NCBI RefSeq assembly: GCF_002844195.1
Contig: NZ_PEND01000003.1
Location: 62,001-126,000, forward strand
Direction: 5' to 3'
Source: Halegenticoccus soli
Lineage (GTDB): Archaea > Halobacteriota > Halobacteria > Halobacteriales > Haloferacaceae
Length of the DNA: 64,000 bases
Shown here: one piece after another, positions 1 through 64,000 of the stretch
Layout: every line of letters begins with the position of its first letter
Numbering within the stretch: position 1 is the first letter of the stretch
Position numbers and translations under genes: made by a program
Notes under the pieces: model-generated
Databases searched by the model: none
What the model saw: the letters and a program-made list of their open reading frames with translations, nothing else
What the model was told of the DNA's origin: nothing

Positions 1-983
1 ATTCCCCACCACGCCGCGCCGACGTGGTCGAGTTCCGGCACTTCGATCGTGTCGACAGTCGCGCCACGCGACTCAAGGCGATCGAGCGCGGCGTCGAACT
101 CCTCCAGCACCGAGTCGCGTGCGAATCCGTCGGTGTACCGGCCGAGCACACCGAACCGCGTGTCGGAGAGGTCACGCCCGAGATCGTCGACGAAGCGCTC
201 GCGTCCCTCGCGGGGAAGCGGGTCGGCGATGACTTCCATCCCGCGGGCGGCGGTCTCTACGTCGGCCGCCATCGGACCGATTTCTTCGAGCGAATCGCCC
301 TGCGTGACGAACCCGCGTTTGGAGACGCGCCCGTGGGTGGGCTTCAGCCCCACGACACCGCAGTAGCTCGCCGGAATGCGGATGCTTCCCCCCGTGTCGG
401 ACCCGAGCGCGAGGTCGACAGTGCCGGCGGCGACGGCGGCGCCGCTCCCACCAGAGGAGCCTCCGGCGACCCGCTCGGCGTCGTGAGGGTTCGTCACTGG
501 GTCGAAGGCGCTGCTCTCGCTCGTCGGCCCCATGGCGAACTCGTCCAGGTTCGTCTTCCCGCGGAGGCGAGCGCCGGCGTCGAGGAGGCGCTCGACGACT
601 GTCGCGTGCGCTCCGGGGACGAACCCCTCGAAGCCGCGCGAGGCGTTCGTCAACTCCACGCCGCGGACGCAGATGTTGTCTTTCACACCGACCTCGACGT
701 CCGAGAGTAATCCATCGGCGCCCGTCCGGACGAGATCGAATAGGGTGATCCACGCGTTGTGTGGGTTCTCACCGTCCGTTGGCCGGTACGGCGGCTCTCC
801 GTACGTGTCTCCGCCGCCCGAAAAATCGCACAGCGCGTCGAGTGCTGCGGATTCCAGGTCGGCGTACGCGTCGGATTCCGAGTAGGCTGCGGCGGCCGCC
901 GCCTCCCCCTTGGTCACCTCCATGCCGATCTGCTCGGCGAGCGCTTCCGCATCGGCCTCCGAGAGGCGTCTGTACATGCTCAT
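1..983 (-). CDS. Amidase (amidase signature family), 3' end outside window
   Basis: Hydrolyses an amide bond on a small substrate in the cytoplasm; the substrate cannot be read from sequence. Translation from the ATG at 983 gives an amidase-signature protein with the Ser-cisSer-Lys triad visible: Lys101 in VEVGVKDN, the cis-Ser near 176 in the GGSSGGS stretch, and the nucleophile Ser200 in DTGGSIRIPA. The window ends after about 327 residues, so the C-terminal third is missing. The start is followed by a second in-frame ATG at 977, so either could be used. It lies 12 bases beyond the stop of the Gfo/Idh gene on the same strand and probably shares its transcript. GatA of the tRNA amidotransferase has the same core, but the poorly conserved N-terminus and catabolic context favour a stand-alone amidase. 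Confidence 0.88.
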   Translation of the reverse strand, partial: MSMYRRLSEADAEALAEQIGMEVTKGEAAAAAAYSESDAYADLESAALDALCDFSGGGDTYGEPPYRPTDGENPHNAWITLFDLVRTGADGLLSDVEVGVKDNICVRGVELTNASRGFEGFVPGAHATVVERLLDAGARLRGKTNLDEFAMGPTSESSAFDPVTNPHDAERVAGGSSGGSGAAVAAGTVDLALGSDTGGSIRIPASYCGVVGLKPTHGRVSKRGFVTQGDSLEEIGPMAADVETAARGMEVIADPLPREGRERFVDDLGRDLSDTRFGVLGRYTDGFARDSVLEEFDAALDRLESRGATVDTIEVPELDHVGAAWWG

Positions 984-995
984 TGTCGTCAAGCG

Positions 996-2021
996 TCAGT
1001 AGTCGAGGTCAACGTCGACCTGTTTACCGGTCCAGGCGGACTCGTAAGCCGCCTCGGTCACGGCCGTCGACAGGAGCCCGTCGTGAACGGTGGCCGGCGG
1101 TTCGCTGCCGGTCTCGATGGCCTCGATGAAGGCGTCGGCCTTCGGAATCTCCGATCCCAAATTGATATTCGGCGTGCGGATGTCGCCGTCGCCGTCGATG
1201 CTGCGGAATCGGCGGGGATTCCACTCGTGACCGTCGATGAGCGTCGCGCCATCCTCGCCCCAGAACTGGTAGGCCTCGCTCACGCGCGGAGCGTCTCCCG
1301 AGACGGCGATGGTCGCGACGCCGCCGTTCTCGAACCGGACCGTGAGCCCCGCCTGGATGTCGATCCGTTCTTCGTCGTCGTGAAACGTCATCTGGGCGGT
1401 CACCGACAAGGGTGTCTCGTCCATCACCCACAGCACCGCATCGACGACGTGACTCCCGGAGTCGTACAGCTGTCCGCCGCCGCTCAGGTCGGCGGTGGCC
1501 TTCCAGGACCCGCGCACCGCGTTGATCCAGTCCTGGGTGAGCTCGGCGGTGACGAACTCGGGGCTCGTCTCGCGCTCGCTCCAGTATTCGCGGGCCGTTC
1601 GGAAGGCGGTATCGAGGTGCCGTTGGTACCCGAGCATCACCGTTCGGTCGGACTGCTCGACCCGGCGGACGAGGTCCTTGGCGTCGTCGAGGGACGTACA
1701 GAGCGGCTTTTCGCAGAGGACGTGGAGGTCGCGCTCCAGGCCTGCCACGATCTGTTCGTGGTGGAGCGCATGGGGCGTCGTTATCACCAACCCATCGAGG
1801 TCCTCCTCTTCGAGCATGCGCTCGTACTCTTCGTACCGTGATTCTTCAGGGACACCGAGTTCATCCGCCGCCTCGATGAGAACGTCGGGATTGAGTTCGG
1901 CCAGTGCGCCGACGGTCGCCCGGTCGTGGCGGCGGAACTCTCGTCCCATCGCCTTGCCGAGAAAGCCGGTCCCGATAATTCCCGCTCGAAACGGTACCTC
2001 AGCAGAGTACGTGCTCTCCAT
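996..2021 (-). CDS. Gfo/Idh/MocA family oxidoreductase
   Basis: NAD(P)-dependent sugar or inositol-type dehydrogenase, cytoplasmic. The N-terminal Rossmann fold shows GIIGTGFLGKA, followed by the family Glu-Lys-Pro signature (CEKPLCTS, near residue 100). The C-terminal domain has the GGGQLYDSGSH segment, where Asp and His line the active site. Length is 341 residues, normal for the family. A GTG at 2036 is in frame, but a TATA-like stretch (AAACACTTAACAC on the minus strand, about 2046-2060) lies some 30 bases before the ATG at 2021, which favours that start. The amidase follows 12 bases downstream. Substrate unknown. With three more Gfo/Idh genes in the window, each probably serves a different sugar. 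Confidence 0.9.
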   Translation of the reverse strand: MESTYSAEVPFRAGIIGTGFLGKAMGREFRRHDRATVGALAELNPDVLIEAADELGVPEESRYEEYERMLEEEDLDGLVITTPHALHHEQIVAGLERDLHVLCEKPLCTSLDDAKDLVRRVEQSDRTVMLGYQRHLDTAFRTAREYWSERETSPEFVTAELTQDWINAVRGSWKATADLSGGGQLYDSGSHVVDAVLWVMDETPLSVTAQMTFHDDEERIDIQAGLTVRFENGGVATIAVSGDAPRVSEAYQFWGEDGATLIDGHEWNPRRFRSIDGDGDIRTPNINLGSEIPKADAFIEAIETGSEPPATVHDGLLSTAVTEAAYESAWTGKQVDVDLDY

Positions 2022-2093
2022 GCTCCAGTTCACCACTATCGTGTGGTGTGTTAAGTGTTTTCAATTGAGCAGGAAACGGCCGCGATCTCCGCG

Positions 2094-2540
2094 TTACTCG
2101 GTCCGAACGACGACCGAGCCCTCGAAGTTGAGGATGATCGATTGCGCGTCGTCGCCGAAGAGCACCTTCCCCGTCGGCGACCGCTTCGTGCCGGTGACGA
2201 AGATGTAATCGCAGCCGTGGGTGCGCGCCGCCGCGAGGATCTCGTCGCGTCTCTCGCCCAGCGCGCCGACGGGAGTGATCGACACGTCCAGATCGTCGAG
2301 GAGTTCGGTGCCGGCGTTGGCGGCGTACTGGCGGGCGCCCTCCTGAGCCGTCTCGACGCTGTACATCGACGTTCCCGACGATACCTCGGCGAGACGATCC
2401 TGATTCTCCTGGAACTCCTCCTCGGTCGTCACGTGCAGGATCACGACCTCGGCGCCGACGCCCGCGGCCAATTCCCCGGCCTCGCGCACCATTTCCCTCG
2501 ATCGGTCGTCCGAATCAACAACTGCCAGTGCTCGTTGCAT
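2094..2540 (-). CDS. Universal stress protein (UspA family)
   Basis: Single-domain Usp of 148 residues, a soluble nucleotide-binding protein of general stress physiology. The C-terminal ATP-binding loop is clear: GTKRSPTGKVLFGD, followed by a Gln-Ser-Ile stretch. The N-terminus (MQRALAVVDSDD) has the usual first strand with the Asp that contacts ATP. A TATA-like element (AAATAAATAC read on the minus strand, about 2563-2572) sits about 28 bases upstream of the ATG, so the transcript probably starts almost at the codon. It has its own promoter and is not obviously part of the neighbouring sugar genes. Confidence 0.9.
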   Translation of the reverse strand: MQRALAVVDSDDRSREMVREAGELAAGVGAEVVILHVTTEEEFQENQDRLAEVSSGTSMYSVETAQEGARQYAANAGTELLDDLDVSITPVGALGERRDEILAAARTHGCDYIFVTGTKRSPTGKVLFGDDAQSIILNFEGSVVVRTE

Positions 2541-2665
2541 AGTGGACAGTTTCGTCGTCCGTATTTATTTCTTGGTGGTGAGTTCCACGCTGTGCGGCGC
2601 GGGCACGAGATGTTTGATGAATGAGGGATACCTTTTTGCATGCCGCCGAAACCTGTTCAGACGCG

Positions 2666-3424
2666 ATGGTTCAGGTCACCGTATGGAACGAACACCGTAG
2701 CGAGACGAAACACGAGCGCGGGCGCGAGCTCTATCCGGACGGCATCCACGCCGAACTCGCCGCGCTACTCGAAGCCGAAAACCATGACGTACGGACGGCG
2801 ACGCTGGACGAACCCGACCACGGACTGACCGACGATGTCCTCGAAGCGACAGACGTTCTGCTGTGGTGGGGTCACGAGGCCCACGACGAGGTCGCGGACG
2901 ATATCGTCGAGAAGGTAACAGAGCGGGTGCTCGACGGAATGGGCCTCCTGGTTCTCCACTCGGCACACTACTCCAAGATCTTCCAGGAGCTCATGGGTAC
3001 GACCGGGTCGCTGAAGTGGCGCGACACGCGGCTGACCGACGGCGAGCGCGAGCGCGTCTGGATCGTCGAGCCGGGTCACCCGATCGTCGACGGACTGGAC
3101 GAGGAGTACATCGAGATCCCGCAGGCGGAGATGTACGGCGAACGCTTCGACATCCCAGCGCCCGACACGCTCGTCACCATCAGCTGGTTCGAGGGCGGCG
3201 AAGTGTTCCGCTCAGGGTGCTGTTATCAACGTGGAAAGGGGCGAGTGTTCTACTTCCGTCCGGGTCACGAAACGTATCCGGTCTACAAGCAGGACGGCGT
3301 CCGGACGGTCATCGCCAACGCTGTTCAGTGGGCGGCACCCGTCGACGGGCCCGAACCGGAGTTCGCCGACCAGCGCGACCCGCTCGAAGAGATCGAGGAG
3401 GGCCGTCCTCCCGAACACCGGTAA
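2666..3424 (+). CDS. ThuA family protein
   Basis: ThuA-domain protein (class I glutamine-amidotransferase-like fold) of 252 residues. In rhizobia ThuA works with the Gfo/Idh enzyme ThuB in trehalose and related disaccharide use through 3-keto sugars; its exact chemistry is not settled. Visible family segments are [28 protein letters not shown] and [15 protein letters not shown] chose the ATG at 2666 because [10 protein letters not shown] is the usual family beginning; an earlier ATG at 2621 would add an unconserved 15-residue tail. Two Gfo/Idh genes and a sugar isomerase lie within 3 kb, which fits a keto-glycoside role. Confidence 0.87.
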
Positions 3425-3497
3425 GCGGACGCCGATGTGCCGTTCGTCCTCGGTTTCGTCGCACCGTAGCTGATCGGTTACCCCATCCGATCTCGTT

Positions 3498-4232
3498 TTA
3501 ACGTCCCAGGAGGTCGTCAAGCCGCTCCGCTCCCAGACAGAGCGACTCGGTCGGATCGTCGGGAGCGTCGTGCTCGTAGATGAACCACTCCGCGCCCGCC
3601 TCGATGGCTGCATCGACGCAGGCGGCGAGGTCCACGTCGCCCTCGCCGATTTCGGCGGGGCTCCCGTCGTCGAGATCGACGTCTTTGATGTGGATCAGCG
3701 GACATCTGCCGTCGAGCACCGATAGGAGGTCGACGGGGTCACGCCCTCCCTCGGCGGCCCAGCCGACGTCAAGTTCGTACAGCACCGACGGCGACGTTCT
3801 TTCGATCAGGCGATCGAACGCCGTCCGGCCGTTCACGTCCCCGAACTCGTGAGCGTGATTGTGGTAGAAGAGGCGGCAGCCGTCGGATCCGAGGCGGTCG
3901 GCGACGCGTTCGAGGGACGTCGCCGTCGACGCGAGCGCCTCGAGAGAGGCGAAGTGGTCATGGTCGAGGTACGGGACGACGACCGACTCGCAATCGAAGC
4001 TGCCGACTGTCTCGACAACCCCCCCGGGATCCTCGTCAACGCGGTCGTAGCTGACATGAGCGCCGGCGCACGCGATTCCGTGATCGTCGAGTGCGTCCCC
4101 GAGTGCGACAGGGTCGTCGGGAAGTCCGGCGAGTTCGATGCCGTCGTAGCCGGCGCTGGCGACGCGTCCGACGAGGTCGGGAAGCGGTTCATCGATATCC
4201 CGAACGGTGAACAGCTGTATTGCGCTGCGCAT
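3498..4232 (-). CDS. Sugar phosphate isomerase/epimerase-like TIM barrel
   Basis: AP-endonuclease-2/xylose-isomerase-like barrel of 244 residues, a metal-dependent sugar isomerase or epimerase of unknown substrate. The N-terminus MRSAIQLFTVRD is typical of the subgroup. Likely metal ligands lie in the stretches YHNHAHEFGD (His/Glu), YELDVGWAAEGG (Asp) and PLIHIKDVDL (His). It starts one base after the stop of the Gfo/Idh gene upstream on the same strand (stop at 4234), so the two are almost certainly cotranscribed and act in one route. Some relatives hydrate, dehydrate or cleave 3-keto sugars rather than isomerise phosphates. Confidence 0.88.
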   Translation of the reverse strand: MRSAIQLFTVRDIDEPLPDLVGRVASAGYDGIELAGLPDDPVALGDALDDHGIACAGAHVSYDRVDEDPGGVVETVGSFDCESVVVPYLDHDHFASLEALASTATSLERVADRLGSDGCRLFYHNHAHEFGDVNGRTAFDRLIERTSPSVLYELDVGWAAEGGRDPVDLLSVLDGRCPLIHIKDVDLDDGSPAEIGEGDVDLAACVDAAIEAGAEWFIYEHDAPDDPTESLCLGAERLDDLLGR

Positions 4233-4233
4233 G

Positions 4234-5349
4234 TCAGTCGAGGGCCATCGGCTCTTCGACCACGATCTCGTTCGGCTCCAGCTGGACCGGGCGACCGCCG
4301 TGCTCGCTCGATTGGTAAATTGCCTCGATGACGCGCTGGACGGTGAGTGCCTCGGCGATCGTGCTTATCCCCGGAGAATCACCCGTCGCCACGGCGCCGA
4401 GGAAGCACTCCGCCTGGGCCTCTTTGCAGTCCTGCTCGGGGACCCTCACCGCCGAATCGACGTGGTGAGTGGTGCCGACGTCCCTGGTCTCGTAGAGTGT
4501 CAGGTGTCCCTCCGCTTTGTCGAGCGTCGCGCCGGCCTCCGTCCCCCGGAGAGAAATCGTCTCCTCCCACTCGCCGTTCGTCGCCCACGCGATGTCGAGC
4601 GAGACGGTCTGTCCATCGGCTGTCTGCAACAGGGCCATCGCGGAGTCTTCGACGTCGAACGCGCCGGCCCCGGCGTCGTCGCCCCACATCTCCAGATATC
4701 TGTAGTCGTCGCGGTTTCCGAACTCCGACCGCGTAACGCCCGTGACCTGGGTCACTTCGGGGTGACCGAGTACGTGTAGCGTCAGATCGATGATGTGGAC
4801 GCCAATGTCGATCAGGGCGCCGCCGCCGGCGACTTCCTTGGCGGTGAACCACGATCCCCGCCCGGGGACGCCTCGTCGCCGCAAGTAGTTCGTTTCGACG
4901 CGGGTCACGTCACCGAGGTAACCGCCCTCGACGTACCCCTGCAGCGCGGTCGCGGCGTTCAGAAAGCGGTTGTGGAAGCCGACCATCCCGAAGGCGTCGG
5001 AGGCAGCCGCGGCTGCGGCGATTCGCTCGGCGCTGTCGAGTGTGTGCGCCAGCGGTTTCTCCAAGAGGAGATCGATGTCGGCCTCGAAGGCATCGACCGC
5101 CGCGGGTTCGTGGAACTTGTTCGGCGTGGTGACGATGACGGCGTCCAGTTCCTCTTCGGCGTACAGTTCCTCGTGCGAGGCGTACGTGTCGACTCCCCAC
5201 TTTCGGTTGTAGTGACGGCGTGCGTCTTCGACGATGTCTGCGCCGGCAACTACGTCGTGTCCTGCATTCTCGACCAGTTCCGTGTGCCAGTGGCCCATCG
5301 ACCCGAGTCCGACGATGCCGACGCGGACATCATTGTTACGTTCTTCCAT
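4234..5349 (-). CDS. Gfo/Idh/MocA family oxidoreductase
   Basis: Second sugar-type NAD(P)-dependent dehydrogenase, 371 residues. Rossmann motif VGIVGLGSMGHWH near the N-terminus, the EKP signature as LLEKPLAHTL near residue 96, and the active-site GGGALIDIGVHIID segment near 176. The start MEERNNDVRVG is the only ATG that leaves a normal N-terminus. It is first in a two-gene minus-strand unit with the sugar isomerase and faces away from the GH97 glycosidase, with a 251-base divergent promoter region between them. The pair plus GH97 suggests that a released monosaccharide or keto-glycoside is oxidised and isomerised. Confidence 0.9.
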   Translation of the reverse strand: MEERNNDVRVGIVGLGSMGHWHTELVENAGHDVVAGADIVEDARRHYNRKWGVDTYASHEELYAEEELDAVIVTTPNKFHEPAAVDAFEADIDLLLEKPLAHTLDSAERIAAAAAASDAFGMVGFHNRFLNAATALQGYVEGGYLGDVTRVETNYLRRRGVPGRGSWFTAKEVAGGGALIDIGVHIIDLTLHVLGHPEVTQVTGVTRSEFGNRDDYRYLEMWGDDAGAGAFDVEDSAMALLQTADGQTVSLDIAWATNGEWEETISLRGTEAGATLDKAEGHLTLYETRDVGTTHHVDSAVRVPEQDCKEAQAECFLGAVATGDSPGISTIAEALTVQRVIEAIYQSSEHGGRPVQLEPNEIVVEEPMALD

Positions 5350-5600
5350 GTAGACGGCTCACAATTTGCCCACAGAACCGTATGTATTGCGATTTCTCAG
5401 ATGAATCTTGGCGCGTTCGCACCGATTCGCGGGAACGATTCCGCGACACCTCCGTCACCGGATGATTTTTCCATAGGGGCGGAGAACCGGCCACAGGGTT
5501 CGAGAGAGTATGTCACGCGACGCGTCCATCCTCGACGAGACAGGAGAGACAACGGTTCGAGCAGACTGTCACCGGAAGCACCGCGGAGGGTGCTGAGCGA

Positions 5601-7397
5601 ATGCCCCTCGAAAGTCCGGACGGGACGGTCGGTGTTAAATTGGGCCTTGACGGAGACGGGCGACCGATCCTCAGCGTCCGCTCTGCTGGGACGGGCGTCA
5701 TAGAGCCGTCACCCCTCGGACTTGAGACGTTCGAAACCTCGTTCAGCGCCGGTCTCTCTGTCGAGGTCCGCGAGCGGCGGACGACCGAGATCGCGTACGA
5801 AACGCCCGCGGGCAAACGACGGCACCACCGTTGTCGGGCTAACGAGGAAACGGTAACGCTCGTCGACGACGACGGTGCCACCGTTCGAATCGACCTCCGG
5901 GTGTCGAACGATGGGGTCGCTTACCGTTACCGCCTTCCCGGCCAGGGGCCCGTCGTCGTGACCGGCGAGGAGAGCGCGTTTCGTCTCCCCGAGGGGGCGT
6001 CGGCGTGGGTGATGCCGTTCGAGGCGAAACACGAGGACGTCTGGCGATCGACATCGGCGAAAGAGGCGGCAGGACGGTACAGTTTCCCGTCGCTGTTCGA
6101 AGTAGGCAGTCGCTGGGTGCTGCTGACGGAGGCGGGCGTCGACGGTCGGTACGTCGCATCCCACGTCACCGCCGAAGCGGATGACACGCTGTTTCGCGTC
6201 CACTTTCCGGATTCGGAGCGCCACCGAATGGCGACCGAATCGGCCGACGTGAGCACCACGCGACCGCTCGCGACGCCGTGGCGCGTCGCCATCGTCGGCG
6301 ATCTAGCGACCGTTGTCGAGTCGGACTTGGTCACGGACGTGATCGACGCGCCGTCGTACGGCACCGATCCGTGTCGAATCGAAGACCAGTCGTGGATTCG
6401 ACCCGGTCGCGTCGCGTGGTCTTGGTGGTCCGACGGCGCCAGTCCGAGCGATCCAGCTACGCAGCGACGGTACGTCGATTACGCGAGCGAACGCGACTGG
6501 GAGTACGTTCTCGTCGACGCCGGGTGGAGTCAGGGTAGTTGGATGACTGACCTCGTGGACTATGCGACCGAGCGCAACGTCGACGTACTCGTCTGGTCGC
6601 GGTGGTCGGATCTCGACACGGAGGCGAAACGGGCGATGCGGCTCCCCCGGTGGAAGTCGTGGGGCGTCGCGGGCGTCAAGGTCGACTACATGAACTCCGA
6701 CAGCCAACAGATGATGGAGTTCTACGACGAGCTGGCGGCGGCGACGGCCGACCACGAACTCCTCTTGAACGTTCACGGGTCGATCACCCCGAAGGGGTTA
6801 CGTCGGCGGTGGCCCCACTTGCTCACCTATGAGGGAGTCTACGGCGCGGAGAACTACCATCCCGCGCCGCAGACGATCCCACCGGAGCACAACGTCATCC
6901 TCCCATTTACCCGCAACGTTATCGGACCGATGGATTACACGCCAGTGACGTTCTCCGCGGAAACTCGCACTACCACCGTCGGCCACGAACTCGCACTCGC
7001 AGTCGTCTTCGAGACGGGTCTCCAGCACTTCGCGGACGACATCGAAACCTACCGTAAACGACCGTTAGCGGAGGAGTTCCTCGAACACGTTCCCGCCGCC
7101 TGGGATGCGACGCGGTTCGTCGGCGGTTACCCGGGGAGGGAAGCGACGATCGCCCGTCGCCACGGAGAGCGCTGGTTCGTCGGGTGCATCACCGCGGGTG
7201 AAGGTCGGACTGTCGAGGGTTCGTGCGAATTCCTCGATATCGAAGGCCCCTACCGCGTCGATATCTATCGTGACGACGAGGCCGGCGAGTCGATCGCGCG
7301 AGAGAATCGGCGGATCGCGCGCGACGACGCGTTCGCTGTCTCGCTGCCCGAAAACGGCGGATTTGCAGCGATTTTCCGCCCGCTCGGCGGAGAATGA
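5601..7397 (+). CDS. Glycoside hydrolase family 97, predicted retaining alpha-glycosidase
   Basis: GH97 enzymes remove terminal alpha-linked glucose or galactose. The 598-residue protein has the N-terminal beta-sandwich (SPDGTVGVKL, typical GH97 opening), the barrel, and a C-terminal beta domain. Barrel landmarks are VAWSWWSDG, YVLVDAGW, GVAGVKVDYMNSD and LTYEGVYGAE. Asp362 in VKVDYM matches the nucleophile of the retaining GH97 group (alpha-galactosidase type); inverting SusB-type enzymes lack an acid there. Glu411 (TYEGVY) is the likely acid/base. No signal peptide is visible, so the enzyme is probably intracellular. Transcription is divergent from the Gfo/Idh-isomerase pair. Confidence 0.92.
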   Translation: MPLESPDGTVGVKLGLDGDGRPILSVRSAGTGVIEPSPLGLETFETSFSAGLSVEVRERRTTEIAYETPAGKRRHHRCRANEETVTLVDDDGATVRIDLRVSNDGVAYRYRLPGQGPVVVTGEESAFRLPEGASAWVMPFEAKHEDVWRSTSAKEAAGRYSFPSLFEVGSRWVLLTEAGVDGRYVASHVTAEADDTLFRVHFPDSERHRMATESADVSTTRPLATPWRVAIVGDLATVVESDLVTDVIDAPSYGTDPCRIEDQSWIRPGRVAWSWWSDGASPSDPATQRRYVDYASERDWEYVLVDAGWSQGSWMTDLVDYATERNVDVLVWSRWSDLDTEAKRAMRLPRWKSWGVAGVKVDYMNSDSQQMMEFYDELAAATADHELLLNVHGSITPKGLRRRWPHLLTYEGVYGAENYHPAPQTIPPEHNVILPFTRNVIGPMDYTPVTFSAETRTTTVGHELALAVVFETGLQHFADDIETYRKRPLAEEFLEHVPAAWDATRFVGGYPGREATIARRHGERWFVGCITAGEGRTVEGSCEFLDIEGPYRVDIYRDDEAGESIARENRRIARDDAFAVSLPENGGFAAIFRPLGGE

Positions 7398-7481
7398 TAG
7401 TGACGCTCGGCGTTCGGGCAGCCCCCCGCTGAGATCAACACGTATGTTTAACTCCACCCCTGACGAATGGTACCGACACTT

Positions 7482-7772
7482 ATGGCAACACGGAGCGAAG
7501 GATCGCGGTCCGACTTCGCCGCTAGCATTCGCGAGTTCGTCGACAAGAATCGTCTCCTCACTTATTTCATCCTGATCGAGACGAGTTTCGTCGTCTCGGC
7601 CTACTGGCTCGACACGTGGACGTCGTATTCCCTGGGCCCGAGTGGGGTTGACATCACCGACGTCGCAGCGGGACTTCTCGGCGGTTGGGCGGTCGTATTC
7701 GGACTCCTCGGCCTCGTTGGTTTTCTGCTCGCGGCTGTGTCCAGGCTCTGGATCCGAATCGACCGCCGGTGA
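7482..7772 (+). CDS. Small membrane protein, function unknown
   Basis: A 96-residue protein with two predicted membrane helices: one around LTYFILIETSFVVSAYWL and one around GLLGGWAVVFGLLGLVGFLL, ending in a basic RLWIRIDRR tail. I do not recognise the family. The ATG at 7482 is preferred over one at 7467 because a TATA-like TATGTTTA lies about 35 bases upstream (7443-7450). Acidic and membrane composition agree with a real haloarchaeal gene rather than a chance frame. It stands alone downstream of GH97, separated by 84 bases. Confidence 0.6.
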   Translation: MATRSEGSRSDFAASIREFVDKNRLLTYFILIETSFVVSAYWLDTWTSYSLGPSGVDITDVAAGLLGGWAVVFGLLGLVGFLLAAVSRLWIRIDRR

Positions 7773-8777
7773 GCTCTCATAACAGTGACTCCTTGACGCT
7801 CGGCTAGACCGGTCCGCCGTGACCGGGTAGCTGGCTGAAGAGAGCAGGTGCGATCAGGCCGCCGTAGCGCTGTACCAGATGGGGCGTAGGGATAGCGGTC
7901 GTTCTTCGCTCGCTCTCCGAGCGAAGTGCGCATTATCCTCACAACGCGGGTGGCACTGGCGGTGACGATTACGATTGCACCGCGAAATCGAGAGCGTCGA
8001 AATTTCTTGTTCAATTGTGATGAACAGTGATTCAATCGCCTTCACCTATAAAATTGGACCAAGGAGAAGTAGTCAACGAAATTCGTCTCTTGGACCCCGT
8101 ATTAGTGCGTTCTTTCCGTTCATCATGACTAATTCGGAAATCGAGTGGTACCCCTCCATCAGACACCAGAGGTGTAATCAGTCATCTCTAGTATCAGGCC
8201 CACGTGTGTGACGGTTGTACGTTTGTAATCCCGCGGTACGGTGGTTCGCGAGCACGGTCGGTTGGTGCCCGACACCGTCTCCACTATCAGCAATTTTCGG
8301 TCGTCAGTGGGGGACCCCCTGGGTTGTGTGTTCTTCGCGGAGGTGCGTCGAAGGACCTGACGGGGCGTCGAATGTTCAATACTCGTGAACGCAAGACGTG
8401 GCGACTTCAATCTGAGGTCTTCCTTAGATACACGGTTTAGGCGGCAGACCGTGGCTCTTAGTTGCATCCAGAACCACCATTCGAAGAATAATGAAATCGG
8501 CACTATTGAACGGATCAGTTACGCTCGACGATGTTTCGAAAAGTGCACTTACGCCTCAATGACCGATCGGTGGCGTCGTGAGCCGCGTTCGACGGTTCAC
8601 ACGTAGCAATCAGAGACGACCGGCTTCTTCGAGAGACATAATAGTCTTCTAACGGTTAGTGAGCGGGCGCGCCGTCTAAGGGAACGCCGAGGGAAACGAC
8701 CTGAGCGGCGCACCGAGACAGGGTTCCGAAACCGAAGAGGCGCACATTAATTGCAGGTGGGCGTGAAGTCACTCCCC
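7773..8777. other. Intergenic stretch without a recognisable gene
   Basis: About 1 kb with only short open frames on either strand, none resembling a family I know and none with the acidic composition of the neighbouring proteins. A short TATA-like CCTATAAAATTGG lies near 8044-8056 but has no convincing gene behind it. The 3' end holds the probable promoter of the DUF1450-sulfatase pair (CATTAATT near 8746). It may be decayed sequence. Confidence 0.5.
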
Positions 8778-8987
8778 ATGCCTCGATACGTCGAGTACTG
8801 CCGTACCAACGTTACCGCCGACGCCCGAACGACGCTCGCGAAACTAGATGCGACGGTCGTAGAGAAGTGCTGTCTTCGGCGGTGTGGAGCCTGCAACGCC
8901 GGCCCGTTTCTGATCATCGACGGCGAACCGCGGCGGGGGGAGAGCCACGCCGCGCTCGTCAAAACTCACCGACTAAAAAGCGAATGA
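8778..8987 (+). CDS. DUF1450 (YuzB-like) small cysteine-rich protein
   Basis: A 69-residue protein matching the DUF1450/YuzB pattern: short N-terminal strand MPRYVEYC, a helix, then a Cys cluster (VVEKCCLRRCGACNAGPF) and the closing IDGEPRRGE segment typical of the family. The family has a thioredoxin-like look and is suspected of redox or metal binding; its function is not established. The start at 8778 is chosen because MPRYVEYC aligns with the family, whereas an upstream frame extension does not. Its stop overlaps the sulfatase start (ATGA at 8984-8987), so the two are translationally coupled. A TATA-like element lies about 30 bases upstream. Confidence 0.82.
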   Translation: MPRYVEYCRTNVTADARTTLAKLDATVVEKCCLRRCGACNAGPFLIIDGEPRRGESHAALVKTHRLKSE

Positions 8988-10519
8988 AGCTGCTATTCGT
9001 CTCTATCGACAGTCTCAATCGACACTTTCTCGATGTCTACGATCCGAACGTCGATCTCGATGTCGAGACGGAGAACCTCGATCGGTTCGCCGAGCGGTCG
9101 GCCGTCTTCGACGCTCACTACGCCGGAAGCCTCCCTTGCATGCCAGCTCGACGGGAGTGGCTCACCGGCACACAGGAGTTCCTCTGGCGTCCGTGGGGAC
9201 CGATAGAGCCGTTCGATACGTCAGTGCCCCGAGCGCTGCGCGCTGAGGATGTGATCACGGAATTGATCACCGACCACTACCATTACTTCCAGCACGGCAG
9301 CGGCGGGTACTACGAGGACTTCAACGGATTCGAGTTCATTCGCGGCCACGAGTACGACGCGTGGAAGACTACACCGCGGGAACCGTCTTCGTCGCCCATC
9401 CACGACCAGCTGGGTTTTGCAGTCCCCGACGACCCTTCTGGCTTCGGATACCTGAATCCGGTCCAGTACGTTCGGAACGCCGACGGATTCGACCAGGAGA
9501 GAGATTCCTTCGCACCGAAGGTGTTTTCCGAGACGGCCGATTGGCTCCGCCGAAACGAGAAATGGGACGATTGGTTCCTGTACGTCGATAGCTTCGACGT
9601 TCACGAGCCGTTTCACCTGCCGGAACCGTACGCCTCCATGTACACCGACGAGGATCCCAGAGATCCGGAGCTCACGTTCTGGCCGCCGTACGGGCGGACG
9701 GATCGCGGCGAGAGCGAGCTCTCCGAACGCGAACTCGACTTCGTTCGATCGCAGTTCGCCGGCAAACTGACGATGACTGACCGGTGGTTCGGCCGCGTTC
9801 TGGACGTCCTCGACGACCGTAATCTGTGGGAGGAGACGGTGGTCGTCGTCACGTCCGACCACGGCTTCTACCTCGGCGAACATGGCTGGGTGGGCAAGCC
9901 GTTCGAGGCGCCGCTGTACAACGTGCTGGCGCATACACCACTGTTTATCTGGCACCCCGACGCCGCCCGGACCGGCGAGCGAATCGAAGCGCTCACGGCG
10001 GCCGTCGACCTCAACGCGACGCTGCTCGACGTTTTCGGGATCGTCGAGGAGTCCGGTCCACACAGTCGAAGTCTCCTGCCACTGCTCGACGGTGAGGTCG
10101 ACGCGGTTCGCGACTGGGCGCTGTACGGCTACTGGGGATCGAGCGTCAACGTCACCGACAGCAAGTACACCTACCTTCATCCGTGCAACGCCGAGATCGG
10201 CAGCTTCTGTCACTCAACGCGGATGATAAACCCCCACTCTTGGTTCACGCCGCCGAAGCCACGCCCCGACGCGGCATCGGGTGAATTCCTCCCGTACGCC
10301 GAGGTCCCCGTCTGGCGCTACGCCGCTCCGTCGTACGCCCGCCACAGCGAGCCCCTGTTGTTCGACGTCGAGGAGGATCCGTGGCAGGAGAAGCGTCTCA
10401 CCTCCGATCCAGACGAGTCCGATCGGATGTGCGACCTGCTGGTTGCAGCGCTCGACGAACTGGAGACTCCTTCTCACCAGTACGATCGTTTGAACCTCGC
10501 TTCGAGGAGGACGGAGTAA
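8984..10519 (+). CDS. Sulfatase (type I, formylglycine-dependent)
   Basis: Alkaline-phosphatase-superfamily sulfatase of 511 residues that would cleave a sulfate ester. Cys52 in SLPCMPARRE matches the C-x-P-x-R motif whose Cys is converted to formylglycine. The metal site starts with the FVSIDSLNRHF strand and is completed by VVVTSDHGFYLGEHGW and a basic GKPFE nearby. No secretion signal is visible, so it would act inside the cell on an imported sulfated compound. It overlaps the DUF1450 gene by four bases and is followed after one base by the FAD oxidoreductase. No formylglycine-generating enzyme is encoded nearby, so activation must rely on a gene elsewhere. A phosphodiesterase or phosphonate hydrolase of the same superfamily is a weaker alternative. 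Confidence 0.9.
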   Translation: MKLLFVSIDSLNRHFLDVYDPNVDLDVETENLDRFAERSAVFDAHYAGSLPCMPARREWLTGTQEFLWRPWGPIEPFDTSVPRALRAEDVITELITDHYHYFQHGSGGYYEDFNGFEFIRGHEYDAWKTTPREPSSSPIHDQLGFAVPDDPSGFGYLNPVQYVRNADGFDQERDSFAPKVFSETADWLRRNEKWDDWFLYVDSFDVHEPFHLPEPYASMYTDEDPRDPELTFWPPYGRTDRGESELSERELDFVRSQFAGKLTMTDRWFGRVLDVLDDRNLWEETVVVVTSDHGFYLGEHGWVGKPFEAPLYNVLAHTPLFIWHPDAARTGERIEALTAAVDLNATLLDVFGIVEESGPHSRSLLPLLDGEVDAVRDWALYGYWGSSVNVTDSKYTYLHPCNAEIGSFCHSTRMINPHSWFTPPKPRPDAASGEFLPYAEVPVWRYAAPSYARHSEPLLFDVEEDPWQEKRLTSDPDESDRMCDLLVAALDELETPSHQYDRLNLASRRTE

Positions 10520-10520
10520 C

Positions 10521-12431
10521 GTGGACGAGTTCAAATTCGATATCGTCGTTCTCGGGGCGACCCCCGGCGGCATCGCCGCGGCTATCGCCGCCGCGAGGAT
10601 GGGACGCTCGCCGATCGTCTTGGAGCGCTCGGCCCACGTCGGCGGCCTCCCGGCGAACGGTCTCGGAGCGACGGATATCATTACTCGCGACGCTGTCGGC
10701 GGGTTGTTCTCCGAGTTCGTCGAACGCGTCCGCGACTACTACGTCCGCACGTACGGGCCCGCCTCCGAACAGGTAGCCGACTGTCGAGATGGATACCACT
10801 TCGAGCCATCCGTCGCCGAGGCGGTGTTCGAAGGTATGCTCGTCGACCACCCGGCGGTAACCGTCCGTCGGTGCCGTGAGTTCGATCACGAGGAGGAATT
10901 GTCGTCTCTTGGAGACGGCGGCGAGTCTCACGCCTCGGTCGCTACCGATGACGGACGCGTGGCCGCAATCACCGTCGAAGATCGAAACGGCGGTCAGAGA
11001 GAGCGGTATCACGGCGATGTGTTCGTCGACGCCACCTACGAAGGCGATCTCGCCGCTGCGGCGGATGTCTCCTACCGCATCGGTCGCGAAGGCGTCGACG
11101 CCCACGGCGAGCCACTCGCCGGGAAGGTCTACGCAGCGTGGGCCGGAACCGCCGACGCGGTGTCGACGGGGCGGGGTGACAACGCGATACAGGCGTACAA
11201 CTACCGGCTCTGTCTGACGACTGGCGAAGAGAAGGCGTCGATAGAGAAGCCGCCGAACTACGACCGGTCCGAGTATCTCCCCCTCGCCGAGGACATTCGG
11301 ACGGGGAACCACACCCACGCCGGCGGTGAAGAGTTCACGCCGGAGGGCATCGAATGGGCGGTGAGTCTCGCACCGCTTCCGAACGGGAAAGTCGACGCGA
11401 ACAACAGCCACCTGACGAAACTCTCGACGGATCTTCCCGAGGAGAACTGGCCGTGGCCGAGTGCAGGATGGGCGTGGCGCGACCGCTTCGCCGGGCGCCT
11501 CCGAAACTACACGCTGGGTCTGCTCTACTTTCTTCAACACGACCCCGAGGTGCCCGAGGCGACCCGTGAGCAGGTCGGTGAGTGGGGCCTCGCCGCCGAC
11601 GAGTACGAGGACAACGACCACTTCCCTCGGCAGGTGTACGTGCGGGAGGGCCGGCGCGTCGAAGGCGAATACACCTTCACCGCCTACGACGCCCTCCCGG
11701 TCGGTGTCGACGACGAGGCTCTCCCAGGTAATGTGAGCGTAACCGTGGCTCACGACCCCCATCGTCCAACTCACTCTCGCCCACCGATTCATCCGTCATC
11801 CGTGACCGCGAATCACTACGCGCTCGACTCGCACGGCGTCCGCAAGCGTGAGCCCGCACGGCCGCATCTCGATGGCTTCGTCTTCCTCGCTGAGCCGACG
11901 GAACCGTACACCGTTCCGTTCGGCGTTCTCGTACCGAAGCGAATCGACGGACTGCTCACACCAGTACCGGTATCGGGGACTCACATCGGATTCAGTACAC
12001 TCCGGATGGAACCGTGTTGGATGGCGCTCGGCGAAGCAGCAGGGGTAGCGGCGAGTCTATCGCTCGATCAGGAATGCCAGGTGAGAAACCTCCCGATCAG
12101 TCTCCTCCAGCGAGAGTTACTCGCGGGAGGTACGGTACTTATTCACTACGAGGATGTCGACCGTACGCACCCCGCTTTCGAGGCGCTGCAATTCTTCGGC
12201 GTCCGTGGATTCGTCCCGGCGTGGAAGGCGCGGCTCGACGACGCGGTGACGGCATCGACGGCGGAGCGGTGGCTCGATTGGGCCGCCCCGGCTGCGTCGC
12301 TGGGGTACGAAGTAGACCGGACGACGAGGGGAGAACTGTTGAACCGGCTGTACGATGGCGTCGAAGCCGAAACCGTCGCTGCCGACGTCACTTCACCGTA
12401 CGCGGAGCCGGTGCAGAGGAACCATCTGTGA
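10521..12431 (+). CDS. FAD-dependent oxidoreductase
   Basis: Flavoprotein of 636 residues in the FAD_oxidored (PF12831-like) group, which is common in sugar and glycan loci and of largely unknown substrates. The dinucleotide-binding motif is VVLGATPGGIAAAIAAARMG, starting near residue 10, followed by VGGLPANGLGATD. A later FVDATYEGDLAAAADV stretch is typical of the family. Translation begins at GTG 10521, one base after the sulfatase stop; no ATG nearby keeps the strand intact. The tight packing makes DUF1450, sulfatase and this gene one operon, suggesting that desulfation and an oxidation act on the same substrate. Confidence 0.85.
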   Translation: MDEFKFDIVVLGATPGGIAAAIAAARMGRSPIVLERSAHVGGLPANGLGATDIITRDAVGGLFSEFVERVRDYYVRTYGPASEQVADCRDGYHFEPSVAEAVFEGMLVDHPAVTVRRCREFDHEEELSSLGDGGESHASVATDDGRVAAITVEDRNGGQRERYHGDVFVDATYEGDLAAAADVSYRIGREGVDAHGEPLAGKVYAAWAGTADAVSTGRGDNAIQAYNYRLCLTTGEEKASIEKPPNYDRSEYLPLAEDIRTGNHTHAGGEEFTPEGIEWAVSLAPLPNGKVDANNSHLTKLSTDLPEENWPWPSAGWAWRDRFAGRLRNYTLGLLYFLQHDPEVPEATREQVGEWGLAADEYEDNDHFPRQVYVREGRRVEGEYTFTAYDALPVGVDDEALPGNVSVTVAHDPHRPTHSRPPIHPSSVTANHYALDSHGVRKREPARPHLDGFVFLAEPTEPYTVPFGVLVPKRIDGLLTPVPVSGTHIGFSTLRMEPCWMALGEAAGVAASLSLDQECQVRNLPISLLQRELLAGGTVLIHYEDVDRTHPAFEALQFFGVRGFVPAWKARLDDAVTASTAERWLDWAAPAASLGYEVDRTTRGELLNRLYDGVEAETVAADVTSPYAEPVQRNHL

Positions 12432-12709
12432 CGGCGATACCTCCCGGCCATCGCCGGCGTCATACGACCTCGCGGCGTTCGACCGATGAACGACCACGGA
12501 CGGTACGGTCTTCCGATAGACTTCTGCGGCTCGGATAGTGGTCGCGTGGAAATACGTCGTCTTTCGACGCGGAGCGCGAGCCGAAATGTCCGCTGATCGG
12601 GGGTTCGAGTGGCGTTCGCGGTGGATGCGATGACGGGATATTAATACCTTCATTAAACTCGTAAATTAACAAAACACTTTTGATGGAGTACCCCCGACGG
12701 TGACAGAGA

Positions 12710-14536
12710 ATGACACGCGACAGTCACTCCCAGAAGCAGTTCACCGATGGTTGGACGTCTCGACGACGGGTGCTCAAAGCCGCCAGCGTCGGAGCGCTCG
12801 CCGGACTCGCCGGTTGTCAGGCCGATACGGACGACGCCCCGGGTAGCGGGAACGGTTCCGGAAACGCCGACAGCAACGTTCTCGATCCGGAACTGACGCT
12901 CGATTCTCTCGGCGAACCGGCGGACGACGTGCAGTGGAACGAGTTCAACTTCGCGAGTTACAAGTGGATGGTGCAAGCCCACGTCATGGATCCCTTCGCG
13001 GTGTACGACCCGACATCGGGCGAATTCGTCGGCCTACTCGCGGACGACTGGACCGTCGACACCGAAAACCAGGCCCTCCAACTGAATCTCAACCAGAACT
13101 ACGAGTGGCACGACGGCAATGAACCTGTCAGGCCGGTCACCGCCGAGGACGTGTACGTTCACTTCATGATGGAACAGTACATGGGCTTTTCCTCGTCGGA
13201 GTTCATCGACGAGATCGAAGCAGTCGACGACTACACCGTCGAATTTCAGCTCAAGGGCGGGCACGAGAACAAGGATTACATCCTGTTCAGCTTACTAACG
13301 AACGTGCTTTCACACGGTATGGAGGAGTACCAAGAGTGGCTCGAACGGTTCGAAGGCGCTCAGGGCGACGGCGAACGAGACGAGATCGCATCGGAACTTT
13401 CCGAACTCAGCATCAGCAGCGAGGATATGGAATCGTACGGCCCGTTCGCGGTCAAGGACGCCTCGCGGGAGAAGCTCGTCACCGTCAAGAACGACGGACA
13501 CCCTGCAGCCGACGAGATCAACTTCCCGAACATGGTCTTCCAGTACTTCGGAAGTGAACAGAAGATCTACCAGTCGCTGGCCAACGGCCCACTCGATGGC
13601 CACGTGCGCCTGAACGTCCCGGCCGATGTCTCCTCCGGCTTTCCCGATCACGTAGAAAACACGACGTATCCGTCGCTGGGCGGCCTTGCGCTCAAGTTCC
13701 GGTGGGACGACGACGTGCTCGGCGACCCGCGAGTGCGTCAGGCGATCGCGTACGTTATCGACCAGAACGCCGTCGCCACGAACGCCGGGAAGGAAACGCA
13801 CGACCCGGTCACCTATCAAACAGGAATGTCTCCGAGCCGCATGTGGGACTACTTAGGCGACAAGAGTCCGTACCCGAAGTACGGGAAAAATCACCAGAAG
13901 GCGGCCCAACTCCTCAGGGACGCCGGGTTCTCGAAACAGGGCGATCAGTGGTATCGGCCGGACGGGGAGCAGTTCGGCCCGGACATCAAGAGCGGAACGA
14001 CCGGCGGACCCGACCTGATCGCCCTCGAAACGATCTCCAGCCAGCTCAAGCAGTTCGGGATCGCGTCACAGCTGAAGACCTTAGAAGGGACATCGTTCGA
14101 GTCCGATGTCTGGGATCAGGGTGACTTCCGAATCGCAAGCGGGGCGTTCACCGCCGACTTTCCTCAGCCGTACGCGTGGTACAACCTCACGTTCCTCGAG
14201 GACCGCGAGAATGTGGGGATGCCGGACGAGATCTCTTTACCGCCGGTCGGCAGACCTGACGGGGACCAGAATGCCCTCACGATCAACCTCGACGAGGCAG
14301 TCGTCAACCTCACCAAGTACGAGGGGAAGGACCTGCGGCAGGTCGTACGGGAGCTCGCGTGGGCGTGCAGCTACGCGATGCCACAGATTCAGGTGTACGA
14401 AAACCGGACGCAAACGTGGTTCACTAACGACGAGTGGGAGTACCCATCGCTCGATAGCGACATCATGAAACGACAGTTCTACACGCCGTTCCACTACGTT
14501 CTGAAGACAGGAAAGTTCAAGGCGAAAACGAAGTGA
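12710..14536 (+). CDS. ABC transporter substrate-binding lipoprotein, oligopeptide/nickel type (SBP family 5)
   Basis: Exported binding protein of 608 residues. The N-terminus has a Tat signal (TSRRRVLKAASVGALAG) ending in a lipobox LAGC, after which Cys is lipidated, followed by a Gly/Asn/Ser/Asp linker. The body has family-5 features such as a YEWHDG segment near residue 130 and a two-lobe organisation; length is normal. An AT-rich promoter zone lies just upstream (ATATTAATACC near 12638-12648). Four transporter genes follow in order. Family-5 proteins bind peptides, but in haloarchaea often also oligosaccharides; the sulfatase and glycosidase neighbours favour a glycan fragment. Confidence 0.93.
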   Translation: MTRDSHSQKQFTDGWTSRRRVLKAASVGALAGLAGCQADTDDAPGSGNGSGNADSNVLDPELTLDSLGEPADDVQWNEFNFASYKWMVQAHVMDPFAVYDPTSGEFVGLLADDWTVDTENQALQLNLNQNYEWHDGNEPVRPVTAEDVYVHFMMEQYMGFSSSEFIDEIEAVDDYTVEFQLKGGHENKDYILFSLLTNVLSHGMEEYQEWLERFEGAQGDGERDEIASELSELSISSEDMESYGPFAVKDASREKLVTVKNDGHPAADEINFPNMVFQYFGSEQKIYQSLANGPLDGHVRLNVPADVSSGFPDHVENTTYPSLGGLALKFRWDDDVLGDPRVRQAIAYVIDQNAVATNAGKETHDPVTYQTGMSPSRMWDYLGDKSPYPKYGKNHQKAAQLLRDAGFSKQGDQWYRPDGEQFGPDIKSGTTGGPDLIALETISSQLKQFGIASQLKTLEGTSFESDVWDQGDFRIASGAFTADFPQPYAWYNLTFLEDRENVGMPDEISLPPVGRPDGDQNALTINLDEAVVNLTKYEGKDLRQVVRELAWACSYAMPQIQVYENRTQTWFTNDEWEYPSLDSDIMKRQFYTPFHYVLKTGKFKAKTK

Positions 14537-14696
14537 CGCTACGAACGACGGCTCCTCTTAGGTGAGCCGAGTCTTTTCGTAATCCCACTTGGGCTGCGAT
14601 GGAGTGATTTCGGTGGTCATTCGCCGTAACAGGATGTACGGGCAATTCCAAAAGTCACCGGAGGGTTTACAATCCCTGCTATAGAAGCTCTTTGGT

Positions 14697-15698
14697 ATGC
14701 AATGGCTTGCGAAGCGAATTGGCCAAGCCCTCTTCACCCTTTGGGCGGTGATAACCCTGTCATTCGTACTCATCCGGTTTCTCCCCGGTGGACCGATCGA
14801 TTACCTCGTCGTCCAGCTCCGAAAACAGGGGATCCCCGAGTCGCAGATAAGTAACTACGTTCGGAACTACGTGAGTTTCCAGCCTGACCAGCCACTCTGG
14901 CTGCAATATCTCGACTACATGGCCTCCGTCCTGCAAGGTGATTTCGGAGAGGCCTACTTCTTGGACGGCCAGGTGTTCGATATCCTCGCGCAAGCACTGC
15001 CGTGGACGGTTTTTCTCGCGGCGATTGGAACCTTCCTGACGACCGTGATCGGGATCGTCGTCGGCGGCTTCATGGCGTACACCGAAGGAAGTAAATTCGA
15101 TACAGGCGTCACCCTGTTTTCGACGATCGCGGGAGGCATCCCCTACTACATCCTCGCTATCGGGCTTCTCTACGTATTCGCTTACCGGCTTCAGTACTTT
15201 CCAACAGGCGGCCAGGTCGACCCCGAGCTCGTGCCGGGATTCAAGTGGCCGTACATCGAGAGCGTGCTGTATCACGCTGCTCTGCCCATCCTCTCGACGA
15301 CGTTGGTCGGCTGGGGCGGGACAGCGCTGTCGATGCGCGGGAATAGTATTAGCGTCCTCGGCGAGGATTACATTCGCATCGCCCGCCTCCGGGGCTTGCC
15401 TCGGCGACGCATCGCAATTCGTTACGTGGCGCGCAACGCGATGCTTCCAATGTACACCGGGATCCTGCTGGCCATCGCGTTCATGCTCGGCGGTTCCGTG
15501 ATCCTCGAGGAGATATTCGCGTATCCTGGTGTCGGATACTATCTTTTCCAGGGAACCGTATCGCGTGATTACCCGGTCATGATGGGTGGACTGATCATGA
15601 TTTCGACGGCGGTAATAATCGGAGTACTGATCGCCGACCTGACGTACAGCAAGATAGATCCGCGAGCGGCCGGCGAAGGCGACCGCGAGTCGTACTGA
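14697..15698 (+). CDS. ABC transporter permease, DppB type
   Basis: Inner-membrane permease of 333 residues with about six helices. It opens with the characteristic MQWLAKRIGQALFTLWAV helix and the FVLIRFLPGGP segment of DppB/OppB proteins. The cytoplasmic EAA loop is in YIRIARLRGLPRRRI. It precedes the second permease by seven bases. The 160-base gap after the binding protein holds a T-rich stretch and probably a second promoter or a processing site, as is usual where the binding protein is expressed more strongly. Confidence 0.93.
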   Translation: MQWLAKRIGQALFTLWAVITLSFVLIRFLPGGPIDYLVVQLRKQGIPESQISNYVRNYVSFQPDQPLWLQYLDYMASVLQGDFGEAYFLDGQVFDILAQALPWTVFLAAIGTFLTTVIGIVVGGFMAYTEGSKFDTGVTLFSTIAGGIPYYILAIGLLYVFAYRLQYFPTGGQVDPELVPGFKWPYIESVLYHAALPILSTTLVGWGGTALSMRGNSISVLGEDYIRIARLRGLPRRRIAIRYVARNAMLPMYTGILLAIAFMLGGSVILEEIFAYPGVGYYLFQGTVSRDYPVMMGGLIMISTAVIIGVLIADLTYSKIDPRAAGEGDRESY

Positions 15699-15705
15699 AA
15701 ATCCA

Positions 15706-16800
15706 ATGGCATCACAACAATCAGACGGCGAACGGGTCGAAACGGAGATCCCGTTCAGAACGACGGCCGAGACGGACGTCTCGCACCGAGAACAGTTCCT
15801 CTACAGTGTCGACAGGCTCCTCATTGCACCGTTTCGAATTCTGTGGGCCGATTGGCGCGCCAGGGTGGGATTTCTAATCATCCTCCTGTACGTCCTGATG
15901 GGGACCGTCGGCGTGCTCGTCAACCCGGTTCCGACCGCTGGCATGGACGAACGATACCTGCAGCCCTTTCACGACGGCTGGTTGACGTTCGAGAGCGTCT
16001 CCGTCTTGGGCCTTCACCTTCCGCTCGATCCCGTCATCTACCTCCCGCTGGGGACCGACGCGCTCGGCAAAGGACTCTGGTCGCAGATCGTTCACGCAAC
16101 GCCGTCGATGCTGAAGATGATCATCGCGGGCGCCGTGTTCTCGACGGTCGTCGCGACGATCCTCGGGACGCTCGCGGGATATAAAGGAGGGTACACTGAC
16201 CGGAGCATCATGACGTTGGCCGACATTACGATGACGATTCCAGGGCTGCCGCTGGTGATCATCATCGCCGCCGCGCTCCAGCCCGAAAACCCGTACATCA
16301 TCGGGCTAATACTCGGAATCAACAACTGGGCGGGGCTCTGTCGTGCGGTCCGATCTCAGGTGCTGAGTGTCCGCGAGCGGAACTTTGTGGAAGCGTCCCG
16401 CGCGATGGGACTATCGACGCCGCGCATTCTCGTCGATGACATCATCCCGGACCTGATGTCGTACGTTTCCATCCACTTCGTCACCGCGGCTCGAGGCATT
16501 ATCTTCGAATCGGTTGGTCTCTATTACCTCGGCATCTTGCCGTTCACGACGTTCAACTGGGGCGTCATGATGAATCTCGCCTACACGACGTCCGGCGCGC
16601 TGTACACGTGGCAGTCCGCACACTGGCTGTTCATCCCCATGATTACGATCACCGTGCTCTCAGTGGGGCTCATCCTGTTCTCACAGGGATTAGATCGAAT
16701 ATTTAATCCACGAGTGCGCGCCCGCCACGTCAAAAGCGTCTCCAGTGCGGATGACGACGAAGAGCAGACGAGCCCGATGACCACTGTACCAACGAACTGA
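15706..16800 (+). CDS. ABC transporter permease, DppC type
   Basis: Second permease, 364 residues, with an extended hydrophilic N-terminus of about 50 residues before the first helix (VGFLIILLYVLMGTVGVLV). The EAA loop NFVEASRAMGLSTPRIL matches the DppC/OppC consensus. The C-terminus ends in an acidic, Thr-rich tail (SSADDDEEQTSPM). It pairs with the DppB-type gene seven bases upstream and with the ATPase gene that begins five bases after its stop. Confidence 0.93.
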   Translation: MASQQSDGERVETEIPFRTTAETDVSHREQFLYSVDRLLIAPFRILWADWRARVGFLIILLYVLMGTVGVLVNPVPTAGMDERYLQPFHDGWLTFESVSVLGLHLPLDPVIYLPLGTDALGKGLWSQIVHATPSMLKMIIAGAVFSTVVATILGTLAGYKGGYTDRSIMTLADITMTIPGLPLVIIIAAALQPENPYIIGLILGINNWAGLCRAVRSQVLSVRERNFVEASRAMGLSTPRILVDDIIPDLMSYVSIHFVTAARGIIFESVGLYYLGILPFTTFNWGVMMNLAYTTSGALYTWQSAHWLFIPMITITVLSVGLILFSQGLDRIFNPRVRARHVKSVSSADDDEEQTSPMTTVPTN

Positions 16801-16805
16801 AACCC

Positions 16806-17897
16806 ATGACGAGAGTAAACCACTCGACCGAAACGATGCGTAAACGAACCGACCGAGACGTCATCCTGAAAGTACGGGACGTGAGCGTCAGCTTCGACAT
16901 GGACCGGGGAGAGTCTCGCGTGCTCGATTCCGTCTCGCTCGACATCTACCGCGACGAGATTCTGGGCGTGGTCGGCGAATCGGGCTCGGGCAAATCGATG
17001 TTCGCATCGGCGCTGCTCGACGCGGTCGTGCGCCCGGGTCAACTCACCGGCGAAATCACGTACTATCCGACGGAAGGCGAAGAAATCGACCTCCTCGATC
17101 TGACTCCGGCTGAACTCAAGCGTCTGCGCTGGGAGGAAATTTCGATGGTATTCCAGGGTGCGATGAGTTCGTTCAATCCGACGATGAAGATACGCCAGCA
17201 TTTCGAGGAGACGCTGGACGCCCACCAACGAGACAGAGAAGAAGGTCTCGCACACGCTCGCGAACTCCTCTCGGACCTGTACCTGGATCCCGACCGCATC
17301 CTCCGGAGCTACCCGCACGAACTGAGCGGCGGGATGAGCCAGCGGGCGCTCATCGCCCTGTCGCTGGTGCTCGAACCGCGGGTGCTCGTGATGGACGAGC
17401 CGACCGCCGCGCTCGACCTGCTCATGCAGCGGTCGATCCTGACCCTCCTCGAAAATTTACAGGACAAGTACAACCTGACGATCATCTTCATCACGCACGA
17501 TCTCCCGCTGGTGGCCGGTCTCGCCGATCGTCTCGCCGTCATGTACGCGTTCGAGTTCGCCGAAATCGGTCCGAGCGAAGAGGTCATCCGAGACGCAGCG
17601 CACCCGTACGCGCGTTCGTTACTGAAGGCCGTGCCGAACCTCGACGCGCCGCTCGAACGGATGCGACCGATCGCTGGCTCGGCACCGGATCCAGTTAACG
17701 TCCCGACTGGCTGTTCGTACCATCCACGGTGTCCGCTGGCCGACGACGAGTGTGTCGAGGTAGACCCCGGCTACTACGACGTTGGCGAAAACCGTGTCGC
17801 TGCCTGTCACCACTGGACGAAGTCCAGCGAAGCGATTCCGTATCTGGTGAGCGAAACTGACGCCGATCAGGGTGACAACGTGGGGGCGATCGAATGA
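16806..17897 (+). CDS. ABC transporter ATP-binding protein, DppD type
   Basis: ATPase subunit of 363 residues that powers the oligopeptide-type importer on the cytoplasmic face. Walker A is GESGSGKS near residue 59, the signature is LSGGMSQR, and Walker B is LVMDEPTAALD. The C-terminal oligopeptide-ATPase extension with its Cys motif (GCSYHPRCPLADDEC) is present. Its stop overlaps the next ATPase start by four bases (ATGA), so the two halves of the heterodimer are translationally coupled. Confidence 0.93.
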   Translation: MTRVNHSTETMRKRTDRDVILKVRDVSVSFDMDRGESRVLDSVSLDIYRDEILGVVGESGSGKSMFASALLDAVVRPGQLTGEITYYPTEGEEIDLLDLTPAELKRLRWEEISMVFQGAMSSFNPTMKIRQHFEETLDAHQRDREEGLAHARELLSDLYLDPDRILRSYPHELSGGMSQRALIALSLVLEPRVLVMDEPTAALDLLMQRSILTLLENLQDKYNLTIIFITHDLPLVAGLADRLAVMYAFEFAEIGPSEEVIRDAAHPYARSLLKAVPNLDAPLERMRPIAGSAPDPVNVPTGCSYHPRCPLADDECVEVDPGYYDVGENRVAACHHWTKSSEAIPYLVSETDADQGDNVGAIE

Positions 17898-19033
17898 CGG
17901 CTGACGAGCCGCTCCTCCGGCTGGACGACGTTGAGGTGCACTTCGAAGGCCAGCGAGGAGTCCTCGATCGGCTGCTCCGTAACCCCGGCGGAAAAACCGT
18001 CAAGGCCGTCGACGGCGTGTCGCTCGACATCGAAGAGCAGGACGTGGTGGCGCTCGTCGGCGAGTCCGGCTGCGGGAAGACCACGCTCGGCAAAACAGCG
18101 GTCGCCCTCCAACGGCCAACGGGCGGCGCAGTAACGTATCGAGGACAGGACATCTGGGATGCGAAGGACGGGAAGGGCAACGTGGAAATCCCCTACCAGG
18201 AGATCCGTCGATCGCTGCAGATCATCCACCAGGACCCCGGTAGTTCGCTCAACCCGAACAAAACTATCATGAAGAGCCTGCAGGCGCCGCTGAAGAAGTG
18301 GCAACCGGAGCTCAGTCCGAGGGATCGCCGTACGCGGGTCCTCGGAATGTTAGAACACGTTGGCATGGCTCCGCCGGACGACTACGCGAATCGTTACCCA
18401 CACCAACTCAGCGGTGGAGAGAAACAGCGGACCGCGCTCGTGCGCGCCCTCCTGATGAACCCGGATGTCATCCTCGCCGACGAAGCGGTGTCAGCGCTGG
18501 ACGTCTCCTTGCGGGTCGAGATGATGGACCTCCTGCTCGATCTGCAGAACGAGTTCGGCACGTCGTTCGTCTTCGTCTCCCACAATCTCTCGAACGCGCG
18601 CTATCTCGCACAGAAGGCCGGCGGGCGAATCGCGGTGATGTACCTCGGCCGAATCGTCGAAATCGGGACGGCGGAGGAAATACTCCAGAACCCTCGCCAC
18701 CCCTATACGAAAGTTCTCCGATGGGCGACCGCCGATCTCGATCCGGACAAAGCGCACGCGGGAACCCCGCCCGTCAGGAAGATAGACATCCCCGATCCGT
18801 CGGATCCGCCGTCGGGCTGCCGCTTCCACACTCGATGTCCAAAAGCGCGCGAGGTCTGTGTCCACGAGGACCCCGATCTGTTCTCCCACTCGGAAGATCC
18901 GTCGTCCCACGCGGCGTCTTGTTTCCGGCAGTTCCAGAGACGGGGGCACGAGTACTGGAACAGCCCCGAGTTGACCGACTCCACAATCACGGACGACGCC
19001 CGCTCGGAGGAGAATGTGATCGGAAGGTCGTAG
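17894..19033 (+). CDS. ABC transporter ATP-binding protein, DppF type
   Basis: Second ATPase subunit, 379 residues. Walker A GESGCGKT near residue 56, signature LSGGEKQR, and Walker B VILADEAVSALD, where Ala replaces the more common Pro as is usual in DppF subunits. It also carries the C-terminal Cys-rich extension (GCRFHTRCPKAREVC). Last gene of the five-gene transporter unit. It is followed by a short convergent gap and a small membrane protein on the other strand. Confidence 0.93.
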   Translation: MTADEPLLRLDDVEVHFEGQRGVLDRLLRNPGGKTVKAVDGVSLDIEEQDVVALVGESGCGKTTLGKTAVALQRPTGGAVTYRGQDIWDAKDGKGNVEIPYQEIRRSLQIIHQDPGSSLNPNKTIMKSLQAPLKKWQPELSPRDRRTRVLGMLEHVGMAPPDDYANRYPHQLSGGEKQRTALVRALLMNPDVILADEAVSALDVSLRVEMMDLLLDLQNEFGTSFVFVSHNLSNARYLAQKAGGRIAVMYLGRIVEIGTAEEILQNPRHPYTKVLRWATADLDPDKAHAGTPPVRKIDIPDPSDPPSGCRFHTRCPKAREVCVHEDPDLFSHSEDPSSHAASCFRQFQRRGHEYWNSPELTDSTITDDARSEENVIGRS

Positions 19034-19111
19034 TTCGGTCGTGGGAAAAACAGAAACGCAAAGCGCGAAGGTGTTACGTTCCCTGTCCCTTCGATCACCG
19101 TCGGTCCCGTG

Positions 19112-19306
19112 TTACCTCGGATTCAGTCCCCGCCAATCGACGTACAGCAGTGCACTCACGATGGCTAAAGTAACGGCGATGATTCCGAGGCTCAGTACCG
19201 CAACGACGTACGCTCCGGATCCGGGTTCGATGACGGTGAATGAAATAGCGAGCAACGCCAGCAGAACCATGTTCACGCCGAAGATTATGCGGAAGAACTC
19301 GCGCAT
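19112..19306 (-). CDS. Small two-helix membrane protein, unknown
   Basis: A 64-residue protein with two hydrophobic helices (IIFGVNMVLLALLAISFTVI and VVAVLSLGIIAVTLAIVSAL) and a short basic C-terminus. Such two-helix proteins are frequent in haloarchaea, with no assigned function. It lies alone between the transporter operon and the glycosidase-like gene, on the opposite strand. The regular hydrophobic pattern on both sides of a loop makes it more likely real than a chance frame. Confidence 0.55.
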   Translation of the reverse strand: MREFFRIIFGVNMVLLALLAISFTVIEPGSGAYVVAVLSLGIIAVTLAIVSALLYVDWRGLNPR

Positions 19307-19469
19307 ACGTGGTCTCTCATCGTCGACGGTAATGAGGGTACCGCTGACGAGCGATCGAGGCTTGGCGGCGGTAAGTCGACACGAATCGACGACTTGATCG
19401 ACGTCGCCGAAACCGACACGGGGACGATCGTCCGGTAGTTATTTGCAGCAGCTAGCCCACGTCCGAGGT

Positions 19470-20468
19470 ATGGAGCAGGGCGCGAGCTACTTCGGTGTTC
19501 GGGACCCCCGTCACGTTGAGGAGGACCTGGATCGACTCGTCGATGAGGGACTGAACGCGATACTGCACACGTACAGTGAACGCGACCAAACGTTCTACGA
19601 GGAGACGATGGCCGATATCGTCGCCGCGAGCAACGATCGGGGATTCACGACGTATGTCAACCCGTGGGGGGTCGGGAAGGTATTCGGCGGCGAGGCGTTC
19701 TCACAGTTCCTCGGAAAGTACCCGAATGACCGACAACAACTCGTTACGGGGAGCCGTGAACACGCCGCCTGTTTCAATAGTCCGGCGTTCAGGGAGTTCG
19801 TCCGTGAGTGGACGCGCTCGGCCGTCGGCCTCGACCCCGACGTCGTGTTCTGGGACGAACCGCACTGGATTCTCCCGGAGTGGTTCGACGACGACGAGCC
19901 CGACGATGCGTGGGTTTGTCGCTGTGAACACTGCCAGCGACGGTATCGCGAGAAATACGACGCGCCGATGCCAGTGACCGAGGACGCCACCGTCCGTCGA
20001 TTCCGAGAAGACACGCTTTTGGATTTCCTCGACGAGATGATGGCTATCGTCCACGAAGGGGGAGCGGAGAATGCGGTCTGTCTCGTGCCGGAGTCGGACG
20101 CCGACCACGGCATCGCCGACTGGGCGCGGCTCGCATCGAGCGACTACATCGATCTCATCTCGACGGACCCGTACTGGGGGCTGTTCGCCGGTGACGACGT
20201 GGAGGCGTTCGTCCGCGACGCGATCGACCGAGTAACTGACCTCGCGTCGACGTACGATCTCCGGAGTCAGATCTGGGTGCAAGGATTCGGTCTGCCCGAC
20301 GAGACCGCGACGTACGATCACGTCCGAACTACAACCCGCTCTGCGGCCGAAGGCGGCGTCGACAGCGTCTTCATGTGGGGGTACGACGGCTGCCGCTCGA
20401 TCTCCTCGATCGCCTCGGAAAACCCCGATCGGGTGTGGGAGTCATACCTCGACGCACTTTCCGGGTAG
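19470..20468 (+). CDS. Putative glycosidase-like TIM-barrel protein
   Basis: A 332-residue protein resembling the hypothetical glycosyl-hydrolase barrels found in polysaccharide loci. Family-like landmarks are VDEGLNAILHTYSE at the start of the barrel, DVVFWDEPHW (likely catalytic acid on a strand end, residues about 126-135), the Cys pair in WVCRCEHCQRRY, and SVFMWGYDGC near the end. I cannot name the activity. The ATG at 19470 is preferred because the alternative upstream TTG adds a poor N-terminus. It follows the oligopeptide-type transporter and may process the imported substrate. A second protein of similar type is at 30218. Confidence 0.72.
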   Translation: MEQGASYFGVRDPRHVEEDLDRLVDEGLNAILHTYSERDQTFYEETMADIVAASNDRGFTTYVNPWGVGKVFGGEAFSQFLGKYPNDRQQLVTGSREHAACFNSPAFREFVREWTRSAVGLDPDVVFWDEPHWILPEWFDDDEPDDAWVCRCEHCQRRYREKYDAPMPVTEDATVRRFREDTLLDFLDEMMAIVHEGGAENAVCLVPESDADHGIADWARLASSDYIDLISTDPYWGLFAGDDVEAFVRDAIDRVTDLASTYDLRSQIWVQGFGLPDETATYDHVRTTTRSAAEGGVDSVFMWGYDGCRSISSIASENPDRVWESYLDALSG

Positions 20469-20563
20469 CGCGCCGACGCGCCCGACCGGACCGACAGGAG
20501 GGCGATCGCTGACTCCGATCCGTGAACCCAGATATTTATCACCCTCGATTGCGAATTTCTCGC

Positions 20564-20914
20564 ATGGACGTAGGAGTCCTTACGGCGCCCCTGATCGACC
20601 AGCCGTTCGAAGAAGCCGCCGAGTACCTCGCCGGACTCGGCGTCGATGCGGTCGAACCTGGCGTCGGTGGCCTTCACGGCGGCGAGCATCTCGATCGAGA
20701 GACCCATCTCAACGACGAGGGGGCACAATCGGCGTTCCGCGAGACGCTCGACGAGTACGACCTGTACGTGAGCGCGCTAGCGACGCACAACAACCCGCTG
20801 CACCCGGACGACGAGCAGGCGGCGGAGGCCGACCGCGAGTTGCGCGAGGCGATCGAGGTGCTGCAGCGCTCGGTCTTCGAAACCACCCCCGGGGAGGCGT
20901 ACTGGGCGGAATAG
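20564..20914 (+). pseudogene. Truncated sugar phosphate isomerase/epimerase
   Basis: The first 95 or so residues (from MDVGVLTAPL through ATHNNPLHPDDEQAAEAD) are a good N-terminus of a sugar isomerase/epimerase barrel, a family of about 300 residues. The match then stops and the frame closes after an unrelated tail (ETTPGEAYWAE). Two-thirds of the barrel, including the metal ligands, is missing, so the product cannot be active. The tail could be the end of another gene joined by a deletion. Decayed sequence follows directly. The start ATG at 20564 has a TATA-like ATATTTATC about 35 bases upstream, so it may still be transcribed. Confidence 0.72.
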
Positions 20915-20915
20915 T

Positions 20916-21110
20916 GACATCCACGCACTCACACAGGCGTCGATGAGTCACTTGGTGCCGGAACTAACGGCGTAAACGTCCATTTCGATCCTTTCGAGTC
21001 CCGACCTGGCCATGGAAACGTTCGACAAGCTCGTCCGGCGCGCCAAGGAGAACGGCCCAGCGTCGAAGGAACCGGCCGGGCCGGACCGGAAATCGCACTT
21101 GACGCACTAC
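20916..21110 (+). pseudogene. C-terminal fragment of an Asp/Glu/hydantoin racemase-type gene (copy 1)
   Basis: Reading the plus strand in one frame gives DIHALTQASMSHLVPELTA, an in-frame TAA at 20973-20975, then TSISILSSPDLAMETFDKLV. The ALTQASMSHL and ILSSPDLAM segments match the last strand-helix part of Asp/Glu/hydantoin racemase proteins. There is no start and no N-terminal domain, so this is a relic. About 90 bases of it resemble copy 2 at 22161, in the same orientation. Confidence 0.6.
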
Positions 21111-21252
21111 TCGAAAGTTGACCTCCGGTCTCGCCCTTTTCGGCGGTTGGCCGGAGGCTGTGTCGAAAAGCACCGAGGAGCGAGAACGCTGTGGTGAGAG
21201 GGTTACGCGAATATACGATGCCGTACTGTGCGATGAGACTGTAGAGCTGATG

Positions 21253-22083
21253 CTAGAAAAAGAAGAGCGTCTCCGCCGTTTCGTCGGTCAGCGGGGCACC
21301 GTACTCCGATATTTCGACAGCTTCTGCGTGTTCAACCTGCATCCCAGCCTCCGCGCCGTAGCGGTCCGCTAGTCCCTCACGGAAGCGATCGGCGACGTTC
21401 ATTTCGGTGTTCGCCACGAGGTGGCTCAAGCCGTCATTAGCGAGCCATTCGCGCCGTTCGGCGTCCCCCTCGGGCACTGCCTCGAGCTCACCGAAGGTGT
21501 AGGGAAGCCACTCGTACATCTGCGATTCGTGGCAGTGGAGTGCGTCGATTTTGCGCTCTTCGACGTCAGTTACGTCAAGCACGACGTCAGGCTCGAACGG
21601 CGTAGGCTTCTGGAAATGGTCGGCGACGTACCCGATGACGGGGTTTGCGCTCAGTGATGGGGTGTTGGGGCACACGTTTGGGACGATTAGCATGTACGCC
21701 GCATCTTGGAGCAACTGGGCACAATAGCGGTGATCTGGATGGTAATCGTTCGGACGAGGGCCGAGTACGAGGTCGGGATCGACCTCGCGTATGAACCGGA
21801 TGAATCGCCGACGGTTCGCCAGCGTTGGTTCGAGTGCGCCGTCTCTAATGTTGAACACTTGGTACTCGACGCCAAGGGTCTCTGCGACGGCCTCCGTCTC
21901 CCGCTTCCTTCGAGCGGCAAGTTTCTGCGGGCCCATCTCGTGGTGACCCGCGCTGCCGTCTGTTGCCGAGAGGAAGGTAACGTCATGACCGGCTTCGACG
22001 TATTTCGCAGCAATACCGCCTGCCTTGATAGAGCAGTCATCCGGGTGTGGCCCGATAACTAAGAGACAGAGCGTACCACTCAT
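21253..22083 (-). CDS. PIG-L (LmbE-like) deacetylase
   Basis: Zinc-dependent N-deacetylase of about 276 residues, family of GlcNAc-type deacetylases. The zinc motif is near the N-terminus (VIGPHPDDCSIKAGG, His-Pro-Asp-Asp near residue 12) and the second ligand stretch is PNDYHPDHRYCAQ. Start at MSGTLCLLVIGPHPDD; an ATG 24 bases upstream would add an unconserved tail. The gene looks intact and acidic, but it is embedded between two decayed racemase fragments in direct orientation and near a truncated isomerase. It could deacetylate amino sugars, in keeping with glycan genes nearby. Confidence 0.88.
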   Translation of the reverse strand: MSGTLCLLVIGPHPDDCSIKAGGIAAKYVEAGHDVTFLSATDGSAGHHEMGPQKLAARRKRETEAVAETLGVEYQVFNIRDGALEPTLANRRRFIRFIREVDPDLVLGPRPNDYHPDHRYCAQLLQDAAYMLIVPNVCPNTPSLSANPVIGYVADHFQKPTPFEPDVVLDVTDVEERKIDALHCHESQMYEWLPYTFGELEAVPEGDAERREWLANDGLSHLVANTEMNVADRFREGLADRYGAEAGMQVEHAEAVEISEYGAPLTDETAETLFFF

Positions 22084-22160
22084 GGGAACCAACTCGCATC
22101 GTTCCACTGAAATATTTGGGGTATCGGTCGCCTTTGCGGTGGTTCACAGATCGCCGTTGA

Positions 22161-22325
22161 GCGCAGAGAGAAGAGGAAAGACTCGAACGAGCCGCAGAGC
22201 AACACGACCGGTTGGTGACCCGACGGTTACTCGAACTGGCTCGGTCCGTCGATGCTCTCCTGCTCGCACAGGCATCAATGAGCCGCTTAGCGCCCGAACC
22301 GACGGGTCAAACGTCGACCCCCATC
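22161..22325 (+). pseudogene. C-terminal fragment of an Asp/Glu/hydantoin racemase-type gene (copy 2)
   Basis: The frame from 22161 reads an amphipathic helix (EERLERAAEQHDRLVTRRLL), then ELARSVDALLLAQASMSRLA and PEPTGQTSTPIL, which is the C-terminal part of an Asp/Glu/hydantoin racemase. After TPIL the match dissolves into AVWNWPWW. No N-terminus exists upstream because a stop lies at 22158. It resembles copy 1 (20916) across the QASMS region and flanks the PIG-L gene on the other side. Confidence 0.65.
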
Positions 22326-23023
22326 CTCGCCGTCTGGAACTGGCCGTGGTGGGTTGCCGACAAAGTAAACTCGGCAGTGTACTTCGATCAAATATATTTG
22401 GATAACACGTCAAGGCATGGACTTGATATCCAGATTAATATATAATACTATTGGGTAAATGAATCGTTTTAAGCCCGTCTTAGCCGATCTAGAACGATTC
22501 TGACGTGCTCTTGATCTCAAGCTATTTCGAGAATCGCATTATACTATTATTACTGGAAGTTGCGTAGCGCAAAGGTCCAAAACCCCAAAGAACTGAGTTA
22601 ATTAGCACGTTAGGGTATGGAACCAAATTTTCGGATCGGTACCGGCAGTTCCATCCAACAGATGATGAATCCAATAATTTTTATTGCAATGTGCCAGAGT
22701 TCGCCGTTGATCGTCGCGTTACTCACCGAGGAAGAGGGTCACTGGCACGGACAGCTAATCACGCAACGGAGAGAAATCGTATGTAGTTCAGCGGTAAACG
22801 AACCATCGTAAATCGAACGCGACAACCGTTGGCCAGTACGTGCACCGCCCAGAGATCGAGTCGAAACAGGTGTTGCTGCACCCGCTTCCGGAGACTCTTC
22901 TGGGCAGACCACGGGAGTGAGCGACGAGCTAGAGGGGACAGGAATGCGCCCGGTCGTCAGCGAACGAGTGCCCGAAACGATTCCACGAGGGGTTTTTCGA
23001 CTCCGAGCGAGTACCACCGACGT
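22326..23023. other. AT-rich intergenic stretch
   Basis: About 700 bases, distinctly richer in A and T than the flanks between 22370 and 22700, with runs such as AATTTTTATTGCAATG. No frame resembles a known protein. It may be a remnant of the same decay that produced the racemase fragments, or the junction of an inserted segment. The promoter of the PPOX-type gene should lie at its right end, but I could not pick a convincing TATA box. Confidence 0.5.
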
Positions 23024-23473
23024 ATGACATTTAACGAGGCGGAACGGCGATTCTTAGAAGCGATGCGTGTCGCCCGGCTCGGTACGGTCGATCCGAACGG
23101 CCGGCCGCACGTCGTTCCGATCTGTTACGCGCTCGTCGACGAGCAACTCGCGTTCGCGCTCGACGAGAAGCCGAAGCGAGTCGCGCCCAAAGACCTCCAG
23201 CGGGTGCGTAACATCGTCGCACGGCCGGCCGTCGCCGTCGTCGTCGATCGATACAGTGAGGAGTGGAGCGAACTCGGGTGGGTGCAGATCGGAGGAACCG
23301 CGACCCTCGTCGAACCGGACGACGAAGATCACCGCGGGCTCCTTCGGGCGCTGCGAGCGAAATACGAACAGTACGCGGAACACGCGCTCGAAGAGCGGCC
23401 GCTCGTCCGGATCGATCCGAGGCACGTTCGATCGTGGGGGAACTTGAAGACGTCTGAGTCGGCAGACGAATAA
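23024..23473 (+). CDS. PPOX-class F420-dependent oxidoreductase (pyridoxamine 5'-phosphate oxidase-like)
   Basis: A 149-residue split-barrel flavin/deazaflavin reductase. The family opening is clear (FLEAMRVARLGTVDPNGRPH, then VVPICYALVD), followed by LAFALDEKPKR, NIVARPAVAVVVDRY and GWVQIGGTATLV; these match the TIGR03668-type F420-dependent group. The start at 23024 (MTFNEAERRFL) is supported by homology; an earlier frame extension is unconserved. It stands alone on the plus strand, so its substrate is open. With the LLM enzymes in this window it points to active F420 redox metabolism. Confidence 0.85.
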   Translation: MTFNEAERRFLEAMRVARLGTVDPNGRPHVVPICYALVDEQLAFALDEKPKRVAPKDLQRVRNIVARPAVAVVVDRYSEEWSELGWVQIGGTATLVEPDDEDHRGLLRALRAKYEQYAEHALEERPLVRIDPRHVRSWGNLKTSESADE

Positions 23474-23607
23474 CCCGCCGCGCACTCGGTTTTCTGCGGC
23501 TGGGAGTCGATACGGACGAGGCGACAGACGGACTGAAATCACGGACGCGTGACCGCCGACGGCCGATTTGCCGACTCGCTTCGCCTCCGTCGCGTGATAC
23601 CCCCGGA

Positions 23608-24615
23608 TCACTCCTCGGAGACCAAGACGGAGATAGGCTGCCCCTTCTCGATAGCCGTGCGAATCGCCTGAGTCACCGCCTGGGCGCGATATCCGTCCTC
23701 GATCGTCGCCAGCATCTCCGTCTCTCCCTGGATCGCCTTCGCGAACCAGTCGATCTGTCGCCGAACGGCCCCGTCCATGCGCCCGTGCAGAATCGGCCAG
23801 TGACGGGTGTCCGGTCTGTCGTATCGGTCGCCGTGGACGGTCACGGCGTCGCTCGGCGTCTCGACGCGCGCCGTTCCGTCGGTGCCGACGAGCTCGAACG
23901 AGGCTTCGATCCCGCCCGGCGTGTCGGGAGGCAGCGTCCCGTACCCCTCTATGCCGGCGATCGTTCCGTCGCTGAACTCGAGCAGCGCCTGGGTCGCGTC
24001 CGGGACGCCGACGTCGGCCAGCTCTCCCCTGCGTTGGACGCCCATAACGCGGCTGACGGCCGCGTCCGCGCCGACGGACCAGCGTACCGCGTCGACGTCG
24101 TGGATGTTCATGTAAAACAGCGGGTGACCCCGCTCTCCGATACGCCGCGACTCCTCGATCGTGATGCCTCGTTTGGCTCGGAGACTGACCAGGTCACCCA
24201 GTTCGCCCGTCACCGCCGCCCTGCGAGCGGCGGCGTACGCGGGGTCGTAGCGCAGCACGAAACTGACGCCGACCGTCGCGTCGGTCTCCGTCGTCAGCTC
24301 GGCGAGCGACTTCGCATCGGCTACCGTCGTCGCTACCGGTTTTTCGAGCAGCAGCGGGATATCCCGTTCGATACTCGCCCGTGCCTGCTCTGCGTGCGCC
24401 GACTCCGGCGTCGCGACGATCACCGCGTCGACCCCGTCGAGCGCCGTCTCGTAGTCGGTGAGCGCGCGCGCTGCGCCGTATCGGTCCGCGACGTCGGACG
24501 CCCGCTCCTCGTCGATGTCGACGACCGCTTCCAACGCGAGCGACGGGTGGTCGCTCACCGCGTGGGCGTGGTTCTCGCCCATGAACCCCGTCCCGATGAC
24601 GCCGACGCGGATCAT
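23608..24615 (-). CDS. Gfo/Idh/MocA family oxidoreductase
   Basis: Third sugar-type dehydrogenase, 335 residues, with VGVIGTGFMGENHAHAV at the N-terminus, the EKP motif as LLLEKPVATTV, and a GHPLFYMNIHDVDAVRW active-site segment in which His is present but the usual Gly-Gly pair is varied. Its start overlaps the end of the aminotransferase gene by four bases, so the two are translated together. The coupling suggests that a keto sugar produced here is aminated, or an amino sugar or amino acid is deaminated and reduced. Confidence 0.9.
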   Translation of the reverse strand: MIRVGVIGTGFMGENHAHAVSDHPSLALEAVVDIDEERASDVADRYGAARALTDYETALDGVDAVIVATPESAHAEQARASIERDIPLLLEKPVATTVADAKSLAELTTETDATVGVSFVLRYDPAYAAARRAAVTGELGDLVSLRAKRGITIEESRRIGERGHPLFYMNIHDVDAVRWSVGADAAVSRVMGVQRRGELADVGVPDATQALLEFSDGTIAGIEGYGTLPPDTPGGIEASFELVGTDGTARVETPSDAVTVHGDRYDRPDTRHWPILHGRMDGAVRRQIDWFAKAIQGETEMLATIEDGYRAQAVTQAIRTAIEKGQPISVLVSEE

Positions 24616-25817
24616 CCCGACTCCCCCTCGTTTTCGACGAGCGCTTCGATGCGGTCGAGGCCGGTTTCGAGCCGTTCGAGGCTGTTCGCAAAACTCAGTC
24701 GGAGGTAGCCTTGCCCGGCGGCACCGAACCCCTCGCCGGGTGCCGTGACGACGCCGTGATCGTAGAGGAGCCGCTTTGCAATGTCGAAGCTCGATCCGTC
24801 CAGCCCCGAAACGTCGACGAACGCGTAAAACGCCCCCTGCGGTTCGGGGCAGGAGAGACCCGGAACCTCGGCGATCCGCTCGACGAGGTAGTCGCGCCGC
24901 CGTCGGAACGCTTCACGCATCTCCGCGACGGGTTCCTGCGGTCCGGTCAGCGCGGCCAGCGCGGCGTATTGCGAGACGCTCGCGGCGCACGCGGTCGTGC
25001 TCTCGTGTATCGTCGTGACCGCGGTCGCGACCTCCTCGGGGGCGATCAACCAGCCGACTCGCCACCCCGTCATCGCGTACGCTTTCGAGCACGAGTCGAC
25101 TGTGATCACGTGGTCCGGATACTCGGTGGTCGCGGCGAGACTCGACCGGGGCCCCTCGTACGTCAACCGCCGGTACACCTCGTCGGCGATGACGTACGCG
25201 TCGTGGGCCGCCGCCGCCGCCACGACCGCCTCGACCGCGTCTCGGTCGTACACCCGGCCGGTGGGGTTCGACGGCGTCGTGAGCACGACGGCGGCGGTTT
25301 CGTTCGTGATCGCGTCCGCGACGCGGTCGGGATCGAGGTCGAACTCCCTGTCGTCCGGAAGCGGCGTCTGGACCGGCTTCCCTCCCGCGAGTTTCACCTG
25401 CATCTCGTAGTTGGGCCACGACGGCGACGGGACGACGACCTCGTCGCCCGGATCCACGACGGTTAACGCCGCCAGGTGAAGCGCTTCCATCGCGCCGACG
25501 GTGACGACGACCTCCGTCTCCGGGTCGACGGTACCTCCGTCGCGTCGCGCGGACATCTCCGCGATGGCCTGCCGAAGGGCAGACAGCCCTGCGTTCGACG
25601 TGTAGTGCGTGTTCCCCTCTCGGGCCGCCTTGTACGCGGCCTTCGTGACGTGTTCGGGGGTGTCGAAGTCCGGTTCGCCGATCTCGAGGTGAACGAGGTC
25701 GGGGTCGTCCGATCGCCGGGCGAGGTCGAACATCACGCGGATCTTCGACCGCTCGACGCCTCCGATCCTGTCAGCGAGGTTGGTCGCTGGAAGGTCTACC
25801 GACGAGTCTGGGGGCAT
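24612..25817 (-). CDS. Pyridoxal-phosphate aminotransferase, class I/II
   Basis: Fold-type I aminotransferase of 401 residues. The PLP lysine is Lys245 in DSCSKAYAMTGWRVGW; other landmarks are NPTGRVYDRDAV, VIADEVYRRLTY and a C-terminal GEGFGAAGQGYLRLSF with the substrate-binding Arg. It begins at MPPDSSVDLP after a short leader and is first of a two-gene unit with Gfo/Idh. General family features do not give the amino donor or acceptor. Aspartate/aromatic aminotransferase-like enzymes are common in this subgroup. Confidence 0.92.
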   Translation of the reverse strand: MPPDSSVDLPATNLADRIGGVERSKIRVMFDLARRSDDPDLVHLEIGEPDFDTPEHVTKAAYKAAREGNTHYTSNAGLSALRQAIAEMSARRDGGTVDPETEVVVTVGAMEALHLAALTVVDPGDEVVVPSPSWPNYEMQVKLAGGKPVQTPLPDDREFDLDPDRVADAITNETAAVVLTTPSNPTGRVYDRDAVEAVVAAAAAHDAYVIADEVYRRLTYEGPRSSLAATTEYPDHVITVDSCSKAYAMTGWRVGWLIAPEEVATAVTTIHESTTACAASVSQYAALAALTGPQEPVAEMREAFRRRRDYLVERIAEVPGLSCPEPQGAFYAFVDVSGLDGSSFDIAKRLLYDHGVVTAPGEGFGAAGQGYLRLSFANSLERLETGLDRIEALVENEGESG

Positions 25818-25927
25818 TATGGAACTATCTCTGGGCCGAGCGCCATATAATTTCGTTTTGACCGGGTCCCGTCGGCACGACGCGCCGACCCCACAAAGCT
25901 ACGGTCGAGGCCGTACTGGGTACGGAC

Positions 25928-26650
25928 ATGCGACTCGGGTCGTCACTCGCCCTCGTCGGATCCGGCGAGGCTCGACTCAGTGACCGGTACGACTGCAACG
26001 TGTACGCGATCGAGGCGCCCGACGGTGCGGTGCTCGTCGACACCGGCGGCGGCCGGGCGCCGCAGCGGCTCCTCGAACACGCGCGGGAAACGATCGGCGC
26101 GCCCGTCGGTGCGCTCCTCACCCACGCCCACGCGGACCACTCCCAGGGCGGTCCGGCGTTCCAGCGCGAGGGCGTTCCGGTGATCGCGTCGGAAGCGAGC
26201 GCCACTCTGCTCCGAACGGGGACCGAGGAGGAACTCGGCATCGTCGCCGCGAAGCGGGACGGCGTGTACCCGGCGGAGTACGAGTTCGCGAACTACGAGC
26301 CGGACCGAACCGTCGTGCCCGGGACGGCGGTCACGGTCGGAGGCCGCGAGTTCGAGGTCGTGTCGCTGCGCGGCCACGCCTCCGACCACGTGTGCTATCT
26401 GACGGAGACCGACGACGGGCGGGTCTGCTTCGTCGGCGACGCCGTGTACCCCGACGGGTCGATCAGTCTGCTCAACGTCCCCGGGTCGTCTCTCGCGGCG
26501 TACCGATCGGACATCGACAACCTGCGCGGACGCGGCATCGACGCGCTGCTTCCGGGGCACGGGCTGCCGCGCCTCGAAGGGGGACAAGAGTGCGTCGAAC
26601 TGGCCGCCGAGGCGCTCGAAGGGATGTACGTCCCTCCGTCTCGAACGTGA
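25928..26650 (+). CDS. Metallo-beta-lactamase-fold hydrolase
   Basis: MBL-fold metallo-hydrolase of 240 residues. The metal motif is LLTHAHADHSQGG (H-x-H-x-D-H); further ligands lie in SLRGHASDHVCYL, VCFVGDAVYPDG and LLPGHGLPRLEG. Substrates of such stand-alone proteins include lactones and thioesters; nothing here decides. It is transcribed divergently from the aminotransferase with a 110-base gap. Confidence 0.88.
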   Translation: MRLGSSLALVGSGEARLSDRYDCNVYAIEAPDGAVLVDTGGGRAPQRLLEHARETIGAPVGALLTHAHADHSQGGPAFQREGVPVIASEASATLLRTGTEEELGIVAAKRDGVYPAEYEFANYEPDRTVVPGTAVTVGGREFEVVSLRGHASDHVCYLTETDDGRVCFVGDAVYPDGSISLLNVPGSSLAAYRSDIDNLRGRGIDALLPGHGLPRLEGGQECVELAAEALEGMYVPPSRT

Positions 26651-26744
26651 GCCGACGTCCCGGCGAGATCAGTTGGAGAACGTCTCGATCCGGACGTAGA
26701 CCCAGCCGTGGTGCGATCCGGAACCGACGCGGCGGGAGGTCACG

Positions 26745-27908
26745 TCAGTCGAAGAGCAGCGTCAGCAGCCGTTCGTAGGCTCTCGCACAGTCGACGACGT
26801 CGGCTGTCCGAACCGACTCGTCGACCGTGTGGGCGTCGCGTTCGATGCTCCCTGGACCGAAGAGCACGGTCGGTACGCCCGCGTCGTGGATCAAGAACCG
26901 CGCGTCCGTCGCGGCGTTGAAACCGACCGGCGCGCTGTCGACGCCGACGTCCGCCGCCGCGGTCACCGTCGCCTCGACGAGGTCGTGATCGGGCGCGAGT
27001 TCCGCCGCTCTGGCGAACACGATGCGTTCGACCTCACACGCGATCGGTTGGCCGTCGAGTTCGACGGTGTCGAGTGCGTCGTGCAGGCGCTCGTCGAACG
27101 GCTCGGCCGTCTCGCCGGCGCCGGGAAGGAACCGCCAGTCGAAGGTGACGGTCGCGCGGTCGGGAACGACGTTCGGCGCGGATCCGCCGCTGATCTCGGT
27201 CACGGTTCCCGTCTCCGGATCGAGGAGTCGGTGGCTCGTCTCCTCGCGGAGGCGACCGTCGAACTCCTCCAGGCGCGTCAGCACCCGGCTCATCCCCTCG
27301 ATGGCGTTGCGCCCCGCGTCCGGTCGCCCGGAGTGGGCGCTCCGACCGCGGACGGTGATCCGATAGCGCGCGACGCCTTTCTGTGCGACGCAGACCTGCA
27401 GGTCGGTGGGCTCGCCGATGACGGCGTAGTCCGCGTCGACACCGCGCGCGACCAGCGCTCGCGTCCCCCGGCCGCCCCACTCTTCGTCTACGACGAAGCC
27501 GAGCACGACTTCCCCGGGCGCGTCGGCCGAGGCGAGATAGGACTCCGCGGCGAGGATCTTGGCCGCGAGCGCCCCTTTCATGTCGGCTATGCCTCGACCG
27601 ACGACGCGATCGCCCTCGCGGCGGAGTCGGTACGGATCGCCGCTCCACTCATCGGGGTCGGCCGGGACGACGTCCGTGTGCCCGGTGAGAAGCACAGTGC
27701 CGCGAGCCGAGTCCCCCGCCCGCGCGACGACGTTGGGACGCCCGTCCACGGCGTCGTACGTTTCGACGGCGAAGGGGACCGGAGAGGCTTCGAGTCGCTC
27801 GGCGAGGAAGTCGGCGACGGCCGCTTCCTCCCCCGGGGGGTTCTCGCTTCGGCGTCCGACGAGGTCGCCGGTCAGCTTCACCAACGACTCTTCGTCGATG
27901 CGCGTCAT
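26745..27908 (-). CDS. M20 family metallohydrolase (ArgE/DapE type)
   Basis: Zinc amidohydrolase of 387 residues acting on N-acylated amino acids or small peptides. Metal and catalytic segments are LLTGHTDVVPADPDEW (His, Asp), FVVDEEWGGRG (catalytic Glu-Glu), VIGEPTDLQV and FGPGSIERDAHTVDESV (His). A dimerisation insertion lies in the middle. Its ATG overlaps the stop of the enolase-superfamily gene by four bases. The combination of an epimerase or cycloisomerase-like enzyme followed by an M20 deacylase resembles N-acyl amino acid stereo-inversion systems. Confidence 0.9.
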   Translation of the reverse strand: MTRIDEESLVKLTGDLVGRRSENPPGEEAAVADFLAERLEASPVPFAVETYDAVDGRPNVVARAGDSARGTVLLTGHTDVVPADPDEWSGDPYRLRREGDRVVGRGIADMKGALAAKILAAESYLASADAPGEVVLGFVVDEEWGGRGTRALVARGVDADYAVIGEPTDLQVCVAQKGVARYRITVRGRSAHSGRPDAGRNAIEGMSRVLTRLEEFDGRLREETSHRLLDPETGTVTEISGGSAPNVVPDRATVTFDWRFLPGAGETAEPFDERLHDALDTVELDGQPIACEVERIVFARAAELAPDHDLVEATVTAAADVGVDSAPVGFNAATDARFLIHDAGVPTVLFGPGSIERDAHTVDESVRTADVVDCARAYERLLTLLFD

Positions 27909-29011
27909 TCGACCACCGCGCGTTCGCTGCGGAGCGCGCGAAGCCGCTCGCGATCGACGGTCACGCCGAGCCCCGGTCCCCCGACGCTGATGCGAGGCAC
28001 GTCGGCGTCGAGGTCGGTTATCCCGTCGGTCGTCATGAAGGGGCCGACCATCTCGTTCCAGACGACGTTCTCGAACGCGGTGACGAAGTGGACGCCGGCG
28101 GCGGTCCCGACGTGCCCCTCGACCATCGATCCGAGTTGCGTCGGGCGGCCGTCGGCCGCGGCGACCGCGTTGAGTCGAACGGCTTCGGTGATCCCACCCG
28201 TCTTCATCAGCTTGATGTTGTAGATGTCGCCGGCCCCCCGCTTTACCAGTTCTACGGCGTCGTGCGCCGTCTCGACGCTCTCGTCGGGCATCACCGGCAC
28301 GTCGACGTGTTCGCGGAGGAACGCGAGGTCGTCGACGTTCTCCTTGTCCACCGGCTGTTCGATGACGTCGACGAATTCGGCGATGCCGTCGAGGGCCCGC
28401 ATCGCCGTCTTCGCGTCACCCCACCCCTGGTTGGCGTCCGCTTTCAGGCTGACGTCGGACGGGACCGCCTCGGCGATCGACGCGACTCTGTCGATATCCG
28501 TCGCCGGGTCGGCGCCGACCTTGATCTTGATCTGTTCGTACCCCGCTTCGACGGCTTCGACGGCGTCCGCCGCCATCTCCGCCGGTGACTTGATGCTGAG
28601 CACCTTCGGGACGTCGATAGTCGCCTCCGCCGCGTCCCCGCCGAGCAACTTGAACAGCGGAAGGTCCGCGCGCTTTCCGCGAATGTCCTGCAGGGCGAGT
28701 TCGATCGCCGCGTGGGCGCTTGGCGCGCCGTCGACGAGCGCCCACATCCGCCGCGTCACCCGCTCGACGTCGATCGGATCCTCGCCGAGGATCAGCGGGG
28801 CGAGAACGTCTTCCAGAACGGCCGCCGTCGATCCCTGGGTTTCGCCCGTCACCTCGTAGGCGGGCGCCCCTTCGCCGAGGCCGACGACGCCGTCGTCCGT
28901 CTCGACCTCGACGAGAACCCGTTCGAGTTCCGGAATCGGCTTCAGCGCCGTGACGAACGGCTCTTCGAGGGGAATCTCGTACCGGTGTATCGTCACCCGT
29001 TCGATCTCCAT
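27905..29011 (-). CDS. Enolase-superfamily enzyme (mandelate racemase/muconate lactonizing group)
   Basis: A 368-residue TIM-barrel enzyme that abstracts a proton next to a carboxylate. Catalytic landmarks in order are the KIKVG pair of lysines, LKADANQGW, VIEQPV, VMPDESV and the C-terminal lysine strand (YNIKLMKTGG). The last barrel strand ends WNEMVGPF, similar to the cycloisomerase consensus ending in Glu-x-x-Gly-Pro. It lacks the Asp-x-Asp that binds the amino group in L-Ala-D/L-Glu epimerases. N-acylamino acid racemase, cycloisomerase or an epimerase of other dipeptides are possible. Translationally coupled to the M20 gene. Confidence 0.87.
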   Translation of the reverse strand: MEIERVTIHRYEIPLEEPFVTALKPIPELERVLVEVETDDGVVGLGEGAPAYEVTGETQGSTAAVLEDVLAPLILGEDPIDVERVTRRMWALVDGAPSAHAAIELALQDIRGKRADLPLFKLLGGDAAEATIDVPKVLSIKSPAEMAADAVEAVEAGYEQIKIKVGADPATDIDRVASIAEAVPSDVSLKADANQGWGDAKTAMRALDGIAEFVDVIEQPVDKENVDDLAFLREHVDVPVMPDESVETAHDAVELVKRGAGDIYNIKLMKTGGITEAVRLNAVAAADGRPTQLGSMVEGHVGTAAGVHFVTAFENVVWNEMVGPFMTTDGITDLDADVPRISVGGPGLGVTVDRERLRALRSERAVVE

Positions 29012-29115
29012 ACGCGGTAGCTTCTCGCTCCCCCCACTTCAACATTGGTAGCGATCCACACGATCAGAGGCTGCCCGCGGTTCGGCCGGGGCGCGCGGAC
29101 GCGGAGCCGACGGTT

Positions 29116-30069
29116 TCACAGCGCCGGGAGGATCTCTTCGGCCGCGGTCTCGTAGAAGGCGTCCTGCTCGTAGCTCACGTCGGTAATCACGGCGTGGTCG
29201 GCGCCCTTCTCCGCCTGGTCGTCCAACCACGCGAGCACGTCTTCCGCGCTCTCCGCGAACAGGAACGCGTCGCGGACCTCCGAGCGCGACACGCGGTCGG
29301 TCGACGCTTGTAACCGCCGCGGGTCGTACTCGTCGAGGTTTTCCGGAAGCAGCGTGGAAGCGAAAGAGTCCCCGACTCGGTCGATCAACCGATCGACGTC
29401 GCCGAACCCGCCGACCATCTGGAAGACGACCTCGCCGTCGCCGCCGTGGTCGCGATACGGGCCGACGACTCGCGATTCCACGTCGGGAACGCTCGCAATA
29501 GTGACGAGGTGGTCGCCGTGCTCGGCGGCGAGACGGGCGCTCTTCGGCCCCGTTGCGGCAAAGTAGACGGGGACGTCCGCGACCGGCTGTTCGTACGGAT
29601 AAACGGGATCGAACGAGAAGTGATCCCCGTCGTAGTCGAAAAAGTCGTCCTCCGTCCAGTACCTGCGAACGACGTCCATCGCCTCCGCGAGTCGAGCCCC
29701 GCGCTCGCTCCACGACGGCCACTCGTCGACGAACGGCTGCTCGTTCATGCGTTCGCCCGTGCCGACGCCGAGGCGGAAGCGACCGGGATACAGCTCGTCG
29801 ATCGTCGCGGCGGCGTTGGCGACGATCAGCGGGTGATAGCGGTACAGCGGCGGCGTGACGAAGACGCCGATCGGGATCGCGTCGGTGCGTTCGAGCGCCG
29901 CCGGGATCCACGACCAGGCGAACGGCGCGCGGCCCCCCTCGTGGAACCACGGCTGAAAGTGATCGCCGAACCAGAGCGAATCGAAGCCGGCCGCCTCGAT
30001 TCGCTCGGCGCGGTCGAGATAGTAGCCGGGCGATTCGTACATTCCGCCGAGATCGATTCCCAACTGCAT
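29116..30069 (-). CDS. LLM-class flavin/F420-dependent oxidoreductase
   Basis: Luciferase-like monooxygenase-fold enzyme of 317 residues. Start chosen at MQLGIDLGGMYESP, where the first barrel strand begins; upstream ATGs add unrelated sequence. Landmarks are SLWFGDHFQPW, FRLGVGTGERMNE (phosphate-binding loop after the fourth strand) and VPVYFAATGPKSARLA. In archaea these enzymes mostly use F420 for hydride transfer to alcohols, aldehydes or sugar phosphates. It is divergent from the gene at 30218 and in the same orientation as the enolase-type gene. Confidence 0.88.
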   Translation of the reverse strand: MQLGIDLGGMYESPGYYLDRAERIEAAGFDSLWFGDHFQPWFHEGGRAPFAWSWIPAALERTDAIPIGVFVTPPLYRYHPLIVANAAATIDELYPGRFRLGVGTGERMNEQPFVDEWPSWSERGARLAEAMDVVRRYWTEDDFFDYDGDHFSFDPVYPYEQPVADVPVYFAATGPKSARLAAEHGDHLVTIASVPDVESRVVGPYRDHGGDGEVVFQMVGGFGDVDRLIDRVGDSFASTLLPENLDEYDPRRLQASTDRVSRSEVRDAFLFAESAEDVLAWLDDQAEKGADHAVITDVSYEQDAFYETAAEEILPAL

Positions 30070-30217
30070 GCACGTTACTACGCGGGAGTCCGTGTTAACG
30101 ATGCGGTCCGCTGGATCTCGGTAGCGGCGACTGGCGCGTTCGGCGGCGCGAAGAGTGATTGACGATCGACGATGCGAAGGCGGTGTCCGGGCCACCGTAA
30201 CAGGTAAGCGGCATGCC

Positions 30218-31393
30218 ATGCGTTCTCAACGCATGGACTTCGCGATGTGGGCGTACCCCTGGGACGTGCTCGACGAGGGCGTCGAACGGGTTTCCGACCG
30301 GCTGCTGGACCTCGGCGTGACCGAACTCAACCTCGCGACGAACTACCACTCGGTACAGGCGTTCCTGCCGCACAACCCCGAGCGAAAGACGTTCTTCGCA
30401 CGCGCGAGTTCGTACTTCCAGCCGGGCGACGAGTACGGACGGCTCTCGCCGGTCCCGAACGAGACGATGAGCGGCGAAGACTGGGTCGCGCGAATCGACG
30501 AGCGGGTGGCGGACGCGCCGCTGACGCTGAACTCGTGGACCGTCGGCTGTCACAACTCCCGCCTCGGGATGCGTCACCCCGACGTCACGCTCACGACACC
30601 GTTCGGCGACTCGCTCGTCTTCGGCCTGTGCCCGTCGCACCCCGACGTCCGGGAGTACCTGCTCGCCCTCGTTCGCGATCTCACCGACCGGTTCACCTTC
30701 GACAGAATCGAACTCGAAACGTTCGACTACTTCCACGGAAGCGGCTTCGGGTGGCACCACGACAAGTACCACACGGAACTCGGAGCGCTCGGGGAGTTCC
30801 TCTTCGGTCTCTGCTTCTGTGACTACTGCCGAGAGCACGCCCGCCTCGCGGGCGTCGACGCAGAGCGCGCGCGGGAACGCTGTCGTGAGACGATCACCGA
30901 GATCGCCGAGGGGCGGCTCCCGGCCGACGTCGACGTCGCTGGCTGGTTCGAAAGCAACCCCGAGGTCCGCGCGTACGCCGACGCGCGGACCGACACGCTC
31001 GAATCGTTGTTCGCAGCGCTCGCCGACGCGGCGAACGGAGCGGAGCTCGGGTACTACACCGGGTTTTTCGGCGTCGAAAACGCGTGGATGCACGGGGCCG
31101 ATCTCCGGGCGCTCGCGGATCCGCTCGACTACTACACCGTGATCGCGTACGTCTCCACCCGGGGGGAGGCGGTCGATCGCCTGCACACCGCGGCCGCGCT
31201 CGCGCCCGACGCCTCGATTCACGCCGGCCTCTTGCCCGGCCACCCGGCGGTCCACGACGAGGCGACGGTCTGTGACCTGGTTGCAGGCGCTGCCGACGCG
31301 GGGGCCGACCGCGTCTCCTTTTACAACTACGGGCTGCTTCCGACTCGAAACCTCGACTGGATCGAAACCGCGATCAAGCGAGTTACGGGCTGA
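30218..31393 (+). CDS. Putative glycosidase-like TIM-barrel protein
   Basis: A 391-residue protein, probably a barrel, unrelated in detail to any enzyme I can name. It carries FDRIELETFDYFHGSG on a strand end, a short Cys pair in FGLCFCDYCREHAR similar in position to the one in the protein at 19470, and GAELGYYTGFFGV later. An in-frame ATG at 30233 (MDFAMWAYPWD) would also serve. The ABC sugar transporter operon starts about 150 bases downstream, so it may act on the imported substrate. The large number of His, Tyr and acidic residues at strand ends fits hydrolase chemistry, but this is inference. Confidence 0.68.
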   Translation: MRSQRMDFAMWAYPWDVLDEGVERVSDRLLDLGVTELNLATNYHSVQAFLPHNPERKTFFARASSYFQPGDEYGRLSPVPNETMSGEDWVARIDERVADAPLTLNSWTVGCHNSRLGMRHPDVTLTTPFGDSLVFGLCPSHPDVREYLLALVRDLTDRFTFDRIELETFDYFHGSGFGWHHDKYHTELGALGEFLFGLCFCDYCREHARLAGVDAERARERCRETITEIAEGRLPADVDVAGWFESNPEVRAYADARTDTLESLFAALADAANGAELGYYTGFFGVENAWMHGADLRALADPLDYYTVIAYVSTRGEAVDRLHTAAALAPDASIHAGLLPGHPAVHDEATVCDLVAGAADAGADRVSFYNYGLLPTRNLDWIETAIKRVTG

Positions 31394-31503
31394 CGCCTCG
31401 GTCGCGCCGAATGTGCCTTCGGTGACTCCGGTCGGACGGTCGGGGGTTGAATCGCCCCGCTCGGTCGAGCTTCAGCTTCGCGTCTCTCGAACGGCCCGCA
31501 ACA

Positions 31504-31510
31504 CTTATAC
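31504..31510 (+). promoter_or_regulatory. TATA box of the sugar-type ABC operon
   Basis: CTTATAC lies about 34 bases before the ATG at 31542, the normal distance for an archaeal TATA box with a very short leader. The preceding purine-rich bases could be the BRE. It probably drives the five-gene unit up to 37002. Confidence 0.6.
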
Positions 31511-31541
31511 CGAGTTTCGGCGTTACTTCGAACTGTTAGCC

Positions 31542-32957
31542 ATGACGGATGAGTGCACACCACAGGGTGATGGGCACCGTTCGTCGCGAAGGCGGTTTAT
31601 CGCGACGGCGGGGCTGGCCTCGACGGTCGGTCTTTCCGGTTGTCTGTTCACCGGAAACGGCGGCCAGCAGGGCGGTGCGAACGGAGGTGCGGCGAACGGG
31701 AGTGGCGACGCTACTACGCTGACCTTCTGGCACCAGGAGAGCGTCCCACACCGGGTAGAGACGTTCAAACGCTTCCTCGACAGGTTCAACGAGCAGCACG
31801 AGAACATCGAGGTCCGCCAAGAGCCCCAGAACTGGGATGAGGTGTTCGGAAAGCTGAGCAGCGCGCTTGAGGCGGGCAACGAGCCCGACTTCATGTTCTC
31901 CCTCCCGGCGTTCACGATGACGTTCCAGTCGCAGGGCGACCTCGTCGACGTCGCGGACATCGTCGAGAGCGTCGACGGCGAACGCGATCTGTACGACAAC
32001 ACGGTCACTCCCTTCACGTACGACGGCGGGACGTGGGGCGTCCCGATGTGGGACATGGTTTTCCTCGATCACTTCCGGACGGACACGTACGGGAATATCG
32101 ACACGTGGCCGGCCGAGAACTGGGAGCAGTGGTTAGAGAGCGCCGCACAGGCGACGAACGCGCAGGAGGGGAGATACGGAATCGTCCTTCCGGCGAACAA
32201 GAACCTCTGGACGACGGAGAACCTCTACACGCTGATGATCGAGAACGACGCGTACGTGTACGGGCCGGACGGCAAAATCATGTTCGACACCCCGGAGACG
32301 GTCGAAACGCTGGATTTCTACAAGCGGATGTTCAATCGAGCCAGCCCGTCGGAGGCGACCAGTTGGGGATGGGCCGAGTGGGAGCGGTCCCTCCTCCAGG
32401 GAAACGCCCACTCGACCATCGGCTTCTCCTCGTGGATCCGAAGTCTGCAGGAGACGGATCTGGCCGACAGCTTCGGCGCCATTCAGCAGCCGCCGGTCGA
32501 GACGGGGGGGCAGTCGCGCAGCGTCCACTACGTGAACAACATCATGGTGTTCAACGAGGAGAAGAAGGACGCCATTCGGACGTGGGTCCAGTGGATGCAC
32601 AACCCGGAGAACTACGGGGAGTGGCTGGCCAACCTCGAACCGACGCTCTATCTGCCGGTGACGAAGGCCGGCGAAAACGCCGACTCGTACTGGAACCACG
32701 AGCTCATCAGCAAGTACGAGACCATGGTCAGGACGCAGTTCAAGGCTCTCCCGAACGCGTCCATCTACGGCTTCCGCGACATCCACACCGAGAACGATCT
32801 GTACATTCCCAGCGTGGGGACGCTGGAGGGATCACACGTGCTCGCCGAGATCGTCCAGCAGCTGATCGTGAACGACCGATCGCCCGAGGCCGCCGCATCG
32901 TGGGGGCAGCAGCGGCTCCAAGAAGTGCTCGGCGTCGGCAAGAGCGAGGGGCTTTAG
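31542..32957 (+). CDS. Extracellular solute-binding lipoprotein, family 1 (sugar type)
   Basis: A 471-residue exported binding protein. The signal contains a twin-Arg RRRFIATAGLASTVG stretch and the lipobox LSGC, then a Gly/Asn/Gln-rich linker. The mature part has the family-1 opening LTFWHQESVPHRVETFKRF with two lobes. The ATG at 31542 is chosen because it gives a normal Tat signal; an upstream frame extension from 31272 overlaps the preceding gene. Substrate is a sugar or sugar derivative. First gene of a tight five-gene operon. Confidence 0.93.
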   Translation: MTDECTPQGDGHRSSRRRFIATAGLASTVGLSGCLFTGNGGQQGGANGGAANGSGDATTLTFWHQESVPHRVETFKRFLDRFNEQHENIEVRQEPQNWDEVFGKLSSALEAGNEPDFMFSLPAFTMTFQSQGDLVDVADIVESVDGERDLYDNTVTPFTYDGGTWGVPMWDMVFLDHFRTDTYGNIDTWPAENWEQWLESAAQATNAQEGRYGIVLPANKNLWTTENLYTLMIENDAYVYGPDGKIMFDTPETVETLDFYKRMFNRASPSEATSWGWAEWERSLLQGNAHSTIGFSSWIRSLQETDLADSFGAIQQPPVETGGQSRSVHYVNNIMVFNEEKKDAIRTWVQWMHNPENYGEWLANLEPTLYLPVTKAGENADSYWNHELISKYETMVRTQFKALPNASIYGFRDIHTENDLYIPSVGTLEGSHVLAEIVQQLIVNDRSPEAAASWGQQRLQEVLGVGKSEGL

Positions 32958-33878
32958 ATGGGGATCTCGGAGTACTTCCCGGTGGAGCGCTGGCGACGAG
33001 GCCGGCGGTCGTGGGATCGGCGCACGCTCACGGGGATGGCTCTCATGGTACCGGCGCTCGTCATCGTCGCCATCGCGCTCATTTATCCGTTTCTCGGGGC
33101 GATCCAGATCAGCTTCCTGAACATCGGGACGAACGAGTTCGTCGGGCTACGGCACTACCGCTGGCTGATCGGCCAGGACGTGTTCTGGGCCGTTGTGGGG
33201 AGGAGCGTCGTCTGGACTGTCGCCAATCTGGCGCTGCAGGGTGCCGTCGGAATCGGCATCGCGCTCCTGCTCCACCGCCACTTCTTCGGCCGGGACGCCG
33301 TCCGAACGGTGATGCTCATCCCGTTCGTGATCCCGTCGGCGGTTACGGCTATCTCGTGGCAGTGGGTGCTGAACGCCTCGTACGGCCCCGTAAACGAGTG
33401 GTTGCTGACGCTCGGTCTCCTCTCGACGCCGGTGAACCCGTTCTCGGAGGCGGAGCTCGCGTTTCCGACCGTCATCCTGATTAACACGTGGCGGTGGGCG
33501 CCGCTCGTCGCGCTCGTCGTGTTCGCGGTTCTGCAGACGATCCCGCGCGAGGAGTACGAGGCGGCGCGCATCGAAGGGGCGGGGATCTTCTCGGAGTTCT
33601 ACCACGTGACGTACCCGCACCTCAAGGACTCGTTGCTCATCCTCGGTCTCATCGGCTTTCTGCTCACGTTCAACATCTTCGACCTCATCTGGCTGCTCAC
33701 GAAGGGCGGACCGGTCGGCGTCACGACGACCCTGCCGGTGTTCATCTACGAGGTCGCCTTCAACCTCCGGAACATCGGCAGGGCGAGCGCCGTCAGCGTC
33801 GTCCTGTTCCTGCTCCTGGTGGTGTTCGTGGCGCTGTACTTCAGACAGCGCGAGTTCAAGGAGAGTGAGTTCGCGTGA
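32958..33878 (+). CDS. Sugar-type ABC transporter permease (MalF-like)
   Basis: Permease of 306 residues with six helices and the EAA loop EYEAARIEGAGIFSEFY. The start codon abuts the stop of the binding protein (TAG then ATG, no gap). Together with the next gene it forms the membrane channel. The hydrophilic N-terminus (EYFPVERWRRGRRSWDRR) precedes the first helix. Confidence 0.93.
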   Translation: MGISEYFPVERWRRGRRSWDRRTLTGMALMVPALVIVAIALIYPFLGAIQISFLNIGTNEFVGLRHYRWLIGQDVFWAVVGRSVVWTVANLALQGAVGIGIALLLHRHFFGRDAVRTVMLIPFVIPSAVTAISWQWVLNASYGPVNEWLLTLGLLSTPVNPFSEAELAFPTVILINTWRWAPLVALVVFAVLQTIPREEYEAARIEGAGIFSEFYHVTYPHLKDSLLILGLIGFLLTFNIFDLIWLLTKGGPVGVTTTLPVFIYEVAFNLRNIGRASAVSVVLFLLLVVFVALYFRQREFKESEFA

Positions 33879-34714
33879 GCGTGAACTACGCCGTCTACCG
33901 GCGGCTCGCGGATCTCGCGCGGTTCGCGCTTCTCGCCGCAGTTATCGTCGTGTTTCTGTTTCCCTTCCTCTGGATACTCAAGTCGTCGTTCGAACCGTCT
34001 TCGCTGCTGTACGGGGAGGTCACGCTCATCCCGACTGATGTCACGATGGCCCACTACGAGCGGGCAATCGAGATCGGATTCCTCAATGCGGTGAAGAACA
34101 GCCTCGTCGTCGCCGTCGGAACGACGATCCTGACGACGGGCGCGTCGCTCCTCGGGGCGTACAGCGTGCTGCGGTACACCTACCCCGGCCGCGGTGCGTC
34201 TGCGCGGCTCATCCTCCTGACGTACATGTTCCCGCACGTGGCGCTCATCGTCCCGATGTACCAGCTCGCGTCGACGCTCAACGTGCTCGGTCACCCGGTG
34301 ACGCTGATCGTCCTCCACTCGATGCTCGCGTTGCCGTTCTGCCTGTGGATCCTCCAGGCGTTCCTCGAAGACATTCCGCGAGAACTCGAAGAGGCCGCGC
34401 TCGTGGAGGGGGCGACGGAGTTGCAGGCGTTCTACCACGTGACGATTCCGCAGGCGATGCCGGGTATCATCGCCGCAGGGACGTTCGCGTTCATCATGTC
34501 CTGGGGCGAGTACATGTTCGCGTACGTGTTGATGACGACCTCGGCCAGCCACACCGTCCCGGTGGCGCTCTTTCAACTGCTCGGCTCGTACGCCGTCGAC
34601 TGGGGGCTGCTGAGCGCCGTCGGCGTCATCGCGACGCTGCCGGTGCTCGCGCTGTTCTGGTTGATGGCGAAGTACCTCGGCAAGGGGATCGCAAAAGGAA
34701 CCGGAGCTGTCTGA
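33875..34714 (+). CDS. Sugar-type ABC transporter permease (MalG-like)
   Basis: Permease of 279 residues starting at GTG 33875, overlapping the MalF-like stop by four bases (GTGA). The EAA loop ELEEAALVEGATELQAFY is clear. N-terminal helix LARFALLAAVIVVFLFPF. It pairs with the MalF-like subunit, and the MalK-like ATPase starts two bases after its stop. Confidence 0.93.
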   Translation: MSVNYAVYRRLADLARFALLAAVIVVFLFPFLWILKSSFEPSSLLYGEVTLIPTDVTMAHYERAIEIGFLNAVKNSLVVAVGTTILTTGASLLGAYSVLRYTYPGRGASARLILLTYMFPHVALIVPMYQLASTLNVLGHPVTLIVLHSMLALPFCLWILQAFLEDIPRELEEAALVEGATELQAFYHVTIPQAMPGIIAAGTFAFIMSWGEYMFAYVLMTTSASHTVPVALFQLLGSYAVDWGLLSAVGVIATLPVLALFWLMAKYLGKGIAKGTGAV

Positions 34715-34716
34715 CC

Positions 34717-35838
34717 ATGGGCGAAGTCGCACTTCAAAACGTCAGCAAACGATTCGGCGACGACGTGGTCGCCGTCGACAGTATCGACGCCTCGTTCCGC
34801 GACGGCGCTTACACGATGATACTCGGCCCGTCGGGGTGTGGGAAGACGACGACGCTCCGCATCATCGCGGGCCTCGAAACGCCGACGGAGGGAGAGATAC
34901 TCATCAACGACGAAGTGGTGACGAACAAACCGCCGCAGAAACGCGATCTGAGCCTGGTGTTCCAGAACCTCGCGCTCTGGGATCACAAGACGGTGGAGGA
35001 GAACATGGAGTTCGGGATGCGCATGCGGGGCGTCGGCAAAGAGGAGCGGCAGGCTCGCGTCGCCGAAATCGCCGAGATACTCCGAATCGAGGACAAACTC
35101 GGCGAATCGCCCGCGTCCCTGTCCGGCGGCCAACAACAGCGAGTGGCGCTCGGCCGCAGTCTCGTCCGCGAGCCGGAGCTTCTGTTGCTCGACGAACCGC
35201 TGTCGTCGCTCGACGAGCGTCTCCGGCTCGAGATGCGCACCGAACTCGCGCGCGTCCACCAGGAACTGGGGACGACGTTCATCCACGTGACGCACAACCA
35301 GGAGGACGCGATGACGATCGCCGACGAGATCCTCCTTCTGAACAACGGGCGGCTACAGCAGTTCGACGACCCGCTGGAGCTGTATCACAATCCGGCCAAC
35401 GAGTTCGTCGCCGACTTCATCGGCTCCCCGAGCATGAACCTGTTCGACGCGACCTTCGTCGCCGACGGGGAGACGTATCTCGACGCGGGCTCGTTCCGGT
35501 TGACGATCCCGCCGCACGTCGCCGACGCCTTCCGCGATACCGTCGACGAGGGGGATGTCCGGGTCGGAATGAGGCCGGAGGCGCTTCGCTTCGTCACCGA
35601 CGAGTCGACGCCGGCTCGGAACGGAACCCCGACCATCGACGCCACGGTCACGATCGTCGAGACGTTCGGCGATTTCAACTGGTATTACCTCGACACCGGC
35701 ATCGGTACCGATATCGTGGTGCAATCGGCGGACGAATCGGCGATGGAGAACGTCGACGTCGGGGACTCGGTCACCGTCGCGGTCGAGGTCGACCGACTCC
35801 ACCTCTTCGACCCGCGGACGGAAGCCGCGCTCCTGTAG
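34717..35838 (+). CDS. ABC transporter ATP-binding protein (MalK/UgpC-like)
   Basis: ATPase of 373 residues with Walker A GPSGCGKT, signature LSGGQQQR, and Walker B LLLLDEPLSSLD, followed by the C-terminal regulatory OB-type domain that includes GMRPEALRF. That domain is found in carbohydrate ATPases. The ATG at 34717 is chosen because it gives the standard MGEVALQNVSKRFGD start. Its stop abuts the next ATG (TAG then ATG). Confidence 0.94.
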   Translation: MGEVALQNVSKRFGDDVVAVDSIDASFRDGAYTMILGPSGCGKTTTLRIIAGLETPTEGEILINDEVVTNKPPQKRDLSLVFQNLALWDHKTVEENMEFGMRMRGVGKEERQARVAEIAEILRIEDKLGESPASLSGGQQQRVALGRSLVREPELLLLDEPLSSLDERLRLEMRTELARVHQELGTTFIHVTHNQEDAMTIADEILLLNNGRLQQFDDPLELYHNPANEFVADFIGSPSMNLFDATFVADGETYLDAGSFRLTIPPHVADAFRDTVDEGDVRVGMRPEALRFVTDESTPARNGTPTIDATVTIVETFGDFNWYYLDTGIGTDIVVQSADESAMENVDVGDSVTVAVEVDRLHLFDPRTEAALL

Positions 35839-37002
35839 ATGCCGTTCGTTTGCACCGCCTGCGGCGAGCGGCAACCGTCACCGGTAGCCGTCTGTCCGGC
35901 GTGCGGCGGCTTCGTCCGCTACCGGGAGTCGAACGCGGACGCGCTGCGGGCTGCGGTCGCGGGCGACGCCCGGGCCGCGCTCCCGGAAGTCGAATCCCGC
36001 GTCGAGCTGGGAGAGGGAGAGACGCCGCTGGTCGGGCTCACGGACGGGCCGCTGCCCGACGCCACGCACGCGAAGCTGGAGTCGCTCAATCCGTCGTGCT
36101 CGTTCAAAGACCGGGGGAGCGCGCTGGCGCTCTCTCACGTGCGCTCGGACGACACGTCCTTCGAGGCGGTCGTCGTCGCCAGCACCGGGAACACCGCGAC
36201 GAGCGTGGCGACGTACGCCGCGCGCGCCTCCGTTCCCTGCGCCGTCCTCCTCCCCGAGGGAACGTCGACAGCGAAACTGACGCAGGCAGCGGCGGCGGGC
36301 GCGCGCCTGTTCACCGTCGAGGGAACGTTCAGCGACTGCTTCGCGCTGAGTCAGCGCGTCGCCGACGACCGCGTCCTGAACGCGACGGCCGTCTACTCGG
36401 CGAACCCCTACGTCGCCTCCGCGAACCGAACGGTGGCGTTCGAACTCGTCCGGCAGCTTGGAACCGTTCCCGACTGGGTCTCGGTGCCGGTCGGCGCGGG
36501 GCCGCTACTCGGCGGCACCTACGCCGGGTTCGAAGAACTGCGCGAGGCGGGGCTCACCGAGTCCGCTCCGCGCATGCTCTGCGTCCAGGCGCGGGGGTGT
36601 CACCCGATCGTCCGGGCGTTCGAGCGCGGCGAGCCGGTGTCGGAGTGGACGGGGCCGATCACGACGGCCGTCGGCGCGATCGCCGATCCGCTTCGGGGAT
36701 ACCCGGAGGACGGCGAACACACCCGACGAGCCGTACTCGAAAGCGGCGGGGCGGCGGTCGCCCTTCCCGACGATCGGATTCACGAGTGGCACGCCCGGCT
36801 CGCCGCTCGGGAGGGCGTGTACGCGGAGCCCGCCAGCGCGGCGAGCGTGGCCGCCCTCGCCGAGTGTACCGCCGTCGGACCGGATGACGTGGCCGTCGCA
36901 CTGGTCACCGGCCACGGACTGAAGGAGCCCACGAGCGATGACGTGCGGACGACCCACATCAGCGATGACCCGGACGCCGTCCGGGATACGCTTCTCCGGT
37001 GA
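35839..37002 (+). CDS. Threonine-synthase-like PLP enzyme
   Basis: Fold-type II PLP enzyme of 387 residues, with an N-terminal zinc ribbon (CTACGERQ and CPACGGF) of the kind seen in archaeal threonine synthases. The PLP lysine is in NPSCSFKDRGSA, and the phosphate cup and SerGly segment include VVVASTGNTATSVATY. A biosynthetic threonine synthase would normally sit with other amino-acid genes, but this is joined without a gap to a sugar-type ABC operon. A beta-elimination or beta-replacement role on an imported hydroxy- or amino-compound is therefore also possible. Confidence 0.82.
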   Translation: MPFVCTACGERQPSPVAVCPACGGFVRYRESNADALRAAVAGDARAALPEVESRVELGEGETPLVGLTDGPLPDATHAKLESLNPSCSFKDRGSALALSHVRSDDTSFEAVVVASTGNTATSVATYAARASVPCAVLLPEGTSTAKLTQAAAAGARLFTVEGTFSDCFALSQRVADDRVLNATAVYSANPYVASANRTVAFELVRQLGTVPDWVSVPVGAGPLLGGTYAGFEELREAGLTESAPRMLCVQARGCHPIVRAFERGEPVSEWTGPITTAVGAIADPLRGYPEDGEHTRRAVLESGGAAVALPDDRIHEWHARLAAREGVYAEPASAASVAALAECTAVGPDDVAVALVTGHGLKEPTSDDVRTTHISDDPDAVRDTLLR

Positions 37003-37159
37003 GTCGGAACGACCCCCGCCTCCGCTCGGTTACGCCTTCCGCCCTCGTTGGAGAACCGGTGGACTCGAACGGTTCGCTATCAGAAGCCAGTCACGATTGT
37101 CGCGGGCGGTCCGCGGAACTCCGGCACGACCTCGTCGCCGAAACGCCGGTACGAGCTCA

Positions 37160-38134
37160 TCACTGAAACTCCGGCATGACCTCCTCACCGAACCGTCGAA
37201 TGCTCGCCAGAGCGGTCTCCTGGTCCATGCCGGGGAACTGCGTCCGGAAGATGAGGTGGTTGACGCCGATCTCTCGGTAGGTTTCTACCTTCTCTGCGAC
37301 CTCCGCCGGCGTCCCGACCAAAAGCTGCTCCTCGATGTCCTCGAACCCGGGCCGCCCCTCGAACTCGGGGTTGCCCCATTCGAGATACTTCGCCGTGAGA
37401 TCGAGCAGATAGGGATCGAGCGCGTCGTAGGCCGCTTCGGTGGTCTCGCCCACGTAGCCGTCGACCATGATCGTCACGTCGGCGTCGTCGGGATCCTTTC
37501 CGGCCTCCTCGACGGCGTCGTAGTAGCGCTCGACGTCGCGTTCGAGGGTTTCGGGAACCGTGACGGCGGCCGTGAACCCGTCGCATCGGTACGCCGCGCG
37601 CTTGATTGCGACCGCTGAACTCCCGCCGCCCCAGAGCCGGGGGCGAGGGTTCTGTACCGGCTCCGGACGGACGAAGCCGTCCTCGAACTGGAAGTGCCTC
37701 CCGTCGTGGTCGAACCGCTCGCCTTCGAGTAACCGCTTGAGGACCTCGATCGATTCGAGAAAGCGGGATACCCGCTCGTCCATCGCCACGCCGAAGTTGC
37801 GCAGTTCGCTCTCCCGGTACCCCAGAGAGAGTCCCCACCTCGTTCGGCCGCCCGTGAGATGGTCGAGCGTGGTGACGTGTTCGGCCAGGTGGATGGGGTG
37901 ATAGATGGGGAGGATGATGATGTTCGACATGATGTCGAGCGTGTCGGTCCGCGCTCCCAGCGCCGTCAGGCAGGTGCGCACGTCGAAGAACCCGTCCTCG
38001 TAGAAGTGGCGCTCGCCGACGGCCACCGTGTCGTACCCCACCTCTTCCATCAGATCGACCTGCTCGAACAGATCCTCGAACGTGAACTCGGATCGCTCGT
38101 CGCCGTACTGATTCGGGTAGATACCGAACTCCAT
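37160..38134 (-). CDS. LLM-class flavin-dependent oxidoreductase
   Basis: Luciferase-like enzyme of 324 residues. It starts MEFGIYPNQYGDERSEFTFE, with DTVAVGERHFYEDGFF after the second strand, and TRWGLSLGYRESELRNFG and RPRLWGGGSSAVAIKRAA later. This subgroup (alkanal monooxygenase-like) contains FMN- or F420-dependent oxidoreductases of many substrates. It faces away from the NCS1 permease. The 129-base gap between them holds both promoters. Confidence 0.88.
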   Translation of the reverse strand: MEFGIYPNQYGDERSEFTFEDLFEQVDLMEEVGYDTVAVGERHFYEDGFFDVRTCLTALGARTDTLDIMSNIIILPIYHPIHLAEHVTTLDHLTGGRTRWGLSLGYRESELRNFGVAMDERVSRFLESIEVLKRLLEGERFDHDGRHFQFEDGFVRPEPVQNPRPRLWGGGSSAVAIKRAAYRCDGFTAAVTVPETLERDVERYYDAVEEAGKDPDDADVTIMVDGYVGETTEAAYDALDPYLLDLTAKYLEWGNPEFEGRPGFEDIEEQLLVGTPAEVAEKVETYREIGVNHLIFRTQFPGMDQETALASIRRFGEEVMPEFQ

Positions 38135-38287
38135 ATGTTGGGGATCGAATCGATCGAAAATAAATCCTCACGTCTCTCTCACCGGGCTGACGCCGTTGGA
38201 TCAATCGTACTATCGGAAGAATCTCAGCACGTATCAGATCGTTACGAGAAAAGTCTTTAGTAGATGATAACACACATCACAATCGAA

Positions 38288-39586
38288 ATGCCGTTAATCG
38301 AAACCGAAGGTGTGAACGTCGTTCCGGAGTCGGATCGAAACCGCGGGTTCTGGCAGATATTCGTGATCTGGGCGGGATTCACCATCGTCATCACGAACTT
38401 CCTGCTCGGATCGCTCACGGTGACGGCGGGGTTGGTCACCGGTTTCGCCGCCGCGGTGATCAGCATCGCCCTGGTGGGCATCGTCGTCTACCTCGGCACG
38501 AAGATCGCGGCGACCGAAGGGACGGCCGGTACGACGGCCATGCGGGCTCCGTTCGGCATTCAGGGACGCGTCATCCCGTCGCTGGCGATGGTTCTCGCGA
38601 CCGTGGGCTGGTTCGGCGTCCAGACCGGTATCGTCGCATCGAGCACGCAACAGATCCTCGCGAACTTCGGGTACTCGGTTCCGTTCGCCGTGCTGGCCGC
38701 GATACTCGGATTAGTCATGGCGTCGGTCGCCATCTTCGGGTATCAGTGGATCGAGTGGCTGAACAAGATCGCGGTGCCGATCATGACGGTCCTCCTCGCC
38801 ATGGTCGTCTACCAGATCGTCACCAATTACTCGACGGATCTGAGCACCGGCGGCGAGGGGATGACGTTCTGGGCGGCGCTGAACGTCTTCCCCGCGGCGA
38901 CCGCCGCGTTCCTCATCGTCGCGATGGACTACGGTCGATACGGAACGCCCGAGGACCCAGATCGGCCGAGTCTCGGGGCGAGCATCGCGTGGGTCGCGTT
39001 CGCCATCGCGCTCGCCGCCATCGGCATCGTCGCGGCCGCCGCAGCCGGCACGTGGAATCCCGTCGATATCATGGTAGAGCTCGGTCTCGGATCCGTCGGG
39101 CTCCTGCTGCTCGTTGCGGGGTCGTGGACGACGAACGTCACGAACGTGTACGCGGGCGGGATCGCCCTCTCGCAGATCACGGGCCTGCAGCGGGTGTACA
39201 TGACGACGCTGACCGGGCTCATCGGCACTGTTCTCGCCATCGCCGGTATCTTCAGCTTCGGCGGCATCATGAGTTTCCTCTCGGCGCTGACGATAACGCT
39301 CGTCCCGACGACGGGCGTCCTGCTCGTTCACTACTACCTCTTCGAGGGCGGCCTCGACGAGGACGAATTGTTCACCCGAGACGGAACGTACTGGTACCTC
39401 CGCGGCTGGAACCCGACCGCCGTCGGCGCGTGGATCGTGGGCGCCGTGTTCGCGATTCTGGCGCCGGAGTACCTCGTGCCCGCGCTCAGCAGCGCCGTCG
39501 TGGCCGGCGTGATTTACTACGTCGCCAAGCGTCCCGTCGACGACTGGATCGAAAGCCGAGCGAGGACGGGCAAACCCGCCGACTGA
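38288..39586 (+). CDS. NCS1-family permease (cytosine/purine permease-like)
   Basis: Integral membrane carrier of 432 residues with about 12 helices, starting with the family-like RGFWQIFVIWAGFTIVI helix and the conserved RAPFGIQGR loop. Such carriers import cytosine, hydantoins, allantoin, or other nitrogen compounds with H+ or Na+. I prefer the ATG at 38288 over 38264 because a T/A-rich element about 30 bases upstream (near 38252-38258) would give a very short leader. Its stop overlaps the Gfo/Idh start by one base. Confidence 0.85.
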   Translation: MPLIETEGVNVVPESDRNRGFWQIFVIWAGFTIVITNFLLGSLTVTAGLVTGFAAAVISIALVGIVVYLGTKIAATEGTAGTTAMRAPFGIQGRVIPSLAMVLATVGWFGVQTGIVASSTQQILANFGYSVPFAVLAAILGLVMASVAIFGYQWIEWLNKIAVPIMTVLLAMVVYQIVTNYSTDLSTGGEGMTFWAALNVFPAATAAFLIVAMDYGRYGTPEDPDRPSLGASIAWVAFAIALAAIGIVAAAAAGTWNPVDIMVELGLGSVGLLLLVAGSWTTNVTNVYAGGIALSQITGLQRVYMTTLTGLIGTVLAIAGIFSFGGIMSFLSALTITLVPTTGVLLVHYYLFEGGLDEDELFTRDGTYWYLRGWNPTAVGAWIVGAVFAILAPEYLVPALSSAVVAGVIYYVAKRPVDDWIESRARTGKPAD

Positions 39587-40635
39587 TGACGATCGACGTC
39601 GGCATCGTCGGGCTCGCGTCCTTTTACGGACCAGCGTACGCCGAGCGGGCGGCCGCCCGCCCGGACGTGACTGTGGCGGGCGTCGTGCCCGGCGACGCGA
39701 CGGGAGAGCAACTTGCGGCGCTCGGTCGACCGACGCCCGACGCGTTCGCCGCCGCGTACGACTGTCCAGTCTACGACGACCTCGACGAGTTACTCTCGGA
39801 CGACGCCGTCGACGGCGTCGTCGTGGCGAGCCGAACGACTCGACGGGCGGCCGACGCCGCGCGCGTCCTCCGAGCGGATCGTCCCGTCCTGACGGCGAAA
39901 CCGCCGGCGGCGACCGCCGAGGGAGCCCGCCGGATCGCCGCGGCGGCGGCGGAGGCGGACGTCCCCGCTGTCACGACGAGTCCGGCCCGGTTTGACGACG
40001 CGGTGATGGGCTTGGCTCACCGCGTCCGCACGGGGGCCGTCGGCGACGTGCTCCGCGTGCACGCTTCGATCCGCCACGACCGCGTCCCCGAAGCGGGAAT
40101 CGAGGCGAACGCAGAACACGGACCGCAGGAGGCGGGCGCAGCGTACGCGATGGCATTTTACACCGCGGACGCGTTACTCTGGCTGATCGACGCCGTTCCG
40201 CAGCGCGTGTACGCCGAGTACGCGAACCTGAATACGCCGCACAGCGTGCATCCCGATCTCGGAACCGCGACGGTTCGGTTCGAAGACGGGACGCTCGGGA
40301 CGATGACGATGACGTACGCCACCGACTGCCGGGAACCGCTCGGAAACTGGGAGTTCGAAGCCGTCGGCACCGACGGGACGATACGGACCAGACACGAAGG
40401 ATACGAGGGGATTCACTGGCACAGCAACGCCGCTGGTCGTCGGACCGAACTCTTCGGCCGGACGCAGAGCCCGATTCTCGACGAGCAGTTCGCCGCGTTC
40501 CTCGAAACGGTCCGAAACGGTGTCGAATCCGGCGCAGCGAAACTGTCCCCGGATCAAGCGGTGGAGGTCATGGAACTCTGCGAAGCGTGGGAGCGCGCCG
40601 CCGCGACCCGGACAGTCGAAACCGTCTCCAACTGA
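39586..40635 (+). CDS. Gfo/Idh/MocA family oxidoreductase
   Basis: Fourth family member, 349 residues, atypical. The Rossmann N-terminus is IDVGIVGLASFYGPAYAERAA, where the third Gly of GxGxxG is not canonical. The EKP motif is replaced by LTAKPPAATAEG. It begins at ATG 39586, sharing a base with the permease stop (TGATG). The coupling to an NCS1 carrier suggests the imported compound is oxidised. The missing Glu and altered loop make catalytic function less certain than for the other three copies. Confidence 0.8.
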   Translation: MTIDVGIVGLASFYGPAYAERAAARPDVTVAGVVPGDATGEQLAALGRPTPDAFAAAYDCPVYDDLDELLSDDAVDGVVVASRTTRRAADAARVLRADRPVLTAKPPAATAEGARRIAAAAAEADVPAVTTSPARFDDAVMGLAHRVRTGAVGDVLRVHASIRHDRVPEAGIEANAEHGPQEAGAAYAMAFYTADALLWLIDAVPQRVYAEYANLNTPHSVHPDLGTATVRFEDGTLGTMTMTYATDCREPLGNWEFEAVGTDGTIRTRHEGYEGIHWHSNAAGRRTELFGRTQSPILDEQFAAFLETVRNGVESGAAKLSPDQAVEVMELCEAWERAAATRTVETVSN

Positions 40636-41001
40636 ATCTTCCCGATTTCGCGTGAATTCTCGATCGTCCAGATCGACGGCTACAGGCGGATATCCGAACC
40701 ATCTCATTTGATAATTCCGAACTAGAACGCCACGGATGGCCATCGAATCGGCGAAGAAGTGGAAAAACGCCGATCACTGACGACGGCGAGCCCTCTTCAC
40801 CGTTTCTCTATTTGATAGTTCCAAAACGGATCGTTTGGCCGGTTCACCGGCTGAGGCGTCGTTCATCCTGAACTTGCGCCGTCCGCAAGTCAGTCCCCGT
40901 GCACGTCCTTATCGTTACAAAAGTACGCCTGTAATCCACGGTGGCAGGCGTTTTGATATACCCGAAAGTACTTGGTGATCGGTAGCTAATGACACGACAC
41001 A
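40636..41001. other. Upstream region of IclR regulator with repeated motif
   Basis: No gene seen. The stretch holds three similar copies of a short motif and, at its right end, the probable promoter of the regulator at 41002. See the repeat entry. Confidence 0.5.
40707..40967 (+). repeat. Three direct copies of TTTGATA-N3-CC-R-AA
   Basis: TTTGATAATTCCGAA (40707-40721), TTTGATAGTTCCAAA (40811-40825) and TTTGATATACCCGAAA (40952-40967) share the core TTTGATA, three variable bases, CC, purine, AA. All three lie in the same direction in the short region before an IclR-family gene. They could be operator half-sites. The spacing (104 and 141 bases) is not a simple helical multiple, so chance is not excluded. 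Confidence 0.45.
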
Positions 41002-41796
41002 ATGGCCTCACAAAGCGATCCTCCTCGAACGGTCAAATCGGCCGAAACGACGCTCGAGATCATCGAAACCCTGCGGCGACTCGACGGAGCCGGCGTGTCG
41101 GAAATCGCAGAGCACGTCAACCGATCGGTTGGGACGGTACACACGTACCTCGCGACGCTTCGACAGCGAGGGTACGTCGTTCAGGAGGGGAACTCGTACC
41201 GTCTCAGTTTTCACTTCGTGGCGCTCGGCGAGCACGTCCGGAACCGTTCGGACCTCTATCGAGCGGGAAAAGAAGAGATCGACCGCCTCGCTACCGAAAC
41301 CGGTGAGTGCGCTCACCTCATCGTCGAGCAGAACGGGTACGAAGTCAGCCTCTACGAGGCGTTCGGCGAACACGCCGTCGGGATGAAATTCTACGTCCAG
41401 AACCGGGAAGCACCGCGTGAGCACCTCCAGTGCACCGCTTCCGGGAAGGTGATCCTGGCGCACCTGCCCGATCGGCGGATCCGCGAGATCATCGACCGCC
41501 TCGACTTCGTGCCTCGGACTCCGAACACGATCACCGACGAGGAAACGCTGCTGGAGACGCTCGAACGGGTCCGTGAGCGAGGATTCGCCCTCAACGACGA
41601 GGAGGAGATCCAGGGGATGCGCGCCGTTGCGGCACCGATCACCGATCGCGATAATACGCTTCTCGGCGCCGTGAGCCTGTCTGCGCCGGTTCGTCGGATC
41701 AGAGAGGACGTCTTCCGAAAGGAGATCCCCGAACGAGTCGTTCAGGCTGCTAACGTCATCGAAGTTAACCTCCAAACGGCTGATTTAGCGATCTGA
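41002..41796 (+). CDS. IclR-family transcriptional regulator
   Basis: DNA-binding regulator of 264 residues. The winged helix-turn-helix is VSEIAEHVNRSVGTVHTYLA, followed by the linker and the effector domain with the typical TASGKVILAH stretch. IclR proteins in haloarchaea act as repressors or activators of catabolic genes. It has the opposite orientation to the second IclR gene at 42256, ending tail-to-tail across 459 bases, and follows the NCS1-Gfo/Idh pair. Confidence 0.92.
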   Translation: MASQSDPPRTVKSAETTLEIIETLRRLDGAGVSEIAEHVNRSVGTVHTYLATLRQRGYVVQEGNSYRLSFHFVALGEHVRNRSDLYRAGKEEIDRLATETGECAHLIVEQNGYEVSLYEAFGEHAVGMKFYVQNREAPREHLQCTASGKVILAHLPDRRIREIIDRLDFVPRTPNTITDEETLLETLERVRERGFALNDEEEIQGMRAVAAPITDRDNTLLGAVSLSAPVRRIREDVFRKEIPERVVQAANVIEVNLQTADLAI

Positions 41797-42255
41797 TTTT
41801 TCGCCGGGAATGACGGATCTGTGCCAGTAGAGAAGCGACTCTCCCCGCAAATGGCGAACAGGCGCACCATTGTCACTGCAGGAGGGAGGACGTCGGTAGT
41901 ACGACTTCTAGGGTGGATACCGGCTACTGGCAGGATTACGTCACTCGGTGAAACTGTCCGTACAGGGCAAAACCCATTCACCTAAAGCAAACGGAATATC
42001 CGCTAATTAGATAGTGTTTGTGCCATCAGGAGGAGTCCGTCCGGGCGTTCGTGAGCGAACGAATGTGTAAACACGCCAAAACTCTATCTCGTATTTCCGG
42101 TCTTGGTGTGCTTGAACGGATAGAAAGACGAGATACAAGGAACTGCTGGTAAGGCGACTCGCCACAGGGACGTGCGAGATTACATCGATACGAGTGTAAT
42201 GCCAACTGATCGTAGTGCAAGGGATGACCGGTAATCCGAGCGAGCAGCGATCGCC
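41797..42255. other. Convergent intergenic region between two IclR genes
   Basis: No gene-like frame. The two regulators end toward each other here. I see no clear hairpin terminators, and short T runs are scattered. It could hold decayed sequence or small RNA, but I have no support for either. Confidence 0.5.
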
Positions 42256-43023
42256 TCACGAAAACTCGAGTTTGAGTTCCATCTCGTTCGTAGATCCGAG
42301 TACGAGGCTGGGAAGTTCCTCTTCGAACGTCTCACCCTTGAACCGATGGACGGGGCCCGAGATGCTCAGGGCACCGACGACGGTGCCATCGGACGCGCAG
42401 ACGGCGCTACCGACGGCACTGAGCCCCGGGGTGGACTCTTCGACGTTGTACGCGTAGCCGCGTTCGCGGATTTCAGCGAGTTCTGCGAACAGCTCGTCGC
42501 GATCGGTGATTGTATTCGGCGTGTACGCCGGGAGTCCGTGTTCGTCAAGGATCAATTCGACACGCTCTTCTGGAAAGTTCGCAAGGATGGCTTTTCCGGC
42601 GGCGCTGGTGTGAAGGTGGCCGCGTTTGCCGATGCTGGCGTCGGTTTGAACCGCGTTTTCGCCGATCTGGGTGTACAGGTAGATGCGGTGACCGTGCTCT
42701 TCTACGATGAATTGGACGCGCTCGCCGGTCTCGTCCGCGACTTGATCGACCTTCTGTCTCGCGAGTTCAAAGGCCGGGTGTCGGGTCTGGACGTGGCCGC
42801 CGAGGGTCAGAAAGCGCATTCCGAGCTGGTACGATTCGCCACGCTTCGTGACGTAGCCACGTTGGCGGAGCGTGAGGAGGTGGCGGTGGACGGTACTAGG
42901 AGCGAGATCTAGCGCCTCGGCCAACTCCTTTATCTGCGCACTCTTCCGCTCCCGCAGAGCGTGTATGATATCGAAGTTCGTATCGACCGTCGAAACCGTC
43001 GATCGCGTTTGATGGGTGGTCAT
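42256..43023 (-). CDS. IclR-family transcriptional regulator
   Basis: Second IclR protein, 255 residues. HTH is IKELAEALDLAPSTVHRHLL, and the effector domain contains the TSAAGKAILANFPEERV stretch. It lies downstream of the minus-strand genes for the M29/NicX-like enzyme, PrpF-type isomerase and TcuA-like flavoprotein, so it is a good candidate for their regulator. The gap to the M29-like gene is 419 bases, so it probably has its own promoter. Confidence 0.92.
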   Translation of the reverse strand: MTTHQTRSTVSTVDTNFDIIHALRERKSAQIKELAEALDLAPSTVHRHLLTLRQRGYVTKRGESYQLGMRFLTLGGHVQTRHPAFELARQKVDQVADETGERVQFIVEEHGHRIYLYTQIGENAVQTDASIGKRGHLHTSAAGKAILANFPEERVELILDEHGLPAYTPNTITDRDELFAELAEIRERGYAYNVEESTPGLSAVGSAVCASDGTVVGALSISGPVHRFKGETFEEELPSLVLGSTNEMELKLEFS

Positions 43024-43442
43024 ATGAGAACGTACGTCCCCACCGTAATAAAATTCCGTATTATGGGATCGGCGGTTTTCCGCCTCAACTCGGCGTGAGA
43101 TGGTCGAACGAGCGTCCGACTAGGCTGATAGTATCCCGATTTGAACAGGCGGCAGTACTGTATTGTGAGAGACCGACTGACGCTAGTTTGTTTGACGCTT
43201 GTCCATTGAATTCAAAAGAATGACCACACAGGACAATCGGAACGGAATAAAATCGCTAGATGAGGTACCAAGCACGGGTACAATCGGGATGACGCCGATA
43301 TCCGAATATACAGAATGAATACGAGTCATATCGCCGCACAATTTTCGCCGTACGCCAGTCGACAGAGATGTATCCGCGCGTCGAACGGTCGTTCGGCGTT
43401 CACTCGGCGAGTGGTGCCTGGAAAAGTAGATGCCCGCGGCGG
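43024..43442. other. Intergenic region upstream of the second IclR gene
   Basis: No gene recognised. AT-richer bases near 43040-43340 probably hold the IclR promoter and the end of the M29-like transcript. Confidence 0.5.
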
Positions 43443-44429
43443 TCAGTCGAAGAGCTCGCGACGGAGGCGGCCGTCCTTGACGACGACGGTGTCGTCGAGG
43501 CGGACGGTCGGCCGGCGGATGACCCCGTCGAGGTGGATGTCGCTCTTCGTCGTCCCGCCGAGCGATTCGTTGTCGCCGACGGCGAAGTGCACCGTTCCTT
43601 CGCGTTTCTTGTCTTCCGCGAGATTGCCGATGAGCTTCGCCTTCGGATTGGTACCGATGGCGAATTCGGCGAGGTTACGGGCGTTCTTTCCGTTGGCGTC
43701 GAAGATGGCCGCTAACTCCTCAGCCTGAGCACCGCCGTCGACGTCGGTCACGAACCCGTCTTCGAGGCCCAGTTCGACGGGTGCGTCCAGCTGCCCGAGG
43801 TTGTCCATCGAGACATCGACGACGATCGTTCCGTTCGCCGTCCCCTCCTTCGGGTGCGTCGGCGCCTCGCCCGGCGGAAGCGTGGCGAAGCCGTACTCCT
43901 CGTGGAAGTACCCGTCGAGCGAGAACGACCGACAGCCGTCGAGCTCGAATTTGACGTCCGTACCGTTGTCCCCGGTGACGTGCGCGCTGTCGGCATCGGT
44001 GATGAGGTCGCAAACCGCCTCCGTCCGCCGCCGAAGTGCCTCGAAGTCGACCGTCATCGCTCCTTCGATCATCATCTCTTCGGTCACACCGCGGAGGATC
44101 CCGATCCGGGTTCCTTCGCGGGCGGCCCGCAGTCGCGCCCGAGTGTGAGTGATGGCGTGCGTCGTACACGTGAAGGCGACGTCTGCGGTCGCCATCGACT
44201 CGGCGATGGTGTCAAGCGGCTCGTTTCCGTGACTCTCGAGGAGTGGCATCACCGATGTGACCACTTCGGCATCCAAGCCGTTTGCCGCCGCTGCGATGCT
44301 CCGGCCAACGCCGAACGTTTTCGGATCGGTGATGACGAGCACCTCCTCTCCCGGCTCCACGCTCAAACACTGTTCGACGATCGCGTACGAGGCGCTCGAC
44401 ATCTCTAGGTCCACTAGGTCCTGCGTCAT
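43443..44429 (-). CDS. M29-type aminopeptidase / NicX-like metalloenzyme, copy 1
   Basis: A 328-residue protein of the COG2309 fold shared by M29 aminopeptidases and the 2,5-dihydroxypyridine dioxygenase NicX. Candidate metal ligands, assigned by homology, are Glu188 (PPGEAPTHP), Glu255 (LAEFAIGTNP), His281 (TVHFAVGDN), His299 and Asp301 (IHLDGV). NicX has His where Glu255 stands, so the set here is the peptidase-like one. It lies downstream of the PrpF and TcuA-like genes, 53 bases from the PrpF stop, with a TATA-like ACATATAC of its own. The other paralogue at 47234 differs at this ligand. Confidence 0.82.
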   Translation of the reverse strand: MTQDLVDLEMSSASYAIVEQCLSVEPGEEVLVITDPKTFGVGRSIAAAANGLDAEVVTSVMPLLESHGNEPLDTIAESMATADVAFTCTTHAITHTRARLRAAREGTRIGILRGVTEEMMIEGAMTVDFEALRRRTEAVCDLITDADSAHVTGDNGTDVKFELDGCRSFSLDGYFHEEYGFATLPPGEAPTHPKEGTANGTIVVDVSMDNLGQLDAPVELGLEDGFVTDVDGGAQAEELAAIFDANGKNARNLAEFAIGTNPKAKLIGNLAEDKKREGTVHFAVGDNESLGGTTKSDIHLDGVIRRPTVRLDDTVVVKDGRLRRELFD

Positions 44430-44482
44430 CGTTCTACTTGGTAGAGATTGTCACCCTGTATATGTCTTTTGTAAGATAATCG

Positions 44483-45634
44483 TCACGACTGCGTGTCGGT
44501 CACGTAGTAGCCGGTGCCGTCCATCAACCGGCGCTGCGTTCGGTACACCGTCACGGCCTCGACGCGCGGCGCGTCAGGGTCAAGACGAACCGTTGCCGAC
44601 ATCGTCCCTTTCGGGTGACCGAGCGTTACCGTTTCCCCGTCGAGCTCTGCCGCCTCGTTTGGAATCGTCCCCGGCAGTAGCGCGGCCGCGGCCGTACAAG
44701 AGACGCCGGTGACGGCGTAAACGGGATGGAGCTTCTGCATACTCATGTAGCGCGCCGCGAGATTCACTTCGTCTTCGCGGACCCTCCCTCCCTCAGTCGT
44801 CGCGTAGTCCGTCGGGGGAGCGACGAAGACGAGCTTGGGGAACCCCGGCGATTCGACGGACGCCCGGGCCGGGTCGTCCACGAGACCGAGTTCGGCGCAG
44901 ACCCTCCCGCGAATGCGTTCGAGTCGTTCGAGCAACGCGGTGTCGCCGTCGATCCGTTCGGGGCCTTCCGTGGCGGTGAGCCCCAGATCTGACGACCGGA
45001 CGAACGCGATCGGCGTCGTGACGTCGAGGACGGTCATCTCGAGCGCCTCGCCGTCGATCTCTAGTTCGACCGTCGGCCCGCCGAGCGGGAAGAGTTCGTC
45101 CGTGACCGCGCCCGCTGGGTCGAGAAACGTCGTGTCGACCCGCGCGCCAGTTCCGGGAACGCCGTGCACTTTGAACTCCCCGCGCGTGGCCGCGTGGTTG
45201 CCCGACAGCGGGATTCGTTGTTCGATCGTCGAGTCGGTGTTCGTGTTGTACAGCCGGAGATCAACCGCCTCGGCCTCCGCCGGCACGTCGACCATTCCCT
45301 CGTCCACGGCGAACGCTCCGACGGCGCAGGTCAGGTTTCCGCAATTGCCGCCGTAGTCGACGACGGGCTCGTTGACGGCGACCTGTCCGAACGTGTATAC
45401 GATGTCGACGTCCGCGTCGGTGGGCACCTCGTCCCCGGCCGGTCCGACGATCATGAGCTTCGAGGTCGTCGAAGTCGCCCCTCCGAGGCCGTCGATCTGC
45501 CGGTCGTCGGGGCTCCCGAACAGCGACAGGACGGCAGCGTCTCGGTCGTCCGCCGGGAGCTCCTCGCAGGGGATGAATACCCCTTTGCTCGTGCCCCCGC
45601 GGACGATCGCACAGCGGACGGACTGTTGGTCCAT
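44483..45634 (-). CDS. PrpF-family isomerase (methylaconitate/aconitate isomerase-like)
   Basis: A 383-residue PrpF-type protein with two diaminopimelate-epimerase-like halves. It begins with the family sequence [12 protein letters not shown]. By homology the two residues important in PrpF are Lys59 ([10 protein letters not shown]) and Cys98 (GGNCGNLTC). PrpF interconverts 2-methyl-trans- and -cis-aconitate and also trans-aconitate; related enzymes act on 4-oxalomesaconate. Its start lies directly after the stop of the TcuA-like gene, so they act together. An aconitate- or oxalomesaconate-type double-bond shift is the most likely reaction. Confidence 0.86.
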
Positions 45635-47044
45635 CTACTCTCCCTCCAGGAACGCTGCGGCGCTTTCGGCGGCAATTTTCCCGTATACGGCGCCGTTGGA
45701 GAGACCGGTCCCGCCGGGATAGTTGTCGAAGAACAGTCCGCCGACGGTGTTACCCGCCACGTAGAGCCCGGAGATAGGTCGGCCGACGGTGTCGAGCGCG
45801 CGGGCGTCCGTGTCGGATGCAACGCCGCCGAAACCGAACGTGATTCCGCCGGTGACGCTGTAGCCGTGGAACGGCGGCTCGTCGATGGGCAGCGCCCAGT
45901 TCGTCTTCTCGACGTCCAGCCCCTCCGTGCAGTTTCCGTCGAGAGCGTCGGGATCGAACTCGCCGGGGGTGCACGCAGCGTTGAACTCCCTGACCGTCTT
46001 GGCTCCGGCGACCGGCTTCTCGCATCCGAGCTCTTCCAGCACCGCGTCGACTGTCTCGCCGACGACAGGATCTGATGGCCCGGTGGCTCGCACGTACCGC
46101 TTCAACGGCTCGTCGACGACGATGTACGCTGTGTGGCCGGGCTGTTCGAAGATGCGTCGGCCGAGCTTCGCGTACGTGTGAGCGCGGGCGTCCTCTCCTT
46201 CGTCGAAGAAGCGCTCGCCCTCGTTGTTGAGGATGACGCCGTACTGGTAACCGTCGACGCGGTTCGCGCCCCCCTCGACGTCCGGCGACGCGCTGTCGAT
46301 GAGCGCCATGTGTGCGCCGCCCCACTGACCGACCGCGTCGGCACCGATGTCGATGAGCATGTCGATGGCTTCCCCGGTGTTGTATCGGCTTCCGCGGACT
46401 TTCATTGCGTCGTAGTCGGATCCGTAGTAGCGGGTCCGCTTTTCCTCGCTCGACTCATAGCCGCCGGCGCCGACGACGACGGCGTGGGCTGCGAACTCCA
46501 CGAATCCGTCGTCGGTTCGAGCGCGGACGCCGGCGACCTCACCCCGTTCGTCGAGCGCGAGTTCGCGAGCTTCTGTCCGGTAATAGAACGTCGCACCGTC
46601 CGCTTCGGCCGCCTCGACCAGCGTCGAGACGAGTTCTTCCCCCTCGAAGAAGGTTCGCGAGACGGTGTAACCGACGTTGAGCGGCTCCATGTCCCACGAG
46701 ACGCCGCGGTCCGTGAGCCACTCGACGGTTGGACCCGCGTTGTCCACGAGCGTCCGAGCGATGTCGGGATCGGCTCGGCCGTTCGTCTGTTTTATGATGT
46801 CGTCGTAGAAATCGTCCGGCGAGTAATCGTCGATTGCAAACTCGTAGCCGTACTGTCCGATGTCGGTGTCGGTCGACGGGACGCGGAACGACTCGCTGAA
46901 GCGGGTGTGTCCGCCACGGTGTTCTTGCGGCGCCTTCTCTAGGACGCCAACGTCGTATCCGAGTTCGACCGCGCGGTTCGCGGCGGAAAGCCCGGCGATG
47001 CCACACCCCACTACAATAACGTCATGATCGCTAATGACATTCAT
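45635..47044 (-). CDS. tcuA: FAD-dependent tricarballylate dehydrogenase-like flavoprotein
   Basis: Flavoprotein of 469 residues in the fumarate-reductase/succinate-dehydrogenase flavoprotein superfamily, closest in my reading to TcuA of Salmonella, which oxidises tricarballylate to cis-aconitate. Dinucleotide motif VVGCGIAGLSAANRAVELG at the N-terminus, then the TcuA-like RGGHTRFSESFR, the GITFGFGGV segment and GLYVAGNTVGG at the end. The electron-transfer partner TcuB is not present in the window. It shares an upstream region with the divergent M29-like gene and is first of a unit with PrpF. The symbol is by similarity and unproven. Confidence 0.8.
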   Translation of the reverse strand: MNVISDHDVIVVGCGIAGLSAANRAVELGYDVGVLEKAPQEHRGGHTRFSESFRVPSTDTDIGQYGYEFAIDDYSPDDFYDDIIKQTNGRADPDIARTLVDNAGPTVEWLTDRGVSWDMEPLNVGYTVSRTFFEGEELVSTLVEAAEADGATFYYRTEARELALDERGEVAGVRARTDDGFVEFAAHAVVVGAGGYESSEEKRTRYYGSDYDAMKVRGSRYNTGEAIDMLIDIGADAVGQWGGAHMALIDSASPDVEGGANRVDGYQYGVILNNEGERFFDEGEDARAHTYAKLGRRIFEQPGHTAYIVVDEPLKRYVRATGPSDPVVGETVDAVLEELGCEKPVAGAKTVREFNAACTPGEFDPDALDGNCTEGLDVEKTNWALPIDEPPFHGYSVTGGITFGFGGVASDTDARALDTVGRPISGLYVAGNTVGGLFFDNYPGGTGLSNGAVYGKIAAESAAAFLEGE

Positions 47045-47068
47045 CGTCCGTCTTCATCGGGGTAATGC

Positions 47069-47076
47069 GTATAGAT
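47069..47076 (-). promoter_or_regulatory. TATA box of the TcuA-like gene
   Basis: Read on the minus strand, CTATACGC lies about 28 bases before the ATG at 47044, so transcription would begin almost at the start codon. Confidence 0.55.
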
Positions 47077-47201
47077 AGTAGTTTCGCCGGAGGCCGAATA
47101 TTGCGGTCCCTCCCGAGATACGGAATAGCGGCGCGGAGCGGACGAGGTTACCGTCTGTCGAAAGCTGGTCGCAGCGCGGCGTTCCCACCGAGGGGGAACC
47201 A

Positions 47202-47209
47202 CTATATAC
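47202..47209 (+). promoter_or_regulatory. TATA box of M29/NicX-like copy 2
   Basis: CTATATAC lies 29 bases before the ATG at 47234, the usual archaeal distance with a leaderless or nearly leaderless message. Together with the divergent box at 47069, it defines a compact intergenic control region. Confidence 0.6.
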
Positions 47210-47233
47210 CAGTACTCGAAATCATCGCCCGCT

Positions 47234-48211
47234 ATGAACTCCGTCCAGGAGATGAAAGGTGCGAGTATTGTCGTCGAAACCTGTGCCGCCGTCGAACCGG
47301 GGGAGGACGTGCTGGTGGTCTCCGACTGGGAAGTCGCGGGCATCGCCGAGCGCGTCGCCGCCGCCGCCAACGAGCGCGACGCCAACGTGTCTATGACGCT
47401 CATGGACCCCCGCGAGTACGATGGCAACGAACCGGAGGCGACGGTCGCCGCCGCAATGCTCGAAGCCGACGTGATTATCACTCCCGTTCACCGCTCTATC
47501 ACCCATTCGAGTGCCGTCGCGAGAGCGAAGGACGCCGGCGCGCGCGTCGTCAGTATGGTGAAGTTCACCAGAGAGCAACTGATTACGGGCGGGCTCTACG
47601 CCGACTACAAGGGGATGCGACCGAACTGCGAGGCGATGGCGGAGAGGTTCACGGAGGCGAGCGAGGCGCGCATCACCTCGCCACAGGGCACCGACGTCAC
47701 CGTCGGCCTCGAGGGACGGCCGGGCAACGCTCACCCCGGAATCGCGGACGAACCGGGCGAGTTCACCGCACTCGTTCACATCGAATCGAACATCGCCCCG
47801 GTCGAAGGGACGACCGAAGGAACGGTCGTTTTTGACGGCGCGATTCCGAATCTCGACATCGGCGTTCTCGAGACGCCGGTGACGATGGAGATCGAAGACG
47901 GCGCGGTCACATCCGTCGACGGGGGACGCGAGGCCGAACGTATCGCGAGCGTGTGGGCCGAACACGACGACCCCGCCGTCTACAACATCGCCCAGCTCGC
48001 CGTCGGGATGAATCCCGAGTGCCGGGAGTTCAACGGCTGGTTCTCGAACGACCACGGTCGGTACGGCAACGTTCACTTCGGCATCGGAACGAGTAGCAAT
48101 CTGGGCGGCACCACGCGTGCGCCGGTTCACTTCGATGCGATGATGGCCGAACCGACCCTCGAACTCGACGGCGAAGCTGTCCTTGAGGACGGAGAATTCA
48201 CTTTCTTCTGA
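47234..48211 (+). CDS. M29-type aminopeptidase / NicX-like metalloenzyme, copy 2
   Basis: Second COG2309 paralogue, 325 residues. By homology the candidate ligands are Glu176 (DEPGEFTAL), His281 (NVHFGIGTSS), His299 and Asp301 (VHFDAMM), but the position equivalent to Glu255 of copy 1 is Gln254 (NIAQLAVGMN). NicX has His there. The ligand set thus differs from a standard M29 aminopeptidase, so the two copies may have different chemistry. It precedes the TctC gene by 103 bases, and the TctC gene has its own TATA box. Confidence 0.8.
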   Translation: MNSVQEMKGASIVVETCAAVEPGEDVLVVSDWEVAGIAERVAAAANERDANVSMTLMDPREYDGNEPEATVAAAMLEADVIITPVHRSITHSSAVARAKDAGARVVSMVKFTREQLITGGLYADYKGMRPNCEAMAERFTEASEARITSPQGTDVTVGLEGRPGNAHPGIADEPGEFTALVHIESNIAPVEGTTEGTVVFDGAIPNLDIGVLETPVTMEIEDGAVTSVDGGREAERIASVWAEHDDPAVYNIAQLAVGMNPECREFNGWFSNDHGRYGNVHFGIGTSSNLGGTTRAPVHFDAMMAEPTLELDGEAVLEDGEFTFF

Positions 48212-48281
48212 GTTACTTTCCGTTTCATTCCTCTCCGTATCGTCCGATAGCGTCCGACTCCTCGCGCTATCGTGCAAAAAA

Positions 48282-48290
48282 CTTATATAT
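48282..48290 (+). promoter_or_regulatory. TATA box of the TctC gene
   Basis: CTTATATAT is followed 25 bases later by the ATG at 48315, giving a very short leader. The preceding AAAAAA could serve as BRE. It separates the TctCBA transporter genes from the gene before it. Confidence 0.7.
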
Positions 48291-48314
48291 AGACGAACTA
48301 AGTGCAAACTTGCC

Positions 48315-49391
48315 ATGTCAGATGAGGACAACGGACAGTCCGTGAACCGTCGGACATTCCTGAAGTACTCCGGCGCGGCCTCGGCGGCCTCGATGGCCGG
48401 GTTGGCCGGATGTTCAGGTGAAGCGAACGACAACTCGGGTTCGGGCGGCGGCTCGGGATCGAACAACAACTCCGGCTCCGGGTACCCGTCAGGTGACCTC
48501 CGGTACATCGTCCCGTTCTCCGAGGGCGGCGGCACCGACACCTACGCCCGCCAGGTGATTCCCATGATGGCCGAGGAGCTCGGCGTGAACATCGCCATCG
48601 AGAACATTCCGGGAGCGGCGTCGCTCCGCGGCACAGGGAAACTCTACATTTCGAAGCCGGACGGCTCGACTTTCGGAGGGTTCAACCCACCGTCGACGCC
48701 GGTCTCGGCGATGGTGAACCCCCCGGATTACGACCTTCGGAAGCTCGTGGGCGTGGGAGCGTACGCTCGCACACCGTTCGTGATCGTCGCTAACCCGGAA
48801 CACGAGATCGAAGACATGTCAGACCTCGTCGAGCGGTACCAGTCGGGCGAGCTGACGACGTTCGCCGGAAAAGAGCGCGGCGGCGTCGACCACGTGCTCG
48901 CTCTCTTGATGAAGGGGAACGACGAGTACGGGTTATCCTGGGAGCAGTACGTCGGCTATGACGGGTCCGGTCCAGCCGTTCAGGCGGTCGTCTCGAACGA
49001 GGTACCGGTCTCTATCAGCACCGACACCGCCGCGGCCGCTGCGGTGGAGGACGGGCGAATCAACACGGTTACGTGCCTGTCGAGTGAGGGAACCTCCGTC
49101 TTCCCCGAGCTCCAGTCGGTCGCGGACGAGGGCTTCCCGAACATCGACTACCTCGGCCAGCTCCGTCGCTGTATGTTCCTGCCGCCTGAGACTCCGGACG
49201 ACGTGGTCCAGACGCTCACCGGCGCGCTGGAGACCGCACTCCAGACGGAGAAAGTCCAGACGTGGTCCGAGAACACTGGCAACGTCATCGAGTACGGTCC
49301 GCCGGAGGCCGCCGAGTCCGCCGTCGCAGATGCGTTCGAACAGATCCCCGAGAACGTCGATCTCGAAGAGGTCCGCGAAGCCGCAAACTGA
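48315..49391 (+). CDS. tctC: Tripartite tricarboxylate transporter binding lipoprotein TctC
   Basis: Exported binding protein of 358 residues. Tat signal (NRRTFLKYSGAASAASMAG), lipobox LAGC and a Ser/Gly/Asn-rich linker. The mature protein starts with LRYIVPFSEGGGTDTYARQV, the TctC/BugT consensus, and ends in the family C-terminus. It captures a carboxylate outside the cell and delivers it to TctA/TctB. The start is set by the signal peptide and TATA box. It heads the TctCBA unit. Confidence 0.93.
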   Translation: MSDEDNGQSVNRRTFLKYSGAASAASMAGLAGCSGEANDNSGSGGGSGSNNNSGSGYPSGDLRYIVPFSEGGGTDTYARQVIPMMAEELGVNIAIENIPGAASLRGTGKLYISKPDGSTFGGFNPPSTPVSAMVNPPDYDLRKLVGVGAYARTPFVIVANPEHEIEDMSDLVERYQSGELTTFAGKERGGVDHVLALLMKGNDEYGLSWEQYVGYDGSGPAVQAVVSNEVPVSISTDTAAAAAVEDGRINTVTCLSSEGTSVFPELQSVADEGFPNIDYLGQLRRCMFLPPETPDDVVQTLTGALETALQTEKVQTWSENTGNVIEYGPPEAAESAVADAFEQIPENVDLEEVREAAN

Positions 49392-49454
49392 TCGCAGCTC
49401 TTCGGCTGTCTCCCCGCAGGATTTATCACGGCTCACTTAGTGGTTGTTATCCAC

Positions 49455-50087
49455 ATGGCAAATGAACGCAAAGCACGTACGGACTCAACGGTCTTCGGAG
49501 AGTGGTACCGGCGGCTCACGACGGAGGTAATCGACCAGGAGACCGTGTTGATACTTGTTATGGCCGCAACCTCGGGGTACATGCTCTGGGGGACGACGCA
49601 GTTCGATATACAGAGCGCCGCACGGTTCCCTCGCCTCACCGCCAGCGTTGTTCTCGTCGGATCCGTCCTCCTTCTTGTTCGCGACTTCCTCCCTGAACCG
49701 CTCCGAAATCCCCTCGTTGCGTCCGGCGGGATGTTCGAGGCCGACGAGGAGTTCGCGGAACGTCAGGAGATCGTCGAGAGCGTGCGAGAAGCCGGAACGT
49801 CGGCCGACGAGCGCGCGATCTCGACGGTTGGACGACCCGTTCACGACTCGCTGTTCACCTCGCTGTCCGTCATCGCGTACGCGATTTTGGGGTACTCCGT
49901 GGGCCTGCTCTGGGCGACGCCGCTGTTCGTCGTCGCCTACGGCGTCTGGTTCCGTCTTCGTCCGCTTTACACGGCGCTTCTCGCCGCAATCGCCTTCGGG
50001 ATCGCGTACAGTTTCATGATCGTGCTGAACGTTCCGATGGACGGCGGCGCGTTCCTGCTCACGGAGGGGGTCTCATGGCTACCGTGA
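49455..50087 (+). CDS. tctB: Tripartite tricarboxylate transporter small membrane subunit TctB
   Basis: Small membrane subunit of 210 residues with about four helices and an acidic loop between the first and second pair. ATG at 49455 (MANERKARTDS). Its order before the large TctA subunit and after TctC is the usual one. The stop of TctB overlaps the TctA start by 13 bases, so their translation is linked. Confidence 0.85.
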   Translation: MANERKARTDSTVFGEWYRRLTTEVIDQETVLILVMAATSGYMLWGTTQFDIQSAARFPRLTASVVLVGSVLLLVRDFLPEPLRNPLVASGGMFEADEEFAERQEIVESVREAGTSADERAISTVGRPVHDSLFTSLSVIAYAILGYSVGLLWATPLFVVAYGVWFRLRPLYTALLAAIAFGIAYSFMIVLNVPMDGGAFLLTEGVSWLP

Positions 50088-51565
50088 GCGCTCTCGCCGA
50101 GGCGGCCCAGACGCTTTTTACGTGGCCGACCCCGATGTGGATCGCCATCGGGCTCGTCCTCGGGATGATCGCGGGGGCGCTGCCCGGCGTCGGCTCCTCG
50201 CTCGGGATGGCCATCATCCTCCCGCTCACGCTCCCACTCGGGCCGGTGAACGCCATCGTCCTCCTCGTGAGCATGTACAGCGGGGCGATGTACGGCGGAA
50301 GCATCGCCGCAATCCTCGTGAACGTTCCAGGCACTGGGGCGGCCGCCGCAACGACGTTCGACGGCTACCCGATGTCGAAGCAGGGACGAGCGGTCGACGC
50401 GCTGTCGATATCGGCGACGTCGTCGTCCCTCGGCGGCCTGTTGACCGTCCTCACCCTCATTCTCATTTCGCCCATCCTCATCGAAGTGGTTCTCCTGTTC
50501 GGGACCCCCGAGTACTTCCTCATGGCTGTCCTCGGCCTCTCTATGATAGGGGTCGTTGCCCACGGTTCCGCCGTGAAGGCGCTCGTTGCGGGCGCCTTCG
50601 GGATGCTCCTGACCGCCATCGGAATTGCCCCGAACTCACCCGAGTTGCGGTACACATTCGGCTCGCTTAGCCTCTACGACGGGATCGACTTCATCGCCGC
50701 CCTCATCGGGATGTTCGCGATCGCGGAGATGATAAAGCTCTCCGCCCAGCGCGGCGGGATCGCGGCCGAAGGCATCGAACTCACGGGAAACGTCGTTACC
50801 GGCGTCAAGGAAGCGCTCAGTCACCCGGTGACGCTCGTCAAATCCAGCTTCATCGGGATGTTCATCGGGGCGGTTCCCGGTTCCGGCGCGACGGTTTCCA
50901 ACTTCCTTTCGTACGGCGAGGCCATGCGGAGTTCGAACGCCCCCGAACGGTTCGGTAACGGCGAGCCGCTCGGCGTGATCGCCTCCGAGGCGTCTAACAA
51001 CGGCACCATCGGCGGATCGCTCATTCCCACGATCTCCTTCGGCATTCCCGGGAGCGGCTCGACGGCGGTTCTCCTCGGGGGGCTCCTCATGCACGGCCTC
51101 CGCCCAGGTCCGCAACTGTTTGAAACCGAACTGGCGACGACATACACGTTCCTGCTCGCCCTCCTCGTCGGCAACGTGTTCATCTTCCTCGTCGGCGTCT
51201 TCCTCGTGACGAAGCTCGGCGGTCTCACGCAGATCGACACCCACTACATCGTTCCGACGATCGTCGTCCTCTCGATGGTCGGTGGGTACACGCTCAGAAC
51301 GAACTGGATCGATGTCGCGACGGTCGTCAGTCTCGGCATTCTCGGCTATCTGATGGTCAAGTACAACTACTCGATCATCGCGTTCGTCCTGGGAGTCGTG
51401 CTCGGGCCGATCGCCGAGGAGAACCTCATTCGATCGCTCCAGTTGTCCGGCGGGTCCTACTCGATATTCGTCACGGAGCCCCTTTCGCTGCTGATCGTCA
51501 TCCTCATCCTGGTCGTCCTCTTCGGCCCGGCGGTGAAGGAACAGCTCGAACGCCGGCTGACCTGA
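50075..51565 (+). CDS. tctA: Tripartite tricarboxylate transporter large permease TctA
   Basis: Large membrane subunit of 496 residues, about 12 helices, with the TctA consensus GALPGVGSSLGMAIILPLT near the N-terminus and FIGMFIGAVPGSGATVSNF and SFGIPGSGSTAVLLGGL later. These two Gly-Pro-Gly-Ser loops are characteristic. Secondary carrier driven by H+ or Na+ for citrate-like, tricarballylate-like or aromatic acids. It completes the TctCBA system. Confidence 0.95.
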   Translation: MATVSALAEAAQTLFTWPTPMWIAIGLVLGMIAGALPGVGSSLGMAIILPLTLPLGPVNAIVLLVSMYSGAMYGGSIAAILVNVPGTGAAAATTFDGYPMSKQGRAVDALSISATSSSLGGLLTVLTLILISPILIEVVLLFGTPEYFLMAVLGLSMIGVVAHGSAVKALVAGAFGMLLTAIGIAPNSPELRYTFGSLSLYDGIDFIAALIGMFAIAEMIKLSAQRGGIAAEGIELTGNVVTGVKEALSHPVTLVKSSFIGMFIGAVPGSGATVSNFLSYGEAMRSSNAPERFGNGEPLGVIASEASNNGTIGGSLIPTISFGIPGSGSTAVLLGGLLMHGLRPGPQLFETELATTYTFLLALLVGNVFIFLVGVFLVTKLGGLTQIDTHYIVPTIVVLSMVGGYTLRTNWIDVATVVSLGILGYLMVKYNYSIIAFVLGVVLGPIAEENLIRSLQLSGGSYSIFVTEPLSLLIVILILVVLFGPAVKEQLERRLT

Positions 51566-51623
51566 CTCCGTCGCCTTACCGTCTCGACAAGCCTTTTAAC
51601 GCTGGTCGGTGTGTGACGCGTCA

Positions 51624-53084
51624 ATGACCGACGACCCCGACCTGGACGGTGAGTCTCGCCCCGGTTGGCTGCAGGACGCAGTCGCGTGGGGCGGTCTCCT
51701 CACCGCGAGTGCGGCGATACTGTGGTGCATAGCGTCTCCGCCGCCACCGGGACTCACACCATCGATGCAGGGTGTCTTTGCGGTGTTCGTGTTCTCGCTG
51801 CTTCTCTGGCTGACGAAGGCCGTCCCGTACGTCGTCTCGAGCACGCTGAGCGTCACCCTCCTCTTCGCGCTCGGCGCCGTCGAGACGTTTCGAGCGGCGG
51901 CCATCGGGTTCGCTTCGACGCTCGTGTTCTTCCTGTTTCTCCTGCTCCTGCTCGGTCAAACTATCGCAAAGGTGAATCTCGACGTCTGGTTCGCCTCCAA
52001 ACTCCTGTCAGCGGGCGACCGCTCGCCGCGGCCCCTCAGGTCGCTCTCGATGAACCTGCTCGCGCTCTCGTTCGTCATGCCGTCCGCAGTCGCGCGCGCG
52101 GTGACGTTCATCCCGGTCGTCCGAAAACTCTCCGAGGCGTACGGCGTCGGCCACGGGAGCGACTTCGAACGATCGTCGTTTCTAATTCTCGGACACGTCA
52201 ATCCGATCGCGTCGATGGCGCTCATGACGGGCGGCGGGATGGCGATCATCACCTCCGAACTCGTCCAGGCAGAGATTCGCCCGATAACGTGGGTCGAGTG
52301 GGCCGTCCTGATGATTCCGCCGGTTGTGGTTCTTTACGTCCTGTCCGCGCTGACCGCAGAGCGGTTCTACGGCGCACTCTCGGAACTCGACGCGTCGGCG
52401 GCGCGCGCAAACGGGGGTATTTCGACCCCGGCGGAAACGTTCGACGCGGCGCCGACGGACTCGTTCACGGACGAACAGCGCATCGTCGCCGGCGTCATGG
52501 TCGGAGCCGTCCTCCTCTGGGTGATCGGGTCCTTCGTCGGCGTGCCGACCATCGTCCCCGCTGCACTCGCGGTCGGGGTGCTAGCGCTTCCCGGCGTCGG
52601 CGTCATCTCCCGCGAGGACATCGCGAACGTCAGTTGGGGGATTCTCTTCGTCATCGGGACCATGTTCTCCATCCTCGAAGCAATGGATGCGACGGGCACG
52701 CTCTCCTACATCGTCGATACGATAACCGGCGCGATTCCGTTTACGTCGCTCGCCTACGGGGAGACTGTCGCAACGCTCCTCGCGCTCGCGGTCCTCATCC
52801 GAGTGTTCTTCTCGACCGCTTCGGCCGCCATCATCGTCGTCCTCCCCATCCTGCTCAGCTTCGGAGAGGCACTGGGGGTAAACCGGCTCTATCTCGCCCT
52901 CTCGGTTCTCATCATCGTCGGCTCTACGACCTTTCTTCCATTCAATACGACCTCCGTCCTCCTCTCGTTCGACCGCGGCCCGCTGTCTAACTGGGACGTC
53001 TTCGCATTTGGACTCGTGACTATGTGTTACGGGGCGCTGGTGATCGCCGTTTCGTGGCTGGTCTACTGGCCGCTGGTCGCCTGA
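51624..53084 (+). CDS. SLC13/DASS-family anion carrier
   Basis: Sodium-coupled-type di-/tricarboxylate or sulfate carrier of 486 residues with 11-12 helices. Landmarks include LTKAVPYVVSSTLSVTLLF, LSFVMPSAVARAVTFIPVV, LILGHVNPIASMALMTGG, a soluble loop between helices 6 and 7, and SVLIIVGSTTFLPFNTTSVLL with the SNT-type (NTT here) carboxylate-binding motif. It follows the TctCBA genes by 58 bases and has a T-rich element before the ATG at 51624. A second route for organic acids or for product export is likely. Confidence 0.88.
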   Translation: MTDDPDLDGESRPGWLQDAVAWGGLLTASAAILWCIASPPPPGLTPSMQGVFAVFVFSLLLWLTKAVPYVVSSTLSVTLLFALGAVETFRAAAIGFASTLVFFLFLLLLLGQTIAKVNLDVWFASKLLSAGDRSPRPLRSLSMNLLALSFVMPSAVARAVTFIPVVRKLSEAYGVGHGSDFERSSFLILGHVNPIASMALMTGGGMAIITSELVQAEIRPITWVEWAVLMIPPVVVLYVLSALTAERFYGALSELDASAARANGGISTPAETFDAAPTDSFTDEQRIVAGVMVGAVLLWVIGSFVGVPTIVPAALAVGVLALPGVGVISREDIANVSWGILFVIGTMFSILEAMDATGTLSYIVDTITGAIPFTSLAYGETVATLLALAVLIRVFFSTASAAIIVVLPILLSFGEALGVNRLYLALSVLIIVGSTTFLPFNTTSVLLSFDRGPLSNWDVFAFGLVTMCYGALVIAVSWLVYWPLVA

Positions 53085-53130
53085 ACGGTCGTCCATAGGC
53101 TTATTAGGCAGTGGTTCGTGTCCGTTGACG

Positions 53131-53565
53131 ATGCCTATCGTCGTCGCAGTCGATCGGTCCGGACCGAAGACCGCGCTCATCGAAGAAGGACAAAAACTCG
53201 CCGCCGCCTTCGGCGACGAACTCCGCGTGGTCCACTCGATGGATCGCAAGGCGTTCCAAGCGTTAGAGGAGGACAGTGTCGAGCAGACCGGACGGACCGT
53301 CGACCTCGACGACGTCAGGGAGCTGGCTCGCGAAATCGCTGCAGACGCCATCGACACCGCGGACGTTGAGGCTACGCCTGTTGGCCTCGTCGGCGATCCG
53401 GCCGATGCCGTGGTCACGTACGCCCGGAACGAGAGCGCCCGATACGTCGTCGTCGGCGGTCGCCAGCGTTCGCCGGTGGGGAAGGCCCTGTTCGGTAGCG
53501 TCACCCAGTCCGTTCTCCTGCGGTCCGACTGCCCTGTCGTCGCCGTCTTGAACGAAGGCACATGA
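53131..53565 (+). CDS. Universal stress protein (UspA family)
   Basis: Usp domain of 144 residues starting MPIVVAVDRSG, with VVGGRQRSPVGKALFGSVTQ as the ATP-binding loop. The stop overlaps the ATG of the 2-hydroxyacid dehydrogenase gene (ATGA), so they form a unit. A TTG six bases upstream could also be a start. Usp proteins are often coupled to transporters in haloarchaea, and here the SLC13 carrier precedes it. Confidence 0.9.
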   Translation: MPIVVAVDRSGPKTALIEEGQKLAAAFGDELRVVHSMDRKAFQALEEDSVEQTGRTVDLDDVRELAREIAADAIDTADVEATPVGLVGDPADAVVTYARNESARYVVVGGRQRSPVGKALFGSVTQSVLLRSDCPVVAVLNEGT

Positions 53566-54556
53566 CGTCGCTCCCCCGAGCCCTCGTCGATCAGGACATC
53601 CAGCCTGCTGAACGCCTCCGCGAGCGGTCGACGAATCGGTTCGATCTCACGTTCGGCGTCGACTCCACCGAGGAGGCGCTCATCGAGTCGCTTGAGGGGC
53701 AGTCGGTCCTCTTTACTACGTCCCGGCTTCCCGTCTCGGAGCGCGTGCTTCGACGAGCGTCGTCGCTCGAACTCGTCGCGAAGGTCGGAACCGGCCTCGA
53801 TAGCGTCGATCTCAGTGCGGCTGCCGACTTCGGCGTTGGCGTCATCTACACCCCCGGTTTCAACGCGCTGTCGGTCGCCGAGCACGCGTTGGCGCTTCTG
53901 TTGACCGTCAACCGCAACGTCGTCGCAGGACGTGACACGCTCCGCGCGGGCGGGTGGCGCGACACGATGCCGACGAGCCGACCCGTGACCGGTACCACCG
54001 TCGGGATCGTCGGGTTTGGCGACGTGGGACGCCGGTTCGCCGGTCTACTTACCGGCTTCAACGTCACGTCCTCGCGTACGATCCGTACGTCTACGAGATC
54101 GATACCGACGTCACTGGCGCAACGCTCGTCGAGTTCGACGAACTCCTCGTGTCTTCCGACGCCGTCGTCGTCACCGCGGAGCTCACCGACGAGACGTGCG
54201 GCATGATGGACGCCGCGGCGTTCGACCGCATGCGGTCGAACGCGACGCTCGTCAACACTGCCCGCGGCCCGATCGTCGACACCGCTGCGCTGGTGAACGC
54301 GCTCGACGATGGGCGAATCGCCGGTGCTGGACTCGACGTTTTCGAAACCGAACCGCTCCCCCCCGACTCGCCACTCCACGACCGCGAAAGCGTCGTCCTT
54401 ACGCCGCACATGGGCGCGTCGTCCGTCCGAGCGCGTGTTCGAATCATCGACACGCTCGTTGCCAGCGTCGCCGCCGCTCTCGAACGCCGCCCCGTCGACG
54501 ACCGATTCGTCGCCGTGCCGCCGGGGAGCCGACTCGGCCCGTCGCGGAACGATTGA
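53562..54556 (+). pseudogene. D-2-hydroxyacid dehydrogenase with frameshift
   Basis: The first part (MTSLPRALVDQDIQ through GIVGFGDVGRRFAGLLTGFNV) and the second part (HVLAYDPYVYEID through ETEPLPPDSPLH) are the two pieces of one D-isomer-specific 2-hydroxyacid dehydrogenase of about 330 residues. The join is at 54063-54065, where one base is missing and the frame changes. Both parts keep the family residues: the NAD motif GFGDVGRRFAG, Arg in NTARGPIVDT, Glu in the DVFETEP segment, and His in LTPHMGASS. Either the gene is broken or the base was lost in sequencing; the intact-looking halves leave both open. It starts inside the stop of the Usp gene. Confidence 0.85.
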
Positions 54557-54561
54557 CACCG

Positions 54562-55463
54562 ATGTTAGGGGAGGAGGTCGCGGAAGGACGGAAGGAATCG
54601 ACTACCTTCGTCGGTAGTGTGCTTCGAGAACCGGTAGTCGTCGTTCTCGTCGGCCTCCTCTTCGGCGTCGGTGTGGAATTCTACGTCCCGCCGCGAGTGA
54701 CGATTCTCTCGGCCGTTTATGAAAGACGACGGAGCAGTGCGCTCGGCGCGACATTCGCCGCGCGGAATCTCGGCTTCGCCGTCCTCCCGGCCGTTGCAGG
54801 CGCTATCACGGCCGTGATCGGGAGGTACCCGGGCCACCTCGTCACGGTACCGGCCTTCGCAGCTGCCCTCGCTGGGACGTAGGCCGTCGTCCCGCGCTCT
54901 GGCGGCACTCGGACGCCCCGTGTCACGCCTCGAACCCTTCTTTTGCGTCGAACCGCGGGCGGCTTGCGGGCTGTCGGCGGTCAGCTCCTCGGTCCCGCCG
55001 TCTTTCGGGCGACCGCCGCGCTCGCGCTGATGACGTTCGTCTACCAGAGGCTCTCTGTGTTTCTCCTGACGTACCTATCCGTCGAGAAGGACGTCACTCC
55101 GGCGGTCGCGCCGTTCCTTTTCGACGCGTTCTCCGCTATAGCGGCGGCGTCAGCAACGGCTACATCCCGGCGGCGCTCCAAGATTCGGAGCAGGGGAGCG
55201 AGTACGGGTTCATTCGACGAACCCACTTTTTCGCCGTCGGTTCGACCGCCGCCGCGGCGACCGGCACCCTGCTTGACCGCGGCTTCGCGGCGGAGGTGTT
55301 CTACGCATACGCCGTTCTCACGCTCCTTGCGGCGGGGCTGTTCGTGATCCTGTCACTGGCGCGGAGGCGGCACCCGAAACGGCGACAGACCGCTCCGCGA
55401 GGCGTCACCGCTAAAACGCGTGTCGGTGCCACCCACCGTCGACGGGCAGGATCGAGCCGGTGA
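54562..55463 (+). pseudogene. Broken MFS-type transporter
   Basis: The first piece (REPVVVVLVGLLFGVGVEFY, then SALGATFAARNLGFAVLPAV) ends in an in-frame TAG at 54880-54882. The second piece in the same frame carries ATAALALMTFVYQRLSVFLL. Near 55137 the frame shifts and continues with YSGGVSNGYIPAALQDSEQG and EVFYAYAVLTLLAAGLFVIL. Together these resemble the helices of an MFS transporter of the sugar/organic-acid type, with an internal stop and a frameshift. The piece from about 55411 overlaps the SDR stop on the other strand. Confidence 0.65.
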
Positions 55464-56208
55464 TATACTCCGCCGCGGGGGAGGAAAGGAAGGCGACGGC
55501 ACGCGCGAACGCCGACGGCGTTCCGAGGTCCTCGAGCGGGAGTTCCGCAACGCGGCGCCTCCGGGCTTCTCGCTCGCTTATGCCCTCACGGTCGGCTAAC
55601 TCCGAGATCTTGTTCTCAATCCGTTCGGACATGACCCCGCGGGGAGAGACGCAGTTTACTCGGACGCCATCTTCGCCGTACTCCTCAGCCAGCACTTTCG
55701 AGAGACCGTAGATTCCGGGTCGGAAGACGTTTCCGAGGGCACCGCCGGCGGACGGCTCCAGCGCCGACGCCGCAACGAGATTGGTTATCGCGCCGGTGCT
55801 TTCGCAGAGCGCCGGAAGCGCGCGCTCACACGTCAGGATGGTGCTCCGCAGAATGCCGCGGTACGCATCGTCGAACGCGTTGATCGAGAGGTCCGGAAAC
55901 CGCGTCGTCGCCGGGCCGCCGTGGTTGGTCACGAGGACATCCAGCCCGCCCAGGCGGTCCATCGCGTCGTCCGTCGCAGTGCGGACCGCGGCCTCGTCGG
56001 TCAGGTCACAGACCACCCAATCGATTGCGTCGTCGTCACACTCGGTCGCCGCACGGATCGACCGCGCGGCCTCCTGGAGGTTGTCCGGGTCGCGCGAGGA
56101 GACGACGACGCGGGCCCCCTCGCGGACGAACGCTTCCGCCACCGCTCGCCCGATACCACCACTTGCCGCCGTCACGTACACGCGACTCCCGCCGAGTTCG
56201 AGATCCAT
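55411..56208 (-). CDS. Short-chain dehydrogenase/reductase (SDR)
   Basis: Classical SDR of 265 residues. N-terminal cofactor motif TAASGGIGRAVA (variant of TGxxxGIG with Ala in place of Gly), NHGG for the structural loop, Ser148 in LVAASALEPS, and the YxxxK active site as Tyr167-Gly-Leu-Ser-Lys171 (GIYGLSKV). C-terminal GSILPVDGGWHRHAF is typical. It oxidises or reduces an alcohol or ketone with NAD(P). It is transcribed toward the broken MFS gene and away from a gene desert. Confidence 0.92.
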   Translation of the reverse strand: MDLELGGSRVYVTAASGGIGRAVAEAFVREGARVVVSSRDPDNLQEAARSIRAATECDDDAIDWVVCDLTDEAAVRTATDDAMDRLGGLDVLVTNHGGPATTRFPDLSINAFDDAYRGILRSTILTCERALPALCESTGAITNLVAASALEPSAGGALGNVFRPGIYGLSKVLAEEYGEDGVRVNCVSPRGVMSERIENKISELADREGISEREARRRRVAELPLEDLGTPSAFARAVAFLSSPAAEYITGSILPVDGGWHRHAF

Positions 56209-58966
56209 GTGATCGCCACAGCCAGCGGAAGGATATAATTACCTGTTCGTGCGAATCGCGTTCTCAATCGTCATTCTGCGGCTTCTCGCAGAACGCCGAG
56301 GTGCCAAACGCGACGATCACCTTGACACTCACAATGCACGCTGTCGCACCTTCCCTCTAACGCAGCTTACAACAAATGATATCGTATCTCGGAAAAGGCC
56401 ACTCGCACGTTCAACAGGCCGCTACGCGAACTAATCCGAGCAGAATCATGCTATCCTCACCAAATCCCACGTTGATCCAAGATACAATCGAATTGTGGCA
56501 TCGTGATATTGAGGATGATTGGAATTTTGGGTTACGGAGCCAGAATCGAGTAATGCAGAAGGAGACATCGACGGTGAGGTAATGGCGAACGCATCATCGG
56601 CGAGCCGCTTACCGAACTCCGTCTCCGCGGCGTAGCTTATCAAGGTGCATTGAACTGGAATTTACTGGAGCATTCATAACCTACCTGTTCTTGAAGAGGG
56701 TGGCCTGAGCGGCTATTTACCAATGCATCCTTGATCTAATATCAAGGATCTCGTCACCTAGTGACTCGAGAAGTGCGCGAGAATTGCCTTTCTGAGTGCC
56801 ATGCTGTGGAGGTAGACACGCTGTCCGATCCGAGTCATTCTCACCCTCCGAACAAGGGACGTTGTTCGCAGTCTTAGAATTATAGAACCCTAAAACGAAG
56901 GCCGTACTCGCCGATCAGCGCACGCAATACTGGAACTAATGGAGCGCCTGCTATCCGCGAAATCGTTAACGTAAACGAGACAGTGAGATGTAGAGACAAT
57001 TTTGAAGGGGGTAACTATCCAAATGATTCCGATGGTGAGATACAAAAATAGTTGTATCACCCTTTCTGGCTCTCGAACGTAAAAAGCTACGTCTGACACA
57101 AAATGTTTTCTGTGAATTACACTCTTGTTCCTATCTAAAACCACTTTCGGACGTTCTGTAGAGTGTTGATCCAGATCATCTTCGATAATTCGGGGTAGCG
57201 TTCTGGAAAATAGTGAAGACAGTGTTAGGGCACCAGTAGATCCACTGAAACCAACTATAGGGTTTTGGAGAGAGTAGACCAGCTCTCCCCGCTAAAGACA
57301 GTCTACTATGGGTAGAAAACGTCTTTGTTTAACTACTTCCGTTGGGAACCCGTCCTGAAGATTCACCGTCTGACCCATCATACTACCCTGCTACTCTAAA
57401 TTTGTGTCTGTACTCGGGACTTCGCGGCCCTGGGAGCAGATCTTCAGCAATCCTTGAGACGACGGCGAAACGGCCAGTGATGGAAGCAAATATACCTAAA
57501 GACAGCCATTACGCATGCTGGGAAACCAGCAAATCGAGGACTCGCACGTGACTCTACCACTCCTGCCGCTGTCCTGTGGGTTCTCGTGACCTACGATATT
57601 GAGGTAGTAGGATGAGATATGAACGTTGCCCGCCGTAACACCTCATCTGCAAGCCTCTCGTGACCTTACTGTTCACCCTGCAGCCCCCGCGGAGACCGAT
57701 GCTCACAGTGTTCCTCACCGCGATGACGGACCAAACTGCCAACACCCATCGTGCTGACACAAGGATGTCAGCTGCGGATGTCCCACAGCTGAATGACGGG
57801 TTGATAGCTCCAGCATCGTATCAATCGCCAATATCTGCGTCAACCGAGTCAAGGTGGAGACACAGAAAGAACATTGCCTTGTCGACGATGTCGACGTTGA
57901 GTACGTCGGGGATGGCGCGCTCCATTACGCCTATTTCGGACTATCGTTTTTGATCTGCTCATCTTCATCGTGCTGCTCGTTCTGCTGACGTATCTCTTAT
58001 ATGGCGTCGTAAACGGCAACTCAAAGAGGAAGAGGTATAATACTACCGCTCAGTCGTTGTTGTAGGATAATCTCGAGCTGTCACTCAACTCGTTTCTGAA
58101 CAACAACCAGTGCGGTGTAGAGATAGCTCCTTCCATAAACCATTGAGAAGGTTAACGTCTGTAGCGAAAAGGTAGGACTGGCCGTATTCGTTAAGAGCCC
58201 TACCCCAGAATCTCTTTCTTAATAGCGTTACCCGATATTACCGAAGTGTACAGCAGATCTCGCTCGCAAAGTTTTTGCGGTGCCCCTCTACAACTGCAGC
58301 TATATTGTCAATTCAGACCGGGATACATAGTTGTCACGTCATCTCGGTGCGAGTCGTAGGGATTCGTCTCTTCCGAACGGTTATCGTTAGCCAAGGACAG
58401 AGGTTTACTTCCCTTTACAACAAAACGACACGATTTAGTAACCTCGTTTTGAATCGTCACCGAGACGCCGTTACAATCGTACTATCGTCACACACCTGAT
58501 CGAGTAAGTGTGTTGGAGAGTCAATGCTTGTCGATTATCTCCTCAACCAGTTCTTTGACCGTGTTGGCGAGTATTACTTCCCCCAACGAGATACAGTGGA
58601 GGTACTTGCAGTTACCCCCTGATGAAGCCGTCTGAACTAAATATGTTAGATCGTTACGATCGAATGTTATCCGTTCGTAACCCCCGAACGCACTTCGCGA
58701 TATCGACATGAGAATACACTCGATTCGCCGTGTCTGCATCGACTCTTTGAACAAGGTCGTTCGTCTCATCAGGAGCGACCGTTCACGTACGACAGTCGTT
58801 CGTTTCTTCCGAACGCGGGCTTACACGGCACGCACGGTCACTGACGAGAGCCAGCTAGTGAGCTACGGGCTGCGTAGAACCACGTTCACCGTGTTGGGGG
58901 ACAGCGGCCGCGAGCCTCCGGAGTGGGAAAATACTATGATGCACTCTGGTATATACTTACACGACA
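56209..58966. other. Gene desert, AT-richer, with decayed sequence
   Basis: About 2.75 kb with no reliable gene and clearly lower GC than the neighbourhood from about 56230 to 58780. Open frames are short, rich in Ser/Arg/Ile, and match no family I know. One stretch (57797-58065) has a membrane-like segment interrupted by a frameshift; see its own entry. I looked for transposase signatures, long inverted repeats and tRNA-like folds and saw none that convinced me. Confidence 0.6.
57797..58065 (+). pseudogene. Possible relic of a small membrane protein
   Basis: Frame reading VSIANICVNRVKVETQKEHC, then VDVEYVGDGALHYAYFGLSF, changes frame near 57958 and goes on as LIFIVLLVLLTYLLYGVV before a Lys/Arg-rich end and stop at 58065. 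The hydrophobic helix with a flanking Tyr-rich loop looks like a decayed membrane protein. No start codon was found and the family is unknown. Confidence 0.3.
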
Positions 58967-59944
58967 ATGGTCAGCATCGACTACATGGCTCACCAAGAGC
59001 AGTACAGCCCGTCGCAACTACTCAGATTTTCGGAACTCGCCTCACAGAACGGATTCTACTTCGTCTGGACGTCAGACCACTTTCATCCGTGGTTTCACAC
59101 CGACGCGGAGGCCGGATTCGCGTGGTCGTGGTTGGGGGCCGCCACGGAGCGCATCGACGTCCCCCTCGGAACGTGCGTGACGCCCGCCGGGGAGCACTAC
59201 CACCCCGCGCTGATGGCGCAGGCGTTCGCTACGCTCCAAGAAATGCACGACGAGCGAGTCGTGTTGGGGCTTTCGACTGGTGAGGCGATGAACGAGAAAC
59301 CCCTCGGCCACGACTGGCCCGAGTACCCGGTTCGACGCGATCGGTTGGAGGAGACGCTCGAAATCGTCCACGGCCTCTGGGAGAACGAGGGATTCTACAA
59401 TTACGAGGGCGAACATTTCGACGTCGACGACGCCCGCCTCTACACGATGCCCGACGAGCGTCCCACAATACAGATCGCCGCGAACGGCCCAAGTACGGCG
59501 ACGCTTGCCAGCCAGTACGGCGATGGCTTCATCACGGTCAAGAAGGGCGAGGAGTACACGGACCGGTTGTACCCGGCCATCCGCCGCTACGCCGAGGAGG
59601 TTGGTCGCGATCCTGATGAAATTGAGACGACGCTTCTGGTCATCGCCTCCTACGATTCGGATTACGAGCGTGCGCGCGCGTCGACCCGTCCCTGGTGGGC
59701 GACGACCCAAAACGTCTTCGACCGCGCGATGGCGAACCCCAAGGACATTGAACGCGAGGGCGAGAAGGCCACAGAGGAGGAGATAGAGGCCAAGTTCCTC
59801 ATTGCCGATGATCCGAGCGCCGTCGCCGCGCAACTCGAGGAATACGCCGAGATGGGCTTCGACCGCATCGCGTTGGGTAACACCAGCCCTGAACCGGAGC
59901 GATTCTTCGAGGTGATGGGCGACGAGGTCATCCCGTCGCTGTGA
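58967..59944 (+). CDS. LLM-class F420-dependent oxidoreductase
   Basis: Luciferase-like enzyme of 325 residues related to F420-dependent sugar-phosphate and alcohol dehydrogenases. First barrel strand MVSIDYMA, then YFVWTSDHFHPW, RVVLGLSTGEAMNEKP and PTIQIAANGPSTATLASQYG. The related gene at 29116 has SLWFGDHFQPW and ERMNE in the same places. A start at 58967 keeps the first strand; a TATA-like AAAATACTA near 58928 is about 35 bases upstream. It is followed by the ThDP enzyme after 78 bases, with likely cotranscription. Confidence 0.9.
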   Translation: MVSIDYMAHQEQYSPSQLLRFSELASQNGFYFVWTSDHFHPWFHTDAEAGFAWSWLGAATERIDVPLGTCVTPAGEHYHPALMAQAFATLQEMHDERVVLGLSTGEAMNEKPLGHDWPEYPVRRDRLEETLEIVHGLWENEGFYNYEGEHFDVDDARLYTMPDERPTIQIAANGPSTATLASQYGDGFITVKKGEEYTDRLYPAIRRYAEEVGRDPDEIETTLLVIASYDSDYERARASTRPWWATTQNVFDRAMANPKDIEREGEKATEEEIEAKFLIADDPSAVAAQLEEYAEMGFDRIALGNTSPEPERFFEVMGDEVIPSL

Positions 59945-60022
59945 GGCCGTCTGGATCAAAATTGCGTATCCGTCCTGCCTGGGGGAACGTTTAAGAAAGG
60001 GGTCCACATCTATCCGAACGAG

Positions 60023-61762
60023 ATGCCCAGACTGAACGGTGGCGAGATTATCGCCAAGTACCTGGAAAAGGAGGGCGTCGAGTACCTCGTCGGTATCCCC
60101 GGCCACGGTAGTACGAACCTGCTCGACGCGTTCAACGACTCCGACATAGAGATCATTCAACCGCGGCACGAACAAGGCGCGACGCACCTTGCAGATGGGT
60201 ACGCCCGCGCCAGCGGAAAACCGCTGGCCGTATTCACCTCTATCGGACCGGGGGCAACGAACACGGTGACGGGGGCGGCGACGGCGTACGTGGACTCGAT
60301 CCCGATGGTCATCTTCACTGGTGCGCCCCAGACCCATGAGTACGGCCAAGGCATCCTCCAGGAGATAGAGCGCCAGAACCCCGGTGACTTCCCCAGCGTC
60401 ATGGAGCCCGTGACCAAACAGAGCTTCGAAGTCCGGGACGTAGAGCAACTCCCGCGCATCCTCCGACGCGCGTTTCAGATCGCGCTCTCGGGCCGTCCGG
60501 GACCGGTCCACGTCGACGTCCCGATGGACGTGCAGGGCGCAGTCGCCGACATCGAGTTACCCGAACCGACGCAGAGTCGCCCACACAGTCGCCCCGGCGG
60601 CGATCCGGGAACCGTCTCGGACGCAGCGGAGCTGCTCGCGGACGCCGACCGTCCGGTCATCGTTCCCGGGGGCGGGACCATGCTCGCGGAGGCGTGGGAC
60701 GAAGTCCGCGAGCTCGCTGAATACCTCCAAGCCCCCGTGATTCCGACGTTCCAGGCGAAAGGAATCATCCCCGAGGATCACGACCTATTCGTGGGCTACG
60801 CCGGGTGGATCGGTTCCACGGCGGGCAACGAACTGGCGTCGAACGCCGACGTCGTACTCGCCATCGGCTGCCGCTTCACTGACCTCCACACCTCTTCGTT
60901 CGAGGAGGGTGTCAGCTTCGACATCCCGCCGAGTAAGCTCGTCCACGTCGACATCGACCCGCAGGAGATCGGGAAGAACTTCCCGGTGGAGGTCGGGATT
61001 CAGGGCGATGCGAAGGTGGTCACCCGACAGATTACGAACGAACTTCAAGAGCGCATCGACCCCGTCTCGAAGGAGGGTAACGACTACTACGACGAGATAC
61101 AGGAATTGTGGTCCGAGTGGGAGGAGATGGTCGCCGAGCGCTGGCGCGACGACGATGTGCCCATGAGCATCTCGCGTGCCATCGCCAGCCTCCGCGACGT
61201 CCTCCCCCGCGACGGTGTCGTGGTCTCCAGCGCCGGCCAACCACAAGAAACCGTGAATCCGGAGTTCCCGGTGTACGAACCCCGGACGAACATCTCGTGC
61301 GGCGGCTTTTCGACTATGGGTTTCGGCGTCTCCGCGGCCATCGGAGCGAAACTCGCGAAACCCGACAGTCCCGTGGTCGCCGTCGAAGGCGACGGGAGCT
61401 TCATGATGTGTAACCAGGAGGTCGCGTGCGCGGTCGAACACGATATAGACGTGACCTACCTCATCGTCAACAACCACGGCTGGAAGTCGATTCGCAATCT
61501 CCAGGTGAGCAAGTACGGGTGGGACCGCGTCCTCGACACCGAGTTCGATCCAGAGACTGACGTGGACTTCATGGAGATGGCCGGGTCGTTCAACGTCGGC
61601 TACGCCGAACGCGTCGTGAAGCCCGAGAATCTCGCCGACGCGCTCGAGGAGGCTATCGCCCACGACGGTCCCGCCATCGTGGAGGCGGTGGTCGAACCCG
61701 ACAATCCGGACTCGGGCGCTATCATTACCGGCAAGTGGGACCTCGCGGATCTCGAAGAGTAA
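60023..61762 (+). CDS. Thiamine diphosphate-dependent enzyme (acetolactate synthase-like)
   Basis: A 579-residue ThDP enzyme of the acetohydroxyacid synthase/glyoxylate carboligase superfamily. Glu50 (QPRHEQGATHLADGYARA) is the residue that activates the cofactor. The ThDP-Mg motif begins GDG at 456-458 and ends at Asn483-Asn484 (LIVNNHGWK). The middle domain carries PVIVPGGGTMLAEAW. Substrates could be 2-oxo acids, sulfoacetaldehyde-like compounds or a cyclohexanedione; I cannot decide. No small regulatory subunit follows, which argues against a biosynthetic acetolactate synthase. The start at 60023 has a short leader after a T-rich ATTTAAG-like element. Confidence 0.9.
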   Translation: MPRLNGGEIIAKYLEKEGVEYLVGIPGHGSTNLLDAFNDSDIEIIQPRHEQGATHLADGYARASGKPLAVFTSIGPGATNTVTGAATAYVDSIPMVIFTGAPQTHEYGQGILQEIERQNPGDFPSVMEPVTKQSFEVRDVEQLPRILRRAFQIALSGRPGPVHVDVPMDVQGAVADIELPEPTQSRPHSRPGGDPGTVSDAAELLADADRPVIVPGGGTMLAEAWDEVRELAEYLQAPVIPTFQAKGIIPEDHDLFVGYAGWIGSTAGNELASNADVVLAIGCRFTDLHTSSFEEGVSFDIPPSKLVHVDIDPQEIGKNFPVEVGIQGDAKVVTRQITNELQERIDPVSKEGNDYYDEIQELWSEWEEMVAERWRDDDVPMSISRAIASLRDVLPRDGVVVSSAGQPQETVNPEFPVYEPRTNISCGGFSTMGFGVSAAIGAKLAKPDSPVVAVEGDGSFMMCNQEVACAVEHDIDVTYLIVNNHGWKSIRNLQVSKYGWDRVLDTEFDPETDVDFMEMAGSFNVGYAERVVKPENLADALEEAIAHDGPAIVEAVVEPDNPDSGAIITGKWDLADLEE

Positions 61763-61849
61763 CGAAGTCGACGATTCCTTTCCGCGTATTACGCTCACCA
61801 CCCGCGGCGGAACAGCGGTTAAGAGTTGACACCCCATATGACCGCGGTA

Positions 61850-63004
61850 TCACATTTCGATGAGCACCTTACCGTCGACTCGCATCGCCGCCTGTCTGAC
61901 CGCGTCGGCGGCGTCTGCCAGGTCGAACGTCGACGTTACCATCGGCAGGTTATCGAGGCGGCCCGCGGCCATCAGCCGAATTGTTCGCGGGTACACCTGC
62001 TGGTCGGTATGCCCCTCCGAACCGTATAGCTGCGCGCTGTTGCCCTGGTACTTCCGGAGCGCTATCTCGGGGTTTGACCCGGCGTTGCTTATGTGAATAA
62101 CGTTGGCTCGTTCGCTAAGCGAGTCCTCGATGACGGGATAGGTCGCCGAGACGGCACCGCTCGTCTCGACGTGGACGTCGGCCCCCTCGCCGTCGGTCAC
62201 GTCGTCGATGGTAGTCACGGGGTCGACATCGAGCGGATCGTACACGTGGTCGAAGCCGAGTCCGTGCGCGATTTCCCGGCGCTCGTCGGACGGTTCGAAC
62301 GCGATGACCTTGCCCGCACCGGCGGCCCGCGAGACGTTCATTCCGGTGAGGCCGATTGGACCCACCCCGTGGTAGACGTGGTAGTCCCCGGGGAGGATAC
62401 CTTCGGCTCTCCCGAACAGGCCGTAGTAGGAGATGGTGCTGGGTTCGATGGTTGCGGCCGCGCGGAACAGCCGATCCTCGTCGTCGTACTGCCGAGCCAG
62501 GTCGGAGACGTCCCAGACGATCTTCTCCGGGACGGCGACGTACTCGGCGAACGCGCCGTCGATGGTGAATCCAAGTTGCTCGAAGTTCTCGCAGTGACCG
62601 TGGAACCCCTGTCGGCACATCTGACACCGCCCGCAGTAGTCCGTCACCTCCGCTGTCACCAGGTCGCCCACCTCGAACAGGCTAGTGTCTGAACCGGTCT
62701 CGACCACCTCTCCGGCGAACTCGTGACCCGTCACGTTCGGCAACTGCGTGTACGCTGAGTAGTGCATGTATCCCTCGTCGTCCGTCTCGATCATCGAGAC
62801 GTCGCTACCGCAGATCCCCGCGTACCGGACTCGAATTAGCACCTCGTCGGTGGCGGGTTCGGGACGCTCGCGTTCTTCGACGCGCAGTTCGGGGTGCTGC
62901 CACACCTGACCGCTGTTCATCGCGCGACGTCGTTCCCGCTCGTCGTCGCTCAGGTCGTAGTCTGCACGCGGATTCCACTCCGCATCAAGCACGAGTGCTC
63001 GCAT
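61850..63004 (-). CDS. Zinc-dependent alcohol dehydrogenase (MDR family)
   Basis: Medium-chain dehydrogenase of 384 residues. The catalytic zinc site shows YAGICGSDVSM and VTGHEFAGEVV; the structural zinc site has four Cys in YCGRCQMCRQGFHGHC. The NAD(P) fold starts at GVGPIGLTGMNVSRAAGAG. I chose the ATG at 63004 (MRALVLDAEWN), which gives the family N-terminus; the open frame extends much further upstream without homology. It lies back-to-tail with the aldo/keto reductase, 76 bases apart, on the same strand. Confidence 0.92.
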   Translation of the reverse strand: MRALVLDAEWNPRADYDLSDDERERRRAMNSGQVWQHPELRVEERERPEPATDEVLIRVRYAGICGSDVSMIETDDEGYMHYSAYTQLPNVTGHEFAGEVVETGSDTSLFEVGDLVTAEVTDYCGRCQMCRQGFHGHCENFEQLGFTIDGAFAEYVAVPEKIVWDVSDLARQYDDEDRLFRAAATIEPSTISYYGLFGRAEGILPGDYHVYHGVGPIGLTGMNVSRAAGAGKVIAFEPSDERREIAHGLGFDHVYDPLDVDPVTTIDDVTDGEGADVHVETSGAVSATYPVIEDSLSERANVIHISNAGSNPEIALRKYQGNSAQLYGSEGHTDQQVYPRTIRLMAAGRLDNLPMVTSTFDLADAADAVRQAAMRVDGKVLIEM

Positions 63005-63080
63005 GCGTGAACCGAACAGCCACTGTATAATAAGTGTAAGTGTCGAGCGGACCGTCCGACCCGCCGCTCCGCGTGATGGC

Positions 63081-63884
63081 TCACCAAGACATCCAGGACG
63101 GGTCCTCGCACCGGTGCGTTCGATCGATGGCGTCGATTCGTTTGACGTCCTCCGGGTTGAGTTCGAGCGCCTTCGCCCGGTAGTTGTCGCGAAGGTGATC
63201 GACCGAACTCGTTCGGGGAATCGCCGCGACGCCGTCTTTCGACAGGAGCCACGCGAGGCTGACGACGGCGGGCGAGATGTCGTGTTTCTCGGCGACCGCG
63301 AGCACGGCGTCTTGGTCGAACACCTCACCCTGCGCCAGCGGCGAGTATGCGACGAGCTGCGTCTCGGTGTCGCGCAGGTGTTCGCGTAGCTTCGTCTGTT
63401 GAAGCAGCGGATGCATCTCCACCTGGTTGGCGGCGATGGAGATGTCCACGAGGTCACGGGCCAGCGACAGGTCGTCCACGGTGTAGTTGCTGACGCCAAG
63501 GTTGGCGACGGCACCCGTCTCGACGTACTCTTCGAGGACGGGGAGGACGGTTTCGATCTCTTCCTGGTTTCGCGGCCAGTGGTGGTACACGAGGTCAATG
63601 CGGTCGAGCCCGAGGCGCTCGAGGCTCTCATCGATGGCCGTGCGCACGTACTCCGGCGTCTTCTCGGGTTCTTCGAAGTGGGCGACCTTCGTCGCAACGA
63701 AGAGGTCGTCGCGGTCGACGTCCGAGGCAGCGATGGCGTCGCCGACCTCCGACTCGTTCCCGTAGAGGCGGGCAGTGTCGATGTGTCTGTACCCAGTTTC
63801 GAGGGCCGTCTCGATGACGGCCGAACCCTCGTCGCCGACGAGGCTGTACGTTCCGAAGCCGAGTTCCGTCTCTGAATCGAACAC
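63081..63884 (-). CDS. Aldo/keto reductase
   Basis: NAD(P)H-dependent reductase of 267 residues. The catalytic tetrad is present: Asp36 and Tyr41 in YRHIDTARLYGNE, Lys66 in FVATKVAHF, and His101/102 in LVYHHWP. The pattern PLAQGEVFDQDAVLAVAEKH is typical of the later barrel. I chose GTG 63884 as start because a TATA box (63906-63914) lies at the right distance and the protein then begins like its family (GTG, then FDSETELGFGTYSL). A longer frame to an ATG at 63986 is possible but unlikely. It should act with the ADH and ThDP enzyme. Confidence 0.88.
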   Translation of the reverse strand: MFDSETELGFGTYSLVGDEGSAVIETALETGYRHIDTARLYGNESEVGDAIAASDVDRDDLFVATKVAHFEEPEKTPEYVRTAIDESLERLGLDRIDLVYHHWPRNQEEIETVLPVLEEYVETGAVANLGVSNYTVDDLSLARDLVDISIAANQVEMHPLLQQTKLREHLRDTETQLVAYSPLAQGEVFDQDAVLAVAEKHDISPAVVSLAWLLSKDGVAAIPRTSSVDHLRDNYRAKALELNPEDVKRIDAIDRTHRCEDPSWMSW

Positions 63885-63905
63885 GAAACGAGATACTTGG
63901 GCATC

Positions 63906-63914
63906 GGATAAATG
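63906..63914 (-). promoter_or_regulatory. TATA box of the aldo/keto reductase
   Basis: CATTTATCC read on the minus strand is centred about 25 bases before the GTG at 63884, so transcription would begin at the start codon (leaderless). This supports the GTG over the ATG at 63986. Confidence 0.65.
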
Positions 63915-64000
63915 TGTGACGAACGCTACAGGGAAAGGAGTGCATCGTCGACACAGTACCGCTACGCCCGTCCCAAGACCGGACACCTTTTGATAGGTAT

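Follow-up and report, generated by a model that had tools for sequence, protein, structure and literature searches.

Which compound is taken up and broken down by the gene block of Halegenticoccus soli that combines a TcuA-like flavoprotein, a PrpF-family isomerase, a tripartite tricarboxylate transporter (TctCBA) and two M29/NicX-like proteins? The block lies within the 64,000-nucleotide stretch of DNA analysed here, hereafter referred to as the window. A preliminary description read it as a possible route for tricarballylate or an aconitate-like acid into the TCA cycle. The reading that we favour, with a probability of about 0.6, is that of an IclR-controlled haloarchaeal module, distributed across several families, for the putative import and assimilation of one branched, unsaturated di- or tricarboxylic acid. 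This reading builds on what was observed: the genes present, their conservation and joint inheritance, and the folds and the residues kept or lost in their products.

Gene content and conservation of the divergent unit

All seven genes named in the preliminary description were recovered in place as ORFs of the families given to them, as judged by Pfam profiles or, for M29b (20.4 bits against PF02073, under the cut-off of 27), by a NicX match and a structural model. The conserved unit is larger than first described, as it also includes an IclR-family regulator, a DASS transporter and a UspA-like protein. It thus consists of IclR–M29a–PrpF–TcuA-like flavoprotein, divergent from M29b–TctCBA–DASS–UspA:

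42256–43023, minus strand: IclR-family regulator (PF01614, 135.1 bits), beside M29a and conserved
43443–44429, minus strand: M29a, NicX-fold metalloenzyme, 328 aa (PF02073, 44.6 bits; cut-off 27)
44483–45634, minus strand: PrpF-family allylic isomerase (PF04303, 335.8 bits)
45635–47044, minus strand: TcuA-like FAD flavoprotein of the fumarate reductase/TcuA superfamily (FAD_binding_2, 122.7 bits)
47045–47233: bidirectional promoter region, BRE/TATA-like motifs at 47085 (minus) and 47196 (plus), consensus match only
47234–48211, plus strand: M29b, second NicX-fold protein, 325 aa (NicX match, E 1e-14; confident NicX-fold model)
48315–49391, plus strand: TctC substrate-binding protein (PF03401, 84.6 bits) with Tat signal (PF10518)
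49440–50087, plus strand: TctB small membrane subunit (PF07331, 33.9 bits; ATG 49455 may be the start)
50075–51565, plus strand: TctA large membrane subunit (PF01970, 429.7 bits)
51609–53084, plus strand: DASS (SLC13-type) anion symporter (PF00939, 135.6 bits)
53125–53565, plus strand: UspA-like protein, in relatives usually adjoining DASS

TctC, TctB and TctA are contiguous and all exceed their Pfam cut-offs, which makes up a full tripartite tricarboxylate transporter; it has all three subunits of the known system and differs in the Tat signal on TctC. The start of TctC is most likely ATG 48315, rather than the TTG of the longest ORF. The intergenic region between the divergent operons spans 189 bases and holds one BRE/TATA-like motif per direction. 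CGAAAC...ATAT motifs recur, as consensus matches only, in the aligned intergenic regions of three related loci (L031, L032 and L034), and a search of the region for inverted repeats or palindromes found none. The proposal of one divergent unit around a common promoter region is upheld, and the unit is co-inherited.

The block recurs in 10 haloarchaeal genera, with M29b 79–92% identical, and since close copies are present in many haloarchaeal genomes, the gene arrangement is not a matter of chance. With M29a as query, genome contigs yielded 13 loci, several of them in nearly the gene order of the window. Such an order is found in Halegenticoccus, Haladaptatus, Halopenitus, Halarchaeum and Halalkalicoccus; Halorubrum, Salinadaptatus and others have the genes rearranged. 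Genes around 25 loci with a close M29a were counted by tblastn, because gene calling had overlooked two genes, PrpF of L044 and M29b of L047; some of these loci represent one species present in two collections, so that they do not amount to 25 independent events. TctC was found in 24 loci, TctA in 23, M29b (at least 79% identity) and DASS in 22 each, PrpF and UspA in 21 each and TcuA in 19. The co-occurrence with TctCBA expected for related genomes is therefore real. An IclR homologue is present in 20 of the 25, at 39–79% identity. Conservation within the unit is highest for M29b (85–92% identity in 21 loci and 79% in one further locus); in L031, identities are 92% for M29b, 89% for TctA, 85% for M29a, 83% for TcuA and 80% for PrpF.

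The same association is evident across 391 genomes of Halobacteria. Close M29b is found in 16 genomes, every one of which has close M29a, and 16 of the 18 genomes with close M29a have close M29b. Close TcuA homologues occur in 14 genomes, 13 of which carry both M29 genes, that is, in 13 of 16 M29b genomes versus 1 of the 375 others. Fisher tests gave 1.5e-26 (M29a/M29b) and 1.2e-20 (M29b/TcuA) by genome, and 1.6e-11 and 6.8e-9, respectively, by genus. Closeness was defined as at least 79% (M29b), 68% (M29a) and 73% (TcuA) identity, thresholds chosen after seeing the gaps in identity (79 to 54%, 68 to 58% and 73 to 66%, respectively). As the thresholds are post hoc and the genomes related, the genus-level figures are the safer ones. 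With M29a in all M29b genomes and TcuA so unevenly distributed, the co-occurrence claim holds, and it extends to G105, in which the genes are dispersed and TcuA lies ~15 kb from M29a.

The unit can nevertheless be separated into two sets. In three haloarchaeal genomes (G255, G378 and G126), an M29b-type gene adjoins or lies within ~3 kb of TctCBA, and the stretch inspected around it contains neither TcuA nor PrpF. Nearby, G255 and G126 encode a Rieske ferredoxin along with an amidohydrolase-2 protein, and G378 has two genes of the same sizes. Conversely, Halocatena, Haladaptatus caseinilyticus and G112 have a compact IclR–TctC–TcuA–TctB–TctA–PrpF order without M29. As each set is found on its own in three haloarchaeal genomes besides that of H. 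soli, the module of the window appears to be a join of two transporter-linked sets. Moreover, four of the 25 M29a loci (L037, L040, L048 and L049) lack both TcuA and PrpF, and the last three lack M29b as well; the M29 step may therefore predate the TcuA/PrpF step and be separate from it, a point against the reading that we favour.

The TcuA-like flavoprotein and the PrpF-family isomerase

The flavoprotein had been taken for a tricarballylate dehydrogenase that makes cis-aconitate. Of two TcuA models, it reaches NF006130 (435.8 bits, cut-off 369) and falls far under the cut-off of TIGR02485 (243 versus 372.55 bits). Seven TcuA proteins with an adjacent TcuB, from Salmonella, Shinella, Variovorax and others, served as the tree reference; they form one clade (support 100/100), and all haloarchaeal proteins lie outside it. 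Consistently, motifs differ between the window protein and Salmonella TcuA (GGLFFDNYPGGTGL versus AGNVLGKGYTAGVGM and HMALID versus HCVAID). Furthermore, a search for TcuB (TIGR02484) in the 391 Halobacteria, the H. soli genome included, found none above the cut-off. The grouping in a tree, which the preliminary description had itself proposed as a refuting test, thus goes against the tricarballylate label, which fails, and the Salmonella-type Tcu pathway was rejected on the clade and the lack of TcuB. Salmonella tcuRABC and the module each combine a carboxylate importer with an FAD flavoprotein, and the two flavoproteins belong to one superfamily, but in the module IclR and TctCBA replace TcuR and the MFS importer, and PrpF and the M29 pair are additional; the module is distinct from that pathway. 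ETF genes adjoin a Bradyrhizobium relative of the flavoprotein, from which we infer that an electron carrier different from TcuB may serve the latter. Among further relatives, the neighbouring genes encode PrpF together with LeuCD-like, MmgE/PrpD, CoA-transferase or lyase proteins, a setting that fits general C=C chemistry on branched acids rather than tricarballylate specifically.

For the isomerase, the earlier assignment as a PrpF-type aconitate isomerase stands as to family and catalytic residues: the Lys (TSK) and Cys (NCGN) are retained and align with K73 and C107 of SoPrpF, both of which are needed for growth on propionate (PMC5690661). It does not extend to a substrate class covered by the equivalog models, as the protein stays under the cut-offs for 2-methylaconitate isomerase (TIGR02334, 248.7 versus 440.55 bits) and oxalomesaconate tautomerase (NF033377, 269.2 versus 440 bits). 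Its best PDB match is 3-methylitaconate isomerase Mii (3g7k, 287.7 bits), followed by PrpF (217.4) and oxalomesaconate isomerase (161), and a second Cys is common to 3g7k and absent from SoPrpF. Unlike Mii and PrpF, the window protein belongs to a separate, all-haloarchaeal clade (100/99) with no characterised member inside, and the tree therefore gives no indication of its substrate.

The M29a/M29b pair

AF2 models of M29a and M29b, built from alignments that left out plasmid-derived rows, reached pLDDT of 93.8 and 92.9, respectively. For both, the top PDB fold matches are NicX structures (7cn3/7cup), with TM of 0.79–0.81 for M29a and 0.85–0.86 for M29b, and the aminopeptidases PepS, AmpS and AmpT come next (0.62–0.70; 0.67–0.70 for M29b). 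The best PDB sequence match of M29a is likewise 7cn3. Going by these models, both proteins are structurally nearer to the ring-cleaving dioxygenase NicX than to peptidases, which counts against the hydrolytic role favoured below.

The active-site residues are read here from low-identity alignments. NicX binds Fe(II) through His265, Ser302, His318 and Asp320 (PMC7910607); the corresponding residues are E, A, H and D in M29a and Q, G, H and D in M29b, so that the pair shares with NicX the fold and the last two ligand positions and differs at the first two. In addition, the Arg293 position is occupied by K or H, Glu177 and His189 are seemingly not retained, in a region of weak alignment, and both proteins are ~35 residues shorter. 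The position of NicX His105 is His in nearly all members. His281, present in both M29a and M29b two residues before the Ser302 position, matches a His of M29 peptidases and is absent from NicX. With these peptidases the likeness covers the C-terminal half and, in M29a, the positions of Glu255, His281, His299 and Asp301; M29b keeps the same residues except for Q in place of Glu255. By contrast, the Glu of the PepS motif FDENASNH, which we take to be the bridge between the two metals of M29 peptidases, is missing from both (K/R in M29a, R in M29b), and the proteins are ~85 residues shorter.

An M29 homologue is present in all 391 Halobacteria, but five general copies form a separate clade, and M29a as a housekeeping aminopeptidase was rejected. 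The tree sets M29a, M29b and the general haloarchaeal copies apart from one another as three groups, and NicX is distant, on a long branch. No nic genes were found among the ORFs of the region, and the nic cluster of Azospirillum differs; membership in the nicotinate/DHP pathway was rejected on this ground and on the changed iron ligands. The remark that the two M29/NicX-like genes fit no described tricarballylate pathway proved correct, and both belong to the unit.

M29b clusters (98/96) with three haloarchaeal proteins (50–54% identity) and a Neorhizobium protein (49%) whose gene lies near TctA; the bacterial spread of M29b is known from plasmids only. The M29b-type relatives L124 and L126 have as neighbours a Rieske ferredoxin and a protein of the amidohydrolase-2/AibH-like kind, the latter probably an oxygenase: among named structures, the AibH type is closest to the amidohydrolase-2 protein of G126, and AibH1H2 is a monooxygenase according to the literature. 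Such neighbours point to oxidative chemistry. M29a cousins, on the other hand, adjoin ABC transporters of the urea/branched-chain type, with an amidohydrolase in two of these loci, and GGT adjoins M29a in L040, L048 and L049. Tentatively, M29a and M29b might constitute an obligate, possibly heteromeric NicX-fold metalloenzyme pair. Its reaction would be new to the superfamily, distinct from both peptide hydrolysis and the dioxygenation of dihydroxypyridine, and would open a haloarchaeal route for breaking down a polycarboxylate for which no catabolic pathway has been described.

Proposed function and alternative explanations

In the module as we picture it, TctCBA, and possibly DASS, would import the acid, and M29a and M29b, with their altered metal sites, would act on the imported compound in a metal-dependent reaction. 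The flavoprotein would introduce or remove a C=C bond beside a carboxylate, passing electrons through a carrier other than TcuB, and PrpF would shift this bond by its Lys/Cys allylic mechanism, yielding a product suited to the TCA cycle or to a CoA/lyase route and thereby to entry into central metabolism. The M29 step could be hydrolysis of a C–N bond (amide or lactam), an option that we favour with considerable doubt on account of the peptidase-like His281, the transporters and amidohydrolase beside M29a cousins and the GGT neighbours. Ring cleavage is conceivable as well, given the NicX fold and the oxygenase-like components near M29b-type relatives.

Ring cleavage is central to the idea that an N- or O-heteroaromatic polycarboxylate is degraded, with M29b (or M29a) as a non-haem dioxygenase, PrpF tautomerising the open-chain acid in the manner of GalD/LigU and the flavoprotein reducing or oxidising it. 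NicX being nearest in both fold and sequence, the conserved His105 position, the 269 bits of PrpF on the oxalomesaconate tautomerase model and the Rieske ferredoxin with oxygenase-like genes at L124 and L126 all agree with it. However, the replaced His265, Ser302 and Arg293 and the seeming loss of Glu177/His189 (weak alignment) do not, no oxygenase was recognised in the window module, and hydroxylase, deformylase and maleamate amidase genes, found in a real nic cluster, are absent nearby; we therefore regard it as unlikely. Less probable still is a genuine tricarballylate/aconitate pathway, in which the flavoprotein would oxidise tricarballylate to cis-aconitate, PrpF would convert trans- to cis-aconitate, TctCBA would import and the M29 proteins would be extra. 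Aconitate isomerases of the PrpF family do exist (TarA/TbrA, PMC11495376; SoPrpF), Shinella has TcuA, TcuB, AcnA and PrpF together, and NF006130 names the flavoprotein TcuA, yet its position outside the TcuB-linked clade, the deviating motifs, the absence of TcuB from all 391 Halobacteria and the scores under the cut-offs of TIGR02485, TIGR02334 and NF033377 argue against this pathway, which would also leave the co-inherited M29 pair unexplained.

It is also very unlikely that TcuA/PrpF and M29/TctCBA act on two different substrates and merely travel together as a catabolic island. The occurrence of each set without the other, the three loci with M29a only of the four enzymes, and the presence of two IclR genes would suit such an arrangement. 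Against it, 13 of 14 close-TcuA genomes hold both M29 genes, even where dispersed as in G105, and window-type loci have a single TctCBA set in the block for both halves. The module for one branched, unsaturated acid is thus the reading that we retain.

Full-text literature searches turned up nothing on tricarballylate in haloarchaea, nor any usable paper on the PrpF/TTT/M29 combination. The public-record name 'FAD-dependent tricarballylate dehydrogenase TcuA' on these haloarchaeal genes covers a separate clade without a TcuB partner. Transporter-linked polycarboxylate catabolism is an already known kind of system, and the unit described here is a variant of it with an uncharacterised NicX-fold pair. 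Overall, the analysis defines a conserved, testable catabolic unit in which a NicX/M29-fold subfamily is tied to a tripartite tricarboxylate transporter in archaea and at least one alphaproteobacterium, and identification of the substrate would name two enzyme families at once.

Genes beyond the two ends of the module

Downstream of UspA, comparison with related loci revealed a D-2-hydroxyacid dehydrogenase gene; the other genes considered here lie beyond the IclR end, where the permease and the Gfo/Idh-like dehydrogenase were called by eye.

53562-54529, + strand, D-2-hydroxyacid dehydrogenase gene, frameshifted
41002-41796, + strand, second IclR gene
38264-40635, upstream, NCS1-like permease and Gfo/Idh-like dehydrogenase

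The dehydrogenase reading frame is interrupted by a frameshift near 54056-54068. In related loci, the gene (60-67% identity) is unbroken and adjoins UspA. The gene may thus be defective in the window, or the frameshift may be an error in the sequencing. The second IclR, the permease and the Gfo/Idh-like dehydrogenase are not conserved with the module.

Settings of M29- and NicX-like genes

M29a and M29b, the NicX-fold proteins of the module, have relatives in other settings. In L056-L059, the transporters next to M29a cousins (56-58%) are not TctCBA but ABC systems of the urea/branched-chain type, and in L057 and L059 an amidohydrolase and a cupin lie close by. In L040, L048 and L049, M29a is accompanied by gamma-glutamyltranspeptidase, FAA hydrolase, a PF03601-type membrane protein, a mandelate-racemase-like enzyme, DASS and Tct genes; close M29b, TcuA and PrpF are all absent from these three loci.

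M29b-type genes and TctCBA in L124 (genome G255) and L126 (G126) have a neighbouring gene pair encoding an amidohydrolase-2 (AibH/PtmU3-like) and a Rieske ferredoxin, and L125 (G378), which likewise has an M29b-type gene and TctCBA, has a presumed matching pair, recognized from gene size and position only. These pairs probably encode an oxygenase.

The Paracoccus yeei gene L074:7839-8870, annotated as 'leucyl aminopeptidase', is likely misannotated, because it resides inside a nic-type cluster and its product groups with NicX in the tree.

A second PrpF, and TcuA-PrpF without M29

A second PrpF, 42-48% to that of the window, occurs in L042, L043, L045, L046 and L052-L055, and forms a separate haloarchaeal clade in the tree. 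Close TcuA-PrpF is present without M29 nearby in Halalkalicoccus CGA53 (L071), adjoining MaoC, CaiB, CoA ester lyase, amidase and nitrile hydratase genes, a set reminiscent of itaconate-type degradation.
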